This document shows, one piece after another, positions 1 through 64,000 of a stretch of DNA of 64,000 bases. Positions within the stretch are counted from its first letter, which is position 1, and the number at the start of each line of letters is the position of its first letter. Below the pieces are notes generated by a model that worked only from the letters and a program-made list of their open reading frames with translations, ran no database searches and was not told where the DNA came from. A program made the position numbers and the translations under genes. The stretch spans positions 192,362 to 256,361 of the forward strand of contig JAVEYW010000006.1 in the NCBI GenBank assembly GCA_034003325.1, in the 5' to 3' direction. The stretch is from Desulfobacterales bacterium. GTDB taxonomy: Bacteria > Desulfobacterota > Desulfobacteria > Desulfobacterales > JAFDDL01.

Positions 1-473
1 GGGCCGCTGAGCTTTTCGGGGTGATCGTGTATCAGCTTTTCCAAGGAGATGAAAGGGGAGACATCTTCCGTCACCAGAAAGGATTCGTATCGAAAAAAGC
101 TGAGTTGCCGTTCCCCAGCCGCCACGGGTGCAACCGTTGGAATACCGTTTTCCCTGAATTCACAGATGGTTTCAAATTCAGCCATTCCCGGAGAGGTGCT
201 TCTTCCAGAGACCCAAGCCGCTATGCGTGCGCACACGCCCAGTCGCTCGGCAATATGGCGTTTCAGGAAAAAAACGCTTGTTTTTCCGCAAGGATGGACT
301 TCCAGGCGGGTGACACTTCTTTCCCGGATCTGTTTAACGAGGGTGCCGCCCCCATATTGATAGAATCCGTCAAAGTCCATCAGGCCGTTTTCTGATAGGA
401 TGGGCGCATAGTCCCGATTGATGACCATGTTCTGGCGGGCATCAATTTCTATTTTTTGGGAACCGATGCTCAT
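1..473 (-). CDS. LPS/Kdo kinase-like protein (WaaP/InaA type), 3' end outside window
   Basis: The first 157 residues of a protein that leaves the window on the left. It starts at the ATG whose complement ends at 473 and overlaps the upstream glycosyltransferase by 32 bp. Visible are a glycine-rich stretch (YGGGTLVKQ, about residues 39-47), a lysine in FFLKRH (about residue 70), and an acidic FRYESFLVTED segment (about residue 130), the order expected in the N-lobe of WaaP/InaA kinases. Such enzymes phosphorylate heptose or Kdo in the LPS core, on the cytoplasmic face. The catalytic loop is not visible. Assignment rests on this pattern and the LPS neighbourhood. Confidence 0.72.
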   Translation of the reverse strand, partial: MSIGSQKIEIDARQNMVINRDYAPILSENGLMDFDGFYQYGGGTLVKQIRERSVTRLEVHPCGKTSVFFLKRHIAERLGVCARIAAWVSGRSTSPGMAEFETICEFRENGIPTVAPVAAGERQLSFFRYESFLVTEDVSPFISLEKLIHDHPEKLSG

Positions 474-1599
474 TCGCTTTTTCCTCGCATACGCGAGCAT
501 ACAGGTCAAAAAGCCGGCGCATATGGTTTCCCATGGTGAAAGCGGTTGCCTTTTCAGCAACCCGCTGTCTTATGGCCGCCCGGTCGGAAACGGCCAGAAA
601 ATCCTGAATCCGGGCCGATAATTCATCGGCATCCCCTGTTTTTAAGACAAACCCCTCCCGGCCGTTTTTGATGATTTCAGAGGCGCCGTTCATTACGGTG
701 GTGATCACGGGTGTGCCGCAGGCCATGGCTTCAAGGCAGACATTGGCAAAGGGATCATAGCGGGTCGGCAGTACCAGTAAATCAACGGCGCCGTATAAGC
801 GTTCAAGATCTTTTTGGTATCCCAAGAAAACGGTGGCTTCTCCCAAACCGGCCTTTTCGGCCCATCGGCGATAGGGTGGAATCGGATCAGCGCCGGCTAC
901 AAAGAGCCGAATGTTTTTGGCGCCGCTGCGGGCGGCCGCTTCGATCAAAACGGGAAGCCCTTTTTGCTTGAATTCGTTCCCCACAAACAGGATCGACAGA
1001 TGGTCCGGCTTAATGCCGTATTGCATTCGAAAGGCGTCACCGAATCGATCCCTTGCGGTGAGATTGAATCGACTCGTATTCACACTGTTGTAAATGACGT
1101 GAATTTTTTCATCGGGTATTTGATAGTGGCTGCGGATCTGATCCTTTACCAATTTCGAATTGGTTAGAACGAATCTGGCGCCGTTTTGTTGAAAGATTCG
1201 TTTTTCCAGAAAAGTCAACACCTGGCGTCTGGGAGTGATCGCTTTGAACTTTCTAAGCAGGGGGTTGGTATATCGTTGTTCCATCTGGACCGGATTGATG
1301 CCGTCCGATGCCCGGAAAATGTCCTGGTTCCAAATCCGTTCCATGCTTTGAACCACGTCCAACTGAACCCCGGAGATTCGTTTAGATGCTATCAGGGCAA
1401 AGGAGAGGTTTTTCCCGGGAGAGGAGAATGGAAAGACCGGGACATGATGGAGTTGCACCCCGGGTATTTTTTCTCCGGTAGTGGCAAAGACATGAACTTC
1501 ATGTCCCCGGCGGGCCAGCTCCGTGCTGAGGGACAGGGCGTACCGTTCCAGCCCCCCCTTGGTTGAAAGAAAGTGCCGGCATACCAACCCGATCTTCAT
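442..1599 (-). CDS. Glycosyltransferase family 4 (WaaG-like)
   Basis: A 385-residue GT-B glycosyltransferase, probably adding a sugar to the LPS core. The N-terminus MKIGLVCRHF followed by the KGGLERY glycine loop is the acceptor domain. The C-terminal half has FVGNEFKQKGLPVLIEA and the donor-binding run with PTRYDPFANVCLEAMACG, in which the E...E pair of GT4 enzymes is present. A frame-open extension of 16 residues exists upstream, but MKIG is the conserved start of the family, so that ATG was chosen. It overlaps the next minus-strand kinase gene by 32 bp, suggesting co-translation. Confidence 0.88.
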   Translation of the reverse strand: MKIGLVCRHFLSTKGGLERYALSLSTELARRGHEVHVFATTGEKIPGVQLHHVPVFPFSSPGKNLSFALIASKRISGVQLDVVQSMERIWNQDIFRASDGINPVQMEQRYTNPLLRKFKAITPRRQVLTFLEKRIFQQNGARFVLTNSKLVKDQIRSHYQIPDEKIHVIYNSVNTSRFNLTARDRFGDAFRMQYGIKPDHLSILFVGNEFKQKGLPVLIEAAARSGAKNIRLFVAGADPIPPYRRWAEKAGLGEATVFLGYQKDLERLYGAVDLLVLPTRYDPFANVCLEAMACGTPVITTVMNGASEIIKNGREGFVLKTGDADELSARIQDFLAVSDRAAIRQRVAEKATAFTMGNHMRRLFDLYARVCEEKANEHRFPKNRN

Positions 1600-1834
1600 C
1601 GGAGAGCACCATAGCAAATACGCTTGCCCGGCTTTTTTACGCGCCATTCCCGATTCTGATCAACGCCGCATTCCGAAGTGAGGACTGTCGGATTATTGGC
1701 TGAGTCTGTGTATGGGGTCATGGATAACCATTCAATCAATTCAGTGGCGGCTTATCGCCGGTGAACAAAAACACTCATATTATTCGGCGGCGGAACATTG
1801 TCAAGGCGCAATTCCTGACCAAAATTCCTGACCG

Positions 1835-2689
1835 TTAAAACGCTGCATGATAGGTGGTGTCAAACTCGGTCAGTGCGGCTTTCTCTAAATTAAAGAGCGT
1901 TGTTCTCAGTTTGGCAAGATATTTAACCCGCTGCTGTTGGGTCATGCCGCCAAGAGAACGCATTTCATCCAGGTCGCAGAGCACGAAACGCCACGAATCT
2001 CCCTGCGCAACGGGAAGTAAATTGGTGACGGGTTCCGCATAGAGCACGCCCTTTCGGTGAAGATCGCCCATAAAGGCGCCCAACGCGCGCACCAGGGGTA
2101 GAAGCTCGCCTTTTTGGTGCTCTCTTTGAAGCACTGCCGCCAGCGTCTGATTCGTTCCTGTCGACAGCGACGCGAAAACCGCCTCGCGGGGAATAAACAA
2201 CCCTTCCCTTCTGGCATAGAAAAGAGGTTCAACCGCATCAATTCCCATCTCTTTTAGCCGGTAGTAAGCACACATGGCCTTTTTCGCCAGGGTCCTTCTC
2301 AGCAGATTTCTGGCCCGGATTTTGAGAGGGGCTTCGTGCACCTTGTAATGCTTCAGATACACATCCTTATTTTGGGATAAAACGGAACCGGAAACATAGG
2401 TATGCTTGTAATCGCTGGCATAAAAAGGCGTAAAAAAAGCGTTCCTTTCTTCAGAAAAAAAGGCTTCAAGCATTTTTTCGACTTCGATGTCGGAGATGGA
2501 ATGATCCCGCCTGCCCCGCCATCCCTTGATGGAAAAAGGGGACGTCTTGTTTTTCCATTCGCCATAAAGGCCATTGTCTGTTCTGAATATGGCGATTCGG
2601 CATGAAATTGAATTTGCGCCCATGCTGATACCTTCGGTGGTTGCCGCCGATGCAGTGGCGCCGTTTTTAATAGTTCGAGAGTGCTTCAC
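1835..2689 (-). CDS. Kinase-like protein of the LPS kinase group
   Basis: 284 residues starting at a GTG that overlaps the stop of the upstream membrane glycosyltransferase (GTGA), so translation is probably coupled. The middle holds a lysine in DVYLKHYKV, and the C-terminal third reads GDLHRKGVLYAEPVTNLL and later LCDLDEMRS. These align in spirit with the HxxGxxHGDL..N catalytic loop and the metal-binding Asp of Kdo/LPS kinases. The HGD triad is replaced by YAE, so activity is uncertain. The first 25 residues look poorly conserved and an internal start is possible. Likely role: phosphorylation or scaffolding in LPS core assembly. Confidence 0.6.
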   Translation of the reverse strand: MKHSRTIKNGATASAATTEGISMGANSISCRIAIFRTDNGLYGEWKNKTSPFSIKGWRGRRDHSISDIEVEKMLEAFFSEERNAFFTPFYASDYKHTYVSGSVLSQNKDVYLKHYKVHEAPLKIRARNLLRRTLAKKAMCAYYRLKEMGIDAVEPLFYARREGLFIPREAVFASLSTGTNQTLAAVLQREHQKGELLPLVRALGAFMGDLHRKGVLYAEPVTNLLPVAQGDSWRFVLCDLDEMRSLGGMTQQQRVKYLAKLRTTLFNLEKAALTEFDTTYHAAF

Positions 2690-4311
2690 GGCTGCCTTTC
2701 ATTTATTGACTTAAGGGTCGCTCCGGTTTTCGAGGGAAGTATAACCTCATAGAGGATGAGCCTGCCCAGCTTTTTTGAGTGCCACTCTCGAATGTTGTGA
2801 AAGCCGTTGGCCGAATTCACGGACGAGGGCGTTATTCCCTCATGTTGCCATCCCGCCTGATCCCATATGAAATAGTCATATTTTTGGTTTTGGATAAACT
2901 GGAGCAGCTCGGCCTTTGTGCGATAAAAAAGTGCCCCAGTATCAAAACAGGGCGCCCATGGCGTGTTCACATTGGCATAAAAGTGCACATCCGTTACCCG
3001 CTTAAAGGCTCCGCAGACGGATACGGCCCGCTGTCCTGTTTCGCGTTGCGAGATGAAAAGGCCGATTTCCCGGAAGATCAGCTTGTCCGCATCATAATTT
3101 GCCCGAATTATTTTGGGTGCAACGGTGAGCAGAACGAGCGCACACACAACGGCATATCCGGTGGCCGGTCGACACCGAAACCGGTTTGATAAAAACAAAT
3201 GAAACCGCTTGATGCCGGCGCCGATGAAAATAAATGCCGGCAGCAGAAAAACCGCCAGGTGGCGCTCCGCCGCATGCCACGCGCAGAACGTCTGAAAATA
3301 GAGCAGCCCCAACGCAGAAATGCAAATAAAGGCGATATACCGGATTCGTTTGTCCGTCCATGCGGAATGTCCCAGGGAAACTGCGCCTGCGAGAAGAAAG
3401 CCGAAAAAAATATAAAGCAGCGTTTCCACGATAAGGACGATGAGGGCGACAAGGGCGATAATCCAAACCAGACTTCTGATTCTGTCGAAGAAATACTTGC
3501 TGACAGTAAACAGGTCGGGTTGGTAAAGGGTTTTTAACTCGTTGCGCAGACCTTCGTATTGGGAAATCACCCCTAAAGGAAGATTCAATATTCTTTTGGG
3601 GTTGAGAATTTCAACCCAATTAAGTCCCAGGCCGGAAGCCAGCCCAATGAGCATGAATAGCAAAATAATATAGGGCGTTAAGAAAATGAGTAGATCCGTC
3701 CATCTGTTCCGGTTTTTAATAAAAGGCAAATAACATGCGGTTACCAGAATATAAAGGGAGCCTTCAATACGGGCCCATGTCGCAAAGGCCAGGCAGAAAC
3801 TGCAACACAGCAGTACCCCGGGGCGCCTTTTTTCGATGTGAAGAATAAAAAGATACAGCCCCGAAACTGAAAAAAACCAAAACAGGGGGTCTCGCAGGGC
3901 ATCCGTTGAGACGAACGTATAGGCCGGCAAAAGGGCAAACACCAGGGCGGTCAGCGACGCGACGGTATCATCGAAAAAGCGGCGCAACAGCCAATAAAAG
4001 GGAATAATGGTAAGGGTGCTGAAAAAGATGTTAACGCTTTGCGCCGCTATCACCCAATCACCGAAAATGCGATAGGCCGCGCAGACCGCTACCGGGTAGG
4101 GAGACAAATAAGAATAACAACTCAGAATCTGATCGAACAGGCCGAAATAGAGGGCTTTTGCCTGCTGAATGTATAAATGGCTGTCCGGGCTGATAATGGG
4201 GATTTGATAAAATAGATAAATCCTTGCCGAAAAACCCAGGGCAAGAACGCATGCCGCGGCTCGGGACAGGTTCAGTTGAACAGGCGAATTCGTTAAAGGC
4301 GCAAAGGGCAT
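2686..4311 (-). CDS. Polytopic membrane glycosyltransferase (PMT/ArnT-like, GT-C)
   Basis: 541 residues with roughly ten or more hydrophobic segments and a short soluble C-terminus. The first periplasmic loop carries SPDSHLYIQQAKAL, where the acidic residue matches the catalytic Asp of GT-C enzymes that use polyprenyl-phosphate sugars. RDPLFWFF and ATWARIEG resemble further GT-C loop motifs. The ATG 12 bp after the lpxL stop was chosen over an in-frame upstream extension that would overlap lpxL. Sandwiched between lipid A genes, it probably decorates lipid A or core sugars from the periplasmic side. The donor and acceptor are unknown. Confidence 0.75.
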   Translation of the reverse strand: MPFAPLTNSPVQLNLSRAAACVLALGFSARIYLFYQIPIISPDSHLYIQQAKALYFGLFDQILSCYSYLSPYPVAVCAAYRIFGDWVIAAQSVNIFFSTLTIIPFYWLLRRFFDDTVASLTALVFALLPAYTFVSTDALRDPLFWFFSVSGLYLFILHIEKRRPGVLLCCSFCLAFATWARIEGSLYILVTACYLPFIKNRNRWTDLLIFLTPYIILLFMLIGLASGLGLNWVEILNPKRILNLPLGVISQYEGLRNELKTLYQPDLFTVSKYFFDRIRSLVWIIALVALIVLIVETLLYIFFGFLLAGAVSLGHSAWTDKRIRYIAFICISALGLLYFQTFCAWHAAERHLAVFLLPAFIFIGAGIKRFHLFLSNRFRCRPATGYAVVCALVLLTVAPKIIRANYDADKLIFREIGLFISQRETGQRAVSVCGAFKRVTDVHFYANVNTPWAPCFDTGALFYRTKAELLQFIQNQKYDYFIWDQAGWQHEGITPSSVNSANGFHNIREWHSKKLGRLILYEVILPSKTGATLKSINERQP

Positions 4312-4322
4312 CCGGTTTTCCG

Positions 4323-5237
4323 TTAGTTCTTTTGTGCCGCCTGGGCCATGGCCGCGGGTGGTTTGGTGTTCCAACGCCTGTGAACCCAGAACCACTGGTC
4401 CGGATAGCGGCGGACCACGGATTCAATCACTTGATTATAAGCGCTGGTGTTGGCTTCAAGATCTTTTATCTTATCTCCCGTTCGAATGAGCGGGACTTCC
4501 GGCAGAATCATTCCCGTAAACCCTTTTTTCTCTCTCAGCAGAAACGCGGGAACCACCGGGGCGCCCGTTTTAAGCGCCAGAAGCGCCAAGCCTTCGTTGG
4601 TACAGGCCGGCATATTGAAAAAAGGGACAAAAACACCTTCCCGGGCGGCCACATTCTGGTCCATGAGAAGTGTTACCATTTCCTTTCGGTCCAGGCTGTT
4701 TAATATTTTTCGAAACGATCTTTTCTTGGGGATCATGGAACCACCGTAACGGGTACGGCTTCTTATGGTGAACCGTTCCAGCGGCTTGAAGTCCAGCGGC
4801 CTGTATACAATACTAAACGGGTGCCCGACCAAATGTCCCACCACCGGCATCAGTTCCCAATTCCCGAAGTGCCCGGTCAGCACCAGGACGCCCTTGCCTT
4901 TTGCGTAGGCGGTTTGAATATGCGCCATTCCCTCAATTTTGACGTGCCGGCGCAGTTCATCATTATTCAGGCAGTTGGACCAGCAAATTTCATAAAGCAG
5001 TTTTCCCAAATTTTCAAAAACGGCTTTAGCGATCCGTTGGATTTGCGCGTCCTTTTTTTCAGGGTAAGCATTGCGCAGATTATTGAGGGCGATGTTTCGG
5101 CTTCGCTTGACGATGGTATAAGCCAGCCGGCCCATGGCGACCCCTGTCCCGATGCCTATTTTTCGGGGTAAAAAACCGAAAATCCGCGTAAAACAAAAGA
5201 GCGCAGAATCGATGATAGGGTCTGTAAGGTTTCTCAT
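4323..5237 (-). CDS. lpxL: Lipid A biosynthesis lauroyl-type acyltransferase
   Basis: 304 residues of the LpxL/HtrB/MsbB family, which adds the secondary acyl chain to Kdo2-lipid IVA at the inner membrane. The catalytic HX4E motif is seen as GHFGNWE (His about residue 123), followed by IVYRPLDF and LMDQNV, both typical of the family. An in-frame upstream extension exists, but MRNLTD has an AAGG ribosome-binding site just before it and lies after the lpxK stop, so it is preferred. Neighbours lpxK and waaA make the lipid A role firm. Which acyl chain or position is used cannot be told. Confidence 0.93.
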   Translation of the reverse strand: MRNLTDPIIDSALFCFTRIFGFLPRKIGIGTGVAMGRLAYTIVKRSRNIALNNLRNAYPEKKDAQIQRIAKAVFENLGKLLYEICWSNCLNNDELRRHVKIEGMAHIQTAYAKGKGVLVLTGHFGNWELMPVVGHLVGHPFSIVYRPLDFKPLERFTIRSRTRYGGSMIPKKRSFRKILNSLDRKEMVTLLMDQNVAAREGVFVPFFNMPACTNEGLALLALKTGAPVVPAFLLREKKGFTGMILPEVPLIRTGDKIKDLEANTSAYNQVIESVVRRYPDQWFWVHRRWNTKPPAAMAQAAQKN

Positions 5238-5281
5238 TGCCTTCGATGGATGAATGAATTGCCGATGACGAAAAAAAGGTT

Positions 5282-6496
5282 TTATATCACGCGGCCGCTG
5301 AATATTGTCAAGCCGGAATTGGCGCATGATTTGCCGATTAAATCAAAGAGCCTCCTTCTGATCAGATCATGAAATGCGGTTTTGTGCGCACCAAAATCGT
5401 GCTCGATTCCCAATACCACCAGATTCGCCGGCCATTGGGTGAGGCCGTTGATTCTGCAGATATCCTTCTGTGTCGTTACGATGAGCTCCGCTTTTACATC
5501 GCGGGCTTGGTGCTGAAGCGCGGCCACGTCATCCGCGCTGAACCAATGATGGTCCGGAAAGGCTGCCGTTGCGGCCACCGTGCACCCCAGTTCGGTTAAG
5601 CTGTGATGAAACCCGGGGTTATCCGCAACCCCTGAAAAGGCGAACACGCGCTTTCCCCGAAGTAAGGTGCGGGCGGCGCCGGCGGTTTTTAGGAAAGTTT
5701 CCGCTGTCGCGGTTTTTCCCATCCCAATGAGATTCTCGATGACGGGTTCGAGTTGCGCCCGAAAAACCGGTTTTTGAGCGGCGTATCGGTTGACGGCATG
5801 AAGCAGTTCCGGCGCCGAAGGACTTTTCGGTCGGCATCGGGTTTCCACAATGACATCCGCCCGGCCGATAGCGGACACGGGTTCTCGTAAGGGGCCGCGC
5901 GGCAACAGATGGCGATTTCCAAAGGGGCGGGTCTGATCCACTAAAAGCAAGTTGATGTCCCGCCTCAACTGAAGGTGTTGAAAGGCATCATCCAGAATAA
6001 TGACCTCTGGAGAAAAGGCGGCGATAGCCCGGGTTCCCGCCATAAACCGGTTTTGCCCCACCACCACGGGAATATCGGTTAACGCATTTGCGATCATGAA
6101 GGGCTCATCACCAGATGCTTCAGGCGTGACAAGGGTTTTTTGACCATCGCTCACAATGCCGCCCGTTTTTTCGAGATTGCCCTTGTAGCCCCGGCTGACA
6201 ATCGCCACCCGATAACCGAGGGATCGGACCAGCCGTGCCAGATAGATGACCATCGGGGTCTTACCGGTGCCGCCCACCGTGATATTGCCGATCGAAATAA
6301 CGACACAGGGCAGCTGTTTTAGTTTGGCCGGCCGAAACTCGAATGCCGCTGATCTGAGGCGCGCGAGCCCGCCGTAAACCAGGGAGAGTCCCCACAGAAT
6401 CGTTTCGAAGGAAAAGGTTCGAGCGGCCTGGTTGCTTTTCATGGCCGATGTGATTCTGCGAATAAGAGGTGACACCGGCTTACTCCTGCTGGTCAT
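5282..6496 (-). CDS. lpxK: Tetraacyldisaccharide 4'-kinase
   Basis: LpxK phosphorylates the 4' position of the lipid A disaccharide at the inner membrane using ATP. The P-loop is clear (SIGNITVGGTGKTP), as are SRGYKG, GDEP and LDDAFQH, all diagnostic for the family. The 404-residue length is a little longer than the usual 330-360. The first 18 residues may be extra, and an alternative start is the Met at residue 19. The chosen ATG overlaps the end of waaA by 17 bp, fitting a tightly packed lipid A operon. Confidence 0.94.
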   Translation of the reverse strand: MTSRSKPVSPLIRRITSAMKSNQAARTFSFETILWGLSLVYGGLARLRSAAFEFRPAKLKQLPCVVISIGNITVGGTGKTPMVIYLARLVRSLGYRVAIVSRGYKGNLEKTGGIVSDGQKTLVTPEASGDEPFMIANALTDIPVVVGQNRFMAGTRAIAAFSPEVIILDDAFQHLQLRRDINLLLVDQTRPFGNRHLLPRGPLREPVSAIGRADVIVETRCRPKSPSAPELLHAVNRYAAQKPVFRAQLEPVIENLIGMGKTATAETFLKTAGAARTLLRGKRVFAFSGVADNPGFHHSLTELGCTVAATAAFPDHHWFSADDVAALQHQARDVKAELIVTTQKDICRINGLTQWPANLVVLGIEHDFGAHKTAFHDLIRRRLFDLIGKSCANSGLTIFSGRVI

Positions 6497-7805
6497 CGTG
6501 AGGAAGGAAAGGGGCCGTCAAGGATAACATCTTTTTCACGGCGCCGCCGTTCGATTGAAATATCGATAAAGAAATTTTCCCCATGGCATGGGCTTTTTCG
6601 GGGTTAGAGAGCAGGGCATTCACGTTACGATAAAATGCCTCGGCATTTTGAACCGTTACAGCGCCGCCGGCGGATTCAAGCGCGGTCGAAATGCTCATGA
6701 AATCTCTCATATCCGGTCCGAACAGGATCGGTTTGGCCCATGCCGCGGGCTCCAGGGGATTATGCCCGCTGCACGCGACCAGGCTTCCGCCCACAAAGGC
6801 GACATCGGCCAGGGCGTAAAAGTCGCGTAACAGGCCGAGCCGATCGACGATGATGACATCCACGGATTGATTGCTCGGGTTATCTTCCAGCGCCGTCATG
6901 GTAAATGCCTTCAAATGAGCGGACTTAGCCAGTTGCGTAACGGACGCCGCGCGTTTCGGGTCTCTGGGTGCTACCATCATCACGAGCGAAGGCCATTGGG
7001 TTTTTAGACGGCAAAACGCGCCGAGTAAAATTTCTTCTTCGCCTTCATGCGTGCTGCCTGCTACGATCACGGGTTGAGCCGGGTTGATGGCAAGTGATTG
7101 GCGGCGTGCAATGAGCTGCTCTGGCGTCAGCACGGGCCGGTTCTGGTCGAATTTCAAATTGCCGGCCATGACAATCCGGTGTCGTGCAATCCCCAGCCCG
7201 CTGAATCGCTCGGCGTCCATTTCGGATTGAGTACAAATATAGGTGAAGGCCGAAAAAACAGGTCCGAAAAAAAACGAAAAACGTTTATAATTGCGATAAG
7301 CACGTGCAGAGAGCCTGGCATTTACCAAAAAAGCCGGAATGTTGCGCTTTTTTAATTCGTTCATGAAGTTGGGCCAAATATCCGTTTCAACCATCAGCAC
7401 CATCGCCGGATCAACAAGATGAAGCGCCCTTTTGATTGAAAAAGGAAGATCATAAGGAAAAAAGCGAATGGCGGACGTTATGGAATGCAACCGTTCCCGG
7501 GCGATTCGATACCCCGTCAGGGTGGATACCGTCAGAAGCACCGGCCGGCCGGGATATTGCTGCGTTAATCCGGAAAGAAGCGGTGTGGCGGACAGGACTT
7601 CCCCCACGGACAAGGCGTGAACCCATATCGGTTTTTCCGATTTTAATGTGCCTGTTTTCCCGCGTGGAAGCGGTTGGGATGGGGCAACCCCCAGCCGGGG
7701 CAAAACGGTTTTTCTCCGTTTTTCAGAACAGAGAACAGCCGGCAAAATAACCGGCAGCGCGATGAGGACGGCAAGAAATAACAATGCATTGTAAATAATA
7801 ACCAT
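6480..7805 (-). CDS. waaA: 3-deoxy-D-manno-octulosonic acid transferase
   Basis: WaaA/KdtA transfers Kdo from CMP-Kdo to lipid IVA. The protein begins with a hydrophobic anchor (residues 3-25). It then has WVHALSVGEVLSATPL, containing the catalytic Glu, then FFPYDLP, ETDIWPNF, VAGSTHEGEEE and VGGSLVACSGHNPLEPA, the donor-site signature. 441 residues is normal. It sits directly upstream of lpxK with overlap, as in many Gram-negative bacteria. The number of Kdo residues added cannot be predicted from sequence. Confidence 0.95.
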   Translation of the reverse strand: MVIIYNALLFLAVLIALPVILPAVLCSEKRRKTVLPRLGVAPSQPLPRGKTGTLKSEKPIWVHALSVGEVLSATPLLSGLTQQYPGRPVLLTVSTLTGYRIARERLHSITSAIRFFPYDLPFSIKRALHLVDPAMVLMVETDIWPNFMNELKKRNIPAFLVNARLSARAYRNYKRFSFFFGPVFSAFTYICTQSEMDAERFSGLGIARHRIVMAGNLKFDQNRPVLTPEQLIARRQSLAINPAQPVIVAGSTHEGEEEILLGAFCRLKTQWPSLVMMVAPRDPKRAASVTQLAKSAHLKAFTMTALEDNPSNQSVDVIIVDRLGLLRDFYALADVAFVGGSLVACSGHNPLEPAAWAKPILFGPDMRDFMSISTALESAGGAVTVQNAEAFYRNVNALLSNPEKAHAMGKISLSIFQSNGGAVKKMLSLTAPFLPHDDQQE

Positions 7806-7876
7806 TTAAGGTTTTCACTCCCATAGTTAGAACCGTCTTATCGGTTCTCAGAACCCAACGAAGGCCACAACCCCGC

Positions 7877-8953
7877 TCAATCCGCATTTAACAAGGCGAT
7901 ACCGCCCAAGCAGAGGAAAACCAGGTTGGTCAGCCAGGCCGATATGACCGGGAGAAGAATGCCCCCGTATCCTAGAGAGATACAAAAACTAAAGACCACC
8001 CAGTATAGAAAGATGATAGCGATGCCCCAGGCAATGATCAGGGACAGGCGTTCCTTGAAAGCCCTGCGCACGGCAATACCGCTGCCTACCATGGACATGA
8101 TCAGACAGGCAAAAGGCAATGCCGTTTTTGCGTGAAGATCCACACGATAATTCCCGGCGTCATACCCTTCGGCCTCGATGTCGCGGATATAATTGCGAAG
8201 CTCATCGAAACTCATTTCTTCCGACTTTTTCGCCACCTGGCTTAAATCCTCCGGCACCAGATCCACCGGCTCGGTTTTTTGGGAATGAAAGTTAACTTCA
8301 AGGGCATGGGGCTTCGTGTTGATCCGTTGTTCCATGACCGTGTCCAACACCCATTCCCCGTTTTTAAAAACACCTTTTACGGCATCGATTCGCCGAATCA
8401 GCTTGAACTGGTCATCGAATTGATGGAGCGTAACGCCGAAGACGGCATTGTCCACCGGATTATAATGGGTGATATGGGTGATGCTTTGTTTCCCTTTGAT
8501 CCAGATATTATTTTCCCGCGTGGCCATAGCGGAGACCTTTTTAACCTCCCTCAAATAAATATCGTTTGCTTTGGCCATGGTCGTGGGGACAATCCCTTCT
8601 GAGAAAAAAAACAGGAGCAGACCGCTGCCCAGACCGATGAGGGCGATCGGCTTAAAAAGCGTATAAATGCCAATGCCGCTGCTTCTTAAGGCGACGAGCT
8701 CATTTTTTTTGTTCATCAGTCCCAAGGTAATCAGAATGGACAACAGGACGCCGACCGGCAATATTTGGGCGATGATAAACGGGATTTTGAAAGCAAGAAA
8801 TCGAAAGGTGGCGGCCAGGGGTGCGCCCGCTTCCATAAAATTATCCACTCGTTCAAAGAAATCGACAATCATGTACACGCAGACAACCATGACCATGATC
8901 ATGCTGAAGTATTTGACAATTTCTCGTATCAGATATTTATGAAGGATGTTCAT
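7877..8953 (-). CDS. lptG: LPS export permease LptG
   Basis: 358 residues with the YjgP/YjgQ layout: three N-terminal membrane helices, a central periplasmic beta-jellyroll domain (about 130-270), then three more helices. LptG with LptF forms the membrane part of the LptB2FG transporter that extracts LPS from the inner membrane. MNILHKYLIREI is the usual N-terminus. It lies 7 bp after the lptF stop and is preferred to a GTG 42 bp upstream. The family motif ELVALRSSGIGIY is the cytoplasmic coupling helix that contacts LptB. No lptB gene is in the window. Confidence 0.9.
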   Translation of the reverse strand: MNILHKYLIREIVKYFSMIMVMVVCVYMIVDFFERVDNFMEAGAPLAATFRFLAFKIPFIIAQILPVGVLLSILITLGLMNKKNELVALRSSGIGIYTLFKPIALIGLGSGLLLFFFSEGIVPTTMAKANDIYLREVKKVSAMATRENNIWIKGKQSITHITHYNPVDNAVFGVTLHQFDDQFKLIRRIDAVKGVFKNGEWVLDTVMEQRINTKPHALEVNFHSQKTEPVDLVPEDLSQVAKKSEEMSFDELRNYIRDIEAEGYDAGNYRVDLHAKTALPFACLIMSMVGSGIAVRRAFKERLSLIIAWGIAIIFLYWVVFSFCISLGYGGILLPVISAWLTNLVFLCLGGIALLNAD

Positions 8954-8960
8954 GGGGGAT

Positions 8961-10184
8961 TCAGTTGTCCGTTGATTCCGTAGAACCGTCAACACAGGCG
9001 GCCTCGGAGGGGTCGGTCAGGCTGTTTATCCGGGTTTTTTTGATCCGATCGATCAGATTCGAGAACAGCAATGGTTTTTCGTTGGCGACTCGAATCAGCA
9101 GGAAAAGTCCCAGCCCGCCGAAAAGAATATTGGGCAACCACATTCCGATAACCGGCGGATAGATACCCGCTTCTCCAAAGACCCAACCGGCGGAAAGGAT
9201 CGAATAATAGAGCATAAAGAATAGAAGCCCAAGGCCGATCCCGGAAGATTGCTTGACGAATTTGGTTCGAATTCCCAAGGGGAACGCCAGCATTCCCAGC
9301 GCGATACAGGCAAAGGGCAATGAGAATTTTTTATGAAATTCTATCAGAATTTCATAGTAAACGTTGTTTTTTTCTGTTGCGCTGCCAATAAAGCGCTGCA
9401 GTTCGGAAAGGCTCATTTCCTTTTTATTTTTTTGAGTTCCGGTTGCGGTCCGGTATGCATTTTTCAGGTTGAGCCGGACATCGTAAGTTTTAAAACGGAT
9501 GGCATGGGAAGCTTTGTCCTTTAATTGAACCTGATTGATGAATCCATCCATCAGTCTTAAATGGAATGTATCGTTTTCCGGTGAATCGATCAACTGACCG
9601 AGGGGCGCTGTAACCGTTACGATAATGCCGCGGTTATTTCGATCTTCGATAAATACATCCATCAGGGATTTTGTTTGCGGATCGGATTTGTTGAAATAAA
9701 CCATCATGCCTTGAAAATTGTCATTAAATGTCCTTTCCTTCAGCAAAGCGGCATAGCTGGATGTTTTCAGTTCTCCCATAAGATTGCGCACGGAGAGTTT
9801 GCCCCAGGGCAGGCCCGCTACGGTTGTAACGCATGTCGCTGCAAAGGTGAGAATGCAAAACAGAAGAATCGGCGGCGTCAGGCGGTAGATACCGATTCCC
9901 CCGGCTTTTAACGCAATGATTTCATTGTCGTTGGACATTTTGAGCAAGGTCAGCAGCACCGCAATCATGGTCGACATTGGAATGATGAATTCCAGAAAAG
10001 AGGGGATTGAATAAAAAATCATTCTCACGACGGTGATAAAGCCGACGTGATAGTTAACGACCAGATCGGTGATCCGAAGGAGTGTGGTCATCAAAAATAT
10101 AAATAAAAGGAAGACGACGCTCAGCAAAAATGGCGCGAAAAGCTCCTTGAAAATATAACGATTCACCACGGAATTTATTTTCAT
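8961..10184 (-). CDS. lptF: LPS export permease LptF
   Basis: 407 residues, same architecture as LptG: six membrane helices flanking a periplasmic domain. The coupling motif is NEIIALKAGGIGIYRL. MKINSVVNRYIFKELFAPF is a standard LptF N-terminus. It is the first gene of the lptF-lptG pair and the promoter-proximal end of this minus-strand LPS run. A roughly 300-bp intergenic space separates it from a divergent gene. F and G are told apart by gene order and by the N-terminal sequence, so the symbols could be swapped. The shared family is certain. Confidence 0.9.
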   Translation of the reverse strand: MKINSVVNRYIFKELFAPFLLSVVFLLFIFLMTTLLRITDLVVNYHVGFITVVRMIFYSIPSFLEFIIPMSTMIAVLLTLLKMSNDNEIIALKAGGIGIYRLTPPILLFCILTFAATCVTTVAGLPWGKLSVRNLMGELKTSSYAALLKERTFNDNFQGMMVYFNKSDPQTKSLMDVFIEDRNNRGIIVTVTAPLGQLIDSPENDTFHLRLMDGFINQVQLKDKASHAIRFKTYDVRLNLKNAYRTATGTQKNKKEMSLSELQRFIGSATEKNNVYYEILIEFHKKFSLPFACIALGMLAFPLGIRTKFVKQSSGIGLGLLFFMLYYSILSAGWVFGEAGIYPPVIGMWLPNILFGGLGLFLLIRVANEKPLLFSNLIDRIKKTRINSLTDPSEAACVDGSTESTDN

Positions 10185-10492
10185 GCGATAATGCAGACCT
10201 TTATGATCTTTAATCGATATTCTGTCGACTTTTTGCGAAGTTGAATCAGGTCTCTACCTATTGTTTTTTATAGGGCAAGTCAACCGCCGTTTATCCGGTT
10301 GACGGCCTGAACCCAAAAGGCCGGAACTGCCGATCGATCCACCGATGCTTATTCAGGGTATCCTGCTGAAAATGATTGACAATATAGGGATTTTATCTTT
10401 ATTTGGGCGATGGTTTTTTAGACGCTTAGTGGAACGCCGATGGCGAGCCGAGAGGAGAAAAGAATGGGGACGGTTTATCACGAGAGAGATTC
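10185..10492. promoter_or_regulatory. Divergent intergenic region between lptF and the Tpt1-like gene
   Basis: No coding potential seen. It should hold the promoters of both flanking genes. On the plus strand TTGACA at 10376-10381 is followed after 17 nt by TTATTT, a weak -10. No clear operator was found. Confidence 0.35.
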
Positions 10493-11248
10493 ATGAATAA
10501 GCGACACCATCAGGAATCTTTGGCAAAACTGCTTATCTATATTTTGGGCCGAAACCCCGGGGAGTTCGGCCTGGTTCCCGATGCGCGCGGGTACGTCAGG
10601 ATAAAGGATTTGTTAAAAGCGATTTGTGAGGAGGATGGCTGGCGGCACATTCGGCGCAGCCATCTGAATGAAGTGGTGCTGGTGAATTCAAATCCGCCGA
10701 TTGAAATTGAAGGGGAACGGGTGCGGGCCGTCGATCGGGAGGGCTTGCCGCGGTTGACGGTTTCGGAAGAAGTGGTGAAACAATTATATTGCTGCATCCG
10801 CAAAAAGGCATATGCCGCCGCGCTGGAAAAGGGCGTTTTGCCGGGAGCCGACCCTTTTGTCATATTGAGCGATGATAGGGGGATGGCGGAAAGATTGGGG
10901 CGCAGATACGATGCCGCCCCGGTGCTTCTCACGGTGTCGGTTTCATTGATGAAACGCCGCGGGCTGCCATTGCAGTATGCCGGTGGAACGCTGTACCTGG
11001 CTGAACGGATTCCGCCCGACTGTTTTACCGGCCCGCCGCTGGCAAAAACCCGGGAAGAAATCAAATCCGGGGAAATTCCAGCTCGAGTGCCGGTCCCGAA
11101 AACGCCGGGCAGTTTTTTTATTGAAAGGGATGATGTTAATCAACAGTCCGGAATAAAGGAAAAAAATGTCAAAAATGACGACTGGAAGCGGGCGCGCCGA
11201 CAAATGAATCGACGGCACAAGGGGAAGAATAAGTGGGATAATTGTTGA
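10493..11248 (+). CDS. Divergent RNA 2'-phosphotransferase-like protein (Tpt1/KptA fold)
   Basis: 251 residues. The N-terminal lobe (LAKLLIYILGRNPGEFGL..GYVRIKDLLKAI) matches the winged-helix lobe of Tpt1/KptA, which removes the 2'-phosphate left at RNA splice junctions using NAD+. The second half has the expected strand order (GVLPGADPFVILSDD, PVLLTVSV, LPLQYAGGTLYLAERIP). However, the usual LRHxP is LGRNP and the usual NQGHS segment is absent, so key catalytic Arg/His residues seem lost. The C-terminal 50 residues are basic and low in complexity. Probably an inactive or repurposed relative. Its physiological role is unknown. Confidence 0.65.
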   Translation: MNKRHHQESLAKLLIYILGRNPGEFGLVPDARGYVRIKDLLKAICEEDGWRHIRRSHLNEVVLVNSNPPIEIEGERVRAVDREGLPRLTVSEEVVKQLYCCIRKKAYAAALEKGVLPGADPFVILSDDRGMAERLGRRYDAAPVLLTVSVSLMKRRGLPLQYAGGTLYLAERIPPDCFTGPPLAKTREEIKSGEIPARVPVPKTPGSFFIERDDVNQQSGIKEKNVKNDDWKRARRQMNRRHKGKNKWDNC

Positions 11249-11371
11249 AAGCATCAAAATGCGGCATAGTTATTGATGAGATAATAAAGCTTTTTCATTC
11301 AATCCCATCGAAATAGCGGTTAAGGTGGGGGGTTGAATTTTTAAATACGCTTGTATATCGAAGGTTTGGAC

Positions 11372-11399
11372 TTGACAAACCCAGGATAACGACTATGCT
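11372..11399 (+). promoter_or_regulatory. Candidate sigma-70 promoter of serA
   Basis: TTGACA and TATGCT separated by 16 nt, about 90 bp before the serA start codon, which itself has a strong GAGGAGG ribosome-binding site. Confidence 0.5.
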
Positions 11400-11490
11400 G
11401 GAGCCCGTTCTGAAAAGGTCACTTTTTTTATAATAGAAAGTTATAGCGTTTCATCATGGTGTTGAGGCGTACAAATGAGGAGGAAAGATC

Positions 11491-13074
11491 ATGAAGGTTT
11501 TGGTAAGTGATAATCTCGGGGAAGAAGGCGTTGAGATGTTTCGTGCGGCTGCAGGGATTGAGGTGGATGTTCAAACCGGGCTGACACCTGAGGCGCTAAA
11601 GGAGATTATCGGAGATTATGACGCGCTGGTGATTCGTAGCGCGACGAAAGTGACGGAAGATTTGCTGAGCCGTGCGCATCGGCTGAAGGTAGTCGGACGG
11701 GCAGGAATCGGCTTGGACAATGTGGACATTCCAGCGGCCACCAAGCGGGGAATTGTGGTCATGAACACCCCGGGCGGCAATGTTGTTACCACGGCGGAGC
11801 ATGCCATAGCCATGATGTTGTCTTTGTCGCGCAATATTCCCCAGGCTACGGCGACGTTGAAGGCCGGGCGATGGGAAAAGAAGAAGCTTCAAGGTCGTGA
11901 ATTATATAATAAGGTGCTGGGCGTGATTGGATTCGGGAAAATCGGCTCCATCGTAGCGGACCGGGCAAGGGGGTTGAAAATGCAGGTGGTGGTGTATGAT
12001 CCCTTTGTTACGGCCGAACAGATTGAAAAGGCTGGTTTTGCCGCCGCTACGCTTGAGGAGCTGTACCGGAAATCCGATTATATTACGGTTCACGTTCCGA
12101 AATTAAAAAATACAACGGGTCTGCTGAATAAAGAAGCCTTTGGCCAGATGAAGGACGGGGTCATGGTCATCAATTGCGCCCGGGGCGGAATCGTAGAAGA
12201 GAAGGATTTATACGAGGCGATACAGTCAGGCAAGGTGGCCGGTGCGGCGTTGGATGTATTTGAGGTAGAACCGCCTGAAAACAATCCGCTTTTGGAGTTA
12301 GACCCTGTGATCGCGACGCCGCACTTGGGTGCATCCACCAAGGAGGCCCAGACCAATGTTGCGGTCGCTGTTGCCGATCAAATCATTGACTATCTGCAAA
12401 ACGGTACGATACAAAACGCCGTGAACGTGCCTTCCGTCACGGGTGAACTATTGGAAAAGCTTGGCCCCTATTTATACCTCGGAGACAGAATCGGTGTGTT
12501 GGAAGCACAGTTGGTATGCGGGCCGATCACGGAAGTTCATATCGAATATAACGGTGATTTTCACGGTCTGGATCTTTCGCCGGTGACTTGTGCGGTTCTT
12601 AAGGGACTTCTGACATCCATCGTTAAGGACGATGTCAATTTTGTAAATGCCGGTGTGTTGGCAAAAGAAAGAGGCATTAAGGTAACCGAAGGGGCTACAG
12701 CTACCTCGGATGATTATACCAACCTGATTACTGTGCGGGTCGTCACAACCGAGATGAGTTGCTCGGTGTCCGGCACCATTTTCGGCAAAAATGACGCCAG
12801 GATCGTTATGATCAATAATTTCAGATTGGAGTTGATTCCGGAAGGGCATTTGGGACTGATTCATAATCAGGACATTCCTGGCTCCATCGGCGAGATCGGC
12901 TCAGCACTCGGCTTGTTCAACATCAATATCGGCAGAATGCATGTGGGCCAGGAAAAGGATGGAGCGAGAAATATTATTTTCTTGCAGGTCGATACGCCGC
13001 TTAGCGAAGAAGTGATAACGCATCTGCGGTCGCTGAAAACAGTGAAGACAGTGATTCCTTTGGAGTTTCCGTGA
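11491..13074 (+). CDS. serA: D-3-phosphoglycerate dehydrogenase
   Basis: First enzyme of serine synthesis, oxidising 3-phosphoglycerate to 3-phosphohydroxypyruvate with NAD+. 527 residues is the long form: catalytic and NAD-binding domains (GFGKIGSIVADRARG), an intervening domain from about residue 310, and a C-terminal ACT domain for serine feedback (about 455-527). Catalytic regions INCARGGIVEEKDL and TPHLGASTKEAQ are intact. A sigma-70-like promoter lies upstream, and the DUF1844 gene follows 55 bp downstream. Confidence 0.97.
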   Translation: MKVLVSDNLGEEGVEMFRAAAGIEVDVQTGLTPEALKEIIGDYDALVIRSATKVTEDLLSRAHRLKVVGRAGIGLDNVDIPAATKRGIVVMNTPGGNVVTTAEHAIAMMLSLSRNIPQATATLKAGRWEKKKLQGRELYNKVLGVIGFGKIGSIVADRARGLKMQVVVYDPFVTAEQIEKAGFAAATLEELYRKSDYITVHVPKLKNTTGLLNKEAFGQMKDGVMVINCARGGIVEEKDLYEAIQSGKVAGAALDVFEVEPPENNPLLELDPVIATPHLGASTKEAQTNVAVAVADQIIDYLQNGTIQNAVNVPSVTGELLEKLGPYLYLGDRIGVLEAQLVCGPITEVHIEYNGDFHGLDLSPVTCAVLKGLLTSIVKDDVNFVNAGVLAKERGIKVTEGATATSDDYTNLITVRVVTTEMSCSVSGTIFGKNDARIVMINNFRLELIPEGHLGLIHNQDIPGSIGEIGSALGLFNINIGRMHVGQEKDGARNIIFLQVDTPLSEEVITHLRSLKTVKTVIPLEFP

Positions 13075-13128
13075 TTAAACGCAGACATCTGCCGTCTGGC
13101 GTTCCACACGCGGCGGCGAGGAGGTAAC

Positions 13129-13488
13129 ATGGCGGAGGAAAAGGATTTTATTCTTAAGGACAAGGAGGGCAATGCCGCCCGGAACAGTGGGGACGGTGCG
13201 GGGGCGGAAAAGCCATTCGCGGGCCGGAAGGGGGATTCACCGCTTCCAGCCATTGATTTTTCGACTTTTATCATGTCCCTTAATGCATCTGCGCTGGTGA
13301 ATTTGGGGGTCATTGAGGATCCTGTCACAGGTCAGAAAACGAAAAACCTGTCCATTGGAAAACAAACCATTGATATCATAGGGATGCTTGAAGAAAAAAC
13401 CCGTGGCAACCTGACGCCGGATGAAGGCGCGCTGATTAAAGGAATGCTCTATGACTTGAGAATTACATTTGTCAAACAATCGGGTTGA
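13129..13488 (+). CDS. DUF1844 domain protein
   Basis: 119 residues. A charged, disordered-looking N-terminus (1-40) is followed by the compact domain DFSTFIMSLNASALVNLGVI, the hallmark of DUF1844, and the helical DIIGMLEEKTRGNLTPDE segment. Function is unknown. The family is common in Deltaproteobacteria and sits near ispE or serA. A near-perfect ribosome-binding site (GAGGAGG) precedes the ATG. The gene ends 25 bp before ispE, so it is probably co-transcribed with it. Confidence 0.85.
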   Translation: MAEEKDFILKDKEGNAARNSGDGAGAEKPFAGRKGDSPLPAIDFSTFIMSLNASALVNLGVIEDPVTGQKTKNLSIGKQTIDIIGMLEEKTRGNLTPDEGALIKGMLYDLRITFVKQSG

Positions 13489-13513
13489 TACTGGTTCCGA
13501 ATATCAAAAAACG

Positions 13514-14371
13514 ATGAAATTGCTATCCCCCGCCAAAATCAATTTGTTTTTACACGTTACCGGCAGGCGAACCGATGGGTATCATGACCTTTTCACGCTC
13601 ATGTGCGGGGTAGGGCTTTACGATATTCTCGAGTTTGATTTTAACGTGGATGGCGTTTCCATCCACTGCGAGCATCCGGATGTTCCGGCCGATTCATCCA
13701 ATCTCGCGTATCGCGCGGCCCGGTTGTTTTTTGATAGGTTAGGCAAAATCAACGGGCATATTGACCCTTGCGTCGGCATTTCATTAACCAAACAAATACC
13801 GGTGGCGGGTGGACTCGGTGGCGGAAGCAGTAACGCCGCCACCGTTCTGATCGGGCTTAACCGGTATTTCAATTTTCCCTTTTCTCAGATTGCACTCCGC
13901 GAAATGGGCCTTTCCCTCGGGGCAGATGTGCCTTTCTTCATTCTGGGCAGGCCGGCGATTGCCACGGGGGTGGGAGAGGTGCTGACGCCTATTGATAACT
14001 TATTTAAATTTTATGTTTTACTGGTTAACCCCCGTATCCATGTCGCCACTGCCGACGTCTATAAAAACCTGAATTTAGGATTGACAAACAGCCAAAAACT
14101 AAATAAAGAAAGCTTTTTTAGGGTTCGGAAGCTGAATCCGGTCCGTTATTTATGGAACGACCTTGAGACGGTGACAGCCTCAAAATTCCCTGAGATTCAA
14201 AAAATAAAAGAAGCGCTTCTGGCCAACGGCGCGGATGGTGCGCTTATGACAGGCAGTGGCCCGACCGTGTTCGGGCTTTTTTATGATTTGAAAGCTGCGC
14301 AAAATGCGCAATCGGTTTTGTCGAAGTATTCGTCATGGCGCTTGTTTCTTGCCGAATCTATCGGTGGGTAG
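13514..14371 (+). CDS. ispE: 4-diphosphocytidyl-2-C-methyl-D-erythritol kinase
   Basis: GHMP kinase of the non-mevalonate isoprenoid pathway, phosphorylating CDP-methylerythritol. 285 residues from MKLLSPAKINLFLHVTGRR, whose SPAKINL start is the family signature. A TTG 45 bp upstream would add unconserved residues. The ATP-binding motif PVAGGLGGGSSNAAT, the catalytic LGADVPFF (Asp), and the C-terminal MTGSGPTVFG are all present. The order ispE, tRNA-Gln, prs is a conserved chromosomal neighbourhood. Confidence 0.95.
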   Translation: MKLLSPAKINLFLHVTGRRTDGYHDLFTLMCGVGLYDILEFDFNVDGVSIHCEHPDVPADSSNLAYRAARLFFDRLGKINGHIDPCVGISLTKQIPVAGGLGGGSSNAATVLIGLNRYFNFPFSQIALREMGLSLGADVPFFILGRPAIATGVGEVLTPIDNLFKFYVLLVNPRIHVATADVYKNLNLGLTNSQKLNKESFFRVRKLNPVRYLWNDLETVTASKFPEIQKIKEALLANGADGALMTGSGPTVFGLFYDLKAAQNAQSVLSKYSSWRLFLAESIGG

Positions 14372-14422
14372 GATGTGATCCCTATCGCCACAACGGGATC
14401 TGCGGGGTGGGTTTTTTTACAC

Positions 14423-14497
14423 TGGGGCGTCGTCAAGCGGTAAGACACAGGATTTTGGTTCCTGCATTCGGAGGTTCGAATCCTCCCGCCCCAGCCA
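14423..14497 (+). tRNA. tRNA-Gln (TTG anticodon)
   Basis: A 75-nt cloverleaf with encoded CCA. The acceptor stem TGGGGCG pairs with CGCCCCA, and the anticodon stem CAGGA/TCCTG encloses a loop with TTG at the anticodon position. The T arm is GGAGG-TTCGAAT-CCTCC. It lies between ispE and prs. Confidence 0.95.
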
Positions 14498-14548
14498 TTT
14501 GTTTATGAGCGTAAGGGGCTGCCAGCGTGTGATTGAGAGGAAGACTTG

Positions 14549-15487
14549 ATGGACAACATGATTATTTTTTCCGGCACGTCAAATCCGAAGCTGGCCAATG
14601 CCGTTTGTGAATACCTTCGAATGTCTATTGGGGGTGCCAAAGTTACCACATTCAGTGATGGTGAGATTCAGATTGAAATTGATGAGAACGTTCGATCAAA
14701 GGACGTTTTTATTATTCAGTCCACCTGCCATCCGGTGAATAAAAATTTGGTGGAACTGCTCCTGATGATCGACGCCTTCAAGCGCTCATCTTCCCGCCGA
14801 ATCACCGCCGTCATACCTTATTACGGGTACGCCCGCCAGGATAAAAAAGTTGCCCCGAGGGTGCCGATCAGCGCCAAACTGGTGGCGGATCTGATTACAA
14901 CCGCCGGTGCCAATCGTGTTATTACCATGGATCTTCATGCCGGACAGATTCAAGGATTTTTCAATATTCCAGTGGATAATCTTTTTGCGGCGCCTGTCCT
15001 GATCGACTATATTAAACAAAATTTTGACAATGACCTGGTGATTGTCTCTCCGGATGCCGGCGGTGCGGAACGGGCGCGAGCCTTTGCCAAACGGCTTGGT
15101 GCGGGACTCGGCATTGTTGATAAGCGTCGGGACAAGCCCAACCAGGCAAAAGCCATGAGCGTCATCGGCGATGTCAGCGGCAAGAGGGCTATCATTGTGG
15201 ATGATATGGTGGATACTGCGGGGACACTTACGGAAGCGGCCGCCGCGATTATGCGCAAAGGGGCAAAAGAGGTTCATGCGTGTTGCGCCCATTCGGTTCT
15301 TTCCGGACCAGCGGTTCAACGAATTGCCGATTCGGAACTCACCAGCCTGGTGGTTACCGATACCATCCCGTTAAGTGAAAAAGCCCGAGAAATTGGTAAA
15401 ATAAAACAGCTCTCCATTGCGGAGCTTTTTGGGGAAGCAATCATTCGAAGTCACAGCGGGGACTCGGTGACGTCTCTATTTGTTTAA
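14549..15487 (+). CDS. prs: Ribose-phosphate pyrophosphokinase
   Basis: Makes PRPP from ribose-5-phosphate and ATP for nucleotide, histidine and tryptophan synthesis. 312 residues, standard class I length. Seen in order: [21 protein letters not shown], the flexible-loop [22 protein letters not shown], and the PRPP-binding loop [10 protein letters not shown]. The ATG with a GAGAGGAAG site is preferred to a TTG three bases earlier. The tRNA-Gln gene is just upstream and rplY follows. Confidence 0.97.
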
Positions 15488-15526
15488 CGTGCGACATTAT
15501 AATGTATTATCAGGGAGGAATGTTCC

Positions 15527-16150
15527 TTGGACCTTATCGAATTAAAAGCGGCTATAAGAGCGGAAAAGGGAGATGGGCCGGCCATACGACTCAGACAGGC
15601 CGGCAGAATGCCGGCTGTTTTATATGGACCCGGCAGTGCACCCGTCATGCTTTCGATTGACAGGCGGGATCTGGAGTTGATTCTGAAAAAAAACAGTGTC
15701 TCGCAGGTAGTTTTGAATCTTGCGGTTGACGAGCTCAGTGGCAGCAAAGCCGCCATGATCAAGGAGCTTCAAATTGATCCGTTATCGGGCGGTTATCTTC
15801 ATGCAGACTTTTACGAAGTGGCGATGGATCGGAAAGTTCTCGTCAAAGTACCGGTCGCCACCAAAGGTAAATGCATCGGTGTTGAATTGGGTGGCATGCT
15901 TCAGGTGATCCGTAGAAAACTGGAAGTGCTTTGCTATCCGAACAGCATTCCCAAATCGATCATTATTGATGTTACGGACCTGGGGTTGGGCGGGTCGGTT
16001 CATGTGGAAGATATTGTTTTAGAAGGCGGCGCCGAGATTCCCCATGATGTCAATTTCACCGTTCTTACCGTATTGGGCCGAAAGGTTGAAAAGGCGGAGG
16101 GCGAGGGGGAAGCGGTTGAAGAAGAAGTGGAAGCTTTGGGAAAAGCTTGA
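15527..16150 (+). CDS. rplY: 50S ribosomal protein L25 (general stress protein Ctc form)
   Basis: 207 residues: an N-terminal L25 5S-rRNA-binding domain (about 1-95, containing RQAGRMPAVLYG) and a C-terminal TL5/Ctc beta domain with an acidic tail. It binds 5S rRNA in the large subunit. The start is a TTG preceded by GGGAGGAA. No in-frame ATG is nearby, so the unusual start is likely real. The order prs, rplY, pth is widely conserved. Confidence 0.94.
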   Translation: MDLIELKAAIRAEKGDGPAIRLRQAGRMPAVLYGPGSAPVMLSIDRRDLELILKKNSVSQVVLNLAVDELSGSKAAMIKELQIDPLSGGYLHADFYEVAMDRKVLVKVPVATKGKCIGVELGGMLQVIRRKLEVLCYPNSIPKSIIIDVTDLGLGGSVHVEDIVLEGGAEIPHDVNFTVLTVLGRKVEKAEGEGEAVEEEVEALGKA

Positions 16151-16260
16151 TCATTCGTTTTTTTTCGAATGTTTTTTGATATACCCGGCTGACGGGAATG
16201 GGTTTGAAGTGGCCTTCCGTATCCTTGAAGGATAGGGATTACGAATCGGATCGAATAGGT

Positions 16261-16869
16261 ATGCAAAACGAGACGCTTCGTTTGGTGGCGGGGCTGGGTA
16301 ATCCCGGGAAGGATTATGAAAACACCCGTCACAACATCGGGTTCACAGTAATCGACCATATGGCGCGCCTGTTTGATATTCAGCTGTCGACTAAAAAATT
16401 CGACACTATTTTCGGACGCGGCAGTATTCAAGGCGTGCCTGTAATTTTGGCCAAGCCGCAATCCTTCATGAACCGAAGCGGACGGCCTTTAAGACAGCTC
16501 GCCGGTTATTATAGAATTCCAAGCCGGGAGATGTTGATTCTTCATGATGATATCGACCTGGCATTTGAAAGATTAAAAATTAAAGAGAAAGGAGGCGATG
16601 GCGGACATAGAGGTATTAGATCAATTATTGAAGCCTTCGGCGGCGGCGAATTCACAAGAGTTCGCATCGGCGTAGGGCGAGGCACCAGGGCACGCGAAGA
16701 CGGTGCCGATGTGGCCGGCCATGTACTGAGTCGCTTTAATAGGAGCGAGGCCCGAATGCTGGATCGGATAATCGAACGCTCTGCGGAAGCCGTGGTGATG
16801 GTCCTTTGTCAAGGTGTGACAGTTGGAATGAACAGGTACAATACAAAGACTAATGATGTTCAGCTATAA
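16261..16869 (+). CDS. pth: Peptidyl-tRNA hydrolase
   Basis: Releases peptides from drop-off peptidyl-tRNAs. 202 residues starting at MQNETLRLVAGLGNPG. The catalytic His is in YENTRHNIGF, and the conserved Asn in PQSFMNRSG and Asp in LHDDIDL are present. GGHRGIRSI completes the active-site signature. An upstream in-frame ATG (63 bp earlier) would add unconserved residues. It ends 18 bp before hppA. Confidence 0.95.
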   Translation: MQNETLRLVAGLGNPGKDYENTRHNIGFTVIDHMARLFDIQLSTKKFDTIFGRGSIQGVPVILAKPQSFMNRSGRPLRQLAGYYRIPSREMLILHDDIDLAFERLKIKEKGGDGGHRGIRSIIEAFGGGEFTRVRIGVGRGTRAREDGADVAGHVLSRFNRSEARMLDRIIERSAEAVVMVLCQGVTVGMNRYNTKTNDVQL

Positions 16870-16887
16870 CAATGGATGGAGGAAGTA

Positions 16888-18897
16888 ATGGAAGGTTTAT
16901 TGAAAAATATACCGGTGGTATGTACGCTGGTGGGGCTCCTCGGCGTGCTGTTTTCAGTTATGCTTGCAACAATCGTCAAGGCGGCTCCTGCCGGTGACGA
17001 AAAAATGCAGAAGATCGCCAGTGCGATCAAAGAGGGTGCCATCGCGTACCTGAATCGGCAGGCCAAGAGCATGGGCATTGCCGGTGCGGTCATTTTTGTG
17101 ATTATTTTTGCCACCCTGGGCGCGAAATTCGCACTGGGTTTTCTTCTGGGCGCGGTGGCTTCTTTTGTGGCTGGTTATGTCGGCATGCGGGTTTCCGTTA
17201 TCGCCAATGTCAGAACCGCGGAAGCCGCTAAAAAAGGCATGGCTGCCGGTCTGGCGCTGGCATTCAAGGGCGGTGCCGTTACCGGTATGATCGTTGCCGG
17301 TCTGGCGTTGACCGTTACCGCTGGTTTTTATGCAGCGACGCATGATGTTATGGCCCTGGTCGCTCTCGGGTTTGGAGGTAGCTTAATCTCCATTTTCGCC
17401 CGTCTCGGCGGCGGTATCTTTACCAAGGGCGCGGACGTCGGTGCGGACCTGGTCGGTAAAGTCGAAGCCGGCATTCCCGAAGATGATCCGAGAAACCCGG
17501 CCGTTATCGCCGACAACGTGGGTGACAACGTGGGTGACTGCGCCGGTATGGCCGCGGACCTTTTTGAGACCTACGCGGTGACAGCAGTGGCCGCGATGTT
17601 GATCGGCCATCTCATGTTCCCGAAAGTTCCCATGGCCACCGAATTTCCGCTGGTTCTGGGTGCGGTTTCCATTATCGCTTCCATGATCGCGATCTTTTTT
17701 GTCCGGTTGGGCAAAAGTGGTTACATCATGGGCGCCCTTTATAAAGGAATGTTCGGTGCCGCGATTATTGCCGCCGGTGCGTTCTATTATATGTGCCAGA
17801 CCATGATGACCGGCATGGGTGACATCACCGCCATGGACATTTATTACTGCACCCTCGTCGGACTTGTTCTGACGGTTGTTATCGTTATCATTACCGAATA
17901 CTACACCGGAAAATATGCGCCGGTTCAAGGGATTGCCGAAGCCTCCACCACCGGTCACGGCACCAACATCATCGCAGGGCTCGCTGTTAGCATGCAGTCC
18001 ACGGCTGCGCCGATTTTGGCCATCTGCCTTGCGATTTATCTATCCCATGCTTTTGCCGGCCTTTATGGTATTGCCATGGCCGCCATGTCCATGCTGTCCA
18101 TGACCGGTATGGTTATCGCGATCGATGCCTACGGCCCCATTACGGATAATGCCGGTGGTATCGCGGAAATGGCCGAGATGGATGAGAGCGTTCGCGCCGT
18201 TACCGATCCGCTCGATGCGGTCGGCAACACCACCAAGGCGGTTACCAAAGGGTATGCCATCGGCTCCGCCGGTTTGGCCGCGCTGGTGCTTTTTGCTGCG
18301 TATGTGCAGGAATTTACGATTCGAGGTGGTGGTGAGGTGATTCGGTTTGATCTGTCCGATGTGAAGGTTATCATCGGTCTTTTCATCGGTGGGTTGCTGC
18401 CCTATCTGTTCGCCTCCATCGCCATGAAGGCCGTCGGCAATGCCGGTGGCGCTGTTGTGGATGAGGTTCGTCGTCAGTTCCGTGAAATTCCCGGCATTAT
18501 GGAAGGTACCGGCAAACCCGATTACGGTGCCTGTGTGGATATCGTCACCAAGTTTGCATTGAAGGAAATGATGATTCCGGCGCTGCTGCCGGTCGTTGCT
18601 CCGCTGCTGGTCGGCTTCCTTCTGGGCAAAGTGGCTCTGGGTGGCTTGTTGATCGGTAGTATCGTTACCGGCGTGTTTGTCGCCATCTCCATGACCACTG
18701 GTGGCGCTGCCTGGGACAATGCGAAAAAATACATTGAAGACGGTCATCTGGGCGGCAAAGGCAGCGATGCCCATAAAGCCGCTGTTACCGGTGACACCGT
18801 AGGCGACCCGTACAAAGATACGGCCGGTCCCGCGGTTAACCCGATGATCAAGATTCTCAACGTGGTTGCCTTGCTGATGGTTCCCTTCCTGATGTAA
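16888..18897 (+). CDS. hppA: Membrane proton-translocating pyrophosphatase (K+-independent type)
   Basis: 669 residues with about 16 membrane helices. It hydrolyses pyrophosphate and pumps H+ out of the cytoplasm. Substrate motifs are intact: [34 protein letters not shown] and the late [17 protein letters not shown]. The loop [16 protein letters not shown] has Lys where K+-dependent enzymes carry Ala, so the enzyme should be K+-independent and H+-pumping. The start chosen is 12 bp inside the longest frame because GGAGG sits correctly before it. A strong terminator follows. Confidence 0.95.
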
Positions 18898-18930
18898 TTC
18901 AACCCGACGTTTTCAGAAAAGAAAACAATT

Positions 18931-18965
18931 AAAAGGATTGGCGCGTTTGCGCCAATCCTTTTTTA
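18931..18965 (+). terminator. Rho-independent terminator after hppA
   Basis: AAAGGATTGGCGC and GCGCCAATCCTTT form a 13-bp stem with a GTTT loop, followed by a T run. Confidence 0.93.
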
Positions 18966-19056
18966 TTGATTGTTCACGGCCGGAATGATAAAGTAACCTT
19001 TAATTAAGGTATGTTTACTACAGCAAACGAAATAGGGTGATATTACGGATTTATTA

Positions 19057-19584
19057 ATGAGAGATAACACGAACAGTGAGTGCCAGCGGTTACGGGAATT
19101 CGTAGTAGGCGATCTTGCGGTATACCCGGCCCATGGTGTCGGTCGAATCAATGCCATAGAAAGCAAGGTAGTCAATGGGGAAACGCATGATTTTTATATC
19201 ATGAAGATTATCGAAAACGGTATGGTGATCATGATCCCCACGAGCAATGTGGAATCGGTCGGACTCAGGGACGTTATCAAAGCGGAGGATATCCCAAAAG
19301 TTTATGAAATAATGAAAGAAAACAGGGATAGCCCCATCGACAATCAGACCTGGAACCGGCGCTATCGGGAGTATATGGAAAAGATAAAAACCGGATGTTT
19401 GAATGACGTTGCTGAAGTGTTTAGGGATTTATATCTGCTGAAATTAAATAAGGATCTTTCCTTTGGTGAGCGCAAGCTTTATGATACGGCGCAAGGACTG
19501 CTTATTCGGGAGCTGTCCACGGCCAAAAATTCAGATGAAGCGACCATATTAAAAGAGATAGAATCCCTATTTGCCTCCGAATAA
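19057..19584 (+). CDS. CarD-family transcription regulator
   Basis: 175 residues with the CarD/TRCF RNA-polymerase-interaction domain at the N-terminus (VVGDLAVYPAHGVGRI..., about 13-75) and a helical C-terminal DNA-binding domain. CarD proteins bind the RNAP beta subunit and stabilise open promoter complexes. The gene sits after the hppA terminator, so it has its own promoter. The next gene starts 16 bp downstream. Deltaproteobacteria often carry CarD here. The target promoters are unknown. Confidence 0.88.
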   Translation: MRDNTNSECQRLREFVVGDLAVYPAHGVGRINAIESKVVNGETHDFYIMKIIENGMVIMIPTSNVESVGLRDVIKAEDIPKVYEIMKENRDSPIDNQTWNRRYREYMEKIKTGCLNDVAEVFRDLYLLKLNKDLSFGERKLYDTAQGLLIRELSTAKNSDEATILKEIESLFASE

Positions 19585-19600
19585 CCTTCCTTTTCCCCCT

Positions 19601-20608
19601 ATGGACAGATGCAGCAGGGCCTTTGAATTTACCATTGAAGCGCCCGATGAGGGAAAACGCCTTGACCTTCTGATTTGTGCGCATGCGCCCGGTTGTGCGA
19701 GGACGCTTTCTGCTAAGCTAATTCGTTCGGGAAGCGTGCATGTCGACGGCCATGTTAAAAAGGCCGGTTATCGGGTTCGAATGGGCGAAAAGGTCAGCGG
19801 CATTATTCCGCTGCCCGTGCCGGCGAGTTTTGAGCCTGAGCCGATCGCGTTGAGCGTTCTATATGAAGATACGACGATTATTGTCATCAACAAGCAGCCG
19901 GGTATAGTGGTGCATCCGGCGCCCGGACATCGAAACGGAACGCTTGTCAACGCCATTTTGCACCACTGCCCTGGGATTGAGGCCATTGGCGGAGAAATCA
20001 GGCCCGGTATCGTTCACCGGTTGGACAGGGATACTTCCGGCACCTTGGTCATTGCGAAAAATGCGGTTGCCATGAAACATCTCGCGGATCAATTCAGGGA
20101 CAGGCATGTTCAAAAGGAATATCTGGCCTTGGTGTGGGGGTGTGTTGCCCGCGATTGCGGTACGATATCTTTACCCATCGGGCGTCATCCGGTGGATCGA
20201 AAACGGATGAGCACGGTCAGTCGCAAAACGCGAATCGCCGAGACCCACTGGCAAGTCGAATCGCGGTTTGATCAGGTGAGCCTGTTGCGGGTTCGGATTC
20301 GAACCGGTCGGACTCACCAGATTCGTGTGCATTGTGCCGCGATGCACCATCCGGTTATCGGAGATTCTGTCTATGGTGGCCGGAATTTAGGCGCCAAATA
20401 CCCCCCGGCGTCGCCCGCCGTTCGTGCGGCCATTGAAAGCATCGGCCGACAGATGCTGCATGCCTGGCGGCTCGGCTTTACACATCCTGTCAGCGGAAAA
20501 GAAATGATGTTTGAATCCCCCTTGCCTTCGGACATGACCTTTTTGCTTGAAACCCTGCGGTCTACGCCCGATCCGGCTAAGCTGTTAACACACAGTGAAA
20601 AGATGTAA
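19601..20608 (+). CDS. 23S rRNA pseudouridine synthase, RluD type
   Basis: 335 residues: an N-terminal S4 RNA-binding domain (RLDLLICAH...LIRSGSVHVDG) and a catalytic PseudoU synthase domain with GIVHRLDRDTSGTLV carrying the catalytic Asp. RTGRTHQIRVH is also present. The enzyme converts uridines to pseudouridine, probably in 23S rRNA helix 69 if it is a true RluD. RluC or RluA-like specificity cannot be excluded. The ATG at MDRCSR was taken over a TTG 30 bp earlier that overlaps carD. It is followed within 4 bp by a UGA-containing small ORF. Confidence 0.88.
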   Translation: MDRCSRAFEFTIEAPDEGKRLDLLICAHAPGCARTLSAKLIRSGSVHVDGHVKKAGYRVRMGEKVSGIIPLPVPASFEPEPIALSVLYEDTTIIVINKQPGIVVHPAPGHRNGTLVNAILHHCPGIEAIGGEIRPGIVHRLDRDTSGTLVIAKNAVAMKHLADQFRDRHVQKEYLALVWGCVARDCGTISLPIGRHPVDRKRMSTVSRKTRIAETHWQVESRFDQVSLLRVRIRTGRTHQIRVHCAAMHHPVIGDSVYGGRNLGAKYPPASPAVRAAIESIGRQMLHAWRLGFTHPVSGKEMMFESPLPSDMTFLLETLRSTPDPAKLLTHSEKM

Positions 20609-20611
20609 AAA

Positions 20612-20794
20612 ATGAATTTATCAAAAATTAACTGCCCGGATTGCGGCGGAAAGCTTTATGTAAAATTGACCTGAAAGCGGGTAAAGCTTTGCTGCAGGTC
20701 CTGCGGCGCAATGCACGACATTGAAAAGTTTGCTGATCTTCTGGATGAAATTTGGGAAACAGCCTTGGCCAATTTTCCCTGTGATCGGCTTTGA
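20612..20794 (+). CDS. Predicted small selenoprotein with dual CXXC motifs (UGA read as selenocysteine)
   Basis: A 60-codon frame with one internal TGA (codon 21, 20672-20674) that otherwise runs to a TGA at 20794. Before the internal TGA: MNLSKINCPDCGGKLYVKLT. After it comes CCRSC and then DLLDEIWETALANFPCDRL. The two CXXC pairs flank the TGA and read as one zinc-ribbon-like domain, so a simple stop is unlikely. A SECIS-like hairpin lies at the right distance. I recall a family of dual-CXXC small (seleno)proteins in Deltaproteobacteria that fits. The ORF fills an otherwise empty 196-bp gap between an RluD-type gene and truA. A pseudogene or sequencing error at the TGA is the alternative. Function is unknown, probably redox or metal related. 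Confidence 0.75.
20689..20711 (+). promoter_or_regulatory. SECIS-like hairpin downstream of the in-frame UGA
   Basis: TTGC/GCAA and TGCAG/CTGCG pair with a two-base bulge. The apical loop is GTC, with its G 24 nt after the UGA. Bacterial SECIS elements need a short apical loop beginning with G at about 16-37 nt from the UGA, so this fits. It lies inside the coding frame, as in bacteria generally. Confidence 0.65.
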
Positions 20795-20804
20795 TCTTTT
20801 TGCC

Positions 20805-21563
20805 ATGACGGAATCCCGGAAAAATTTTAAGCTGCTGATCGAGTATGACGGCAGTGCCTATCATGGGTGGCAGCGGCAGCAGAAGGATGAGAGCATTCAA
20901 GCTACCATCGAAGCGGCCCTTCACCGGCTGACCGGATCGAGGATATCTCTCATCGGCTCAGGGAGAACGGATGCGGGGGTTCACGCCAAAGGACAGGTCG
21001 CCAATTTTTTTTGCGAAACTCATCTTTGTGCGAACACGGTTTGTCGTGGATTAAATGCTTTATTGCCGGATGATATTGCCATTCTCGCATGTACGGTGGT
21101 GGATGAAAGTTTCCATGCCCGATTTGACGCGAAAGCCAAAACTTACCGTTATACCATTATCAACCGGTTTTCTCCGGTTGCCGTCGGGCGGCAGTACGCT
21201 TGGCATATTCCACAGGATTTGGATGCGGCGGCTATGAAATCCGCGATGCAACATCTCATCGGACGACACGATTTCAAGGCATTTGAAGGCACCGGTAGTC
21301 CCAGGGCGCATACCACAAGACATATGCTGAATGCGGTGTTGCAAGTGGATGCGCAACTTTCAAGGCTTAATTTTTACTTTACGGCCGATGGCTTTTTAAG
21401 ACACATGGTGAGAAACATTGTGGGCACGCTGGTGGAAGTCGGAAGGAGAAAAATCGAACCGACCACTGTTGCTGTCATTCGGGATGCTGCGGACCGTTCC
21501 CTGGCCGGTGCAACCGCGCCCGGCCAGGGGTTATGTCTGATGAACGTTTGTTATGACAAGTAA
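20805..21563 (+). CDS. truA: tRNA pseudouridine(38-40) synthase
   Basis: 252 residues beginning MTESRKNFKLLIEYDG. The catalytic Asp is in GSGRTDAGVHAKGQVANF. YHGWQRQ, the KTYRYTI strand and RHMVRNIVGTLVEVG are also typical. It modifies the anticodon stem of many tRNAs. A longer frame starting 84 bp upstream overlaps the selenoprotein ORF and is not conserved, so it was rejected. The gene starts 10 bp after the selenoprotein stop, suggesting one transcript. Confidence 0.95.
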   Translation: MTESRKNFKLLIEYDGSAYHGWQRQQKDESIQATIEAALHRLTGSRISLIGSGRTDAGVHAKGQVANFFCETHLCANTVCRGLNALLPDDIAILACTVVDESFHARFDAKAKTYRYTIINRFSPVAVGRQYAWHIPQDLDAAAMKSAMQHLIGRHDFKAFEGTGSPRAHTTRHMLNAVLQVDAQLSRLNFYFTADGFLRHMVRNIVGTLVEVGRRKIEPTTVAVIRDAADRSLAGATAPGQGLCLMNVCYDK

Positions 21564-21584
21564 ATGGCGTTCGTTTATCGGGGT

Positions 21585-22895
21585 CTAAGCTTTCAGATCC
21601 GAAATTCCCCGTAAGATGGTATCGAACAATAACGGAATATCCTTTTCCTCAAGGCAGGAGAAGGCGATTCTCAGATTGTCCGGGCCAAAGGAAATCAGGC
21701 CCACGCCGTATTGGTTCAGCAAATGGACGCGAAGCACTTCCGCATCGACGTTTTTAACCCGAATACACATAAAATATCCGGAATTAAACGGATAGGCTTC
21801 AAAGGCATCGCGGTATTTTTCATCCCTGAGCACTTCTTTGACACGTTTGGCGCGGGCGCAAAGGATGGCAAATTTTTCTTCCAGTTCTTTGGCATGGTTC
21901 TTGTCCTCCAAAGATTGAAGCACAATCGTTTGGCTTAAATGAGAAGCATTGGAGATGGAACCGCGCACGGCGCCGGCCGTCTTTTTCTCCAGGGCATCGT
22001 AGACAGCTGCGCTGTTGCCGTCCATTTTGATTCCGTACGTGATAAATCCGACCCGAAGGCCCCAGACAAAAAGCTCCTTTGTCGCCCCATCCAGCTTGAC
22101 GGCCAGCAGCCGTGAATCCTGGCGGCACAATTGAGCGAAAAGGGATTCTTTAAGCGTGTCTTTTTCATAAAAGAGACCAAAATAGGCATCATCCGATACA
22201 GCAATGACTTGCGTGCCGGCGCGCGCAATTTTTGCCAGAATTTGTACGATTGCCGCCCCTTCGGTTTGGGTTGCCGTATAACCGGTTGGGTTTTGAGGAA
22301 AATTCAAAAGGACGATGATTTTTTTGTTGGTTTTCGCTTCCTGGTTCACCGCCGCTTCAAATGCAGCCAGATTAAACCCGCCCGCATTCGAGAAGAGCGG
22401 GTATTGTGCGATTCGGGCGCCCTTTCGGACGCTTAAAATCATACTATAATTGCCCCACATCATGTCCGGCAGAATCACGACATCTCCCGGATCGACCCAA
22501 ACATCGGCAAATACGCTGATAGCATGGGTAATGCCGCAGGTGACGATCGGCAGCCCGATTTCAGTATCGGCTAGGGACGGGTTTTTGCGTTTAAGGCTGT
22601 CCTGCCAAGCCTTTCGAAGCGTCATCAACCCGAAGGAGGGGGCATAGGTGAGCGCCTTTTCGGGAGCAATGTCGCGGAGTGCATTCATGACGGAAGGAAA
22701 ATGCATGGTCTTGCCCTCTTCCGTTGCGATTCCGATAGTGGCATTGAGCCGGTATGCTTTTTCCTTGGCTTCCGCGCTTTGGCTCAATATACCTTTGGGA
22801 AAAAACAGGTTTTTTCCGATGTCGGATAACATGTCATATAGTTGGGGGGTCCCTGCCTGAAGTGTCTGATTAAGTTCTTTGGCGATGGGGTTCAT
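21585..22895 (-). CDS. PLP-dependent class I/II aminotransferase
   Basis: 436 residues of fold-type I. Visible are YAPSFGLMTLRKAW, NFPQNPTGY (substrate carboxylate binding), SDDAYFGLFYE (cofactor Asp and Tyr), and a Lys in KLDGATKELFVWGLRVGF that should form the Schiff base. The length and the ATKELF context resemble aromatic or alanine-type aminotransferases, but the substrate cannot be assigned. It is convergent with truA, 21 bp apart. A ribosome-binding site (AGGAGG-like) precedes the ATG. Confidence 0.85.
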   Translation of the reverse strand: MNPIAKELNQTLQAGTPQLYDMLSDIGKNLFFPKGILSQSAEAKEKAYRLNATIGIATEEGKTMHFPSVMNALRDIAPEKALTYAPSFGLMTLRKAWQDSLKRKNPSLADTEIGLPIVTCGITHAISVFADVWVDPGDVVILPDMMWGNYSMILSVRKGARIAQYPLFSNAGGFNLAAFEAAVNQEAKTNKKIIVLLNFPQNPTGYTATQTEGAAIVQILAKIARAGTQVIAVSDDAYFGLFYEKDTLKESLFAQLCRQDSRLLAVKLDGATKELFVWGLRVGFITYGIKMDGNSAAVYDALEKKTAGAVRGSISNASHLSQTIVLQSLEDKNHAKELEEKFAILCARAKRVKEVLRDEKYRDAFEAYPFNSGYFMCIRVKNVDAEVLRVHLLNQYGVGLISFGPDNLRIAFSCLEEKDIPLLFDTILRGISDLKA

Positions 22896-22965
22896 GTCAA
22901 GGCCTCCTTGGCTTTCCTGTGTGCATAGACGGTTCGGCCTTCATGGCCGTAGAATCGGGTTCATC

Positions 22966-22997
22966 AAAAAAAAACCCGCTCGGTGCGGAGCGGGTTC
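22966..22997 (-). terminator. Rho-independent terminator after the PxxKW gene
   Basis: On the minus strand AACCCGCTC and GAGCGGGTT form a perfect 9-bp stem followed by about nine T. It lies 26 bp beyond the PxxKW stop. Confidence 0.9.
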
Positions 22998-23022
22998 AAT
23001 AGCGTATTGATCAGCAACCGCG

Positions 23023-23304
23023 TTAACGGTTTCCTCGTTTTGAAGCCTTTATCGGATTGAGTTTTGCCGCGGCTTTCTTTTCTACGGCCATTGTGACATG
23101 CGTGGCCATATTGCAATGACCGTGCTTCCATTTTGAAGCCGGATCGGGGCAAGTCATGCAATACCAACCAGTTTTAAACTCCTTGCTTCGGGCGCAACCC
23201 TTGCAGGCTTCAATGATTTCAAGACAAGCCCCATTGGTGTAGCTGCATCCCTTGGCAGTCATAAAAGGGCATTCGACACCCTCACGTATCGTCGTGCATT
23301 TCAT
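23023..23304 (-). CDS. PxxKW family cysteine-rich protein
   Basis: 93 residues with ten cysteines and the eponymous PASKW sequence (CPDPASKWKHGHC). The family is found mostly in Deltaproteobacteria, and its function is not established. The cysteine spacing suggests metal binding. The start is an ATG with a perfect AGGAGG site. The frame is open for 90 codons upstream, but that part is unconserved and crosses a good sigma-70 promoter. Monocistronic, with its own promoter and terminator. Confidence 0.85.
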   Translation of the reverse strand: MKCTTIREGVECPFMTAKGCSYTNGACLEIIEACKGCARSKEFKTGWYCMTCPDPASKWKHGHCNMATHVTMAVEKKAAAKLNPIKASKRGNR

Positions 23305-23391
23305 AAAAACCTCCTTGTGACACAAAATAGAATAAAACAGGCCGGAGTGGATAAGTCCGCCCCGTTCTAAGCCCATAATTTTAGACCCCCG

Positions 23392-23420
23392 AATATAAAT
23401 GTGAAATAAGTCACTGTCAA
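23392..23420 (-). promoter_or_regulatory. Sigma-70 promoter of the PxxKW gene
   Basis: On the minus strand TTGACA and TATATT are separated by exactly 17 nt, about 90 bp before the start codon. The divergent cytochrome/rnf operon must start on the other side, where no equally good promoter was seen. Confidence 0.75.
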
Positions 23421-23593
23421 CGAAAATATGATGAACCAAAATATGATCGAATGGTTTGAATGAAGGGCGTGACGCTATCCTTAGAATAGGGCAATGAAAA
23501 AAATCTTGAAAGACAAAACGCATTATGGTAGGGACTTTTCTTTGGTTCGCCATATACCGCGTTAATGATCTCAATCACAAAGGACGTATCAAC

Positions 23594-24019
23594 ATGGTTA
23601 AAAAAGAACTGAAATTGGCTTACGTTCTGGCAATCGCTCTGCTTGTCGTGGGAGTAATTTGTTATATGGTGCCCGCCAAGGCACCGGCGCAGCCGCTTCG
23701 AATGATGTATCAAACCGTCGCCGGAAGGGTGTTGTTTAATCACCAGATCCACCTGGGAGAATCCGGTTACGGCATTTCCTGCAGGGACTGCCATCATCAT
23801 CCCGAGGATGGCAGCGATACCAGTGGATGCGGTGCCTGCCACAGTCTGCCGGCGGAAGGAAAAACAGTACCCGATGCCTGCCTTGCCTGTCATGAACCGG
23901 ATGAGCTTGAAGAAGTAACTATGAGCAAGCGCGCGGATGCCTTTCATGCCCAGTGCGTTCAGTGCCACAATGAATATGAATCGGGGCCGGTAGAGTGTTC
24001 CGGTTGTCATATCCAGTAA
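23594..24019 (+). CDS. Membrane-anchored pentaheme cytochrome c of the Rnf operon
   Basis: 141 residues with one N-terminal hydrophobic anchor (about 9-26) and five CXXCH sites: CRDCH, CGACH, CLACH, CVQCH, CSGCH. The anchor should place the hemes in the periplasm. It heads the rnfCDGEAB genes, 72 bp before rnfC, the arrangement seen in sulfate reducers, where a multiheme cytochrome is thought to pass electrons between Rnf and the periplasmic c3 pool. Class III cytochromes usually have four hemes in this size, so five is a little unusual. The ATG at MVKKELK was preferred. Confidence 0.88.
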   Translation: MVKKELKLAYVLAIALLVVGVICYMVPAKAPAQPLRMMYQTVAGRVLFNHQIHLGESGYGISCRDCHHHPEDGSDTSGCGACHSLPAEGKTVPDACLACHEPDELEEVTMSKRADAFHAQCVQCHNEYESGPVECSGCHIQ

Positions 24020-24091
24020 CCACAAATAGGATAGCCGAGCATTCGGCTGAACCTGTTTTTCAAATCGCGACCAAACGAATGGGGTTGAATC

Positions 24092-25375
24092 ATGATGAAG
24101 AAACCATTTTTCGGCTTGTCTAAACCCCGGGTAATTTATCCGCCGTCCCAGGGTGCCTTCCCGATCCCCAAATCAATTCCTACACCCGGCAGGGTGACAC
24201 TCCTGATCGACGGTGCGTTGTCATTCGTGGATAAGGATGTCCTGAAAAAAGGCGACGCGGTAAAGACCGGCCAGAAAGTATTGCTGTCAAAGGAGTCCGG
24301 TGGCTACGCGATTTCAAGCGTCACCGGAACCGTTTCCGATATCTCCGTTTTTGAAGGGGACTTCGGCAAAATCTATGTGGCGGTGAGCATTGATTCGGCC
24401 AAGGCCGAGCAGCTTGATGATCAATTCACTGCCGTGGCCGCCGAGCCATCCCTTCAAACGGCACTCGATTTTCTTCAAACGGCACCGGGCAAACCGCCCT
24501 TGTCGATGTTGTCGAATCTTGAGAAGACCATTGAGACCCTCGTTATCTATGCCGAAGATAAAGACCTTCTGATTACCACGAACCGCTATATCGCCACCTC
24601 CCGGTTTTCCTCTTTAACCAAGGGGATCGATATGCTTAAAAAAATCAGTGGAATAGATGATATTATCGTGGTAACGCCCCGGGACCGAATTCAAAGCTAC
24701 GGTGAGATCGGCGCTAAGGTAAGGGCTGTGGACACGGCTTACCCTGCGGCGAATCCGCAGAATATCATGAATCAGGTTTTAGGCAAGGCGGTACCGGTTG
24801 GAAAGGCGCCTGAAGATCTGGGCGTTGTTTTTTTCAGCGCTGAATCGGTGGCTGCCCTTGGCGATGCGTTTGAGACCGGGCGGGTGCCGGTAAACAAAAT
24901 TATCACCGTGATTCATAAAGACGGCAGCCAAACTCTTGTGGAGGCTAGAATCGGAACCCCGATTAGAAATGTATTGGCCGCCTGCGGGGAAACATTATCC
25001 GATATGGACCGGCTGATTGTCGGCGGGCCCATGACGGGCAATGCCATCTACTCCGAGGAGCATCCGGTTCAGCCCGACACGGATGCCGTCATGCTGCAGG
25101 ATAAGGCGGATGTCCCCTTCGTATCCGATTATCCTTGCATCAATTGCGGTGAATGTGTCCGGGTGTGCCCGGCCAAGATGCCGGTCAATATGCTGGTCCG
25201 GTTTCTGGAGGCTGGCGTTTATCAGACGGCTGCCGATGAATACGATCTTTATTCCTGCATTGAATGCGGGTTGTGCAGTTACGTGTGTGTCGCAAAAATT
25301 CCCATCTTTCAGTATATTCGGTTGGCTAAATTCGCACTGAGCCAAGTCCAAACAGCGGAGGAGCAAAATGATTAG
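24092..25375 (+). CDS. rnfC: Rnf complex subunit C
   Basis: 427 residues. RnfC is the peripheral subunit thought to bind NAD(H) and FMN. It shows an N-terminal barrel-sandwich domain, a central domain with GGPMTGNAIYSE, and two [4Fe-4S] motifs (CINCGECVRVCP about residue 349 and CIECGLCSYVC about 388). The order rnfC, D, G, E, A, B with an overlap into rnfD matches other Rnf operons. Two adjacent ATG codons are possible starts. Confidence 0.96.
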   Translation: MMKKPFFGLSKPRVIYPPSQGAFPIPKSIPTPGRVTLLIDGALSFVDKDVLKKGDAVKTGQKVLLSKESGGYAISSVTGTVSDISVFEGDFGKIYVAVSIDSAKAEQLDDQFTAVAAEPSLQTALDFLQTAPGKPPLSMLSNLEKTIETLVIYAEDKDLLITTNRYIATSRFSSLTKGIDMLKKISGIDDIIVVTPRDRIQSYGEIGAKVRAVDTAYPAANPQNIMNQVLGKAVPVGKAPEDLGVVFFSAESVAALGDAFETGRVPVNKIITVIHKDGSQTLVEARIGTPIRNVLAACGETLSDMDRLIVGGPMTGNAIYSEEHPVQPDTDAVMLQDKADVPFVSDYPCINCGECVRVCPAKMPVNMLVRFLEAGVYQTAADEYDLYSCIECGLCSYVCVAKIPIFQYIRLAKFALSQVQTAEEQND

Positions 25376-26327
25376 TCAAAAGAAATTTATCGTTTCACAC
25401 GCGCCGTTTTGGCACTGTGGCAGAAGCGTATCTGAAAGAAGCTACCACACCATGCTGGCGGCGGTGCCGGCGGTGTTGGCCGGGATTATCTCCTATGGCC
25501 CTCCCGCGTTGGGCGTTGTGGCGTTTTCCATCGCCACCGCCATGCTTTGGGAGGTTGCATTTAATCGCATCGCCAAGCAGCCGATATCCATCGGGGACGG
25601 CAATGCAGCGTTAATCGGCATGGTTCTGGCCATGTTGATGCCTGCCACCATGCCCTGGTGGGGGGTTTTGGTGGGAACCTTTATTGCAATATTTATCGGA
25701 AAGATGATTTTCGGCGGTATTGGTAGCAACCCCTTTAATCCGGTAATAATAGCGGTCGCGATTTTGATGGTTTCCTGGAAACACCTCTTCGATTTCGATG
25801 GGATGCTGGTCAATTACAATTTGGAATTCTTGACCATCTCTCCCCTGGTTGCCTTAAAGTCTTTCGGGGTTCAGGCCACCACCCAATTCAATCCCCTTGA
25901 TTTGCTATTGGGACGTCAGGTAGGGGGCATCGGCGCCACATTCGGGCTGGGGATTATTCTCGGTGGTCTCTACCTTATTTTGCGCGGATTTATTCGGTGG
26001 GAAATTTCCATCTCTTTTCTGGTCGGCATCGCGGTTACCGCCGTTTTATTCAATTTGTTGAATCCCGCCAAATACGGCGGCCCCCTGATTCATCTCTTGT
26101 CCGGTTATACCCTCTTGGGGGCGTTTTTTCTGGCAACGGAAGATTCCTCCTCGCCGGTCAACATGATTCCCATGTTCATCTACGGCGCTTTGGGGGGTGT
26201 CATGACCGTGCTGATTCGAAACATCGGCATCTATGCGGACGGCGTTGTTTATGCAATTCTTGTAATTAACCTCGTAAACCCGCTACTGGACAAGATCCGG
26301 CCCAAAGCGATTGGAAAGGTGGCCTGA
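25368..26327 (+). CDS. rnfD: Rnf complex subunit D
   Basis: Integral membrane subunit of 319 residues with about nine helices, homologous to NqrB. It is expected to carry covalent FMN and lie on the ion path. Typical segments include GDGNAALIGMVLAMLMPATMPWW and GGIGSNPFNPVIIAVA. It overlaps rnfC by 8 bp and ends one base before rnfG. Confidence 0.94.
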   Translation: MISQKKFIVSHAPFWHCGRSVSERSYHTMLAAVPAVLAGIISYGPPALGVVAFSIATAMLWEVAFNRIAKQPISIGDGNAALIGMVLAMLMPATMPWWGVLVGTFIAIFIGKMIFGGIGSNPFNPVIIAVAILMVSWKHLFDFDGMLVNYNLEFLTISPLVALKSFGVQATTQFNPLDLLLGRQVGGIGATFGLGIILGGLYLILRGFIRWEISISFLVGIAVTAVLFNLLNPAKYGGPLIHLLSGYTLLGAFFLATEDSSSPVNMIPMFIYGALGGVMTVLIRNIGIYADGVVYAILVINLVNPLLDKIRPKAIGKVA

Positions 26328-26328
26328 T

Positions 26329-26922
26329 ATGAAAGATATGATCAAAATGGTTGTCGTTCTGACGGTCCTGAGCTCGTTTTCCGGGGGACTGCTTGCAGCG
26401 CTCAGAGATGGAACCAAGGACCTTATCGAAAAACAGGAGTTGAACCTGGTGAAAGGCCCCGCCATCCGAAAAATTTTGGAAGGGGCCTCTAATGATCCGC
26501 TGGTGGATCGTGTCAAGATTCCCGACGGGGAGACGGAGATAAGCGTTTTTGTCGGCGTTTTTGACGGAAAACCGAATACGGTTGTGTTTGAAACCTTCGG
26601 CACCGGCTTTGCCGATAAAGTCGGTTTGATGGTGGGCATCAATGTGGACGAGGATAAATTTCACGGTGTTGGCGTCACGACTCATAGTGAAACGCCCGGC
26701 CTCGGTGCCAACGCAAAGGAAGATCCGAGCTTTGCGGCTCAATTCAAGGGGCATGCCGTTTCAGGCTCCATTAAGGTGACCAAGGACGGCGGCGACATCA
26801 ATGCACTCAGTGGCGCTACAATCACGTCCAGAGGTGTTTGCGTTGCAGCCTCGGACGCTGTCACCGTTTACCAGCGAATTAAACCACAACTTATTGAAAA
26901 ATTAAAAGAAATTAAAAAATAG
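26329..26922 (+). CDS. rnfG: Rnf complex subunit G
   Basis: 197 residues with one N-terminal membrane helix and a periplasmic FMN-binding domain. The flavinylation motif is seen as LSGATITS near residue 165, where the second Thr takes covalent FMN. THSETPGLGA is the other conserved family segment. Start at MKDMIKM, one base after the rnfD stop. An 18-bp longer frame overlaps rnfD. Confidence 0.94.
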   Translation: MKDMIKMVVVLTVLSSFSGGLLAALRDGTKDLIEKQELNLVKGPAIRKILEGASNDPLVDRVKIPDGETEISVFVGVFDGKPNTVVFETFGTGFADKVGLMVGINVDEDKFHGVGVTTHSETPGLGANAKEDPSFAAQFKGHAVSGSIKVTKDGGDINALSGATITSRGVCVAASDAVTVYQRIKPQLIEKLKEIKK

Positions 26923-26933
26923 GGAGACGAGGT

Positions 26934-27545
26934 ATGGCCAAGTCGATTGCTCAGGAATTTACCAAAGGGCTATGGAAGGAAGTCCCGCCGTTCCGGCTCG
27001 TACTCGGGCTATGTCCGGTGTTGGGAGTCACCACTACCGTGGAAAACGGCCTCGGCATGGGGATGGCAACGGCGTTTGTTCTGTTGGCGTCCAATATACT
27101 GATATCCCTGTTGCGCAAGATTATCCCTTCCAAGGTTCGTATCGCCTGTTTCATTATTGTAATTGCCACCTTTGTTATCGTGGTGGAACTGCTGATGAAG
27201 GCGTTTGCCTATTCGCTGTTTTTAAGCCTTGGCGTTTTTATTCCCCTAATTGTTGTAAACTGCATTCTATTAGGGCGTGCTGAAGCATTTGCGGCAAAGA
27301 ATCCATTGATCCCATCGATTGCAGATGGTCTTGGTATCGGTATCGGCTTTACCCTTTCACTGACCGCGATCAGTGCGGTTCGAAACCTGATTGGCAAAGG
27401 AGAGCTGACCATCTGGAAAGGCGTTGTGGTCGAACAGATCTTCGGTGCTTCCTATCAACCGTTTGAATTTATGGTCCAAGCACCCGGCGCCTTCCTTTGC
27501 CTGGGGCTGATGTTATGCATGATGAACCTTATGGGGAAAAAATAG
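26934..27545 (+). CDS. rnfE: Rnf complex subunit E
   Basis: 203 residues, six membrane helices. RnfE and RnfA are homologous inverted-topology subunits that bind a shared [2Fe-2S] cluster in the membrane. Motifs include FTKGLWKEVPPFRLVLGLCP with its Cys and VNCILLGRAEAFA with the second Cys. Spaced 11 bp from rnfG. Confidence 0.94.
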   Translation: MAKSIAQEFTKGLWKEVPPFRLVLGLCPVLGVTTTVENGLGMGMATAFVLLASNILISLLRKIIPSKVRIACFIIVIATFVIVVELLMKAFAYSLFLSLGVFIPLIVVNCILLGRAEAFAAKNPLIPSIADGLGIGIGFTLSLTAISAVRNLIGKGELTIWKGVVVEQIFGASYQPFEFMVQAPGAFLCLGLMLCMMNLMGKK

Positions 27546-27554
27546 GAGCAGAAA

Positions 27555-28130
27555 ATGGGCGATCTCATCATCCTATTGATTAGCTGTATCATTGTTAACA
27601 ATATTTTGCTGGCGCAGTTTTTGGGGAACTGCCCGTTTTTGGGCACTTCCAAGAAGATGGAAACTGCGGTCGGCATGGCCATGGCAGTTGTTTTTGTTCT
27701 GGTGCTGGCGGGCGTTATTACCTGGATGATCTATTACTGGTTGTTGCTGCCGTTTAACTTGGTGTATTTGCGGACCATTTCTTTTATTCTTGTCATTGCC
27801 GCACTGGTTCAATTCGTAGAGATGTTTTTGAAAAAAAGTATTCCGGCGTTGTATGCCGGGTTGGGGATTTTCCTGCCGCTGATTACCACCAACTGCGCCG
27901 TTATGGGTGCCTGTGTGATTAATATCGACAAAGAATATACCTTTATTCAAGCGCTGGTTGCCTCTCTGGGCTTTGCGGCGGGGTTCGGGTTGGCGCTCAT
28001 CCTTTTCGCGGGTGTGCGGGAGCGGATATTACTCGCGCGGGTTCCCAAACCATTGCAGGATACTTCCATTGCACTGGTGACGGCCGGGTTGTTGTCCCTG
28101 ACATTTTTTGCATTTAAAGGCATGGTTTAA
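27555..28130 (+). CDS. rnfA: Rnf complex subunit A
   Basis: 191 residues, six membrane helices, partner of RnfE. Visible are NNILLAQFLGNCPFLG with the cluster Cys and TTNCAVMGACVI with the second. It lies 9 bp after rnfE and 30 bp before rnfB. Confidence 0.95.
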   Translation: MGDLIILLISCIIVNNILLAQFLGNCPFLGTSKKMETAVGMAMAVVFVLVLAGVITWMIYYWLLLPFNLVYLRTISFILVIAALVQFVEMFLKKSIPALYAGLGIFLPLITTNCAVMGACVINIDKEYTFIQALVASLGFAAGFGLALILFAGVRERILLARVPKPLQDTSIALVTAGLLSLTFFAFKGMV

Positions 28131-28160
28131 TCTTACGGACCATATCTTAAGGAGTTCATC

Positions 28161-30251
28161 GTGATTGAAGCCATTTTATCCATGTGCATCCTTGGTGCCG
28201 TTTGCGGGATACTTCTAAGCGTCGCCTCCAAGGTGTTTTATGTTTATGAAGATCCCCGGATTGCCGAGGTTGAAAATTTTTTGGCAGCCGCCAATTGCGG
28301 TGGTTGCGGGTTTGCCGGTTGTTCGGCGGCTGCGGTGGCCATTGTGACGGGAAAGGCGCCGCCGAGCGCTTGCATCGTGGCGGGGCCGGAATCCGCGATC
28401 GCGATTGCCGGTGTGCTTGGTGTGGATCCCGGCAGCGCCGAGCCCAAAATTTCCCATAATGAATGTGAGGGAGGCTTTCGGGCGGCTGATAAATTTGACT
28501 ATATGGGCATTAACAGCTGCCGGGCCATGGCCGTCATGTATGGGGGAAAGCGTGTTTGCACCATCGGATGCATCGGCATGGGTGATTGTGTCAAGGCCTG
28601 CAAATTTGATGCAATCCATATAGGCCCCAATGGGTTTCCGGTGGTGGATGAGACCAAATGTGTCGGGTGCGGCGCATGCGAAACGGCCTGCCCGAAAGAT
28701 ATTTTGCATGTTCGCACCATGAGCGATCGGCTGCTGCATTTTAATCAGGAAGACGATGCGCTGGCGCCGTGCGCCCAGACATGCCCGGCGGAGATCGACA
28801 TCCCCAAATACATTTCCCAGATTCGTGAAGGGAACTACGAGGGTGCGGTTCACACCATTCGGGAACGAAATCCATTGCTTCTCTCCTGCGGCCGGGTTTG
28901 CCCCCATCCCTGTGAAGATTATTGCCGCAGAGGCATCGAGGATGAACCGGTTTCCATCAACCAGTTAAAACGATTTGTGGCGGATTATGAAATGAATTCC
29001 GGCAAGCGGCTACCCGTTTCTTGCGCGCCGGATACCGGCAAGAAAGTAGCCGTTGTGGGCGGCGGACCCGCCGGGCTCAGCTGCGCGTTTTTTCTGCGGC
29101 GATTGGGCCACAGTGTGACGATTTTTGATATGATGCCGGAACTTGGCGGCATGATTCGATATGGCATCCCCGAATACCGATTGCCCAAACAGGTGCTTAA
29201 ATGGGAGACGGATGGTATTTTAAACCTGGGGATCGAAGCGCGCTTGAATGTCAAGCTCGGAAAGGATTTTACCATCAGCTCGCTAAGAGAAGACGGCTAT
29301 GACGCTATTTTCCTGGGGGTGGGCGCATGGAAGGATTATAAACTCGGTGCTGAAGGGGAAGACCTTGGAAATTGCTATACGGGCATTGATTTTCTAACCA
29401 AATTTGCCGCATACCAGCAGGAAGGCAAGCCGGTCAACCAATATCCCATCGGTCAAAAATGCGTGGTGATCGGTGGGGGGAATACGGCTATTGACTGCGT
29501 GCGGACCCTTGTCAGGCTCGGCGCCAAAGAGGTTTCGATCGTGTATCGACGAACCCGCGCTGAAATGCCTGCCAACATGGTGGAAATCGAGGCGGCTGAA
29601 CATGAGGGCGTTAATTTTCATTTTCTGGCTGCGCCGACCCGTGTGATCGGCGATGAAAACGGTAAGGTCAAGCAGTTGGAATATCTTAAAATGGAGCTGG
29701 GTGAGCCGGATGCCAGCGGCCGACGGCGACCGGTTCCGGTTGAGGGCTCTGAGACCTTGATGGATATTGATATGTTGGTCACTGCGATTGGTCAGGGGCC
29801 GGATGTTTCATTTGTGGATCAGGAAAAGGAAACGGCTGATATTAAAATCACCCGATGGAACACCATCGATGGGGACGCGGAGGTTTTACAGTCTTCCGTG
29901 CCGTATATTTTTGCGGCGGGCGATGCGTATACCGGCGCCTCTCTGGTTGTGGAGGCCATCGGCGGCGGACGCCGTGCGGCCCGGGCGATTCATCTGTTTC
30001 TGAAAGAAGAAGAGGTGGTTCCGGTTCCAAAATCCCTGCGGAAAAAGCATATTCCGGAATCTATTTTTGAATCCGTTGACGGCATTGAGGCAAAGAAACG
30101 CACGCCGATGCCGGAAATGGAAGTGGCTGAGCGAATCAAATCTTTTGTGGAAGCGGATTTGGTTATTTCCGAAGCATCGGCTGCCTACGAGTCAAATCGC
30201 TGTCTCAATTGTTGCCGTATTTGCTACAACAAGGATACGCAAGCGGCATAG
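28161..30251 (+). CDS. rnfB: RnfB fused to a GltD-like NAD(P)H/FAD oxidoreductase
   Basis: 696 residues, against about 190-300 for ordinary RnfB. Residues 1-190 are RnfB: a membrane anchor, NCGGCGFAGC iron-sulfur motif, then ferredoxin motifs (CIGMGDCVKAC, CVGCGACETACP). From about 205 a GltD/dihydropyrimidine-dehydrogenase-like module follows, with CAQTCP, CGRVCPHPCEDYC, an FAD site VAVVGGGPAGLSC, an NAD(P)H site CVVIGGGNTAIDC with VYRRTRAEMPA, and GDAYTGAS. The C-terminal CLNCCRIC may add another cluster site. The fusion would bring pyridine nucleotide chemistry to the ferredoxin entry point of Rnf. Start GTG with AAGGAG. Confidence 0.93.
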   Translation: MIEAILSMCILGAVCGILLSVASKVFYVYEDPRIAEVENFLAAANCGGCGFAGCSAAAVAIVTGKAPPSACIVAGPESAIAIAGVLGVDPGSAEPKISHNECEGGFRAADKFDYMGINSCRAMAVMYGGKRVCTIGCIGMGDCVKACKFDAIHIGPNGFPVVDETKCVGCGACETACPKDILHVRTMSDRLLHFNQEDDALAPCAQTCPAEIDIPKYISQIREGNYEGAVHTIRERNPLLLSCGRVCPHPCEDYCRRGIEDEPVSINQLKRFVADYEMNSGKRLPVSCAPDTGKKVAVVGGGPAGLSCAFFLRRLGHSVTIFDMMPELGGMIRYGIPEYRLPKQVLKWETDGILNLGIEARLNVKLGKDFTISSLREDGYDAIFLGVGAWKDYKLGAEGEDLGNCYTGIDFLTKFAAYQQEGKPVNQYPIGQKCVVIGGGNTAIDCVRTLVRLGAKEVSIVYRRTRAEMPANMVEIEAAEHEGVNFHFLAAPTRVIGDENGKVKQLEYLKMELGEPDASGRRRPVPVEGSETLMDIDMLVTAIGQGPDVSFVDQEKETADIKITRWNTIDGDAEVLQSSVPYIFAAGDAYTGASLVVEAIGGGRRAARAIHLFLKEEEVVPVPKSLRKKHIPESIFESVDGIEAKKRTPMPEMEVAERIKSFVEADLVISEASAAYESNRCLNCCRICYNKDTQAA

Positions 30252-30275
30252 AATTGATATATCGTGCTTGATTTT

Positions 30276-30318
30276 CCGGCTTCATTTCGGATTCTCCCGA
30301 ATGAAGCCGGTTTTTTTT
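30276..30318 (+). terminator. Rho-independent terminator of the rnf operon
   Basis: CCGGCTTCATTCGGG-type arms (with one bulged base) pair around an ATTCTC loop and end in eight T. It separates rnfB from argJ. Confidence 0.9.
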
Positions 30319-30338
30319 CAGTATGAGGAGAACATGCC

Positions 30339-31526
30339 ATGTCAATGGAGATCAAATGCCCCGGCTTCAGGGCCGCTGGTGTAGCGGCTGCCATCAAACA
30401 GGCAAACCGGTTGGATATGGGCTTGATCGTTTCTGACGTGCCGGCTGCTGTTGCGGGGATCTTTACAAAAAATAAAATAAAAGCGGCGCCGGTGCTGATG
30501 GATATGCAGCGGGTTCAATCCGGATCGGCGCAGGCCATTGTCGTCAATGCCGGCAATGCCAATTGCTGCACGGGCGCTCAGGGAATGGGCGATGCCATGG
30601 AAATGGCCGCTCTTGTTGCGGATTCTCTTGGTATTTCTCGTGAACTCGTATTGGTGTCCTCTACCGGTGTGATTGGAAAATCGATGCCCATGGATCGAAT
30701 TTCGGCGGCCATTCCACGGTTGGTTGCCGGGCTGTCCTATCAAGGCATTATGGCGGTGGCCAAAGCGTTTATGACCACCGATACAGTGCCAAAGGCGATT
30801 TCGAGTCAAGGAATAATCGACGGCAAGGTGTTTACGTTGACCGGCATCATCAAGGGCGCCGGCATGATTCGGCCGGATATGGCTACTATGTTGTGCTATA
30901 TTTTGACGGACGCGAAAGCCCCTCCTGGCTTTCTGAAAAATGCATTGATCGCCGCCGCGAATATATCCTTTAACCGGGCAAGCGTGGATGGCGATACAAG
31001 CACCAACGATACCGTACTGCTGTTAGCCAATGGCGTCTCCGGTATTCAAATCGAATCATCCGAGCATGAGGCTGTTTTTCAAGAGGTATTGAACGCGCTT
31101 TGTTTAAAGCTCGCAAAGGCCATGATTCGGGATGGGGAGGGGGTCAACAAACTCGTTGATCTTATGGTAAAGGGCGCCTTGACGGATGCGGATGCTTACC
31201 GTGTAGCGGAGACAGTGGGACACTCTCCTCTGGTTAAAACCGCGCTTTTTGGTGAAGATGCCAACTGGGGACGGATTGTAGCGGCCGTTGGCCGGGCGGG
31301 CGTCGAGATCGAGCCGGAAAAAATCGATATCTATTTTGATCAGGTGCAACTGCTACAAAACACCCGGTGGTGTGGTGCGCAGGCCGAGGCCGAGGCAACC
31401 GAGGTGATGCGGCAATCTGAATATGCCCTGCGGATTGATTTAAACATGGGCTCCGGTAGCGCACAGCTGATCACTTGCGATTTTTCAATGGATTATGTCA
31501 GAATTAATGCGGACTACCGCACCTGA
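30339..31526 (+). CDS. argJ: Glutamate N-acetyltransferase / amino-acid acetyltransferase
   Basis: Transfers acetyl from N-acetylornithine to glutamate, recycling acetyl in arginine synthesis. It may also use acetyl-CoA. 395 residues. The self-cleavage site is seen in [12 protein letters not shown] (Thr183 would become the nucleophile of the beta subunit). Also present are [20 protein letters not shown] and KAFMTTDT. Start has GGAG upstream. A GC-rich intergenic repeat begins directly after the stop. Confidence 0.95.
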
Positions 31527-31550
31527 AGCGGCAACGCTGGAAGCTGGGCG

Positions 31551-31623
31551 GCTGGGCTGACGGGCGGCCAACGACCTTTTCCATTGATGAACGTTGTGCA
31601 CGCTTTTTCGTGCATGTTTCTAA
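31551..31623 (+). repeat. Dispersed intergenic repeat, copy 1
   Basis: Begins AGCTGGGCGG, continues GGCGGCCAACGACCTT and ends in a hairpin GCACG-CTTTTT-CGTGC and TGTTTCT. Closely similar to the stretch at 40261-40323. It separates argJ from the next gene. Confidence 0.75.
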
Positions 31624-31652
31624 GGCAGTCGACAGGGGGAAAACAGGGCATC

Positions 31653-32354
31653 ATGGCGCTGATTCGGTTGCAAAAATATTTATCCGAGGCGGGGCTTTGT
31701 TCCCGGCGGCATGGAGAGGCGTTAATTCTTCAGGGCCGGGTAACGGTTAACGGCAATACGGTTTCGGTCCTGGGAGTCAAGGTGGACCCGAAAACCGATG
31801 CCGTTGCCGTGAATGGTCGCCTGCTTAAATCGGAAGCGCCGCGCATCTATATTGCGTTGAACAAGCCCCCCGGATATGTGTCGAGTTGCCGTCATGCCGG
31901 TAAAAAGATCGTGCTGGAATTGGTGGATTTGCCTCATCGGGTGTTTCCGGTGGGGCGTCTGGATGAAGATTCAGAGGGGCTGTTATTGATGACCAACGAT
32001 GGGGCCTTGCACAACCGGTTGAGTCATCCGTCCTTTGATCATGAAAAGGAGTATGAGGTAACGGTTGCGCAGCCGATCACGGATCAGGCCTTGCGGGAAA
32101 TGGCTGATGGTATAATGCTAAAAGGCAAAAAGACCCGCCGTGCCGAGGTGCATCGGATTAATCCGGCGTGTTTTCGCATTACCTTAAAAGAGGGGCGTAA
32201 TCGACAGATTCGGCGGATGGTCGAGCAAACCGGAAATCAGGTAACCGTGCTTAAACGGATTCGTATTGCCAACATTCGGCTGGGCGGACTGGCCATGGGC
32301 AAATGGCGGCACCTGAGCGCGGATGAAACGCGGGGACTATTGAATGCGGGATAA
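31653..32354 (+). CDS. RsuA/RluB-family pseudouridine synthase
   Basis: 233 residues: an S4 domain (RLQKYLSEAGLCSRRHGEALI) and the catalytic domain with the Asp in FPVGRLDEDSEGLLLMTNDG. NRQIRRM near the C-terminus is the family RNA-binding motif. It modifies rRNA, with RluB-type 23S specificity the most likely. The ATG at MALIRLQK is preferred over one 69 bp upstream in the repeat. Its 3' end overlaps the convergent ATPase gene by 18 bp. Confidence 0.9.
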   Translation: MALIRLQKYLSEAGLCSRRHGEALILQGRVTVNGNTVSVLGVKVDPKTDAVAVNGRLLKSEAPRIYIALNKPPGYVSSCRHAGKKIVLELVDLPHRVFPVGRLDEDSEGLLLMTNDGALHNRLSHPSFDHEKEYEVTVAQPITDQALREMADGIMLKGKKTRRAEVHRINPACFRITLKEGRNRQIRRMVEQTGNQVTVLKRIRIANIRLGGLAMGKWRHLSADETRGLLNAG

Positions 32355-32870
32355 AATATATTCGGTTCGCTCCGCCACCGGCAGGACGGGGACCCGAATC
32401 ACGTCGTATTTAAGAAGTTGATAGCTTTCCCATAACAACCGGTCTAGTTTTTCCGCGATTATTTCGTCCTCAATGCGGACCTTGTCCCGTTTGAACCGGA
32501 ATCGCTCAAATAGAAATATTTTCTTATAGTGATACAGGCGACTTTTTTTAAGCGGCAGGTCTGGGTCAAGGCCCGCATGAATAAAATAAGCCAGGCTATC
32601 CGGAATAGCCCGGTCCAAAAAGATGAGCGCGGTCGGTGAGAGGCCGGCTTCTATTTTTTCTTTTTCCTCGAGAATACGGTATTCAAATGCGGATTCATCG
32701 GATTTTATTTCCGCCAGGGATAACCCCTGCTGCAACGCCTTGTCAATGAGGGCGCGGGCAACCTCATGCACCACGGAATAGCCTTTTTTCTCAAGTGCGC
32801 AGATAACCGATGTTTTCCCGGAGCAGGGTGCTCCGGTAATGACGATCCAGTTGGTTTGCTGCATGGCCAT
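32337..32870 (-). CDS. Small AAA-type ATP/GTP-binding protein
   Basis: 177 residues with a P-loop (VITGAPCSGKTSVI) and a Walker-B-like strand ending LIFLDRAIPDS. The layout matches the AAA_28 group of predicted nucleoside kinase-like ATPases (HEVARALID is typical). Function unknown. The start at MAMQQTNW is favoured because the 32-residue extension overlaps the divergent sugar dehydrogenase promoter region and lacks conserved sequence. Confidence 0.75.
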   Translation of the reverse strand: MAMQQTNWIVITGAPCSGKTSVICALEKKGYSVVHEVARALIDKALQQGLSLAEIKSDESAFEYRILEEKEKIEAGLSPTALIFLDRAIPDSLAYFIHAGLDPDLPLKKSRLYHYKKIFLFERFRFKRDKVRIEDEIIAEKLDRLLWESYQLLKYDVIRVPVLPVAERTEYILSRIQ

Positions 32871-32998
32871 ACTTTCTATCCGAGTCAATAAAATAAATGA
32901 CTTGTCACCCCATTTATGATATCGGAGTTCGAGATTATCCCATGAGGTTAAGTTCTGGCAAGTCATTTTCAGTCACTTCTATGGTAACGAGGCGATAT

Positions 32999-34309
32999 AT
33001 GGTGAGCTTTGATGCGTTATGCGCGGGCAAGGAAAAAATTGCCGTAATCGGGTTGGGGTATGTGGGCTTGCCGCTGGCGGTTCATCTATCCAATTATTTT
33101 AAAGTCGTGGGTTACGATTTGAAATCCGAGAGAGTGGCGGAATTAAAAGCGGGCCATGACCGGACTCTGGAAGTGAGTGACAAGGCGTTATCAGCTGCAA
33201 CCGTTGAGTTTACGGAGCATCCCGTGCGGCTTTCCGAATGTGCGCTGATTATCGTTGCTGTCCCCACGCCGATTGATGCATACAAAATACCGGACTTTGG
33301 GCCGTTGGCGGGTGCATCTCGAATCGTGGGGCAACATATGCAAGAAGGCGCTTGTGTGGTCTATGAATCCACGGTTTATCCGGGTGCTACGGAAGAAGTT
33401 TGCGTGCCGATTCTTGAGAAAGCATCCGGCATGCATTTTGGTTCGGATTTTACGGTAGGCTACTCACCCGAACGAATCAACCCGGGCGATAAAGAACACA
33501 CCCTGGAGACGATCGTCAAGATTGTTTCGGGATCGAATGATGCCACCCGGGAGTTGCTGGCGAATGTTTACGGGAAAGTTGTCCGGGCCGGCATTCACAA
33601 GGCTTCTTCCATTAAAGTGGCGGAGGCGGCCAAAGTTATTGAAAATACGCAGCGAGATATTAATATTGCGCTGATGAATGAGCTGGCCATGATATTTCAT
33701 AAGGGCGGCATCGATACCCTGGAAGTGCTGGCCGCCGCCGGCACCAAGTGGAATTTTTTGCCCTTCAGACCGGGCTTGGTGGGGGGCCATTGCATTGGGG
33801 TGGATCCCTATTATCTGACCTTTAAGGCGGAAGCGTTGGGATATCATCCGGAGATGATTCTGGCCGGCCGGCGGATCAACGATGATATGGGCAAGTATAT
33901 GGCCGAGCGAACTGTAAAGATGCTCATCGCCGAAGATAAGCATGTCAAGGGCGCCAAAGTGGCCGTGCTGGGCATCACGTTTAAGGAAAACGTTCCAGAC
34001 TTAAGAAATACACGGGTGGTGGACATCGTGAGTGAATTAGTGGATTACGGCATAGAGGTCAAGGTTCATGACCCCCTGGCGGATTCAGATGAAGCCCTAC
34101 GATATTATGGTCTGACCCTGCAGCCCCTGGCGGCGCTTCAGGAAGTGGATGCCGTAATTTTGGCAGTCGGGCATCATGATTACAAGGTGTTGGGGCTGGA
34201 AAAAATAGCCTCGCTTTGTTCCCTCGGAAAGAAAATTGTTGTTGATATCAAGGGAATGTATACGCCCGAAGCGGCGGCGGCATTGGACATCGCTTATTGG
34301 CGGTTGTAG
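32999..34309 (+). CDS. Nucleotide-sugar 6-dehydrogenase (UDP-HexNAc dehydrogenase type)
   Basis: 436 residues. The Rossmann motif is IGLGYVGLPLAV, the central domain has VYESTVYPGATEE and GYSPERINPGD, and the catalytic Cys is in LVGGHCIGVDPYYLT. The ERINPGD form and length match WbpA/WecC/TviB enzymes that oxidise UDP-GlcNAc or UDP-GalNAc to uronates for O-antigen or capsule, rather than UDP-glucose dehydrogenases. A GAGG site precedes the ATG. It is not next to an obvious polysaccharide cluster, although the WecA fusion lies about 7 kb away. Confidence 0.88.
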   Translation: MVSFDALCAGKEKIAVIGLGYVGLPLAVHLSNYFKVVGYDLKSERVAELKAGHDRTLEVSDKALSAATVEFTEHPVRLSECALIIVAVPTPIDAYKIPDFGPLAGASRIVGQHMQEGACVVYESTVYPGATEEVCVPILEKASGMHFGSDFTVGYSPERINPGDKEHTLETIVKIVSGSNDATRELLANVYGKVVRAGIHKASSIKVAEAAKVIENTQRDINIALMNELAMIFHKGGIDTLEVLAAAGTKWNFLPFRPGLVGGHCIGVDPYYLTFKAEALGYHPEMILAGRRINDDMGKYMAERTVKMLIAEDKHVKGAKVAVLGITFKENVPDLRNTRVVDIVSELVDYGIEVKVHDPLADSDEALRYYGLTLQPLAALQEVDAVILAVGHHDYKVLGLEKIASLCSLGKKIVVDIKGMYTPEAAAALDIAYWRL

Positions 34310-34345
34310 CGAATTTCTTTTCTACCCCAACCATATGGGTGACCC

Positions 34346-34675
34346 ATGAAATTAAAAGACATTTTTCAACAACTGGCGCATTTGAAAATCGTTGAAACCC
34401 GCGTCATGGATGATGAATACGTTGAGTTGGTTTTTTTGAATATGGATTTGGGGGCGTGGTATAAGACCCTGGCCGCCAATCTCGGGGAACCGCGAAAACA
34501 GGCCGGCAGTGAACCAACCCGAGAGGATCAGACACTAACCCGTCAAACCGGTGGTATATGGGTCAATCAGACGTTGTTTGAAAAATCCTTCGGTGATGTG
34601 ACGGTGATCGCCAAGTTCTGGCCCTGGGGGGATGAGGTGCACACCACCCTAAAGATGGCGCTTCTGATTCATTAA
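34346..34675 (+). CDS. Hypothetical protein
   Basis: 109 residues, no family recognised. A mixed alpha/beta pattern with a central polar linker (about 50-68) and GGIWVNQTLFEK after it. No signal peptide or membrane segment. It is 36 bp after the sugar dehydrogenase, same strand, so possibly co-transcribed. It is convergent with the next gene, 4 bp apart. Good codon usage argues for a real gene. Confidence 0.6.
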   Translation: MKLKDIFQQLAHLKIVETRVMDDEYVELVFLNMDLGAWYKTLAANLGEPRKQAGSEPTREDQTLTRQTGGIWVNQTLFEKSFGDVTVIAKFWPWGDEVHTTLKMALLIH

Positions 34676-34679
34676 AAAT

Positions 34680-35978
34680 TCATCCGTATAGATAAAGGCA
34701 GGCGATCACGGCGAATATCACGCCCGCCGCATCCGCGGTAAGTGCCGCCGCCAGGGTATGGCGTATTCGCCGCACTTGGACCGAACCGAAGTATACGGCC
34801 ATGACATAAAATGTTGTTTCGGTGGAGCCCTGAAGGGTGCTGACCAGGTATCCGGTGTAACTATCGGGCCCCACGGTCGGATCATTGATAAGGGAAGCCA
34901 GAATGCCGTAGGCGCCCGAGCCGGAAAGGGGTCGCATCAGGGCCATGGGCAGCGCTTCAGCCGGCATGCCGACCTTGGACGTCCAAATACCGAGCCAGCC
35001 AACCAGCGCGTCCAGCCCGCCGCTGGCCCGAAACATGCCCACCGCCACCAGAATAGCCACCAGGTACGGAATAATTTTCAGCGCAACTTGAAATCCTTTC
35101 TTGGCGCCGTCCACAAACACTTCATAGACGTGAACTTTTCGAAAAAGGCCGAACAGCAGAAACACTATCATTAGGCCCGGTAAAATCCAGGGTGAAACCT
35201 GTTTTCCGTAAACAATCGATAGCGGTATCGCACAGACAAGGGCGCTGATTACCGAAATGCCGACCCAGGTGGGGTACCCGGTCGCCCTATCCGGGTGTGA
35301 CAACGCTTCTGCCAAGGTGGGTTCGGTTCTTTCTTGAATCGTTGGATCAGCCGATGCGTCTGTAATCGGCAAGGGAGAAAACCGGCGATAGAGGATTGTC
35401 GCGAGAATAGCGATGGCCGTTGAGCACATGGTGGCAAAGAGGGTGGTGGGCAAAATGCCGGCAGGATCACTTGAACCGGCCGCGGCACGCAAGGCGATGA
35501 CGCCGGTGGGCAAAAGGGTCACGCTGGAGGTGTTGATGGCCAGAAAAAGCGCCATAGCGTTGGTGGCGGTGCCTTTATGCGGATTGAGGCTGTCAAGCTC
35601 CTGCATGGCCCGAATGCCAAATGGTGTGGCCGCATTTCCAAGACCGAGTGCATTGGCGGACATATTTAAAATCATGGCGCCCATGGCCGGATGATCCGGC
35701 GGCACATCCGGAAAGAGGCGCACCATGAGCGGTCGAATCAAGCGTGCCAAAATGGTGAGCATGCCGCCGGCTTCGGCGATCTTCATCAACCCTAGAAAAA
35801 GCGTCATCACCCCGACCAGCCCGATCGCCAGATCCACCGCCCCTGCGGCGGATTCCACCATAGCCGAGGTCAGAGCCGCCATGGGCGAGATAGCTTCTCC
35901 TGCGGCTACCCATGAAAGCTGGTGCCAACCCGCAAAGAGAAAAGAAACCCCCACCAGCAAAAAGAAAATAATATTCAT
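34680..35978 (-). CDS. SpmA-SpmB-type nucleoside recognition (Gate) membrane protein, fused form
   Basis: 432 residues with about ten membrane helices. The N-terminal half resembles SpmA (MNIIFFLLVGVSFLFAGW, NALGLGNAATPFGIRAMQ) and the C-terminal half SpmB (FVDGAKKGFQVALKIIPYLVAILVAVG, RPLSGSGAYG, GSTETTFYVMAVYFG). In sporeformers these are separate proteins involved in spore core dehydration. Fused versions are widespread in non-sporeformers and their substrate is unknown. No neighbour suggests a role. Confidence 0.85.
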   Translation of the reverse strand: MNIIFFLLVGVSFLFAGWHQLSWVAAGEAISPMAALTSAMVESAAGAVDLAIGLVGVMTLFLGLMKIAEAGGMLTILARLIRPLMVRLFPDVPPDHPAMGAMILNMSANALGLGNAATPFGIRAMQELDSLNPHKGTATNAMALFLAINTSSVTLLPTGVIALRAAAGSSDPAGILPTTLFATMCSTAIAILATILYRRFSPLPITDASADPTIQERTEPTLAEALSHPDRATGYPTWVGISVISALVCAIPLSIVYGKQVSPWILPGLMIVFLLFGLFRKVHVYEVFVDGAKKGFQVALKIIPYLVAILVAVGMFRASGGLDALVGWLGIWTSKVGMPAEALPMALMRPLSGSGAYGILASLINDPTVGPDSYTGYLVSTLQGSTETTFYVMAVYFGSVQVRRIRHTLAAALTADAAGVIFAVIACLYLYG

Positions 35979-36290
35979 GCGGGAAATTTTACCTCATTAA
36001 TAGTCTCAGCTCTTGCCGCCATGTTATTCCGATCTGCTTGTGTGGTTGACCGGTTATGGCTGGTTCATCTTATGATGACAGCTTTTATTATAGATCTTAA
36101 ATGGTGCAGGCTAACATAAGCCTCTTTTTAAAACAAGCAGTTGGCGCAGTTGGCGCATGACGTATAAAGACAAGGCGTTTCAGCACGGCAAGGGGAGAAG
36201 ATTGTTTACAATCGGTTTTGGCTTGGGTAAAGTCTTCTTTTTTTTACGACGCATTGCGGGCGCCATTTGAGCGCATAAAAGGTGATCGCC
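35979..36290. other. Divergent intergenic region between the Spm-like and ABC transporter genes
   Basis: No gene supported. Contains a 9-bp direct repeat (AGTTGGCGC twice, about 36138-36155) and AT-rich stretches suitable for promoters. No firm -35/-10 pair was recognised. Confidence 0.4.
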
Positions 36291-37208
36291 ATGAGAGAGT
36301 TGGCAATTCAAGTTGATAAGGCAACCAAGACGTTTAAGGCCATAAGAGCGGTCGACGCGCTGAGTTTTGAAGTACAAACCGCCCAATGCTTCGGGCTTCT
36401 CGGCCCCAATGGTGCCGGAAAATCGACCATGATGAACATGCTTTACGGTAAAACGCGGCGAGACGGCAACGGGGGCGGACAAATTAATGTGTTCGGATAT
36501 GATCCGGAGGACAATGCCCTTGCGATCAAATTTCTTTCCGGTATTGTACCCCAGGAAAACAACCTGGATATAGAGTTGAGCGTGCTTCAGAATCTGCTGA
36601 TCTATTCGCGGTTTTACGGACTCAAAAAACAGGCGGCCCTGCCGCGTATCGAAACCCTGTTGGCGTTCATGGAGCTGACCGAGAAGATAAATTCCAAGAT
36701 TCGTGATCTTTCCGGCGGAATGCAGCGGCGCCTTGTTATTGCCCGGGCCTTGATCAATCAGCCGAAGTTGCTGATTCTGGATGAGCCCACTACCGGGCTG
36801 GATCCTCAGGTGCGTCAGCTGATCTGGGATAAACTGAGAATGCTTCAGCAAGAAGGTGTTACGATTCTGCTCTGCACCCATTATATGGAGGAAGCCTTTC
36901 AAATTTGTGATCGATTGATCATTATGAATGGCGGCCGAAAAGTCATGGAGGGAAAGCCGGCCACGCTCATTTCCGAGCACATGGAGCCCTGGGTTCTGGA
37001 GGCGTTCGGCGCGGACTTGCCCGATGAAAAAGATGTTCCCGATCGAATCCGCGTGGAGAAGACTGCTCATCGGGTGCTGCTCTATTCAAAGGATCTCGGT
37101 GCGCTTAAAACCGTTCGAAACGGCTTGCGGGCAGGGGATTATTTTCTGAGGCAATCCAATCTCGAGGATTTATTCCTGAAAACGACGGGGAGAAAATTAA
37201 ATGAATAA
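36291..37208 (+). CDS. ABC transporter ATPase, NodI/daunorubicin-resistance type
   Basis: 305 residues. Walker A is LGPNGAGKSTMM, the signature LSGGMQRRL, Walker B LLILDEPTTGLD, and the switch His is in LLCTHYMEEA. The C-terminal 70 residues form the extension typical of NodI/DrrA exporters. It pairs with the permease that overlaps its end by 8 bp. NodIJ-type exporters move lipid-linked or lipooligosaccharide substrates, but the substrate here is unknown. Start ATG with AAAGGTG upstream. Confidence 0.92.
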   Translation: MRELAIQVDKATKTFKAIRAVDALSFEVQTAQCFGLLGPNGAGKSTMMNMLYGKTRRDGNGGGQINVFGYDPEDNALAIKFLSGIVPQENNLDIELSVLQNLLIYSRFYGLKKQAALPRIETLLAFMELTEKINSKIRDLSGGMQRRLVIARALINQPKLLILDEPTTGLDPQVRQLIWDKLRMLQQEGVTILLCTHYMEEAFQICDRLIIMNGGRKVMEGKPATLISEHMEPWVLEAFGADLPDEKDVPDRIRVEKTAHRVLLYSKDLGALKTVRNGLRAGDYFLRQSNLEDLFLKTTGRKLNE

Positions 37209-38004
37209 CCCGGCGCCAATGCGAAACGTTCTATCCGAACCGCCGTCGCTCTTTGTGAGGCTGTTCAGCGTCTGGTACCGGCATTACCGGGTTTATACCC
37301 GGAATTTGATCAGCAACGGGTTCCCGCCTTTTCTCGAGCCTCTTTTTTTCCTGGCCGGCGTGGGGCTGGGGTTAGGGCAATTCGTCGGTGTGATCGACGG
37401 CGCTCCCTACGTGGTCTTTCTGGCTTCCGGCATTATTGCGCCGCCGGCCATGTTTACCGCTTCATTCGAGTGCACTTATGGCACCTTTATTCGGCTTGAG
37501 TTTGATCGGGTTTATGACGGCATGATATCCGCGTCCCTGACGAGCCGGGATCTTTTTGTCGGGGAGATGCTTTTTTGCGCCACCAAAGGCCTGTTCTATT
37601 CGGCCGCAGTGCTTTGCGTGATCTATCCCTTTGGATTGATTGCATCCCCGATGGGCTTTTTGGCGCCTGTGGGTGGGTTTTTCACGGGGTTGATGTTTGC
37701 GGCGCTTGGGCTTTATATTACTTCCTTTGTAAAGAATATCAATCACTTCAATTTTTATTTCACAGGACTGATAACGCCCATGTTTTTTTTCTCCGGAGTG
37801 GTATTTCCGCTTTCATCCCTGCCGGCCTATATTCGACCGGTCGCCGAGATTTTTCCCCTCACGCACGCGGCTCGTCTTATTCGGGCCTTTTGTTTCAACC
37901 GGTTTGATCTGTTGACCGTGGTCAGCCTGATTTATATGCTTGTGTTTACGATCATGGTTGGTTTTTTGGCGATCCGACGTTTGGAGAAAAGAATCATCTT
38001 GTAA
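37201..38004 (+). CDS. ABC-2 type permease, NodJ-like
   Basis: 267 residues, six membrane helices, ABC2_membrane family. Typical NodJ segments are NGFPPFLEPLFFLAGVGLGLG, TFIRLEFDRVYDGMISA and FFFSGVVFPLSSLP. It forms the membrane half of the exporter with the upstream ATPase. An 8-bp overlap implies coupled translation. Confidence 0.9.
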   Translation: MNNPAPMRNVLSEPPSLFVRLFSVWYRHYRVYTRNLISNGFPPFLEPLFFLAGVGLGLGQFVGVIDGAPYVVFLASGIIAPPAMFTASFECTYGTFIRLEFDRVYDGMISASLTSRDLFVGEMLFCATKGLFYSAAVLCVIYPFGLIASPMGFLAPVGGFFTGLMFAALGLYITSFVKNINHFNFYFTGLITPMFFFSGVVFPLSSLPAYIRPVAEIFPLTHAARLIRAFCFNRFDLLTVVSLIYMLVFTIMVGFLAIRRLEKRIIL

Positions 38005-38101
38005 AGCAGCCAATACCGTCGGAGAGATCTTCTCCGGTTTTCACCTGATTTCAACAGCGGCCGGCCAATTTGTTATTTTGACAAATTCAGGGAGTTCACA
38101 T

Positions 38102-39121
38102 ATGGTGGCGGCCATGAAAAAGGTTGCACTACCATTGGGTGTGGGTTTGGTTTTTTTCATGCTCGCCGTGTTTTATGCGGTCTTCGATCTGATGCGTTAT
38201 GCCTATAACGGCGCCGCGTCGACTGTGGATGAACCTCGGACGGTGATCGTGCCCTCGGGGCAGCGATTTGTCGATACAACCGAGCAATTGCTTGAGGCGG
38301 GCGTTATTCAAAAGCCCAATCGCTTTAGAGCGTTTGCGCGGTTATACGGTTACGATAAACGTGTTAAAGCCGGAGAATATCTGCTTTCCACCGCTATGTC
38401 GCCGGCGAAGGTGATTGAAACGCTGATTTTAGGGAAAGTGGTGCTTCACCGGCTTACCGTGCCTGAAGGCTATACGTATCGGCAAATAGGCGACTTGTTG
38501 GAAAAGACGGGCTTGGTAACGGCATCCGAATTCATCACCCGGGCTCGGGATGCCGAACTGGTGCGTCAATTCGGTGTTCCGGGGGAAACATTGGAAGGCT
38601 ATCTTTATCCGGACACTTATTTTTTCCCGAGAGGGGTGACTGCCCGTGAAATCATCACCGCCATGATTCACCGGTTCGAAACGGTGATGACGAGCCAATG
38701 GAAGGAGCGGGCGGCCCAGCTTCAATTATCCGTTCATCAGGTCATGACACTGGCTTCCATTATCGAAAAGGAAACTGGTGCGCCCGAGGAACGCGCCATC
38801 ATATCTTCGGTTTTTTTTAACCGTCTTCATCGCGGCATGCGTCTTGAATCCGATCCGACCGTTATTTACGGAATTACGGATTTTGACGGCAATATTACCC
38901 GCAATCATCTGAAAGAAAAAACACCTTATAACACCTATCAAATTGAAGGTCTTCCCCCCGGCCCCATTGCCAATCCCGGAAAGGAAGCCATTCATGCGGC
39001 GCTGTTTCCTCAGCAGACCGACTTCCTGTTCTTTGTTTCAAAACAAAACGGCACGCATCATTTCTCTAAAGATATGAAAGAACACTTGCGGGCTGTAAGT
39101 CAATACCAGCTCCGCAAATGA
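38102..39121 (+). CDS. mltG: Endolytic peptidoglycan transglycosylase MltG
   Basis: 339 residues with an N-terminal membrane anchor (about 8-30), a LysM-like region and the YceG domain. The catalytic Glu lies in LASIIEKETGAPEER. ESDPTVIYGI, LPPGPIANPG and HHFSKDMKEH complete the signature. MltG cuts nascent glycan strands at the periplasmic face and sets chain length. The upstream in-frame extension overlaps the permease end and is rejected. AGGGAG precedes the chosen ATG. Confidence 0.94.
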   Translation: MVAAMKKVALPLGVGLVFFMLAVFYAVFDLMRYAYNGAASTVDEPRTVIVPSGQRFVDTTEQLLEAGVIQKPNRFRAFARLYGYDKRVKAGEYLLSTAMSPAKVIETLILGKVVLHRLTVPEGYTYRQIGDLLEKTGLVTASEFITRARDAELVRQFGVPGETLEGYLYPDTYFFPRGVTAREIITAMIHRFETVMTSQWKERAAQLQLSVHQVMTLASIIEKETGAPEERAIISSVFFNRLHRGMRLESDPTVIYGITDFDGNITRNHLKEKTPYNTYQIEGLPPGPIANPGKEAIHAALFPQQTDFLFFVSKQNGTHHFSKDMKEHLRAVSQYQLRK

Positions 39122-39129
39122 GGACATGC

Positions 39130-40134
39130 ATGGTTCTTCAATCATTTACAGTGGAACAACTGGCGGGCCAGCGGTTGATGGTGGGTTTTGACGGCCTGGT
39201 GCTCGATGCCGAACTCAAGTACTTGATTGATACCCTCAAGGTGGCAGGCCTCGTTCTTTTCAAGCGCAACATCGAATCACCCGAGCAGATTCGCCGGCTG
39301 TGCGTTTCCGCACAGGAGTATGCGCGTGCCTGTGGTCAGCCGCCGCTTCTGATCGCGATTGACCAGGAGGGCGGACAAGTCGCCCGCCTGAAAAAGCCGT
39401 TTACCGAGTTTGACGGCCAGCCCGCCATGAAAGACACCGATGATGCCGTTCGATTCGCGCATATCTGCGCCAAGGAATTAAAGGCGGTCGGCATCAACAT
39501 GAATTTTGCGCCGGTGCTGGATGTGGCGCCGCTGGAGATGAAAAGTATCATGGCGGGCAGATCCTTTGGCGCGGAGCCCCATCGGGTGGCGTTAATGGGA
39601 GAGACCGTGATTCAGCACTTGCAGGAAAACGGCGTCATGGCCGTGGTCAAGCATTTTCCCGGAATCGGTAGAACCATTCTGGATTCCCATTTGGATCTGC
39701 CGACGCTTGATTCGTCGCTGTCAGAACTGGAATCGTTTGATTTAATTCCATTTCAGCGCGCCATCAATGCCAATGTGGCTGGCATGATGCTTTCTCATAT
39801 CATGTATCCGCAACTCGATGCCGATTGGCCGGCCAGCCTGTCTCCGGTTATTGCGAAGACTCTTTTAAGGCGGCAACTGGGCTATCAGGGTGTGGTGATT
39901 ACGGATGATCTTGATATGGGGGCCATTGTCAAATATTTTGGATTTGAAAATGCCGTGTTACAGGTGATGGCCGCGGGTATCGATATCGCGCTTATTTGCC
40001 ATCGAAGTGAAAAAATGGAAATGGGGGTTAATGCCATCCGGTCCCGATTAAATCGTTCCGAGAGCGATTACGAGCGTTGCCGGATTTCGGTCAACCGAAT
40101 CTTATCACTAAAAAACAGGTTTCTAACTGCCTAA
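39130..40134 (+). CDS. nagZ: Glycoside hydrolase family 3, NagZ-like beta-N-acetylhexosaminidase
   Basis: 334 residues. AIDQEGGQVARL, NMNFAPVLDVAP, and the NagZ loop KHFPGIGRTILDSH with catalytic Asp-His dyad are clear. The nucleophile Asp is in VITDDLDMGAI. It removes GlcNAc from anhydromuropeptides during cell-wall recycling. It follows mltG closely, a sensible pairing. An in-frame ATG 12 bp upstream overlaps the mltG stop, but AGGA fits the chosen one better. Confidence 0.9.
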   Translation: MVLQSFTVEQLAGQRLMVGFDGLVLDAELKYLIDTLKVAGLVLFKRNIESPEQIRRLCVSAQEYARACGQPPLLIAIDQEGGQVARLKKPFTEFDGQPAMKDTDDAVRFAHICAKELKAVGINMNFAPVLDVAPLEMKSIMAGRSFGAEPHRVALMGETVIQHLQENGVMAVVKHFPGIGRTILDSHLDLPTLDSSLSELESFDLIPFQRAINANVAGMMLSHIMYPQLDADWPASLSPVIAKTLLRRQLGYQGVVITDDLDMGAIVKYFGFENAVLQVMAAGIDIALICHRSEKMEMGVNAIRSRLNRSESDYERCRISVNRILSLKNRFLTA

Positions 40135-40140
40135 TCCGGC

Positions 40141-40350
40141 AAAGCCGGATGCTGGAATGCTGGGATGCTGGGAAGCATAAAAGCCATTTTTCACCTTCGG
40201 CGAATATACGCGCAAAAGCGTGCATGTTTCTAGTAAAGGGCCTAATCTGGTAAAGCTATCAGCTGGGCGGCCTGGCGGCCAACGACCTTCTCCATTTATG
40301 CACGCTTTTTTGTGCCTGTTTCTGATAAAGGGGTTAAAGGGCCTAACCGT
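40141..40350. repeat. Dispersed intergenic repeat, copy 2 with an internal duplication
   Basis: 40261-40323 matches copy 1 (AGCTGGGCGG, GGCGGCCAACGACCTT, GCACGCTTTTTTGTGC hairpin, TGTTTCT). Two shorter units GCGTGCATGTTTCT..TAAAGGGCCTAA at 40217-40243 and TGTTTCT..AAAGGGCCTAA at 40317-40347 show an internal repeat. The start has GCTGGAATGCTGGGATGCTGGGAAGC. The last 55 bp encode the tail of tsaD. Confidence 0.75.
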
Positions 40351-41345
40351 TTAACAGCTCTCGAATATACATCCTGATCAAGACAATCTGCCCGCCCGCT
40401 TTTCAAATAATGGTATCCGACGGCGGCGATCATGGCGGCATTGTCGCCGCAAAGGGAAGGAGAAGGCAGATGCGCTTGAAGCCCGTTGGTATTGGCTTCT
40501 TTCACGATCTTCTGCCGAAGTCGGCTATTTGCGGCGACACCGCCGACAATGGAAAGATGCTGACAGTTTTTTGCGATGGCTGCTCGAACGATTTTCCGGA
40601 CCAGCACCTCCACCACCGCTTCTTGAAAACCGGCCGCAATATCACGAATCTGCGCCTGATATTCCGTCGAATGGGTCTGAATATATCGGTTTACAGCGGT
40701 TTTAAGGCCGCTGAAGCTGAAATCAAATTCGCTTTTCTTGACATGGGCTCTCGGGAACCGGATTTGTTTCGGGTTCCCCTTTTTAGCCAACTGATCGATG
40801 ATCATTCCGCCCGGATAACCGAGCCCGAGCATTTTCGCCACCTTGTCATATGCCTCACCGGCGGCATCATCCCGGGTTTGTCCCATCAGGCAGTATTGCA
40901 TATGCGATGTCACATGGTAAAGGCTGGTGTGCCCGCCTGAAACAAGGAGGGATACAAACGGGAAAGGCGGTGGATTCGGTTCCAGAAAAATACTGAAGAG
41001 ATGCCCTTCCAGGTGATCGACGCCGACCCATGGAATTTTCAGCGCATAGCCGAGCGCTTTTGCAAATGAAAAGCCCACCAGCAAAGAGCCTACCAGTCCC
41101 GGGCCGCGGGTAGCGGCAATGCCGTCGATTTGAGCAAAGTTCAAGCCGGCTTGGTTAAGCGCGTCACTCACCACGGGTACGATGGCTTCGGTATGTTTTC
41201 TGGACGCCAGTTCGGGCACCACACCGCCATAGGGGTGATGAATGGATACCTGAGAAGACACCACGGAGGAAAGGATGTGGAGGCCGTCTTTAACCACGGC
41301 GGCCGCTGTTTCATCGCAGGAGGATTCAATTCCGAGAATAAGCAT
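40296..41345 (-). CDS. tsaD: tRNA threonylcarbamoyladenosine transferase TsaD
   Basis: 349 residues of the Kae1/Qri7/TsaD family, which with TsaB and TsaE transfers threonylcarbamoyl to A37 of ANN-decoding tRNAs. Start MLILGIESSCDETAAAVV. The metal ligands are in HLEGHLFSIF. LVSGGHTSLY, DDAAGEAYDKVAKMLGLGYPGG and GGVAANSRLR are complete. The stop and about 15 C-terminal residues lie inside the intergenic repeat, so the tail is probably not conserved. A 12-residue upstream extension was rejected. Confidence 0.94.
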   Translation of the reverse strand: MLILGIESSCDETAAAVVKDGLHILSSVVSSQVSIHHPYGGVVPELASRKHTEAIVPVVSDALNQAGLNFAQIDGIAATRGPGLVGSLLVGFSFAKALGYALKIPWVGVDHLEGHLFSIFLEPNPPPFPFVSLLVSGGHTSLYHVTSHMQYCLMGQTRDDAAGEAYDKVAKMLGLGYPGGMIIDQLAKKGNPKQIRFPRAHVKKSEFDFSFSGLKTAVNRYIQTHSTEYQAQIRDIAAGFQEAVVEVLVRKIVRAAIAKNCQHLSIVGGVAANSRLRQKIVKEANTNGLQAHLPSPSLCGDNAAMIAAVGYHYLKSGRADCLDQDVYSRAVKRLGPLTPLSETGTKKRA

Positions 41346-41425
41346 AAGAACTATATTGGAACCTGTATTGTAACCCGACACAAAAAACGGGTAGGTTCGT
41401 ATCTGGGAAATAATGGTTTATTCCC

Positions 41426-41485
41426 CTTAATGCGTGTTAGCTTTCCAGCTTCCCGGCTGTCAGCTTGCGGCCAAGCCGGATTAAG
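41426..41485 (-). repeat. Fragment related to the intergenic repeat, inverted relative to copy 2
   Basis: On the minus strand it reads TTAATCCGGCTTGGCCGC and GGGAAGCTGGAAAGCT, resembling the opening of copy 2. It lies upstream of tsaD, so tsaD is flanked by related sequences. The match is looser than copies 1 and 2. Confidence 0.45.
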
Positions 41486-43307
41486 GGGTTTCATCGATGT
41501 CCGCCAGTTTAATGGCGAACTGTTTTAAAAACAGGTTATTGGTACGACAGGCATCCGTTATCCGTTTAATTTTATCTTTTCCATGACCGTTGAAAGACAC
41601 CACCATTCCGTCTGGTTTGTATTCGGCAACCAATCTCGGCAGATCTTCAAATCGACCCAGAATCGGGTATCCTTGAAGTTTTTTGCCGACCTTGAGCACA
41701 TCATCGTCGAGAAAACCGGTGGGTTTCAATTGAAGACGATGATTGTTCATGATTTCCCGCAGTAAAAATTCTCCGCCTCTGCCGGCGCCATAGATCAAAA
41801 CGGTTTTACCCGTCAGGGTTTTGCGTTTCATGGTATCCAGAAATATTCTAAAGGAGCCCCGGGTGCCCAATAGCAATCCTGTGGTGACCAGCCAGTCGAT
41901 CACAAAGACCCCTTTGGAAAATCCATCAAACCGGTAGAAAAAGGTGACGATGCCCACGGATACCAGGGAGGCCAATGTCGACGCCTTTAAGTGAACATAA
42001 ACGTCATTGGCGCTCATATACCCCCAGATTCCCCGATAAACGCCGATGATGAAAAAGATAAGGAGCTTGCACGCGATGATGGCCGGCATGGAGCGAAGAA
42101 ACACAACAAAATAGGCGGGGAAAACAGCCTGATCATATCGCAGCCTGTAGGATAGGTAATAGGAAAATGCCACCAGACCAAAATCGAGTATAACCATTAG
42201 TAACTGTTTTTTATAGGTAAGTTCCAGCAGGATCGGCGTATAGGGCCGATCCCGAAGAACTGAAAACTCCTTTTCGGGGTATATGCGAAGCTGCGATAGA
42301 TAAACCCCCATGAGAATGATGGCAAGCGCGACCGGAATGATGACAACCGGTGAGGTCAGGGTGTCATTTTTGCTGACAAATACAGCCGCAAAACCAGAGA
42401 CGATACCGATCAGATATAAAAACCGAACAGCCGCCTTTTCCGTCAATCCCATCAGTACCAGTCGGTGAGAGGTATGGTCCTTTCCGCCGACGGATGCTTT
42501 TCGGCCGCTTAACAGCCGAATGAGCGTGACAAGGGTGGTATCCAGAATGGGAACCATCAACAGCAGGACCGGAACCGCATAGGGCGTTATCGGGTTGGTG
42601 GAAATGGTTTCAGAATGGTAGAGCGACATCATGGCCAGTGCGTATCCGATCATCAGGCTGCCGCTGTCCCCCATGAAAATGGTGGCGGGCGAAAAATTAT
42701 AAAAGAGAAACGCGGCCAGCGCGCCTGCCAGAATCATAGCGGATATGGAGATCAGGGGGTCTATGGTGAAAAATAAATAGGATAGAAAGCATGCGGCAAT
42801 GAGCCCGATGCCGGCGCACAACCCGTCCATGTTGTCGATGAGGTTGAAGGCATTGGTGATGCCGACTATCCAGACGATGGTCAGGGTGGTGTCCAGTGTC
42901 AGGGATGAAAACCAGTGCAATCGAAATCCCAGAAAGGCTGCGATGGAGGCGATCAGAACTTGGCCGATCAGTTTGGTGTGCGGTTTGATACGAATATAAT
43001 CATCCAATAGCCCCAGACAAAAACAGAGGGTCATGCCCAGCCACAAAACCGGGCCGATCGGAAGGGGGGCTTGCTGTCCGGAAGGAAGAGATGCTTGTCT
43101 TAACAGGATGGAAAAATCAGTTACATACAGCAATGTCAGCCCGGTACTACAATAGATGGCGATGCCGCCCAAAAGGGCGGTGGGCCGCTTATGCCATCGC
43201 TCATCGGACGGATAGGCTATCCATCCTTTTTTTTTAGCAACGTGTCTCACCAGTGGTGTTAAGAAAAGACACAGGATGAACGAAATTATTGGTAAATACT
43301 TATTCAT
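41481..43307 (-). CDS. WecA/MraY-type sugar-1-phosphate transferase fused to a PglF/WbpM-like N-terminal region
   Basis: 608 residues in two parts. Residues 1-340 are a polytopic polyprenyl-phosphate GlcNAc-1-P transferase: LLDDYIRI, NAFNLIDNMDGL, FMGDSGSLMIG and GGKDHTSHRL are its active-site motifs. Residues 365-608 have four more membrane helices and a CoA-binding Rossmann domain (VLIYGAGRGGEFLLREI, FLDDD), as in the N-terminus of PglF/WbpM/CapD, but the dehydratase domain is missing. The first half should start O-antigen or enterobacterial-common-antigen-like glycan synthesis. The second half may sense or bind nucleotide sugar. Confidence 0.9.
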   Translation of the reverse strand: MNKYLPIISFILCLFLTPLVRHVAKKKGWIAYPSDERWHKRPTALLGGIAIYCSTGLTLLYVTDFSILLRQASLPSGQQAPLPIGPVLWLGMTLCFCLGLLDDYIRIKPHTKLIGQVLIASIAAFLGFRLHWFSSLTLDTTLTIVWIVGITNAFNLIDNMDGLCAGIGLIAACFLSYLFFTIDPLISISAMILAGALAAFLFYNFSPATIFMGDSGSLMIGYALAMMSLYHSETISTNPITPYAVPVLLLMVPILDTTLVTLIRLLSGRKASVGGKDHTSHRLVLMGLTEKAAVRFLYLIGIVSGFAAVFVSKNDTLTSPVVIIPVALAIILMGVYLSQLRIYPEKEFSVLRDRPYTPILLELTYKKQLLMVILDFGLVAFSYYLSYRLRYDQAVFPAYFVVFLRSMPAIIACKLLIFFIIGVYRGIWGYMSANDVYVHLKASTLASLVSVGIVTFFYRFDGFSKGVFVIDWLVTTGLLLGTRGSFRIFLDTMKRKTLTGKTVLIYGAGRGGEFLLREIMNNHRLQLKPTGFLDDDVLKVGKKLQGYPILGRFEDLPRLVAEYKPDGMVVSFNGHGKDKIKRITDACRTNNLFLKQFAIKLADIDETP

Positions 43308-43556
43308 AAACCCAATCGAAACAACCGGGAAGAAAATCGGCTGTTCCCGTCATCCTTTTTTTGGTCGGCACCCAACGGGTGCGCAATCAACCTCGCGTTC
43401 AGTTTTTGCAAACAGGCGCTTTCCGCTTGCCTTCCGATATCCATTTTAAAAGGCGTTTGATCGGCTTGATGAATACGCCAAAAACACCGTGCTTGTCACG
43501 GGCGGATGCCGGTGCGCCGGTTTTCGGGGGAATGCCTGATAAAGGTGACATTTGCG

Positions 43557-44600
43557 CTATACCCATTGGATTTTTGCGGCGGCTTTGTTCCGTTCCGCGA
43601 TTTCTCCAATAACAAAGGCTTGTTCATCCATGGCGCGGAGTCGCTGCATGACCTCGCTCACCGCTTTTTCCGGGACAACCGCGATAAGGCCGATGCCGTT
43701 ATTAAAGGTTCGCAACATTTCTTTAGGGGTAATATTGCCGCCTTGCCGCAGAAAAGAGAAAATCGGTGGAATCTCCCATGCCCCTTTTTTCAGAATGACT
43801 TTGCAGGCGTTGGGAATAATGCGAACCACATTTTCAACGATGCCGCCGCCGGTGATATGCGCCAGCCCGAGGATGGGCAGATCCCGAATCAGCCCCCGGA
43901 TGGTCTCGGAGTAAATTTTGGTGGGCGTCAGCAGCTCTTCCCCCAGTGTTCGACCGAATTCGGGCATATAGGTGCCCACTTTCAACTTCAGAACATCAAA
44001 GCAAATTTTACGGACTAGGGAATACCCGTTGCTGTGCAGCCCGCTGGAGGCGATGCCGATCAGTTGATTGCCCACATGAATTTCAGAACCGTCGATAATC
44101 TCATCATTATCGACCACGCCGACGGTGAAACCGGCCAGGTCGTATTCGTTTGGTTTATACAACCCCGGCATTTCAGCGGTTTCCCCGCCGATAAGCGCGC
44201 ATTTGGCTTGCATGCAGCCTTCCGTGATGCCCTGAATGATGGCCGTGGCGGTATCGGTGTTGAGTGCCCCGACCGAAAGATAATCAAGGAAAAAAAGGGG
44301 TTTTGCACCCTGAACCGCGATGTCGTTGACACACATGGCTACCAGGTCAATGCCGATGGTATCGTGTTTGTCCATTAAAAAGGCGATGTTGAGTTTTGTG
44401 CCCACCCCATCGGTTGAGCTGACGAGGACCGGATTTTTAATGTTTTCGACATTTAGGGAAAACAGTCCGCCGAAGCCGCCGATTTCACCCATCACTCCGG
44501 GCCGGGAGGTCTGCGCCGCCAGTTTTTTAATGATTTTGACAAACTTGTTCCCTTTATCGATATCAACCCCTGCGTCGGCATAGGTGATGGACTCCGCCAT
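43557..44600 (-). CDS. purM: Phosphoribosylformylglycinamidine cyclo-ligase (AIR synthase)
   Basis: 347 residues. PurM closes the imidazole ring in purine synthesis with ATP. The N-terminal TYADAGVDIDKGN, the SSTDGVGTKL glycine loop, DLVAMCVNDI, GGETAEMPGLY and HITGGGIVENV are all present. The start MAESITYADAG has GGAGA in front. An upstream in-frame ATG 15 bp earlier has no ribosome site. The gene is divergent from the AlaC-like gene. Confidence 0.96.
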   Translation of the reverse strand: MAESITYADAGVDIDKGNKFVKIIKKLAAQTSRPGVMGEIGGFGGLFSLNVENIKNPVLVSSTDGVGTKLNIAFLMDKHDTIGIDLVAMCVNDIAVQGAKPLFFLDYLSVGALNTDTATAIIQGITEGCMQAKCALIGGETAEMPGLYKPNEYDLAGFTVGVVDNDEIIDGSEIHVGNQLIGIASSGLHSNGYSLVRKICFDVLKLKVGTYMPEFGRTLGEELLTPTKIYSETIRGLIRDLPILGLAHITGGGIVENVVRIIPNACKVILKKGAWEIPPIFSFLRQGGNITPKEMLRTFNNGIGLIAVVPEKAVSEVMQRLRAMDEQAFVIGEIAERNKAAAKIQWV

Positions 44601-44667
44601 AAAAATCTCCTTCAATAACGTGCTTTACCCCTGAATTTTACGACAAAAATTAGACCCCTTTGCCCGA

Positions 44668-44715
44668 AATGTCAAAACAAATTTTTTTGACATTACCCTT
44701 GGTGTATTGTAATTA
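44668..44715 (+). promoter_or_regulatory. Promoter with an overlapping 10-bp inverted repeat upstream of the AlaC-like gene
   Basis: AATGTCAAAA (44668-44677) and TTTTGACATT (44685-44694) form a perfect inverted repeat with a 7-bp spacer. Its right arm contains the -35 TTGACA (44687-44692), followed after 17 nt by TAATTA (44710-44715). The placement suggests a repressor site on the operon promoter. Confidence 0.65.
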
Positions 44716-44795
44716 AATGCTTTTTGTTGATTGAATCCGTTTAAAGCGGCGTTATATTACTGGCGACCCCGATCGCCCAAGATAATGAGGTTAGC

Positions 44796-45965
44796 ATGAT
44801 GAAACAATTTGCACGGCTTGACCGACTCCCCCCTTACGTTTTTGCCACCGTAAATGAAATAAAGATGGCGGCGCGGCACGCCGGTCAGGATATCATCGAT
44901 CTCGGCATGGGCAACCCGGATCTTGGAACGCCGGAGCATATCGTCGACAAGATGGTGGAGGCCACCAGAAAATCCCATAATCATCGATACTCCGCGTCCA
45001 TGGGCATCCGGAAGCTGAGAATGGCTATCGCGGACTGGTACAAACGTCGCTTTGATGTGGACATTGATCCGGAAAACGAAGCCATTGTGACCATCGGCGT
45101 AAAGGAGGGTTTGAGCCACTTGGTGCTGGTGACCATTCGACCCGGAGATGTCGTGTTAACACCAACACCGACCTATCCGATTCATCCTTTTTCCGCCATC
45201 ATTGCCGGTGGGGATGTACGCGGCATTCCCCTGGGGCCGGATCAGGATTTTTTTGAAAACCTGGTCACTGCCACCCGTCAAACCTGGCCCAAACCCAAAA
45301 TGCTGATCATCAGCTATCCCCATAACCCGACCACGGAAACTGTGGAGCTCGACTTTTTTGAAAAAATCGTGGCCTATGCCAAAGAACACGATATCATGGT
45401 GGTGCACGACTTTGCCTATGCCGATCTGGTTTTCGACGGGTACAAGGCGCCGAGCTTCTTGCAGGCCAAGGGTGCCAAGGATGTCGGGGTCGAATTTTAT
45501 TCCCTATCCAAAAGCTACTCCATGGCTGGTTGGCGCGTGGGGTTTTGTGTGGGCAATCCGGAAATCGTGGGCGCGTTGCGCCGCATTAAAAGTTATCTTG
45601 ATTACGGCATTTTTCAACCGATTCAGATTGCTTCCATCATTGCCCTGAACGGTCCGCAGGAACCGGTTCAAGAGATTTGCATGACGTATCAGGAGCGCAG
45701 AGATGCGCTGATCACCGGCATGAACCGGGCAGGATGGCCGGTAGAAAGTCCAAAGGGCACCATGTTTGTCTGGGCGAAGATTCCCGAAAAATATATTCAC
45801 ATGGGTTCCGTGGAATTTTCCAAAATGCTGATTCGCGAGGCGCAGGTGGCGGTTTCTCCCGGGCTGGGTTTCGGAGAATACGGGGATGAGTTTGTGCGGT
45901 TCGCGCTTATTGAGAATCCCATGCGAATCAGGCAGGCGATACGCGGTATTCGCAAGATCATGTGA
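44796..45965 (+). CDS. Aminotransferase, AlaC / LL-diaminopimelate aminotransferase-like
   Basis: 389 residues, fold-type [45 protein letters not shown] and the Schiff-base Lys in [19 protein letters not shown] are diagnostic of the AlaC-type alanine/valine-pyruvate aminotransferase branch. It lies 27 bp before hom, so it is probably transcribed with the homoserine/threonine genes. A methionine-related or alanine role is possible. The substrate is not fixed by sequence. It starts at the first of two adjacent ATGs. Confidence 0.85.
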
Positions 45966-45992
45966 TTGCATCATGGATAAAGGAGGGCCTTC

Positions 45993-47306
45993 ATGCGGCG
46001 GATTAACATCGGGTTGCTGGGGTGCGGTACGGTCGGAACGGGCGTTGCCAGAATTTTGCTGGAACGAAAGGCGCTTATCCGCGCTCGTGTCGGGGCTGAG
46101 CTGGTCCTGAAAAATATTGCGGATATCGAAGTCGATCGGGACCGGGGCCTGAATTTATCCCCCGGTGTGATGGTGGCCGATGCCTGGCCGGTCGTGGAGG
46201 ACCCATCCATCGATATCATCGTGGAGATGATCGGCGGCGACCGGATTGCCCGGGAACTCATGCTGCGAGCCATCGAGAACGGCAAACATGTGGTGACCGC
46301 CAACAAAGCGCTCCTGGCCCTTCACGGAAATACGATTTTTAAGGCGGCTGCCGAAAAAGGGGTTGATCTGGCCTTTGAAGCCAGTTGCGGCGGCTGCATG
46401 CCGATTATTAAAACCCTTCGGGAATCGCTTGTTTCAGATCGCATTCATGCCATGACCGGCATTTTAAACGGCACCTGCAACTTCATTCTTACGAAAATAT
46501 TGCAGGATAAAAGCCCGTTTGCCGATGCATTGGCCCAGGCGCAAGCCGAGGGGTACGCGGAAGCGGACCCCACCCTGGACATCGAAGGGATCGACACCGC
46601 TCACAAGCTTGCGATACTGACTGCCCTGGCCTACGGCATGGAAATTAATTTCAAGGATATTTATACGGAAGGAATTTCCAGAATAACGCCGCTCGATATT
46701 CAGTTCGCCGATCAGTTCGGTTATAAAATCAAGCTGCTGGCCATAGGGAAGGAAAAAGACGGCAAGGTCGAGTCCCGGGTCCATCCCACCATGATTCCGG
46801 CGGACAATCTGCTTTCCCATGTGGATGGCACCTTGAACGCCTTGAGGGTATCCGGTGATGCCGTGGGGGATATCGTGCTAAACGGGCGTGGGGCGGGCAT
46901 GATGCCGACGGGCAACGCGGTGGTTGGTGATATTGTTGATATTGCCAGAAACATGATGACGGGCGCTGTCGGCAGAATCCCTCTTTTGTCTTATCAACCG
47001 GACAGTATTCGCAAGCTTCCGGTGTTGCCGATGGAAGAGATTGAAACGCAGTATTATTTCCGGTTTTCAGTACTGGATCAGCCCGGGGTGTTGGCCGCGA
47101 TTGCCGGAATCTTAGGCAAAAACCGCATCAGTCTTCGCTCGGTTCATCAAAAGGGGAGAAAGAACGAAGGCCCCGTGCCGATCGTCATGTTTACGCACAT
47201 GGCCCGCGAAAAAGATGTGAATACCGCTCTTAAAGAGATTGCGAATCTGAATGTGGTGGCCGATCAGCCGATGCTGATTCGTATCGAAGATGAGAATGGA
47301 GAGTAA
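45993..47306 (+). CDS. hom: Homoserine dehydrogenase
   Basis: 437 residues: NAD(P)-binding domain (NIGLLGCGTVGTGVARIL), catalytic domain (TANKALLA, EASCGGCMPIIKTL, LNGTCNFILT, AQAEGYAEADPTLDIEG) and a C-terminal ACT domain (from about 350) for threonine feedback. It reduces aspartate semialdehyde to homoserine. An AGGAGG site precedes the ATG. thrH follows 29 bp downstream. Confidence 0.96.
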   Translation: MRRINIGLLGCGTVGTGVARILLERKALIRARVGAELVLKNIADIEVDRDRGLNLSPGVMVADAWPVVEDPSIDIIVEMIGGDRIARELMLRAIENGKHVVTANKALLALHGNTIFKAAAEKGVDLAFEASCGGCMPIIKTLRESLVSDRIHAMTGILNGTCNFILTKILQDKSPFADALAQAQAEGYAEADPTLDIEGIDTAHKLAILTALAYGMEINFKDIYTEGISRITPLDIQFADQFGYKIKLLAIGKEKDGKVESRVHPTMIPADNLLSHVDGTLNALRVSGDAVGDIVLNGRGAGMMPTGNAVVGDIVDIARNMMTGAVGRIPLLSYQPDSIRKLPVLPMEEIETQYYFRFSVLDQPGVLAAIAGILGKNRISLRSVHQKGRKNEGPVPIVMFTHMAREKDVNTALKEIANLNVVADQPMLIRIEDENGE

Positions 47307-47335
47307 AGACCTTTAACTTATTAAGAGAGTTGCTT

Positions 47336-47935
47336 ATGCAAATTGTGTGTTCGGACCTTGAAGGGGTGTTTGTTCCGGAGATATGGATCAATGTGGCGGA
47401 AAAGACCGGAATTCAGGAGCTTCGGTTAACCACTCGGGATATTTCGGATTATGATGTGTTGATGCAGCGGCGCATCGAAATTCTGGCGCAAAACGGACTT
47501 AAGCTTAAAGATATTCAACAGGTTATCTCCGGCATGGATCCGCTGCCGGGGGCCAAAGCCCTTCTGGATTGGCTCAGATCCCGAATGCCGGTCATTATCG
47601 TCTCCGACACCTTTACCCAGTTTGCCAGCCCACTCATGGAAAAGCTCGGATGGCCGACGCTTTTCTGCAATACCCTCACGATCGACGATGATGGCGCCAT
47701 CGTCGGATATCAGTTACGCCAGCCGGATGGAAAGCGAAAGGTTGTGGAAGCCTTAAGACAATTAAATTACCGTATTATCGCCATGGGAGATTCTTATAAC
47801 GATATCAGCATGCTTCAAAAAGCGGATGCCGGCATCCTTTTTTGTCCGCCGGAAAATGTGATCAAAGAATATCCCGAATTGCCGGTGACCCGGAACTATG
47901 ACGAATTAAAGACCCATCTGCAGCAGGTGATGTGA
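47336..47935 (+). CDS. thrH: Phosphoserine phosphatase / homoserine phosphotransferase ThrH
   Basis: 199 residues, HAD superfamily. CSDLEGVFVPEIW holds the nucleophile Asp in the ThrH-specific DLEG form. The later motifs are IVSDTF and AMGDSYNDISML. ThrH removes phosphate from phosphoserine and can transfer it to homoserine. Its place directly after hom, in a genome with serA but no serB or thrB in view, suggests it links serine and threonine synthesis. A TTG 6 bp upstream is less likely as start. Confidence 0.9.
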   Translation: MQIVCSDLEGVFVPEIWINVAEKTGIQELRLTTRDISDYDVLMQRRIEILAQNGLKLKDIQQVISGMDPLPGAKALLDWLRSRMPVIIVSDTFTQFASPLMEKLGWPTLFCNTLTIDDDGAIVGYQLRQPDGKRKVVEALRQLNYRIIAMGDSYNDISMLQKADAGILFCPPENVIKEYPELPVTRNYDELKTHLQQVM

Positions 47936-48369
47936 TCCTTATGTACGCACATCGAACCACCTATCGGGTTATTTACGGGGATACGGATTCAATGGGCGTG
48001 GCCTACCACGCCAACTACCTGCGATGGTTTGAGATCGGGCGAGCGGAACTGTTTCGCGCCATGGGGCTGACCTATAAGCAGATCGAGGAAAAAGGTTATT
48101 TTCTGCCCCTTTCCGAGGTTAATTGCAAGTATCTGTCCTCAGCTAAATACGATGATGAGCTCGTGATCGAGGCAGTGCTGGACCTGTCCGTTAAAGCAGG
48201 GGTCAAATTCGACTATGTCATTTACCGGCAGGCCGGCACGGAAGTCGTTGCCAAGGGCAGCACCTTGCACGCCTTTGTGAACGGGGGCGGAAAGGTGGTG
48301 CGGCCCCCCTTGTTTTTTCGGCAGATTGTCGGAAACGGAGCAGGCGACGAGGGAGACACGACCGCATAG
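47932..48369 (+). CDS. Acyl-CoA thioesterase, YbgC/4HBT family
   Basis: 145 residues, single hotdog domain. YGDTDSMGVAYHANYLRWFEIGRAEL carries the catalytic Asp and the helix of the YbgC group. It hydrolyses short acyl-CoA or acyl-ACP thioesters. It overlaps thrH by 4 bp if the GTG start is used. An ATG 9 bp later is equally plausible. The last 20 residues are a polar tail. Confidence 0.88.
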   Translation: MILMYAHRTTYRVIYGDTDSMGVAYHANYLRWFEIGRAELFRAMGLTYKQIEEKGYFLPLSEVNCKYLSSAKYDDELVIEAVLDLSVKAGVKFDYVIYRQAGTEVVAKGSTLHAFVNGGGKVVRPPLFFRQIVGNGAGDEGDTTA

Positions 48370-48409
48370 TGCCATAACGCCAACGAACGCAACAAATCTA
48401 AACAACCTA

Positions 48410-48724
48410 ATGAAATTTATCTGCCCAACCTGGATTACAGAAAAACTGGACGGGTTTATAGTAACGGTTTTTGTCCAACCGCGTGCCTCCAAAAATATGG
48501 TTGCCGGTCTTCACGGGGAGGCGCTTAAGGTGAGGCTTACGGCTCCGCCCGTGGATAACGCCGCCAACAAAATGTGTGTGGAATTTCTTTCCAAGTGCCT
48601 TAAAATACCCAAATCCTCGCTTGAAATCGTTTCCGGTCAAACCGGCCGCACAAAACACATTTTCGTTCGGGCCACCGATGACAAACAGGCCCTGATGCGA
48701 AAAATTGAAGCCTTAGCGGACTAA
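48410..48724 (+). CDS. DUF167 (YggU) family protein
   Basis: 104 residues. VQPRASKNMVAGLHGEALKVRLTAPPVDNAANK is the DUF167 signature, followed by GQTGRTKHIFV. A small alpha/beta protein of unknown function, often near pyrroline-carboxylate reductase or YggT genes. MKFICPTW was chosen as start. An 84-bp longer frame overlaps the thioesterase end and is unconserved. Confidence 0.9.
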   Translation: MKFICPTWITEKLDGFIVTVFVQPRASKNMVAGLHGEALKVRLTAPPVDNAANKMCVEFLSKCLKIPKSSLEIVSGQTGRTKHIFVRATDDKQALMRKIEALAD

Positions 48725-48728
48725 TCGC

Positions 48729-48757
48729 TTGACACCCAACGGCTTCTGGGCTATTAA
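48729..48757 (+). promoter_or_regulatory. Promoter of the initiator tRNA gene
   Basis: TTGACA and TATTAA separated by 17 nt, with the -10 ending 14 nt before the tRNA 5' end. Confidence 0.75.
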
Positions 48758-48771
48758 GTTCACCACATTGA

Positions 48772-48848
<77 letters not shown>

Positions 48849-48858
48849 TAATAAAATC

Positions 48859-48890
48859 AAGGGCTTATGCAATTGCTAAGCCCTTTTTTT
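48859..48890 (+). terminator. Terminator downstream of tRNA-fMet
   Basis: AAGGGCTTA pairs with TAAGCCCTT (9 bp) around TGCAATTGC, followed by seven T in total. The integrase stop codon lies within it. Confidence 0.88.
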
Positions 48891-50069
48891 GTCTCTGTAT
48901 ACGGCCAGTGGGACAATATTGGTACACACATCGTCCATATTCGCTGTCTCCCCCTCCACGCTCTCTATTTTTTCGATTTCCGTCCGCGCCGTTTCTATAG
49001 ACCGTAAGAAGGCGTTTCCATCGGCCCGCGTTTCCTGCGGTATCCAGGCGTAATACTTCTGAAAAATCATCTGTAGAGAAGAATGCCCCAGCATGTTTTG
49101 AACCCAGCCGACATCCTCTTTGGCCGAGATCATCATCGTTGCGAAAGTATGTCGCGTTTGTATAGGGGGTCGATATGGAATACCGACTTTTTCAAGAGCG
49201 GGGCTCCAGACCTCCTTGCGGAAGTGGTCCGGGGTCATTCGGTTGCCATCCTTTGTCAGGAAAATATGTTTGCCACCGCCAGTCAGTTTTTTTTGCTCCG
49301 CCAACGCATCAATTACTTGGGGCAAACATTTAATGTACCGCTTTGATTTTTTTGTTTTCGGAACACCGTCCTTTTTATACACAAAGGTCCTGTGAATGAA
49401 AATTTGTGGCTCCGGGTTCATATCCGCTAAATAATCCTGCCACTCCAATCCATTTAGTTCCCCTGCCCTCATCCCAGTAAAAAACGCAACACAGACATAG
49501 GGTCTGTACCAGGGATTAACGGCACCAAGAATGAGTTGGATTTCTTGGTATGACAGCGGATGGATTTCTGGAGCTTCCTCCGGGAGCCTTTTAATCTTTC
49601 GCATCACGTTACTCTCTACGATATTCTCTTGATGAGCAAAATCAAAAACGGATTTCATTGGCACCAGAATATTATTGGCTCTTTTAGATCCTACCTTCAA
49701 TAGGCTTCTGAACTTTACCACGTCGTGATAAGAGATTTCTTTTATCGGCATATCTTTGAAAACCGGTAGTATATGGCCGTTCATGGCGGACACATAGTCG
49801 GGCCATGTGGAATGTCTCACCTCCGTTTTGTGGATAATAGCCCATTGTTTTGCGACTTCGCCGAAGGTAATGAGTTCCTCTGGCAGTGTTTCGGGTCGGT
49901 CCAGTTGGCTGTATTCAATCAGATTGGACAAATATAAATCCCTTAAATCTCTGGCTACCTTAACATCAGCGGTATTCAAAGACCGTTTGAAAGTGGTACC
50001 GTTGTGCCTTTTACGAAAGTAAAAAATACCGTCTCTGTCTTGTAAATGCCTATTTTTATTTTTTGCCAT
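48876..50069 (-). CDS. Tyrosine-type integrase of the element
   Basis: 397 residues: an arm-binding N-terminus, SAM-like core-binding domain (about 70-165) and catalytic domain with Arg in FFTGMRAGELNGL, RHTFAT, LGHSS and the nucleophile Tyr in YYAWIP. The canonical His before the second Arg (HxxR) is Ile here (IQTRH), a variant I recall in this integrase subfamily. It should recombine the element with the tRNA-fMet 3' end immediately next to it. Its ATG overlaps the stop of the excisionase-like gene (TAATG), with GGAGG upstream. Confidence 0.93.
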   Translation of the reverse strand: MAKNKNRHLQDRDGIFYFRKRHNGTTFKRSLNTADVKVARDLRDLYLSNLIEYSQLDRPETLPEELITFGEVAKQWAIIHKTEVRHSTWPDYVSAMNGHILPVFKDMPIKEISYHDVVKFRSLLKVGSKRANNILVPMKSVFDFAHQENIVESNVMRKIKRLPEEAPEIHPLSYQEIQLILGAVNPWYRPYVCVAFFTGMRAGELNGLEWQDYLADMNPEPQIFIHRTFVYKKDGVPKTKKSKRYIKCLPQVIDALAEQKKLTGGGKHIFLTKDGNRMTPDHFRKEVWSPALEKVGIPYRPPIQTRHTFATMMISAKEDVGWVQNMLGHSSLQMIFQKYYAWIPQETRADGNAFLRSIETARTEIEKIESVEGETANMDDVCTNIVPLAVYRDKKRA

Positions 50070-50350
50070 TAGCTAATCCTCCAATCATCATTTGAGGATA
50101 GCCTCGGCTTTGCCCTTAACGCTCGTTTTTGCTTATTCTCTGTCTCCTTTCGCCAAATTGTAAATTTTTCCTGAAAGTCCTCTACCTCTTTACGATAATA
50201 CAGAATACGGCTTGACCCAGGGGCTTTGAAAAAACTAAACAGTCCCCGTTTCCGCCAATTTTTTACTGTATTGTCCGATACCTTAAAATACGATGCCACT
50301 TCACTTTGAGTCAACAACTCATTTTCCCATAAATCGTCCTTTCTTTCCAT
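50069..50350 (-). CDS. Excisionase-like HTH protein
   Basis: 93 residues. LLTQSEVASYFKVSDNTVKNWRKRGL is a MerR/HTH_17-type winged helix, followed by a basic tail rich in Lys and Arg. Its position directly before the integrase, with overlapping stop and start, fits a recombination directionality factor. GAGGTG precedes the ATG. Confidence 0.8.
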   Translation of the reverse strand: MERKDDLWENELLTQSEVASYFKVSDNTVKNWRKRGLFSFFKAPGSSRILYYRKEVEDFQEKFTIWRKETENKQKRALRAKPRLSSNDDWRIS

Positions 50351-50593
50351 TTAAAACACCTCGTAATATTTTGATTGACACGCCGTTCGCTGGGTTCCCA
50401 GTGGCATCAAATTGCCTTGGCGTTGCCACGTCGCCTGTTTTGGATTTGCGACCGTGTGAAGCCGGCAGCGTTGGGCTCCGACTCCTGTTTTGGCCCGAGG
50501 TGTGTGGGCCTGAAGTTTAATGAGATTTCGCTCATGCCCCGGCGGGGGAAATTGTATTCCACCAACCGGGGCTTCAATCAGTTTTCTGAGATT

Positions 50594-50605
50594 GTAAACG
50601 TTTAC
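50594..50605. promoter_or_regulatory. 12-bp perfect palindrome, candidate operator
   Basis: GTAAACGTTTAC is fully self-complementary. It sits about 240 bp before the excisionase start, near the end of a short ORF. A repressor or integration-control site is possible. Confidence 0.4.
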
Positions 50606-50673
50606 GATCCTATGATCGCGGTGTCGTTTCTACGATCCGCACGGTATACGAATTTCTCTACTACACTACCCAT
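50602..50673 (-). CDS. Possible 23-residue ORF with a near-ideal ribosome site
   Basis: The minus strand reads AAGGAGG, seven bases, ATG, then 22 codons: MGSVVEKFVYRADRRNDTAIIGS and stop. The Shine-Dalgarno sequence is as strong as any in the window. No similarity recognised. It may be a leader peptide, or the 5' end of a frameshifted gene whose remainder is open in another frame down to about 50354. Confidence 0.3.
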   Translation of the reverse strand: MGSVVEKFVYRADRRNDTAIIGS

Positions 50674-50723
50674 AGTCGCACCTCCTTGTTAGTTGGGGGC
50701 TTGTTTCATCCCCCAGGTTAAAA

Positions 50724-51011
50724 TTAATCCTTTTTAAGCGCACCACGAAAAAGGTTAATGCGCTCTAAAATTTCTTTAGTGTCCTTATTAGTCACTGCAA
50801 TATAAAAAATAAGCTCGGACGGGTCTTGAATTGCATTAGAAGCAGCATAGTAGACCAGTTCATCATAACTAAATTCATCTATGTCCATCGGAACATTAAC
50901 AATCACATAGGATTTATGCCATACTACAAGCGTAATATCATCCCGGCCCTCATATTTTTTCAGTATTTCCTGAGCTTCATCATCAAGGTATGCTTCCGTA
51001 AATCTTGCCAT
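50724..51011 (-). CDS. Hypothetical protein of the element
   Basis: 95 residues, acidic, with an alpha/beta pattern (DDITLVVWHKSYVIVNVPMD) and a helical C-terminus. No family recognised. AAAGGAGA precedes the ATG. It lies between the excisionase region and the structured RNA candidate. Confidence 0.6.
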   Translation of the reverse strand: MARFTEAYLDDEAQEILKKYEGRDDITLVVWHKSYVIVNVPMDIDEFSYDELVYYAASNAIQDPSELIFYIAVTNKDTKEILERINLFRGALKKD

Positions 51012-51091
51012 ATTAAAAATCTCCTTTAAAAAATGGTTGGTTGTTTTGGGCGGGTGCTCCAGTCAGGCGGGCATAAAAAAAGCCCTGCATC

Positions 51092-51232
51092 CTGTAGAAA
51101 CACCTCACCCGTCAATAAAAATTTGGGTAAAGAGTTAATTTAACAGGAGCAAGGCTTATATCTATATATCTGCTTGCTCGACCTCCCTTGACACTCTATT
51201 GTCTCTTCAAGGGCATTTCTAAATTTCTACAG
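51092..51232 (-). ncRNA. Candidate structured RNA enclosed by a 9-bp stem
   Basis: CTGTAGAAA (51092-51100) and TTTCTACAG (51224-51232) are perfect complements about 120 nt apart. Between them are GAGCAAG/CTTGCTC (51147-51153 with 51173-51179), CCCTTGA/TCAAGGG (51185-51191 with 51207-51213) and a weaker CTCACCC/GGGTaaaGAG stem. Read on the minus strand, the closing stem is followed by GATGCAGGGC and seven T, which could end a transcript. The strand is an inference. No known RNA family recognised. Confidence 0.35.
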
Positions 51233-51866
51233 TGTATAAACCGGCATCATCAATGATAGTAGTTCATCTACACTGGCGGGAAGAAACCCGACTGTCCTAC
51301 GGCGCTTTTCCATGCACCGATAATGGTTGAATAAGCAATCTGTGTGCCAAAATATTAACGCCCCGTATTGAATGGAGATGATAGATTTTCTCGGAAAAAG
51401 TGGAAGTAAATTACATAGGCGATATGAATTAAATTACCAAATTTTGAGAAAAAAAGTAAACAGTCTTCAGCCAAAAAAATCAGAAAAGCTACCAGAGGTA
51501 TTGGATAAAAATATCATAGAAACAATTTACTTATTTCTACCACCTTGAAAAGAAGTAAAATATTTTTACTTTTATTTTATTAGAGCTCGTAAACCTAATG
51601 TAGATGCTCATTTACGGTGTCTCATAAAATTTCCAATATTCGGCTTTATGCGAAAATGTTTTGTGATAGGTCGCAATACGAAAGCAAACAACCAAGCAGA
51701 AACGGGAAAGGGTGTGCAGATGGGAACGGTGTCCAGTGCTATGATGCGGAATTGTGGCTATGGGATGAACTACAGTTTATATTATTTTAATACTACCAAG
51801 CACGAGTGGGGCTTTATCAAAACTATTTTCGGGCCGGCTCAATAGGCTTTCACCTTCGCTGCAGTT
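51233..51866. other. AT-rich intergenic stretch in the element
   Basis: No gene is supported. 51360-51600 is strongly AT-rich with several runs of A and T and could hold promoters or an origin, but no iterons were seen. A 65-codon plus-strand frame at 51648 looks non-coding. Confidence 0.35.
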
Positions 51867-52046
51867 TCAATGATCCGACTTCCTCCCTCTCAAAAAGGCA
51901 TCCAGCGCCTCAATGATTACACCGGAAAAATCAGTCTCGTTTTCCTCTGCATACCTTTCCACCCGTTCTGCCAGACCGCAGGGGATGTCAATGGTCATGG
52001 TTTGAGTGAGATCGGAGCACTGGTCATCGAATGGAGGTTTTGTCAT
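51867..52046 (-). CDS. Small ribbon-helix-helix-like protein
   Basis: 59 residues. TMTIDIPCGLAERVERYAEENETDFSGVIIEALDAFLRGRK has the strand-helix-helix pattern of CopG/MetJ-type repressors or antitoxins. AGGAGA precedes the ATG. A 17-residue upstream extension was rejected for lack of a ribosome site. It follows the nuclease-like gene by 47 bp on the same strand, so it could regulate it. Confidence 0.6.
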   Translation of the reverse strand: MTKPPFDDQCSDLTQTMTIDIPCGLAERVERYAEENETDFSGVIIEALDAFLRGRKSDH

Positions 52047-52093
52047 GGGTCTCCTGTCTATATTTTTTGGTGAAATTGCCTTGGCCGGCTTGG

Positions 52094-52957
52094 TCACAAA
52101 TACCTTTGAGTAAGATACCGGGCATACTCTGAATGTTCCTCCGGTAGTTTATTTGCCATAGAAACAATGAGTTCCTGATAGGTGAGCGAATGGAACATTA
52201 TACCATCAGATTTCGCCACCTCTGAAAACTCGGTGATTTCATCCCGGTGCTGTTTGCCCTGATCGCCCAAGACATCATACCAGAGGTAAAGCAGGCGAAA
52301 TCCACCTATTCCAAACTGACGTTTGAGACCGAGGATATGCTTTACGAGCTGTGCCGGGTGCAAATGGGCGAACTCATTATCATCGGGGGATATGCGCTTT
52401 GAGAGCTTCAGCAAGCTGGGGATATCATTCCAGAGGTCATCAAGGTCAAAATACTGGGATTTGAGCCCGCCATGCTTATGAGCCCCATAGGCTTCAGAGA
52501 ATTTGCATTCGACGGCAAACCTTTTGAATTTTGAGGATGGCTGATTATGGAACACAACGTCAATGTTTGGATGGAACCCGAATTTGTCGCTGATGGGATA
52601 CTTCTCCTCGAAACGAATATCGAATGAAACCTGCGATCCCATCCGACAAAGCCCACATAAGGATGCCATCGCCGGAACCGCATTTATTGATTTCCAATAC
52701 TGGAACACGTTGACCCCAAGCGCTGAGGATGAGTGCACCGCCTGCATTTTACCGGGAAACTCAGTTGATCCGAGCTCTCCACCATCTCCACCCGCAAATG
52801 ATTCCCGAACCTCTGGCAAAAGTGGCTGAAACAGATTGTGCTCCAGTTTTGAAGTGTAGGCAAGACGTCCGCGAGTCCCCTTGCTTCCAACCAGGGTGAG
52901 ACCGGAATTCGCAGCCCATGCAGTCTGTTTGGCTAAAATGTAGTCGTACCCGTTCAT
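52094..52957 (-). CDS. PD-(D/E)XK-like nuclease, putative restriction-type enzyme
   Basis: 287 residues. FHPNIDVVFHN...FKRFAVECKFSEAYG gives Asp, then the Glu-x-Lys pair after about 20 residues, as in PD-(D/E)XK nucleases. The N-terminus GYDYILAKQTAWAANSG and overall plan resemble PGN_0703-type putative restriction endonucleases, a recollection that needs checking. No methyltransferase is next to it, so a stand-alone or modification-dependent defence nuclease is possible. GGAAGGGG lies before the ATG. The gene looks intact. Confidence 0.55.
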   Translation of the reverse strand: MNGYDYILAKQTAWAANSGLTLVGSKGTRGRLAYTSKLEHNLFQPLLPEVRESFAGGDGGELGSTEFPGKMQAVHSSSALGVNVFQYWKSINAVPAMASLCGLCRMGSQVSFDIRFEEKYPISDKFGFHPNIDVVFHNQPSSKFKRFAVECKFSEAYGAHKHGGLKSQYFDLDDLWNDIPSLLKLSKRISPDDNEFAHLHPAQLVKHILGLKRQFGIGGFRLLYLWYDVLGDQGKQHRDEITEFSEVAKSDGIMFHSLTYQELIVSMANKLPEEHSEYARYLTQRYL

Positions 52958-53395
52958 TTTTCCCCTTCCGCCGCAATGCATATATCGGTGCTAAGGCCAT
53001 TGGGATCAATCTGCCACAACTCTTTGAATTTATCGACAAGTTAACACAAAACATGAGAGGGGGAGACAGTGTGAGGCACGGTTAAAAATTATTGCAACCA
53101 ATGGGATCATCCTGCTGCCGGCCAAAACATTTTTTCGATGTGCCACCAATGTGAATATTTGCCAATGCGGTGAGGCCCTTATGCCAAGTTATGAGGGGAT
53201 TTTTTGTTCAGCTGAGGCAAAGCCCTTGTGCACGGCAGAAACAAGGTCTCCACGCATCTCAGGGCGTTTGGAGCCATAGACTGAATTCGGGATGGTTAAT
53301 AGCTGTCACCAGATTTTAGAGTGCCCTCACAGTGGTGATAGTGGAGAGATATACGAAAGCCGAGTTGGCCTAAAAAAATGGCTTGCTTTCATGAA
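52958..53395. other. Intergenic region between the nuclease-like and ImmA genes
   Basis: No gene supported. Probably carries the promoter of the nuclease-like gene. No terminator with a clear T run was found. Confidence 0.35.
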
Positions 53396-54169
53396 CTACT
53401 CTGGTTTTACCCATAGGACAGTTAAGACAAAACCAAAGGTTGGAGACGCAATAGAATGCTCCACAACCTCTTCCAGGCCTCGGCTTTCGACCCAAGCATC
53501 AGCATCGACCTCCTGAGGATCTGGCTCCATTTGTTCACCGGCAAAAAAATCATAGGCCAATGTTCTTTGGTCCAAATTGTTTTCTCGTTTTATAAATCGC
53601 CACCAGGTCGGGCTCTTATAAAACCATTTAATTTGATTATGGGCTGAAAAAATTACCGCACATTGCTCAGGGCAGTGCCTGACAAATTTAATTGCCGTTG
53701 CTGTAAGAGATGCCCTGAAATCCTTGGCTATTGCCCGAATTGGATCAAAATTGACGGTTCCAACATCACATCGCAGCTCCACCAATTTTGTTGGTAATAT
53801 AAGTTCACTGGCAAAAAAATTGGCTTGGGTCTCCTGACTACTCTGATACCAACTAAACATATCCTCGTTGTTGCAAACTTTTTTGATCGATGTAAGGTGG
53901 TTCATCAAAAGATGGCCCAACTCATGAGCGATACTGAATCGTTGCCGCTCAGGAGGATCGCCACCAGGGATTCGAATAGTTGCCTTGTTTCCAAGCTTAA
54001 CAATACTTGCCGCTGCTCCTGGGACTTTTTTTTCAACAACCACAGCACCTTTGATAAATGCTATATCTCGAATGCGGATGTGTTCTGGTGAACATATGCC
54101 AAATTCGTCGATCAGGCCAGCCGCTAATCGTTCAGCCTCGATTAATTTATAGCTGATATCATTCTTCAT
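53396..54169 (-). CDS. ImmA/IrrE family metallopeptidase
   Basis: 257 residues. The zinc site is IAHELGHLLMNH and the third ligand follows in QETQANFFASELILP. These peptidases cut repressors to induce mobile elements (ImmA of ICEBs1) or stress genes (IrrE). The C-terminal 110 residues are an extra domain of unknown role. The ATG overlaps the stop of the 140-residue gene. A TTG 39 bp upstream with GGAGG is an alternative start. Its target is likely a regulator in the same element. Confidence 0.88.
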   Translation of the reverse strand: MKNDISYKLIEAERLAAGLIDEFGICSPEHIRIRDIAFIKGAVVVEKKVPGAAASIVKLGNKATIRIPGGDPPERQRFSIAHELGHLLMNHLTSIKKVCNNEDMFSWYQSSQETQANFFASELILPTKLVELRCDVGTVNFDPIRAIAKDFRASLTATAIKFVRHCPEQCAVIFSAHNQIKWFYKSPTWWRFIKRENNLDQRTLAYDFFAGEQMEPDPQEVDADAWVESRGLEEVVEHSIASPTFGFVLTVLWVKPE

Positions 54170-54581
54170 TTGATGACTCGTCAGGGAAAGATGCTTTGGA
54201 TAATTCAAGGTCCTCCAAAAGGGCTTTCATCTCTTCCATGCCCATGGTTTCTAAATCTCTGTAGGCGAAACCAGCTTCAGTTTTGGACACTTGTTTTAGT
54301 CGGTCCAAGATCTGTTCTTTGGTCCAATCCTTGAATCGATCCATAATGTCATTGCTTCGTTCTGCGAGATTAAGCCTTTTTTCTTTTGCCTTGTCCAAAA
54401 CGGATCTTTTTGCCGCCATTGAAATTTTTTCCCTGGCTATCTTTAAGCGACACAATGCGGCTTCGACATCTATACCATCGTTTGCAAGCTCATCTTTTAT
54501 CTCTTGAATGGTTTGATGCTCACTCATGCCCAAAGCATCTGTCAGGGTATCCAATATTTCCAGCTTGTTATTTATGCCCAT
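54159..54581 (-). CDS. Hypothetical helical protein preceding ImmA
   Basis: 140 residues, almost entirely helical and highly charged, with coiled-coil-like heptads around 40-100. Not a recognisable XRE repressor. It overlaps both neighbours (10 bp with the sigma-like gene, 11 bp with ImmA), so the three are one translational unit. By analogy with ImmR-ImmA it could be the peptidase substrate or an anti-sigma-like partner. This is inference only. Confidence 0.65.
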   Translation of the reverse strand: MGINNKLEILDTLTDALGMSEHQTIQEIKDELANDGIDVEAALCRLKIAREKISMAAKRSVLDKAKEKRLNLAERSNDIMDRFKDWTKEQILDRLKQVSKTEAGFAYRDLETMGMEEMKALLEDLELSKASFPDESSNEE

Positions 54582-55234
54582 TCTTCCCGCCTTTCTATGG
54601 AAGATTGTTCTTGCAGTTTGGGGTTGAACTGTTTGAGCTTCCTGCGTAATCTTTTTAGTAAATTATTGACCTCATTAACCTCAAAGCCGGTTTGAGCAGC
54701 TATGCCTTGTGGTTTGCTTATCCCTTCTTCAAAGCATAAAATTACCATTCCTAAGTCATCATCCTCGCAACTAATCTGGTCGAGCTCATTCATTAGGACT
54801 CGAAGGTTTTCCGACTCGATCAGCTCATCTTCTGGGGTTTTGGGTCTTGATGCTGCAACGGTTTCATCAGAAGAACCAAAAATTTTATCATCCTTGGGGG
54901 AACCATCCTCATAAAATAAAGATTCTGTAGGAAATTCTGATTCATGCTCCGCATTATGACTGGTCATGCTTCTTATGATGCCTTTTAAAAAAATAGCAAT
55001 GTCCGGGCATGTCTTTTTATTCCAGTTACGGTAGGTCCCGTTAGTCCCAATTCCATACGCCCGAGCGAACGCTTCTCGCACAAGGGATTCGGGGTCCATA
55101 TCCTTACCAAGCCAATGAAATATTTGCACCCTCCAACGAGCATATTTCAGCACTGCGGGTAAAACAGCATCCCAATCCACTTTGTCGAGATGTTTGTGAA
55201 TAGACGGATCATAGGCATCTTTATACCGGGGCAT
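54572..55234 (-). CDS. Sigma-70-like / ECF-type regulatory protein
   Basis: 220 residues. An N-terminal helical part (WDAVLPAVLKYARWRVQIFHW, LVREAFARAYG) resembles sigma region 2. A polar linker with TPEDELIESE follows, then GISKPQGIAAQTGFEVNEVNNLLKRLRRKL, a region-4-like helix-turn-helix. The -35-reading helix is believable but region 2 is diverged. A second protein with the same plan is encoded at 58246-58881. The ATG with AAGGA upstream was chosen over a GTG one codon earlier. It is divergent from the ubiquitin-like operon. Confidence 0.6.
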   Translation of the reverse strand: MPRYKDAYDPSIHKHLDKVDWDAVLPAVLKYARWRVQIFHWLGKDMDPESLVREAFARAYGIGTNGTYRNWNKKTCPDIAIFLKGIIRSMTSHNAEHESEFPTESLFYEDGSPKDDKIFGSSDETVAASRPKTPEDELIESENLRVLMNELDQISCEDDDLGMVILCFEEGISKPQGIAAQTGFEVNEVNNLLKRLRRKLKQFNPKLQEQSSIERREEWA

Positions 55235-55293
55235 CACATATCCTTATAGAATTTCCACTGTCGTTTCATAACCTAATGCCACCTACGATTCAA

Positions 55294-55358
55294 TTTTTGC
55301 CATTTTTTCTATTTCAGATGGCAAAAAATGTTTCCATACCGGCATACACATTTAGAAT
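55294..55358 (+). promoter_or_regulatory. Regulated promoter of the ubiquitin-like operon
   Basis: TTTTTGCCAT (55294-55303) and ATGGCAAAAA (55318-55327) are a perfect 10-bp inverted repeat with a 14-bp spacer. Just downstream TTTCCA (55331-55336) and TAGAAT (55353-55358) with a 16-nt spacer make a sigma-70-like promoter. The repeat sits in the divergent space and could control both directions. Confidence 0.55.
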
Positions 55359-55404
55359 GAGACAATGCAAACAAAATCAGTTTTATCAAGAAAGGATTAT
55401 CACA

Positions 55405-55635
55405 ATGGGAAAAAATCAACACGTAGTGCCTCATAGGAACAACTGGGCTGTTAGAGGTGCCGGTAATCAGAGAGTAACCTCGACACATCGGACACAGTCA
55501 GATGCAATCACCGCTGCCCGCCAAACCGCGATAAAACAGCAGAGCGAAGTTGTTATACACCGACCCGACGGCAGAATTCGGGACAAGGATAGTTATGGTA
55601 ATGACCCTTGCCCACCATGTGACACAAAACATTGA
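55405..55635 (+). CDS. DUF2188 family protein
   Basis: 76 residues. HVVPHRNNWAVRGAGNQRVTS...DAITAARQTA...SEVVIHRPDGRIRDKDSYGNDPCPP is the DUF2188 pattern, a small basic beta-alpha-beta domain of unknown function. It is the first gene of the ubiquitin-like operon and lies 55 bp before the next. The start has AAAGGA. A longer in-frame ORF from 55276 runs through the promoter and is rejected. Confidence 0.85.
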   Translation: MGKNQHVVPHRNNWAVRGAGNQRVTSTHRTQSDAITAARQTAIKQQSEVVIHRPDGRIRDKDSYGNDPCPPCDTKH

Positions 55636-55690
55636 GCGATACTATCATGGATACAAAGCCACTACAATATTGCTTTAGAGGAGACACCAA

Positions 55691-55960
55691 ATGAGCAACA
55701 ATCATTCAGACAATGCCCCTGGACAGAACAAAACCACCACAATTATTGTAAACGGTCGCCAGCGGGAAGTGACAGGAAAGACGATCTCATATAGCCAAGT
55801 CGTCCAACTTGCATTTCCCAACGATCAAGCCGATGCCAACATTGATTATACAGTCGCTTACGCTAACCCCCACGGCAAAGATGGCACGCTTGTTAATGGG
55901 CAGGAAGTGCATGTCAAGGAAGGAATGATTTTCAATGTCACCAAAACTAATCGTTCTTGA
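55691..55960 (+). CDS. Ubiquitin-like protein (multiubiquitin family, single domain)
   Basis: 89 residues. After a polar lead (1-15) the domain runs TTTIIVNGRQREVTGKTISYSQVVQLAF...YTVAYANPHGKDGTLVNGQEVHVKEGMIFNVTKT, the beta-grasp pattern of the bacterial multiubiquitin family. Only one copy is present, whereas many relatives are tandem. The C-terminus ends TKTNRS with no Gly-Gly, so it is either processed before conjugation or uses a different end residue. Good GAGGAG site. It overlaps the E1 gene by 26 bp. Probable modifier of a bacterial ubiquitin-like pathway. Confidence 0.85.
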   Translation: MSNNHSDNAPGQNKTTTIIVNGRQREVTGKTISYSQVVQLAFPNDQADANIDYTVAYANPHGKDGTLVNGQEVHVKEGMIFNVTKTNRS

Positions 55961-57143
55961 TCCCGACCTTCAGCGCCTCCAGCAAGAGGGTTATGAGGTT
56001 GAAGTGCAAAATGGACATGTTCTCGTGCACTCTGTTCCATACGTGAACGCGCAAAGAAAGGTCTTAAGGGGTATCGTTGTAACCAACCTTAATGGCAATG
56101 TAGGAAAACTGGGCAAACCAGGCGACCATCAGGTTTGGTTCGTCGGTGAATATCCTTGCCGCCATACCGGAATGCCCATTGAAGCAATTCGCCACTCCTC
56201 GCAAGCTATTCAGCTCTGGCCGGGATTTGAGGCACAGCACCGATTCTCAAACAAGCCATTTGGGGCAAACGGCTATCCCGACTACTATTCCAAGATGAAA
56301 AATTACATTTCTATAATCTCCAATGAGGCTAAAAAAATAGATCCGGATGTGACTCCTTGCACTTTCAGGGTTATCGTTTCAACTGATGGAGATTCGGTAT
56401 TTCGATATTGGGATACTGCATCAAGCCGAGCAAATATTATGACTGTATCTGCGAAACTTGCCATGGACAAGATAGCCATCGTTGGGCTCGGAGGCACCGG
56501 CTCCTACGTCCTCGACCTGGTTGCAAAAGCCCCGGTTCGTGAAATTCATCTATATGATGGTGATAAATTTATACAGCATAATGCTTTTAGAGCACCAGGT
56601 GCCGCATCGATCGAAACCCTTGAGGATCAGCCTTTCAAAGTAACCTATTTTGCTCGCATTTATGGTGCTATGCGGACAGGTATTTTTCCCTATGAGGAAT
56701 ATATCACTGAAAGCAACATCAGTGTACTTGAGGGATTTGATTTTGTTTTCCTATGCGTGGATAAAGGTGAAGTCAGGAAGCTGATAGGAAATTTCCTCCG
56801 ACTAAACGGAATCCCGTTTGTCGACGTTGGCATGGAGCTGGTGATAGTTTCAGAGGAAAATTGCCTTATTGGGACCTGTCGGGCAACATTGAGCACCTTG
56901 GATAAATCTGATCACTTCGAAAGGCATGCCCCCCAAGGATCTGACAATGGGAACGATCTTTACGGGACAAATATTCAGGTCGCGGATATGAATGCGCTCA
57001 ATGCCGCCCTGGCGGTTATTAAATGGAAGCAGGTTTGCGGCTTTTACCAAGATATTGTAAAGGCCCACCATACGACATACTCGATTAATTCGCACTCCTT
57101 GACGAGGGATGAAATGACTGGAAAAGTTGACAGCATATCATGA
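55935..57143 (+). CDS. E1-like ThiF-family adenylyltransferase with N-terminal DUF6791-type domain
   Basis: 402 residues. From about 175 a ThiF/E1 adenylation domain: AIVGLGGTGSYVLDL (nucleotide loop), DGD (208-210), HNAFRAPG with the Asn and Arg of the NxxR motif (216-219), and FLCVD (272-276). QVADMNALNAALAVIKWKQ near the C-terminus is typical of this branch. Residues 1-170 are a separate domain (VWFVGEYPCRH, FSNKPFGANGYPDYYSKMKNY) that I recall as DUF6791, possibly E2-like. It should adenylate the C-terminus of the adjacent ubiquitin-like protein. Candidate acceptor residues are Cys310, Cys315, Ser320 or Cys75. No separate E2 gene is present. Confidence 0.88.
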   Translation: MSPKLIVLDPDLQRLQQEGYEVEVQNGHVLVHSVPYVNAQRKVLRGIVVTNLNGNVGKLGKPGDHQVWFVGEYPCRHTGMPIEAIRHSSQAIQLWPGFEAQHRFSNKPFGANGYPDYYSKMKNYISIISNEAKKIDPDVTPCTFRVIVSTDGDSVFRYWDTASSRANIMTVSAKLAMDKIAIVGLGGTGSYVLDLVAKAPVREIHLYDGDKFIQHNAFRAPGAASIETLEDQPFKVTYFARIYGAMRTGIFPYEEYITESNISVLEGFDFVFLCVDKGEVRKLIGNFLRLNGIPFVDVGMELVIVSEENCLIGTCRATLSTLDKSDHFERHAPQGSDNGNDLYGTNIQVADMNALNAALAVIKWKQVCGFYQDIVKAHHTTYSINSHSLTRDEMTGKVDSIS

Positions 57144-57571
57144 AAAGAAAAACGATCAGGCCAGCATTCGTAGACTTTATTCCGGATCGTTTAGAGGAAG
57201 GTGTACTATATATCTGTGAGCGATATAAAACCGCCGCACACAAATGCTGTTGTGGCTGTGGTGAGGAAGTTATTACCCCGCTGTCCCCGGTTGATTGGTC
57301 CCTCCGGAAGGAAGGAGTGGTCGTTACACTTCGGCCATCTATTGGTAACTGGAGTTTTGCATGCAAATCCCACTATTTGATTTCAAAGAATCAAGTGGTT
57401 TGGGCAAATGGGATGTCTCAGTGGCAAATTGATCGAGTCCAGGCACGAGATAGAGCGGATAAAAAAGCATATATCGAGGCAGTTAACCTGAAAAAGAGGA
57501 AACAGACGGCTCTAATTTCCAGAATAATCAGAGCCTGGCAGTCACTGGTACGTTGGCTGAAGTCTTTGTAG
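57140..57571 (+). CDS. DUF6527 family protein, candidate peptidase of the ubiquitin-like system
   Basis: 143 residues. HKCCCGCGEEVITPLSPVDWSL and VVTLRPSIGNWSFACKSHYLI are the two conserved blocks of the DUF6527 family, with one His and several Cys placed like a zinc site (His34, Cys36, Cys38, Cys40, Cys75, His78). The C-terminal 50 residues are a basic helix. The ATG overlaps the E1 stop (ATGA). I recall DUF6527 genes accompanying multiubiquitin and ThiF genes, where a role in processing or removing the modifier has been proposed. Here that is inference. Confidence 0.8.
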   Translation: MKRKTIRPAFVDFIPDRLEEGVLYICERYKTAAHKCCCGCGEEVITPLSPVDWSLRKEGVVVTLRPSIGNWSFACKSHYLISKNQVVWANGMSQWQIDRVQARDRADKKAYIEAVNLKKRKQTALISRIIRAWQSLVRWLKSL

Positions 57572-58083
57572 GGGGTATCCTGTCTGGACCAAACTACCCT
57601 GCCTCCCTGAATCAGGTTGGGTAAACACAAAACGTTAGGATAAAATGGTACAAAACTGGAATAAAATAGCCGATCAGAGAGCCAAGGAGAGCCAATTTGA
57701 AACTTTTTTCAAATAAATGCACTTTTTTTCATTTTTTTTGTCCACAACCACGATGGTTTGAACGATATAGTATTATAGAGACTACTTGAAACGGTATCCT
57801 ATAGAATTCCGCAACTGTGTGATTGTTTGTTTCTTGAGACAGGTGAGAAACCGGTCTGTAGTGTTTCCGTTTATCAGTGTCTGACACGGCAGCGCTCTGT
57901 GCTGTCCGCAATTAAAAAACCACCCATGCCCCCAGTCAGGGGCCACAGACTTTTCAAGACGAGCATTGCGGAAGCTCTCTGATCAGTTCAGGATACCTTT
58001 GCGACAGCTTCAGCTTTTGCAGAATGATATACCACCGGTGCCCGCTGCCACGAAGCTTTTGCACAACTGTGATGACCAGGCCC
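57572..58083. other. Intergenic region downstream of the ubiquitin-like operon
   Basis: No gene or clear terminator was recognised. It contains T-rich tracts around 57718-57740. It may hold remnants of former genes. Confidence 0.35.
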
Positions 58084-58171
58084 CCGAGTTATGCGGAAGC
58101 TGAAACATCACTTTTGTGTTAGCGGCGCTGCCGAGTTGTGCGTCTGCTGAAACATTTTTTGTGTTGCCGGC
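58084..58171. repeat. Imperfect tandem direct repeat, two units of about 42 bp
   Basis: Unit 1 is 58084-58126 (CCGAGTTATGCGGAAGCTGA... to AGCGGC), and unit 2 is 58131-58171 (CCGAGTTGTGCGTCTGCTGA... to GCCGGC). They share GCTGAAACAT and TTTTGTGTT cores. Confidence 0.6.
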
Positions 58172-58214
58172 CTGGCTGGTAAATGAAGTTTTGCTGAAGG
58201 AAGGGTCTAAAAGA

Positions 58215-58241
58215 AAGGCCCGCTTTTGACAGCGAGCCTTT
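58215..58241 (-). terminator. Terminator after the second sigma-like gene
   Basis: On the minus strand GGCTCGC and GCGGGCC (one mismatch) pair around TGTCAAAA, followed by TTTCTTTT. Confidence 0.7.
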
Positions 58242-58245
58242 TTGG

Positions 58246-58881
58246 TCAGTCAGTGTATCCGATGTCTTCGAGGTAGGACCTGAATCGTTCAACCTTTCTG
58301 TTCAGGCGTTTGCAATAGCTGAAATAATCAATTCCAAGCCTTCTGGCTTCATCACACCGATCCCTGGCCCCCAGGAGCACCGCCAGATCATGATGTCCGA
58401 AAAAGTCATCGGCTATCTGCATCAGCTCTCTTCCGATAAGTTCATCCTCTGGGGAAACAGCGTTTATGAGTCCATCTATCCCATCGCTTTCATAACGACT
58501 GGTGGACATCCCGGATCTGTCTATGGTGTTATCATATTCCAGTTGTGATAAAGGGATCGTTCTTTCCTTTTTCAGGCCGTTGTCGAGCAGCCTCCGGAGA
58601 GATTTGAGTTCATAGTGGACGAACAAGGTCACATATACTTGAAAAGGGGACTTGCTTGGGTCCCACTTGAGATGCTTTTCCCTTTCCCAGAAAACAGTAA
58701 ACAAATGGTTGTATATTTCTTTTCGTTCAATGCCATGCCTGGCGAACAAATACTTGACGGTACGATTTATATGGGGGGTTATTTTGAGTCGGATGCCGTG
58801 ATTTCTAACTGCGAGCTTTATGATGTCAAAGCACATCTTTAAAGTATGTTCTTCAGACCCCCATTCACCCTTAAAACCCAC
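58246..58881 (-). CDS. Second sigma-like protein of the element
   Basis: 211 residues. HLFTVFWEREKHLKWDPSKSPFQVYVTLFVHYELKSLRRLL resembles sigma region 2, where a helix enters the -10 DNA. After a linker with VSPEDELIGREL comes a shorter C-terminal helical part (EARRLGIDYFSYCKRLNRKV) that could be a weak region 4. The PEDELI linker is shared with the sigma-like protein at 54572-55234. The start is a GTG with no good ribosome site. The Met at residue 16 is an alternative. Confidence 0.5.
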   Translation of the reverse strand: MGFKGEWGSEEHTLKMCFDIIKLAVRNHGIRLKITPHINRTVKYLFARHGIERKEIYNHLFTVFWEREKHLKWDPSKSPFQVYVTLFVHYELKSLRRLLDNGLKKERTIPLSQLEYDNTIDRSGMSTSRYESDGIDGLINAVSPEDELIGRELMQIADDFFGHHDLAVLLGARDRCDEARRLGIDYFSYCKRLNRKVERFRSYLEDIGYTD

Positions 58882-59100
58882 CGTTTACTGATAGCCCCCT
58901 GCATTGTTTCTGCGGTATGGTCGCCAATAAAGGTTTCGTTCTTGATGTGTTCACGGCATTTGTTATTTTGAAATTCAGTTTCTTATTCATACTCTCCTCA
59001 TTGTCCTCTCGCTTTTTTGAATTCAGGTGTGGGCGGAGGTGGAGAGGTACCTTTTCAGCCGGGCTCATGATTCCCAGCCTAACCCACACCCGTTGGAATG

Positions 59101-59286
59101 TTACCGAAGCCCTGATCGTTCGGGTTCGGTCTGTTTCAGTAGCGCTTCCGTATTCTTGAACAGGTTATACGGAATCAAATCGATGTCGCACTTATCAAAA
59201 CCCTCATGATAAATGGCGCACTCCGTTTTGAGGCAGGCCCGATCGATAAACGGGCATGTTTTTGTTTTTGCCTGATTTTTATACAT
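59101..59286 (-). CDS. Small cysteine-containing hypothetical protein
   Basis: 61 residues with five Cys (TCPFIDRACLKTECAIYHEGFDKC), possibly metal binding. AGGAGG lies upstream of the ATG, and it overlaps the MerR-type gene by 8 bp, so the two are co-translated. No family recognised. Confidence 0.6.
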   Translation of the reverse strand: MYKNQAKTKTCPFIDRACLKTECAIYHEGFDKCDIDLIPYNLFKNTEALLKQTEPERSGLR

Positions 59287-59539
59287 TTTTCTTTCCTCCT
59301 TCATTCGCTTTTTTAACCGCCACCGGGAGGGTGAACCCCTGGCCGAGATAGAGCTTGATGTTGCCGATGATCTCGATCTGTTCCAGGGTGAACCTTCGGT
59401 AGGCTCTGACGCCGGATATGACTCTGCCGGCTTCTGGGATGTATCCCCTGGCTTCCCAGTTTCTGATCTGTTTCTGGGTGGCTCCTGTGATCTTGGCGGT
59501 GTCGCCGATTGAATAAGTTTCTTGATTTTTTCTGCTCAT
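59279..59539 (-). CDS. MerR-type HTH protein
   Basis: 86 residues. TYSIGDTAKITGATQKQIRNWEARGYIPEAGR...YRRFTLEQIEIIGNIKLYLGQG is a complete MerR DNA-binding domain without an effector domain. The start at MSRKNQ has GGAGG upstream. It may regulate itself and the small Cys protein, or act as an excisionase-type factor. Confidence 0.8.
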   Translation of the reverse strand: MSRKNQETYSIGDTAKITGATQKQIRNWEARGYIPEAGRVISGVRAYRRFTLEQIEIIGNIKLYLGQGFTLPVAVKKANEGGKKNV

Positions 59540-59901
59540 TCGGAATTTCCTCCTAATAATGAATTTGGGCAAAAATTTATGCCCTTCTATTATTACTCAG
59601 GTAAGTTAATTCCGAGGCAAGGAAGGATATTCTGAGGGCTGGAATAGATGTTTCTTGTCGCCAATCAGGGAAAACGTGGAATAGCCAATCAGGAAAGTGA
59701 CTATCACGGACCCACTCCATACGCATAACATGAAGACATTTTTATCTTGCTTTTTACCGGGGGAAAGGTATTATCTCAACGATTCCAATTTGATAACGAA
59801 AAAACAGGGTTCAAAGCTTCATTTCTCAAGGCTGTTTGGGAACTGGCAATATTTAAGCAGCAAACGGGAAAATATGCCAACGGAGTCAACAAGGTCCCGG
59901 G
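59540..59901. other. Intergenic stretch before the recombinase remnant
   Basis: Includes the promoter side of the MerR-type gene and possibly degraded upstream recombinase sequence. Two short overlapping frames here are not convincing genes. Confidence 0.3.
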
Positions 59902-60135
59902 AATCCCCTTCTTCGAGCTGGGAACGATATTAATATGGTCAGCTACTGGCTCGGGCATGCCGATATCAACACAACCCATATCTACCTCGAAATCGATATG
60001 GAAATGAAACGGAGGATGCTCGAAAAAACAAATGCGCCGACTATCGAGGCTAAATCGCAATGGCATGAACCGGAAATCCTGACATGGCTAAACAACCTTG
60101 CAAAAGGCACTCAATTATGTGAAGTGAAATTATGA
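59902..60135 (+). pseudogene. C-terminal remnant of a tyrosine recombinase
   Basis: The frame reads NPLLRAGNDINMVSYWLGHA, then DINTTHIYLEIDMEMKRRML, then W..PEILTWLNNL. LGHA and the Tyr of THIYLE are the last catalytic motifs of a Xer-like recombinase. The first two thirds, including the catalytic Arg residues, are missing, so it is a fragment. The sequence differs from the integrase at 48876-50069, so it records another mobile element. Confidence 0.75.
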
Positions 60136-60420
60136 GCTGACACAGGAAAATGTGGGAATTGCTGAGGAAAAGGTGGGAGCTTAACATAATTCAGAGCTTC
60201 ACATAACATTTTTTAGGTGACAACTCCCTTGACACCCACCGGGGGCAACAATCAAATCGTGATAATTGTTTTGTGCTATTTTTTTTATTATATTATAGAA
60301 AAATATTGAAATTCAAGCACAGACCTGATACTTTGCGTAAATATGGATATCGCGCCCCATATATTTTCCACCGGGCCATCACTCACCAATTATCGGAATT
60401 TTTTTCGGGAGAGACAAACC
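60136..60420. other. AT-rich intergenic region
   Basis: No gene seen. Contains TTGACA at 60229-60234 and a very AT-rich block at 60265-60310. Possibly the right end of the element, but no copy of the tRNA 3' end was found. Confidence 0.3.
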
Positions 60421-60789
60421 GTGTCAGCAGCTAAGATAAATGTACGAATCTTCATTTCTTTGCTTCTGGCTCTCTGCCTGTTAACGGTAGCCATACAGAC
60501 AAAATTGTCAGTTGATCTGCAAGACACCAGGACACGCCCAAGGACTTTTCTCTTTACTCCTGCCTTCTTGGATTGCGTGGTATCAGCCTCCACCCACGAT
60601 AGGCGGACTAATTACAATTCTTTCAATGAACTATTTAACGGCGCATTGATTCTCAGACAAATTCTGTTCGATTTTACCAGGGGATCCTCACTCTTTCTTA
60701 CAGAATACAGCGCCAGCTTCGCCCACCGTGTAGACCGTGCGGCAATTCCCATTCGAGCATCTCCATTCCCATACAAACATAGTTCGTGA
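60421..60789 (+). CDS. Possible small exported protein, doubtful
   Basis: 122 residues from a GTG with GGAGAG upstream. Residues 6-24 (VRIFISLLLALCLLTVAIQT) look like a signal peptide or anchor. The rest is polar with no recognised family. The composition is not clearly coding, so this may be chance. Confidence 0.3.
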   Translation: MSAAKINVRIFISLLLALCLLTVAIQTKLSVDLQDTRTRPRTFLFTPAFLDCVVSASTHDRRTNYNSFNELFNGALILRQILFDFTRGSSLFLTEYSASFAHRVDRAAIPIRASPFPYKHSS

Positions 60790-60989
60790 TCAACTCGTAA
60801 TAAACTCCTGGATTCAATTGCACCTGCAATCCTGTTAAATCAAATTTCTGATCTGCCGCAATAGGATATAGTGTGATTAAATTCCGGGCTTATAACTATT
60901 TTTTTTGCAGCTCCATGGATATGCGGCCCACCCAAATGGCAGCCACTTGCCTGCGGAGAGCATTATATTGATGCGTGCAAAGAGGCCTT

Positions 60990-61172
60990 ATGCGAAATAC
61001 CCATTTGAAATCACAAGACGTCAGCGAAAGCAGCCCCTCTTCGGAGCCGGTAATTGACTATTCTCCAAAAACAAGCACCCTGCGCAACCAGATCGTTTTC
61101 GGAGTTAAGCTATCTTTAGTTGCCGTGATCTTTTTTCTTATGCTTTGGCTGCTTGAAAGATATGTATCTTAA
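60990..61172 (+). CDS. Small single-pass membrane protein
   Basis: 60 residues: a polar N-terminus, then one C-terminal helix (GVKLSLVAVIFFLMLWLLERY). AGAGG precedes the ATG. Tail-anchored topology is likely. No family recognised. Confidence 0.5.
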   Translation: MRNTHLKSQDVSESSPSSEPVIDYSPKTSTLRNQIVFGVKLSLVAVIFFLMLWLLERYVS

Positions 61173-61212
61173 AATAGGACCTGAACGAACCAGCGATCCG
61201 GCATCTTTTTGT

Positions 61213-61231
61213 TTGGGGGCCTTGCCCCCAA
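61213..61231. other. Perfect GC-rich hairpin
   Basis: TTGGGGGC-CTT-GCCCCCAA, an 8-bp stem with a 3-nt loop between the small membrane protein and the MgtE-like gene. It has no T run, so it is more like a REP-type palindrome than a terminator, though it could stabilise a 3' end. Confidence 0.55.
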
Positions 61232-61306
61232 TTTCCTTGAACAAAAGGCAACTTTACGAAAATTCAAATTAGGAATATGTGATTGCTAATGGTCAGGAGT
61301 TTGACC

Positions 61307-62329
61307 ATGCAATCGATAAACGAAGAAAGAAAATTTTTCCTGATGACGGAACAGACAAACCATCTGCACCAGCCGATTGCCACCCTCGCACACAAGGACG
61401 TTGCGAAGTTGCCCCAGAATTCAACCGTTCAGCAAGCATTGGACGACATCAGAGTAAATAAAAGGCTGGCAGACAGAATTGTCTATTTTTATGTGGTGGA
61501 CAGCAACGATCGATTGGTGGGTGTTGTGCCGACCCGGCGCCTGCTTGCTGCGCCCTTGGAGCAACGCATATACGAAGTGATGATCAGTTCCGTAATTACA
61601 ATTCCGATGACTGCAACGGTGTTGGAGGCCTACGAGTTTTTTATACTGCACAAGTTGCTTGCGTTTCCGGTGGTGGATGAACAAAAAAAGATATTGGGCG
61701 TGGTGGATATCGGAATGTTTACGGAAGATGCTTTTGATTTAGCCGATCAAAATAGCATGGACAGAGTGTTTGAGACGATCGGCTTTCGCCTCTTGCAGGT
61801 GCGAGACGCTTCACCGCTGCAGGCGTTCCGTTTCCGGTTTCCATGGCTATTGGCAACGATCACCAGCGGTACGGCTTGCGCATTGCTGGCCGGTGTTTAC
61901 GAGATGACATTGGCCAAAAGTTTGGTTCTGGCGTTTTTCCTGACGCTGGTTCTGGGATTGGGCGAGAGTGTCAGCATGCAGTCCATGACGGTCACCATTC
62001 AGGGGCTGCAGTCAAGATTACCGACGCTGAAATGGTTTGTGCAAGCACTCTGGCGCGAGACCGGTACGGCCTTGTTGCTGGGTGCCGCGTGTGGTATTTT
62101 GGTGGGCCTAATTGTCTGGCTATGGCGCGGGAATATAGTGTCGGGACTTGCCATTGGGTCCAGCCTCCTGCTGACGCTTTGCGCAGCCAGTTTATTCGGA
62201 CTAAGCATCCCGTCTCTGTTGCACAAGCTGAAGCTTGACCTGAAAATTGCGGCGGGTCCATTGACCCTGGCATTAACCGATATTTCTACACTCCTTATCT
62301 ACTTCAGTATCGCAGAGGCATTGCTATGA
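61307..62329 (+). CDS. MgtE-like divalent cation transporter with CBS pair, lacking the N domain
   Basis: 341 residues. Two CBS domains (about 15-150, with FYVVDSNDRLVGVVPTRRLL and FPVVDEQKKILGVVDI) precede an MgtE membrane domain with five helices (FRFRFPWLLATITSGTACALLAGVYE, LGLGESVSMQSMTVTIQGL). Canonical MgtE has an N-terminal Mg-sensing superhelical domain of about 130 residues, which is missing. It should transport Mg2+ or a related cation, with CBS gating. Start chosen for its AGGAG site. It is followed by a universal stress gene. Confidence 0.85.
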   Translation: MQSINEERKFFLMTEQTNHLHQPIATLAHKDVAKLPQNSTVQQALDDIRVNKRLADRIVYFYVVDSNDRLVGVVPTRRLLAAPLEQRIYEVMISSVITIPMTATVLEAYEFFILHKLLAFPVVDEQKKILGVVDIGMFTEDAFDLADQNSMDRVFETIGFRLLQVRDASPLQAFRFRFPWLLATITSGTACALLAGVYEMTLAKSLVLAFFLTLVLGLGESVSMQSMTVTIQGLQSRLPTLKWFVQALWRETGTALLLGAACGILVGLIVWLWRGNIVSGLAIGSSLLLTLCAASLFGLSIPSLLHKLKLDLKIAAGPLTLALTDISTLLIYFSIAEALL

Positions 62330-62413
62330 GAGAATCCCGATTATTGAACAAGAGCTATGGCTCTGTAAGATTGGCAAAACAAAGCATGCAGATTGTCCTA
62401 AGATGAGGTACGG

Positions 62414-63346
62414 ATGAAACAATTTCAAAACATTCTTTATGTGAATGAAGAAACGGTGGATCAATCTTCGGCAGTAGAACGTGCAGTCTCTCTGGCGGAG
62501 AACAACCAGGCAAAACTGACGATCATCGACGTAATCCCGCCTGTTAATGATGATTACCAGATGGAAACAATGAATTCACACATGCAGGCGTTAGAAGTCT
62601 TAATCGAGCCCTACCAGAATCGAATGAAAATCCAGCTCGATGTTCTGATGGGCAAGGTTTTCCTTGAGGCAATTCGTTCCGTACTGCTCAATTCGTATGA
62701 CTTGGTGATCAAGGCTGCGGAAAACCCCGATTTTATGAAAAGAGTATTTGGCAGCGACGATATGCATTTGCTGCGAAAATGCCCGTGTCCGATATGGCTC
62801 ATGAGGCAACTGGAAAAATCCAATTACGACTGCATTCTGGCGGCTGTTGATTTCAATCTTTTAGACCCTACAGCCTCAGAGCAGGCCCTTAACCTGGAGA
62901 TTCTTGAACTGGCCAGTTCGCTTGCGCTATCCGACTTTGCTTCCTTGCATATGGTCCATGCCTGGGAAGCCATGGCCGAAAGAGTCATGCTGGCGAGGGG
63001 GGACATCCCAAACAATACGATTGCCACCCACGTCGCAAACCAGTACTCGCTCCACCAAAAAGGACTATACAGGCTGGGCGAGACGTTGCGTGAAGGGATC
63101 GGCACCGATGCTTATGATATAATTTCTCCTCGCTCCCACCTGCCCAAGGGACCGGCGAAAAAGGTAATCGTGACCTTGGCGGAGCAGTTGCAGGCGGATC
63201 TTGTAGTCATGGGGACGGTTGCGCGCACAGGTATTTCGGGGCTGATCATCGGCAATACCGCCGAAGCTATTCTTGGTCAGCTATCATGTTCGGTGCTTGC
63301 CATAAAGCCCCCAGGATTTAAAACACCGGTAAAGCTCACCGAATAA
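62414..63346 (+). CDS. Tandem universal stress protein (UspE-like)
   Basis: 310 residues, two Usp domains (1-140 and 150-305). The second has the nucleotide-binding pattern VVMGTVARTGISGLIIGNTAEAILGQLSCSVLAIK. The first ends RKCPCPIWLMR, a degenerate counterpart. Tandem UspE-type proteins act in stress survival. It is 84 bp after the MgtE-like gene on the same strand, so the two may be co-transcribed. Confidence 0.9.
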   Translation: MKQFQNILYVNEETVDQSSAVERAVSLAENNQAKLTIIDVIPPVNDDYQMETMNSHMQALEVLIEPYQNRMKIQLDVLMGKVFLEAIRSVLLNSYDLVIKAAENPDFMKRVFGSDDMHLLRKCPCPIWLMRQLEKSNYDCILAAVDFNLLDPTASEQALNLEILELASSLALSDFASLHMVHAWEAMAERVMLARGDIPNNTIATHVANQYSLHQKGLYRLGETLREGIGTDAYDIISPRSHLPKGPAKKVIVTLAEQLQADLVVMGTVARTGISGLIIGNTAEAILGQLSCSVLAIKPPGFKTPVKLTE

Positions 63347-63820
63347 CGGATTTCTGGCCTGCCAATGGCGGATTGGCGAGCAACACGCAAATTCATGAAT
63401 CATTTCAGTGCGTTTTCGGCTCAGCTTTGGTGGTCTGTTAAGTTAGGTGTTACAGGCGTTCATTGTGTATGGAATCTGGGGGGGACGTTATGTTGCGACA
63501 TTTTTTATGTTGTGTGTTTGAGTCAAAGACCCAACGGTGTCCAACAATTCGAGATAATTTTTGCAATATTAGCGCGTTGGATGGGCATGAGAGCCATTTA
63601 GAGAGGTGCAGAAATAAGGGGGCAGGAAACAGGTATTTATGATGTTTGTTTCAGGGAACGAGGGCGGAAAGGCGGCTTGATGCGGTTGCGCATAAATCAC
63701 AAAGGAGCGGGAAGCGCAAGCATCGGCGAATGCTTCAAGCAGAGAGCATGGGTTGTTTAAGATGGCGATCTGACGCGGGGTCGGATGGACAGGCGGATTC
63801 TTTTCCCGAAGACTGAATCT
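63347..63820. other. Intergenic region near the right edge
   Basis: Contains several small frames on both strands, none with coding character. No terminator with a T run was recognised after the stress protein gene. Confidence 0.35.
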
Positions 63821-64000
63821 TCATTCCGTGAGGCGTTTCAGGGAGTAAATGCCGGTGAGTCCTGAAATCGACTTGGGGACCTTGTCCCGCTTGGACTGAA
63901 ATATTTCTTTTACTTTCCGGTAGGTGTCCAGGACAAAGGCCTTGCCGCCGATAATGCCCGGCGGAAGTTCGGGACGTTCCCAATATTTAAACATTTGGAA
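63821..64000 (-). CDS. C-terminal end of a gene beginning beyond the window
   Basis: The last 59 residues of a minus-strand protein: FQMFKYWERPELPPGIIGGK, then AFVLDTYRKVKEIF, ending SLKRLTE before TGA. The frame is open up to the window edge. A transposase- or phage-type protein is possible but unproven. Confidence 0.55.
   Translation of the reverse strand, partial: FQMFKYWERPELPPGIIGGKAFVLDTYRKVKEIFQSKRDKVPKSISGLTGIYSLKRLTE

Follow-up and report, generated by a model that had tools for sequence, protein, structure and literature searches.

A very probable selenoprotein gene of the NF041197 / OS_HP3 family, with a SECIS-like hairpin whose apex is formed by the codons of its second CXXC motif, between an RluA-family gene and truA in a Desulfobacterales bacterium

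The window analysed here is a stretch of 64,000 nt from a Desulfobacterales bacterium (assembly GCA_034003325.1, contig JAVEYW010000006.1, positions 192,362 to 256,361). The part of it that concerns us holds the following features, all on the forward strand:

19571–20608, + strand: flanking gene of an RluA-family pseudouridine synthase (RluD-like), TIGR00005 match
20612–20794, + strand: very probable selenoprotein gene, NF041197 / OS_HP3 family, 60 codons (20612–20791) plus a TGA stop (20792–20794)
20633–20644, + strand: codons of the first CXXC motif (CPDC)
20672–20674, + strand: in-frame TGA, codon 21, inferred Sec; the residue at this site was compared in 117 genes
20691–20707, + strand: bSECIS-like hairpin, arms 20691–20697 and 20701–20707, GUC loop 20698–20700
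20693–20704, + strand: codons TGC AGG TCC TGC of the second CXXC motif (CRSC), which also form the SECIS loop and the upper part of its stem
20805–21563, + strand: flanking gene truA, TIGR00071 match

The gene starts with the ATG at 20612 and, with U for the in-frame TGA, translates as MNLSKINCPDCGGKLYVKLTUKRVKLCCRSCGAMHDIEKFADLLDEIWETALANFPCDRL, in which the putative Sec site lies between two CXXC motifs, CPDC before it and CRSC after it. Upstream, the RluA-family gene (TIGR00005 273.4 bits, above cut-off; RluD model 256.8 bits, below its cut-off of 351) stops with TAA at 20606–20608, and 3 nt separate it from the ATG; downstream, the ATG of truA (TIGR00071 196.5 bits, cut-off 142.85) lies at 20805, 10 nt 3' of the selenoprotein stop. 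The selenoprotein gene therefore fills the gap between its neighbors, as the original prediction from the DNA letters had proposed. The prediction of a 60-codon gene with an in-frame UGA between two CXXC motifs likewise agrees with the coordinates, the translation and the profile score given below.

The predicted protein matches the NCBIfam model NF041197, "dual CXXC motif small (seleno)protein", with 70.6 bits (cut-off 40) over profile positions 1–53 of 53, and replacing the TGA residue by X still leaves 62.5 bits. The likeness to dual-CXXC small (seleno)proteins that the prediction had put forward is thereby borne out; the novelty that the prediction implied is not, since NF041197 / OS_HP3 is already catalogued. 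PMC13188914 equates NF041197 with the hypothetical protein OS_HP3, citing Zhang and Gladyshev 2007, and enters it a second time as "hypothetical protein DW" with the Sec motif GxU, a name that comes from the deep-Sep paper (PMC12013277); PMC9312934 has OS_HP3 too, under the accession that PMC13188914 assigns to DW. The review table in PMC13188914 gives the Sec motif of OS_HP3 as RxU, whereas the window gene has LTU. Hypothetical protein DW shares with the window gene a Sec or Cys site flanked on either side by a CXXC motif. OS_HP3 is still listed as hypothetical in both PMC13188914 and PMC9312934, and the window gene is an additional member of this already known small bacterial selenoprotein family, whose function is hypothetical in the catalogues. 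According to PMC12013277, the sole known selenoprotein gene missed in the deep-Sep test was an OS_HP3, from Desulfosarcina widdelii; the present analysis confirms an easily overlooked gene. A Pfam search of the window protein gave none over the cut-offs among the 13 matches listed, and tblastn against plasmids gave no match to the selenoprotein gene. If the TGA were an ordinary stop, the locus would encode a 20-residue peptide or be a pseudogene, with the downstream frame a relic; this is countered by the fit of the residues after the TGA to NF041197 up to the end of the profile.

NF041197 scores over its cut-off in 88 of 395 genomes of a phylum sample and in 173 of 291 of an order sample (112 and 187 genomes, respectively, at E <= 0.001), and in the order sample most among the matches listed carry one TGA. 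The homolog set comprised 119 loci plus the window, drawn from the 30 and 29 best matches of the phylum and order searches and from 60 hand-picked loci, 20 of which lie below the NF041197 cut-off. A second profile, built from 52 of the examined loci, recovered the gene in 117 of 120; it was not recovered in L141, L145 and L148, all of them below-cut-off picks. The TGA-site codon in these 117 genes, including the window's, is TGA (U) in 85, Cys in 31 and Trp in one, with the proviso that the searches read TGA as Cys, which biases the outcome toward U or Cys. The original prediction proposed a search for homologs with Cys or U at position 21 and took an unrelated residue there as evidence against itself; the 85 U and 31 Cys homologs are of the first kind, and the one Trp belongs to a copy without the first Cys. 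With 70.6 bits against a curated model (62.5 when the site is X) and a TGA retained in many genera, the gene lies far beyond chance, and the recurrence of the TGA, with Cys as the alternative, again speaks against an ordinary stop.

At 50 bits or more by the 52-locus profile, 70 genes have U, 29 have C and one has W at the site, and below 50 bits there are 15 with U and two with C. Fifteen of these 17 weaker homologs have G-x-U/C and are probably, judging by this motif, of the hypothetical protein DW type; they are without the C-terminal CDRL part that the window gene has. In an alignment of the window protein with 36 chosen loci the four Cys residues of the CXXC motifs and the U/C site are invariant (37 sequences). 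Of the 69 U homologs at 50 bits or more, 53 have the C-terminal Cys57.

A genome with TGA reassigned to a standard amino acid (a Trp or Gly code) would also translate the frame, and the homolog L081, with TGG at the site, could be taken as a hint of Trp. We consider this reading extremely improbable: TGA terminates 18 of the 47 long frames of the window and is thus not generally reassigned, the 117 homologs include 31 C, one W and no Gly, and the Trp copy itself lacks the first Cys of its first CXXC motif. This copy (L081:1501–1653) is the lone Trp case of the 117, and reflects either decay or an assembly error.

Two further variants were seen among the homologs. Fourteen Cys homologs (L033–L039, L041–L044, L049, L051 and L130) terminate in I-I-Y or L-I-Y, not in CDRL; in the two loci of this type whose upstream genes were tested, these encode PyrE (L041) and a phosphoribosyltransferase-domain protein (L036). 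The homolog from the Olavius-associated Delta 1 MAG (L172:3998–4156) has an in-frame TAG five codons 5' of the TGA, and PylS is found in the Olavius Delta 1 genome at 337.5 bits, over cut-off; a single small protein may possibly contain Pyl as well as Sec here, or else the finding reflects an assembly error or decay.

The hairpin 3' of the codon-21 TGA has a 7-bp stem, a 3-nt GUC loop, a UGA-to-loop spacing of 23 nt and an energy of -10.8 kcal/mol. The Fig. 2 legend of PMC13188914 describes the bacterial SECIS by a loop of 3–9 nt, a stem of 4–16 bp, a G in the first two loop positions, a spacing of 16–37 nt and an MFE <= -7.5, and the window hairpin agrees with this model in every respect. A hairpin with a GTC loop had been predicted 24 nt after the UGA, inside the accepted SECIS spacing; hairpin and loop stand, the distance is corrected to 23 nt, and this value is indeed inside the accepted range, with the family showing constraint at the RNA level (below).

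By itself the window hairpin is no better than chance, which is a point in favor of an ordinary stop, and the support for the hairpin is comparative. Of 2000 synonymous recodings of the window gene alone, 284 reached the strength of the hairpin at a spacing of 21–24 and 468 did so when every allowed spacing was counted; the 49-nt stretch that holds it has a fold z-score of -0.09. At a spacing of 21–24, a range picked after an initial SECIS run had been seen, the 70 U genes including the window's average -9.6 kcal/mol against -4.5 kcal/mol for their synonymous recodings, 65 of 70 lie below their own recoding mean (p 1.4e-12, overstated, as are all p values here, because the genes are related) and 37 are matched by at most 5 of 100 recodings. 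The 29 Cys genes at the same spacing average -3.7 against -2.5 kcal/mol, with 15 below their own mean (p 0.055) and three matched by at most 5 of 100 recodings; the difference between U and C genes has a p value of 1.2e-7. At any spacing the U genes average -11.3 against -7.5 kcal/mol (26 of 70 matched by at most 5 of 100 recodings) and the Cys genes -7.9 against -6.1 kcal/mol (4 of 29, p 0.004), a weak excess in the Cys genes from which it follows that part of the effect is due to coding sequence and codon use.

The base pairing itself was compared in 51 U genes (the window's and those of L045–L110): of 459 pair cells 376 are paired, and the number falls to 118, 138, 146 and 229 when the stem is slid by -1, +1, +2 and -2, respectively. 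Pairs are exchanged as C-G/T-A and as G-C/A-T/T-A/C-G, and 50 of the 51 genes open the loop with a G. At the same stem positions 142 of 261 cells pair in the 29 Cys genes, and pairing is poorer in a set of 19 more distant U genes (117 of 171 cells). Where U genes have an Arg at the apex its codon is AGG in 35 of 39 cases, with 6.1 expected, an excess for which the Cys genes, having no Arg there, offer no control. On these comparisons a hairpin with G as its first loop base, about 23 nt 3' of the UGA, appears conserved at the RNA level across the family, and the codons of the second CXXC motif (TGC AGG TCC TGC in the window) double as the SECIS apex. Such a constraint is at odds with an ordinary stop. 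The SECIS of E. coli fdhF, represented by a stretch that E. coli records identify as fdhF, has UGCAGGUC at its apex like the window gene; the UGA-to-GGUC distance is 22 nt in the window gene and 18 in the fdhF query.

The genome encodes tRNA-Sec (74.4 bits; also found by ARAGORN), SelA (616.5 bits) and SelD (L019:1396–2451, 377.5 bits), the last with its own in-frame TGA in GAGUASK, which makes it a second probable selenoprotein gene of the genome. Neither the SelB profile nor a relative's protein as query revealed SelB in the 97.6% complete, 46-contig assembly, where the best match to the SelB profile is EF-Tu and another is LepA. The genome-level check suggested with the original prediction, for sel genes, is thus answered positively for selA, selC and selD and negatively, in this assembly, for selB. 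SelB is over the cut-off in 16 of the 18 genomes tested, the exceptions being this genome (G000) and G275, which is also without NF041197. The simplest reading would be that the missing SelB is an assembly gap. Its absence from the assembly counts on the side of an ordinary stop, and the presence of SelA, tRNA-Sec and a Sec-type SelD counts against it. We regard the ordinary stop as very improbable, and the gene of the window is in our view very likely a true selenoprotein gene, belonging to the known NF041197 / OS_HP3 family and with Sec decoded at its UGA. By analogy with established bacterial Sec decoding, SelB bound to the hairpin would deliver Sec-tRNA at the UGA.

An AlphaFold2 model (25 sequences; pLDDT 78.2, pTM 0.52) has strands at residues 14–19 and 24–28 with residue 21 in the turn between them, and a helix at 37–53; in this model of modest confidence Sec would lie at the tip of a zinc-ribbon-like hairpin. 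None of 301 Foldseek matches in the PDB has E <= 0.001 (best 0.048, ZifS), and the VIA fold comparison reaches at best Z 4.4 (rmsd 5.4 over 53, an RPB9-type chain), for which reasons we claim no fold membership. A sequence comparison with the PDB gave a best, weak E of 0.0016 (HypA). The RPB9 and RPC10 zinc ribbons share the CXXC-hairpin-CXXC layout with the window protein as weak matches, and HypA, in its zinc-binding stretch, and ZifS match it weakly as well.

If this model is right, the two CXXC pairs could hold a metal in a zinc-ribbon-like miniature, and the selenol at the hairpin tip between them could be the redox-reactive group. We tentatively favor a redox role for this small zinc-ribbon-like selenoprotein, at somewhat less than even chance, on the general chemistry of Sec; as guesses, the protein may act on a partner protein and the C-terminal Cys57 might be a resolving thiol. 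A different function, with Sec decoding equally accepted, would be that of a non-redox metal-binding ribbon in which Sec is an extra ligand or a metal sensor. The invariance of the four CXXC Cys residues and the Sec/Cys site in the 37-sequence alignment and the zinc-ribbon-like model, with RPB9/RPC10 ribbons and the zinc-binding stretch of HypA among the weak matches, agree with such a ribbon, but the model, in its secondary structure, puts residue 21 in the hairpin turn, away from the CXXC knuckles, and we consider this function rather unlikely.

Tblastn places truA (counted when on the same strand and within 2 kb) downstream of the gene in 42 of the 74 loci taken from the window's order and its relatives: 15 of 29 (L060–L088, flanks of at most 1.5 kb), 12 of 20 (L091–L110) and 15 of 25 (L151–L175). 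The three sets have some organisms in common, some of the flanks are truncated, and L162 and L170 carry names of groups other than Desulfobacterales. No truA was found in 67 loci among L022–L051 and L111–L150, including L045, L046 and L050 of the order. Two concrete handles on this hypothetical family are that CXXC codons overlap the SECIS apex and that linkage to truA recurs. A fuller scenario, in which a redox selenol on an RPB9-like ribbon acts on the RNA-modification or transcription machinery, is tied to truA in this group and has its Sec signal in its own CXXC codons, seems improbable to us.

Linkage to an RluD-type gene was considered as a family feature and rejected: when 141 other loci, some of them short-flanked, were searched by tblastn at E <= 1e-12 with the RluA-family protein of the window as query, no such gene turned up next to the homolog. 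Among 20 chosen neighbor proteins, six without an NCBIfam match at the threshold used and one without a Pfam match, no common functional neighborhood was found; those matched include PyrE, topoisomerase I, a DNA polymerase III gamma/tau-type protein and YcaO, and another is a D-Ala-D-Ala carboxypeptidase-like protein below the cut-offs of named models. In L131 and L143, DW-like Sec homologs lie downstream of topoisomerase I genes.

What the first reader, a model, noticed from the sequence alone, without database searches (positions are those of the whole stretch)
55405..57571. Compact bacterial ubiquitin-like conjugation operon on an integrated element
Four overlapping or closely spaced genes: DUF2188, a ubiquitin-like protein, an E1-type ThiF enzyme and a DUF6527 protein. 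The Ubl/E1 overlap (26 bp) and the E1/DUF6527 ATGA overlap show they act together. They lie on a tRNA-integrated element with a nuclease-like gene and an ImmA peptidase, the setting typical of phage-defence cargo. Known bacterial Ubl systems (Bil, Bub, type II CBASS) carry related parts.
Basis: partly seen in the sequence, partly recalled or inferred. Interest (0 to 1): 0.85.

Follow-up and report, generated by a model that had tools for sequence, protein, structure and literature searches.

The report
Ubiquitin-like operon with sigma-factor switch
The four genes are a real but already described type of bacterial ubiquitin-like operon; what looks new is that it sits opposite a three-gene control module (a sigma factor, a small partner and a DNA-damage-type protease) that also faces other immune operons and appears to read a matched pair of promoters between them.

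Summary
The window holds DUF2188, a single-domain Multi_ubiq Ubl, a DUF6791-ThiF E1 and a Zn-finger DUF6527 protein, with the 26-bp and 4-bp overlaps as stated. The operon type is not new: it matches row 6e of Iyer et al. 2006, in the form whose E1 carries "domain X" instead of JAB. It is common on plasmids, and its E1 is nearest to Bub.
Two things go beyond that. (1) The Ubl ends in an invariant T-x-[RKQ]-S, not Gly-Gly. It is read inside the 26-bp overlap, where the E1 residues vary freely, so selection acts on the Ubl tail. The only invariant Cys of the E1 lies in DUF6791; that domain's confident model matched no PDB fold.
(2) The divergent genes are not loose "ImmA" cargo. An ECF-sigma-like gene, a small partner and a CapP-type protease form a conserved trio. 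It faces polyUbl, Bub-like and CBASS operons, in the slot elsewhere held by CapW, CapH+CapP or CapK+CapS. The shared intergenic region carries matched outward promoter-like pairs (TGTCCG or TGGCAA, N17-18, GCATA), absent from control loci. I infer a sigma/anti-sigma/protease switch, mechanistically like CRISPR Calp. I found no description of it, but two key Bub papers were unreadable here.

The parts
55405..55635 (+). DUF2188 protein (76 aa), first gene of the operon
   Evidence: Pfam 3.7e-24; PADLOC phage-defence candidate PDC-S16 3.2e-36
55691..55960 (+). Single-domain ubiquitin-like protein (Multi_ubiq, 89 aa), tail NVTKTNRS
   Evidence: Pfam 1.9e-21; solved relative 9cd2; T-x-[RKQ]-S tail invariant in 19/19 loci and seen in L035 and L037
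55935..57143 (+). E1-like enzyme: DUF6791 (about 10-161) + ThiF/E1 adenylation domain
   Evidence: Pfam; invariant GxGGxG, D208, D210, N216, R219, K235 and C75; top fold and profile hit Citrobacter BubCD
55935..55960 (+). 26-bp overlap of the Ubl and E1 frames, coding the Ubl tail
   Evidence: Identical offset in 19/19 loci; Ubl T and S invariant while E1 codons 5, 7 and 8 vary
57140..57571 (+). DUF6527 zinc-finger-like protein (143 aa)
   Evidence: Pfam 1.4e-22; C36, C40, C75, H78 invariant in 18/18
54572..55237 (-). ECF-type sigma-factor-like protein ('sigL', 221 aa), divergent to the operon
   Evidence: TIGR02937 2.2e-5; family profile's best PDB hits are ECF sigma factors (SigH 6.8e-4, CnrH 0.03); Sigma70_r2 in 5/17 relatives
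54159..54581 (-). Small helical partner ('mid', 140 aa); proposed anti-sigma factor and protease substrate (inference)
   Evidence: No family match; conserved between sigL and CapP in 15 loci; overlaps both neighbours
53396..54208 (-). CapP-type M78 metallopeptidase (likely start ATG at 54169)
   Evidence: PADLOC capP 9.5e-57, 14/14 relatives; PDB 7t5t CapP 3e-27; HExxH (H82, E83, H86) and E113 invariant
55319..55346 (+). Predicted promoter of the DUF2188-Ubl-E1-DUF6527 operon: TGGCAA-N17-GCATA
55275..55302 (-). Predicted promoter of sigL-mid-capP: TGGCAA-N17-GCATT, mirror of the first
52094..52981 (-). REase-ARP nuclease-like gene downstream of capP (neighbour, not in the conserved trio)
   Evidence: Pfam 4.2e-12
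48876..50069 (-). Tyrosine integrase beside tRNA-Met (48772-48848)
   Evidence: Pfam 1.4e-16; tRNA; no second att copy

Best explanation
A stress- or phage-inducible ubiquitin-like modification operon of the known polyUbl/'domain X' type, under a sigma/anti-sigma/protease switch. Resting: the small partner holds the sigma factor inactive. On DNA damage or infection, CapP senses single-stranded DNA and cleaves the partner (or the sigma-partner complex). The freed sigma factor fires two mirror-image promoters, one amplifying its own operon and one turning on DUF2188-Ubl-E1-DUF6527. The ThiF domain then adenylates the C-terminal Ser of the Ubl, which needs no processing; the activated Ubl passes, probably via C75 of DUF6791, to targets, with the DUF6527 zinc finger as specificity factor. 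Shown by sequence: families, synteny, intact motifs, tail constraint, promoter pairs. Inferred: every biochemical step, ssDNA sensing (by homology to CapP), the partner as anti-sigma factor, C75 chemistry, and the phage-defence role.
For: Operon identity and coupling. E1 adenylation residues intact; nearest to the Bub E1. Ubl tail under selection. CapP with intact HExxH and Glu. sigL profile hits ECF sigma factors. The sigL-mid-CapP order recurs and faces DUF6791-type operons (window, L002, L004, L007, L179), JAB/Bub-like operons (L028, L034, L014, L031) and CBASS (L029, L030). In other DUF6791 operons the same neighbourhood holds WYL, HTH+M78 or CapK/CapS-like genes. TGTCCG-N17/18-GC[AC]TA occurs 19 times in 13 loci, always between sigL and the divergent genes; mirrored pairs in 11/17 sigL regions at p<=0.015 (window 0/200 shuffles), 0/11 controls. 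The -35 class changes with the sigL recognition helix.
Against: sigL is a distant sigma homologue (16-21% to most relatives; no Pfam hit for the window copy). 'mid' has no family, so anti-sigma is inferred from position. The -10 word was chosen after looking, so the p-values are optimistic; L002 is missed by the pair test and seen only by the targeted pattern, and L007, L014, L028, L034 and L178 give no significant pair. No E2 or JAB; the DUF6791 model has no significant fold match, so its role is unsupported. According to PMC13373217, Bub operons have not been shown to protect against phage.
Confidence: 0.55

Rival explanations
1. sigL is a DNA-binding repressor (CapH-like) built from sigma regions. 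It sits on the nested inverted repeat as one operator, and CapP cleaves it or the partner to de-repress both sides.
For: CapH+CapP and CapW, which hold the same slot elsewhere, act by repression (PMC13373217). The repeats are palindromic.
Against: Each half keeps a fixed 16-18 nt spacing between its two boxes while the gap between halves varies (8-32 nt). Some loci keep a strict match only on the sigL side. Both fit two promoters better than one operator. Both sigma region 2 and region 4 similarities are present.
Confidence: 0.2
2. The E1 does not conjugate the Ubl to other proteins. It chemically modifies the Ubl's own C-terminal T-x-[RK]-S, as MccB or PaaA modify peptides, and the modified Ubl or a released product is the effector.
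For: No E2 or JAB; strictly conserved short tail; PaaA and MccB are among the fold hits.
Against: BubCD, a Ubl-pathway E1, is the best hit by profile and fold. An invariant Cys in DUF6791 and a zinc-finger partner suggest transfer.
Confidence: 0.2
3. The operon is an ordinary mobile stress module with no immune role; the controllers only reflect co-residence on plasmids and islands.
For: No phage protection shown for Bub operons (PMC13373217).
Against: The same controllers face known immune systems such as CBASS, and controllers of this class sit beside most DUF6791 operons.
Confidence: 0.2

Closest known systems
PolyUbl operon type 6e, 'domain X' subset (Iyer et al. 2006, PMC1779556)
   Same: One to three Ubl domains, E1 with an uncharacterised N-terminal domain instead of JAB, Zn-finger protein; a solo-Ubl case was already listed
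   Different: The passages read there do not mention the controller trio, the promoter pair or the frame-specific tail constraint; DUF2188 is an added first gene here
Bub (bacterial ubiquitination-like; Citrobacter BubA/BubB/BubCD structures)
   Same: Best profile and fold match of the E1; related Ubl family; shared controllers
   Different: BubCD relatives are JAB-E1 fusions beside an E2-like gene; here JAB and E2 are absent, DUF6791 is present, and the Ubl tail seems to need no trimming
CapH+CapP, CapW, CapK+CapS controllers (PMC13373217)
   Same: Same position facing immune operons; CapP homologue retained
   Different: A sigma-like protein and an unassigned partner replace the HTH repressor; activation by promoter recognition is proposed instead of de-repression
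Calp (CalpL protease, CalpT anti-sigma, CalpS sigma; type III CRISPR, PMC12751052)
   Same: Same proposed logic: signal-activated protease frees a sigma factor from an anti-sigma factor
   Different: M78 CapP-type peptidase instead of Lon-SAVED; no CRISPR; the A3 profile found no anti-sigma factor among its best PDB hits

Membership tests
Iyer 2006 type 6e polyUbl operon | Protein with 1-3 Multi_ubiq-type Ubl domains | tested here: met
   One domain, Pfam 1.9e-21
Iyer 2006 type 6e polyUbl operon | E1-like protein with JAB or 'domain X' at its N-terminus | tested here: met
   DUF6791 + ThiF; that DUF6791 equals domain X is inferred from position
Iyer 2006 type 6e polyUbl operon | Zn-finger protein C-x3-C-x35-38-H-x2-C | tested here: met
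   C-x3-C-x34-C-x2-H invariant in 18/18; last pair in reverse order and spacing one shorter than printed in the paper
Bub | JAB-E1 fusion (BubCD) | tested here: not met
   No JAB; N-terminal domain is DUF6791
Bub | Separate or fused E2-like protein | tested here: not met
   No E2 in Pfam, PADLOC or NCBIfam scans; DUF6791 fold search without a significant hit
Bil | BilA-BilB-BilC-BilD set (Ubl, E2, JAB, E1) | tested here: not met
   No E2 or JAB
Type II CBASS | CD-NTase plus Cap2 E1-E2 fusion | tested here: not met
   No CD-NTase found; PADLOC E1-E2 models hit only a short part of the ThiF domain
CapH+CapP controller | CapP-family M78 peptidase with HExxH | tested here: met
CapH+CapP controller | HTH repressor CapH encoded next to CapP | tested here: not met
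   Neighbours are 'mid' (no family) and sigL (sigma-like)
ECF sigma factor | Sigma region 2 and region 4 similarity | tested here: met
   Profile vs PDB SigH 6.8e-4 over positions 40-182; TIGR02937 2.2e-5, below its cut-off
ECF sigma factor | Autoregulated bipartite promoter with constant spacing | tested here: met
   Mirrored -35/-10-like pairs; activity not testable here
Calp-type switch | Protease cleaves anti-sigma partner on a signal | not testable with these tools
   Needs biochemistry

The most novel reading that the evidence does not exclude
sigL-mid-CapP is an undescribed class of immune-operon controller: a CapP-type protease that frees a dedicated sigma factor, which fires a mirrored promoter pair to switch on ubiquitin-like, CBASS and DUF2188 operons with positive feedback. 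In this operon it drives a Ubl that is activated through a C-terminal serine rather than glycine.
Probability: 0.5. Interest if true: 0.75.

Novelty: new variant of a known kind. Interest (0 to 1): 0.62.

Why it matters
Known controllers next to bacterial immune operons are described as repressors relieved by DNA damage. A sigma-factor version would be an activating, self-amplifying switch used by several unrelated immune systems, and its mirrored promoters give a sequence tag for finding more. The fixed T-x-[RKQ]-S tail, and an E1 whose only invariant Cys lies in a domain with no recognised fold, also make the unanswered 2006 question about 'domain X' directly testable.

Tried and rejected
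E2 fold for DUF6791: the strand order (helix, four strands, Cys, two strands, helix) and invariant H65/C75 suggested a UBC-like fold, and the domain model is confident (mostly around 90 pLDDT over residues 10-140). Foldseek gave nothing significant (best E 0.53; Cdc34 chains only as noise), so I do not claim it.
Phage origin: no relative of the E1 among 50,697 phage records; a few IMG/VR contigs carry it.
att site: none found besides the tRNA itself.
Other sigL targets: 27 hits to TGGCAA-N16-18-GCATW in the genome against 5 for the reversed pattern. Only one further outward pair, upstream of a plsY-like gene (L182), probably chance.
mid profile vs PDB: MHC and other unrelated hits, treated as noise.
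Viral-contig scans with the sigL and mid alignments were not possible.
The two main Bub papers (PMC12885553, PMC12145246) and the CapH/CapP paper are not held.

Full report
Observation. The four genes exist at the given coordinates and belong to the families named: DUF2188, Multi_ubiq, DUF6791 + ThiF, DUF6527. Ubl and E1 overlap by 26 bp and E1 and DUF6527 by ATGA. PADLOC does not name the operon; it labels the DUF2188 gene as phage-defence candidate PDC-S16.

What the operon is. It matches the fifth operon type (row 6e) of Iyer et al. 2006: a protein with one to three Ubl domains, an E1 with an uncharacterised N-terminal domain in place of JAB, and a zinc-finger protein; a solo-Ubl case was already listed. 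tblastn finds the E1 in 121 plasmid records, commonly annotated ThiF + multiubiquitin + DUF6527. So the compact operon is a member of a known kind. It is rare in the host phylum (2 of 395 genomes).

The enzyme. Family-wide invariant residues include the adenylation motifs GxGGxG, D208, D210, N216, R219 and K235. The best profile and fold match is Citrobacter BubCD (9e-12; Foldseek 1.8e-12), followed in the fold search by PaaA, ThiF, UBA5 and MccB. JAB-type relatives of this operon are the true BubCD relatives (1e-39). The only invariant Cys in the DUF6791-type E1 is C75 in DUF6791, within H65...G71-x2-P74-C75-x3-G79. The DUF6791 domain model is confident but matches no solved fold, so its role is open.

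The Ubl tail. In 19 of 19 loci the Ubl ends T-x-[RKQ]-S and the E1 starts exactly 26 nt before the Ubl end; two viral-contig loci agree. The Thr and Ser fall on E1 codons 5 and 8, which must then begin with C. There the E1 residues are L/Q/P and L/R/H/P, most of what such codons can encode. Selection is therefore on the Ubl tail, not on the E1 start. The solved relative 9cd2 also ends TDKS. JAB-type Ubls have other tails (for example TTEGGAE). This suggests activation through a terminal Ser without processing; conjugation itself is not shown.

The controllers. Divergent to the operon are an ECF-sigma-like gene, a 140-aa protein of no known family and a CapP-type M78 peptidase; neighbouring genes overlap. 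CapP: PADLOC capP in 14/14 relatives, PDB CapP 3e-27, zinc motif invariant. sigL: profile hits are led by ECF sigma factors. The trio keeps its order across Desulfobacterota, Beta- and Alphaproteobacteria and Bacteroidota. It faces polyUbl operons (window, L002, L004, L007, L179, L014, L031), Bub-like operons with JAB-E1 and E2 (L028, L034), CD-NTase/SAVED CBASS (L029, where mid and CapP are broken), type II CBASS (L030) and DUF2188 genes (L010-L012).

The slot. Of 22 DUF6791-type loci, I count 5 with the sigma trio, 6 with HTH + M78 (CapH+CapP-like), 1 with a fused XRE-M78, 3 with WYL (CapW-like), 1 with CapK/CapS-like genes (L008; HATPase 1.5e-5, the second gene recognised by eye), 2 with an M78-type domain in a UvrD helicase, and 4 with none recognised. 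[quoted passage not shown] The trio therefore sits where known damage-responsive controllers sit.

The promoters. The sigL/operon intergenic regions carry matched outward-facing boxes: TGTCCG-N17/18-GC[AC]TA at 19 sites in 13 loci, all in that region and nowhere else in those loci. The window has TGGCAA-N17-GCATW at 55275-55302 (-) and 55319-55346 (+); L002 has the same -35. A symmetric-pair test gave p<=0.015 in 11 of 17 sigL regions (window 0 of 200 shuffles) and no signal in 11 control regions (lowest p 0.24). The -10 word was chosen after inspection, and some loci are related (L010/L011, L028/L034), so these p-values are optimistic; the controls used the same test. The gap between halves varies (8-32 nt) while each half keeps its own spacing, which favours two promoters over one operator. 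The sigL recognition helix differs between -35 classes: Y/F-x-T/S with TGTCCG, V-N-N with TGGCAA, I-D-Y with TCTGAA, as expected for direct recognition.

Mechanism and limits. The order sigma, partner, protease resembles CalpS/CalpT/CalpL of type III CRISPR, where a protease frees a sigma factor from its anti-sigma factor (PMC12751052). I propose the same logic here with CapP as the sensor-protease. Families, synteny, tail constraint and promoter pairs are shown; the anti-sigma role, ssDNA sensing, conjugation and phage defence are inferred. Novelty is limited by what I could read: the main Bub papers are not in the library.

Noticed in passing
window 58246-58881 (-): A 211-aa protein without a family match whose sequence looks, by eye, like a second divergent sigma-type protein.
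   Followed up: no
window 55405-55635; L010-L012, L018, L019; L002 7248-7697, L177 6307-6780: The first-gene slot of these operons is interchangeable: DUF2188, DUF1508 or a small protein that looks Cas2/SinR-like. DUF2188 also faces the sigma trio without any Ubl operon (L010-L012).
   Followed up: partly
L022 798-4208, L025 789-4172: UvrD-helicase proteins directly upstream of multiubiquitin operons give CapP-type (M78-like) domain matches.
   Followed up: no
L039 5534-8584: Viral contig with mid + CapP but no recognisable sigL, next to a broken JAB-E1/E2 operon and followed by a cytidine-deaminase-like gene.
   Followed up: no
L029 4953-6753: In this Cereibacter CBASS locus the mid and CapP genes are interrupted, so the controller may be inactive there.
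   Followed up: no
L182 about 1996-2057: One further outward-facing TGGCAA/GCATW pair in the same genome, upstream of a plsY-like gene; possibly chance, possibly a second sigL target.
   Followed up: partly
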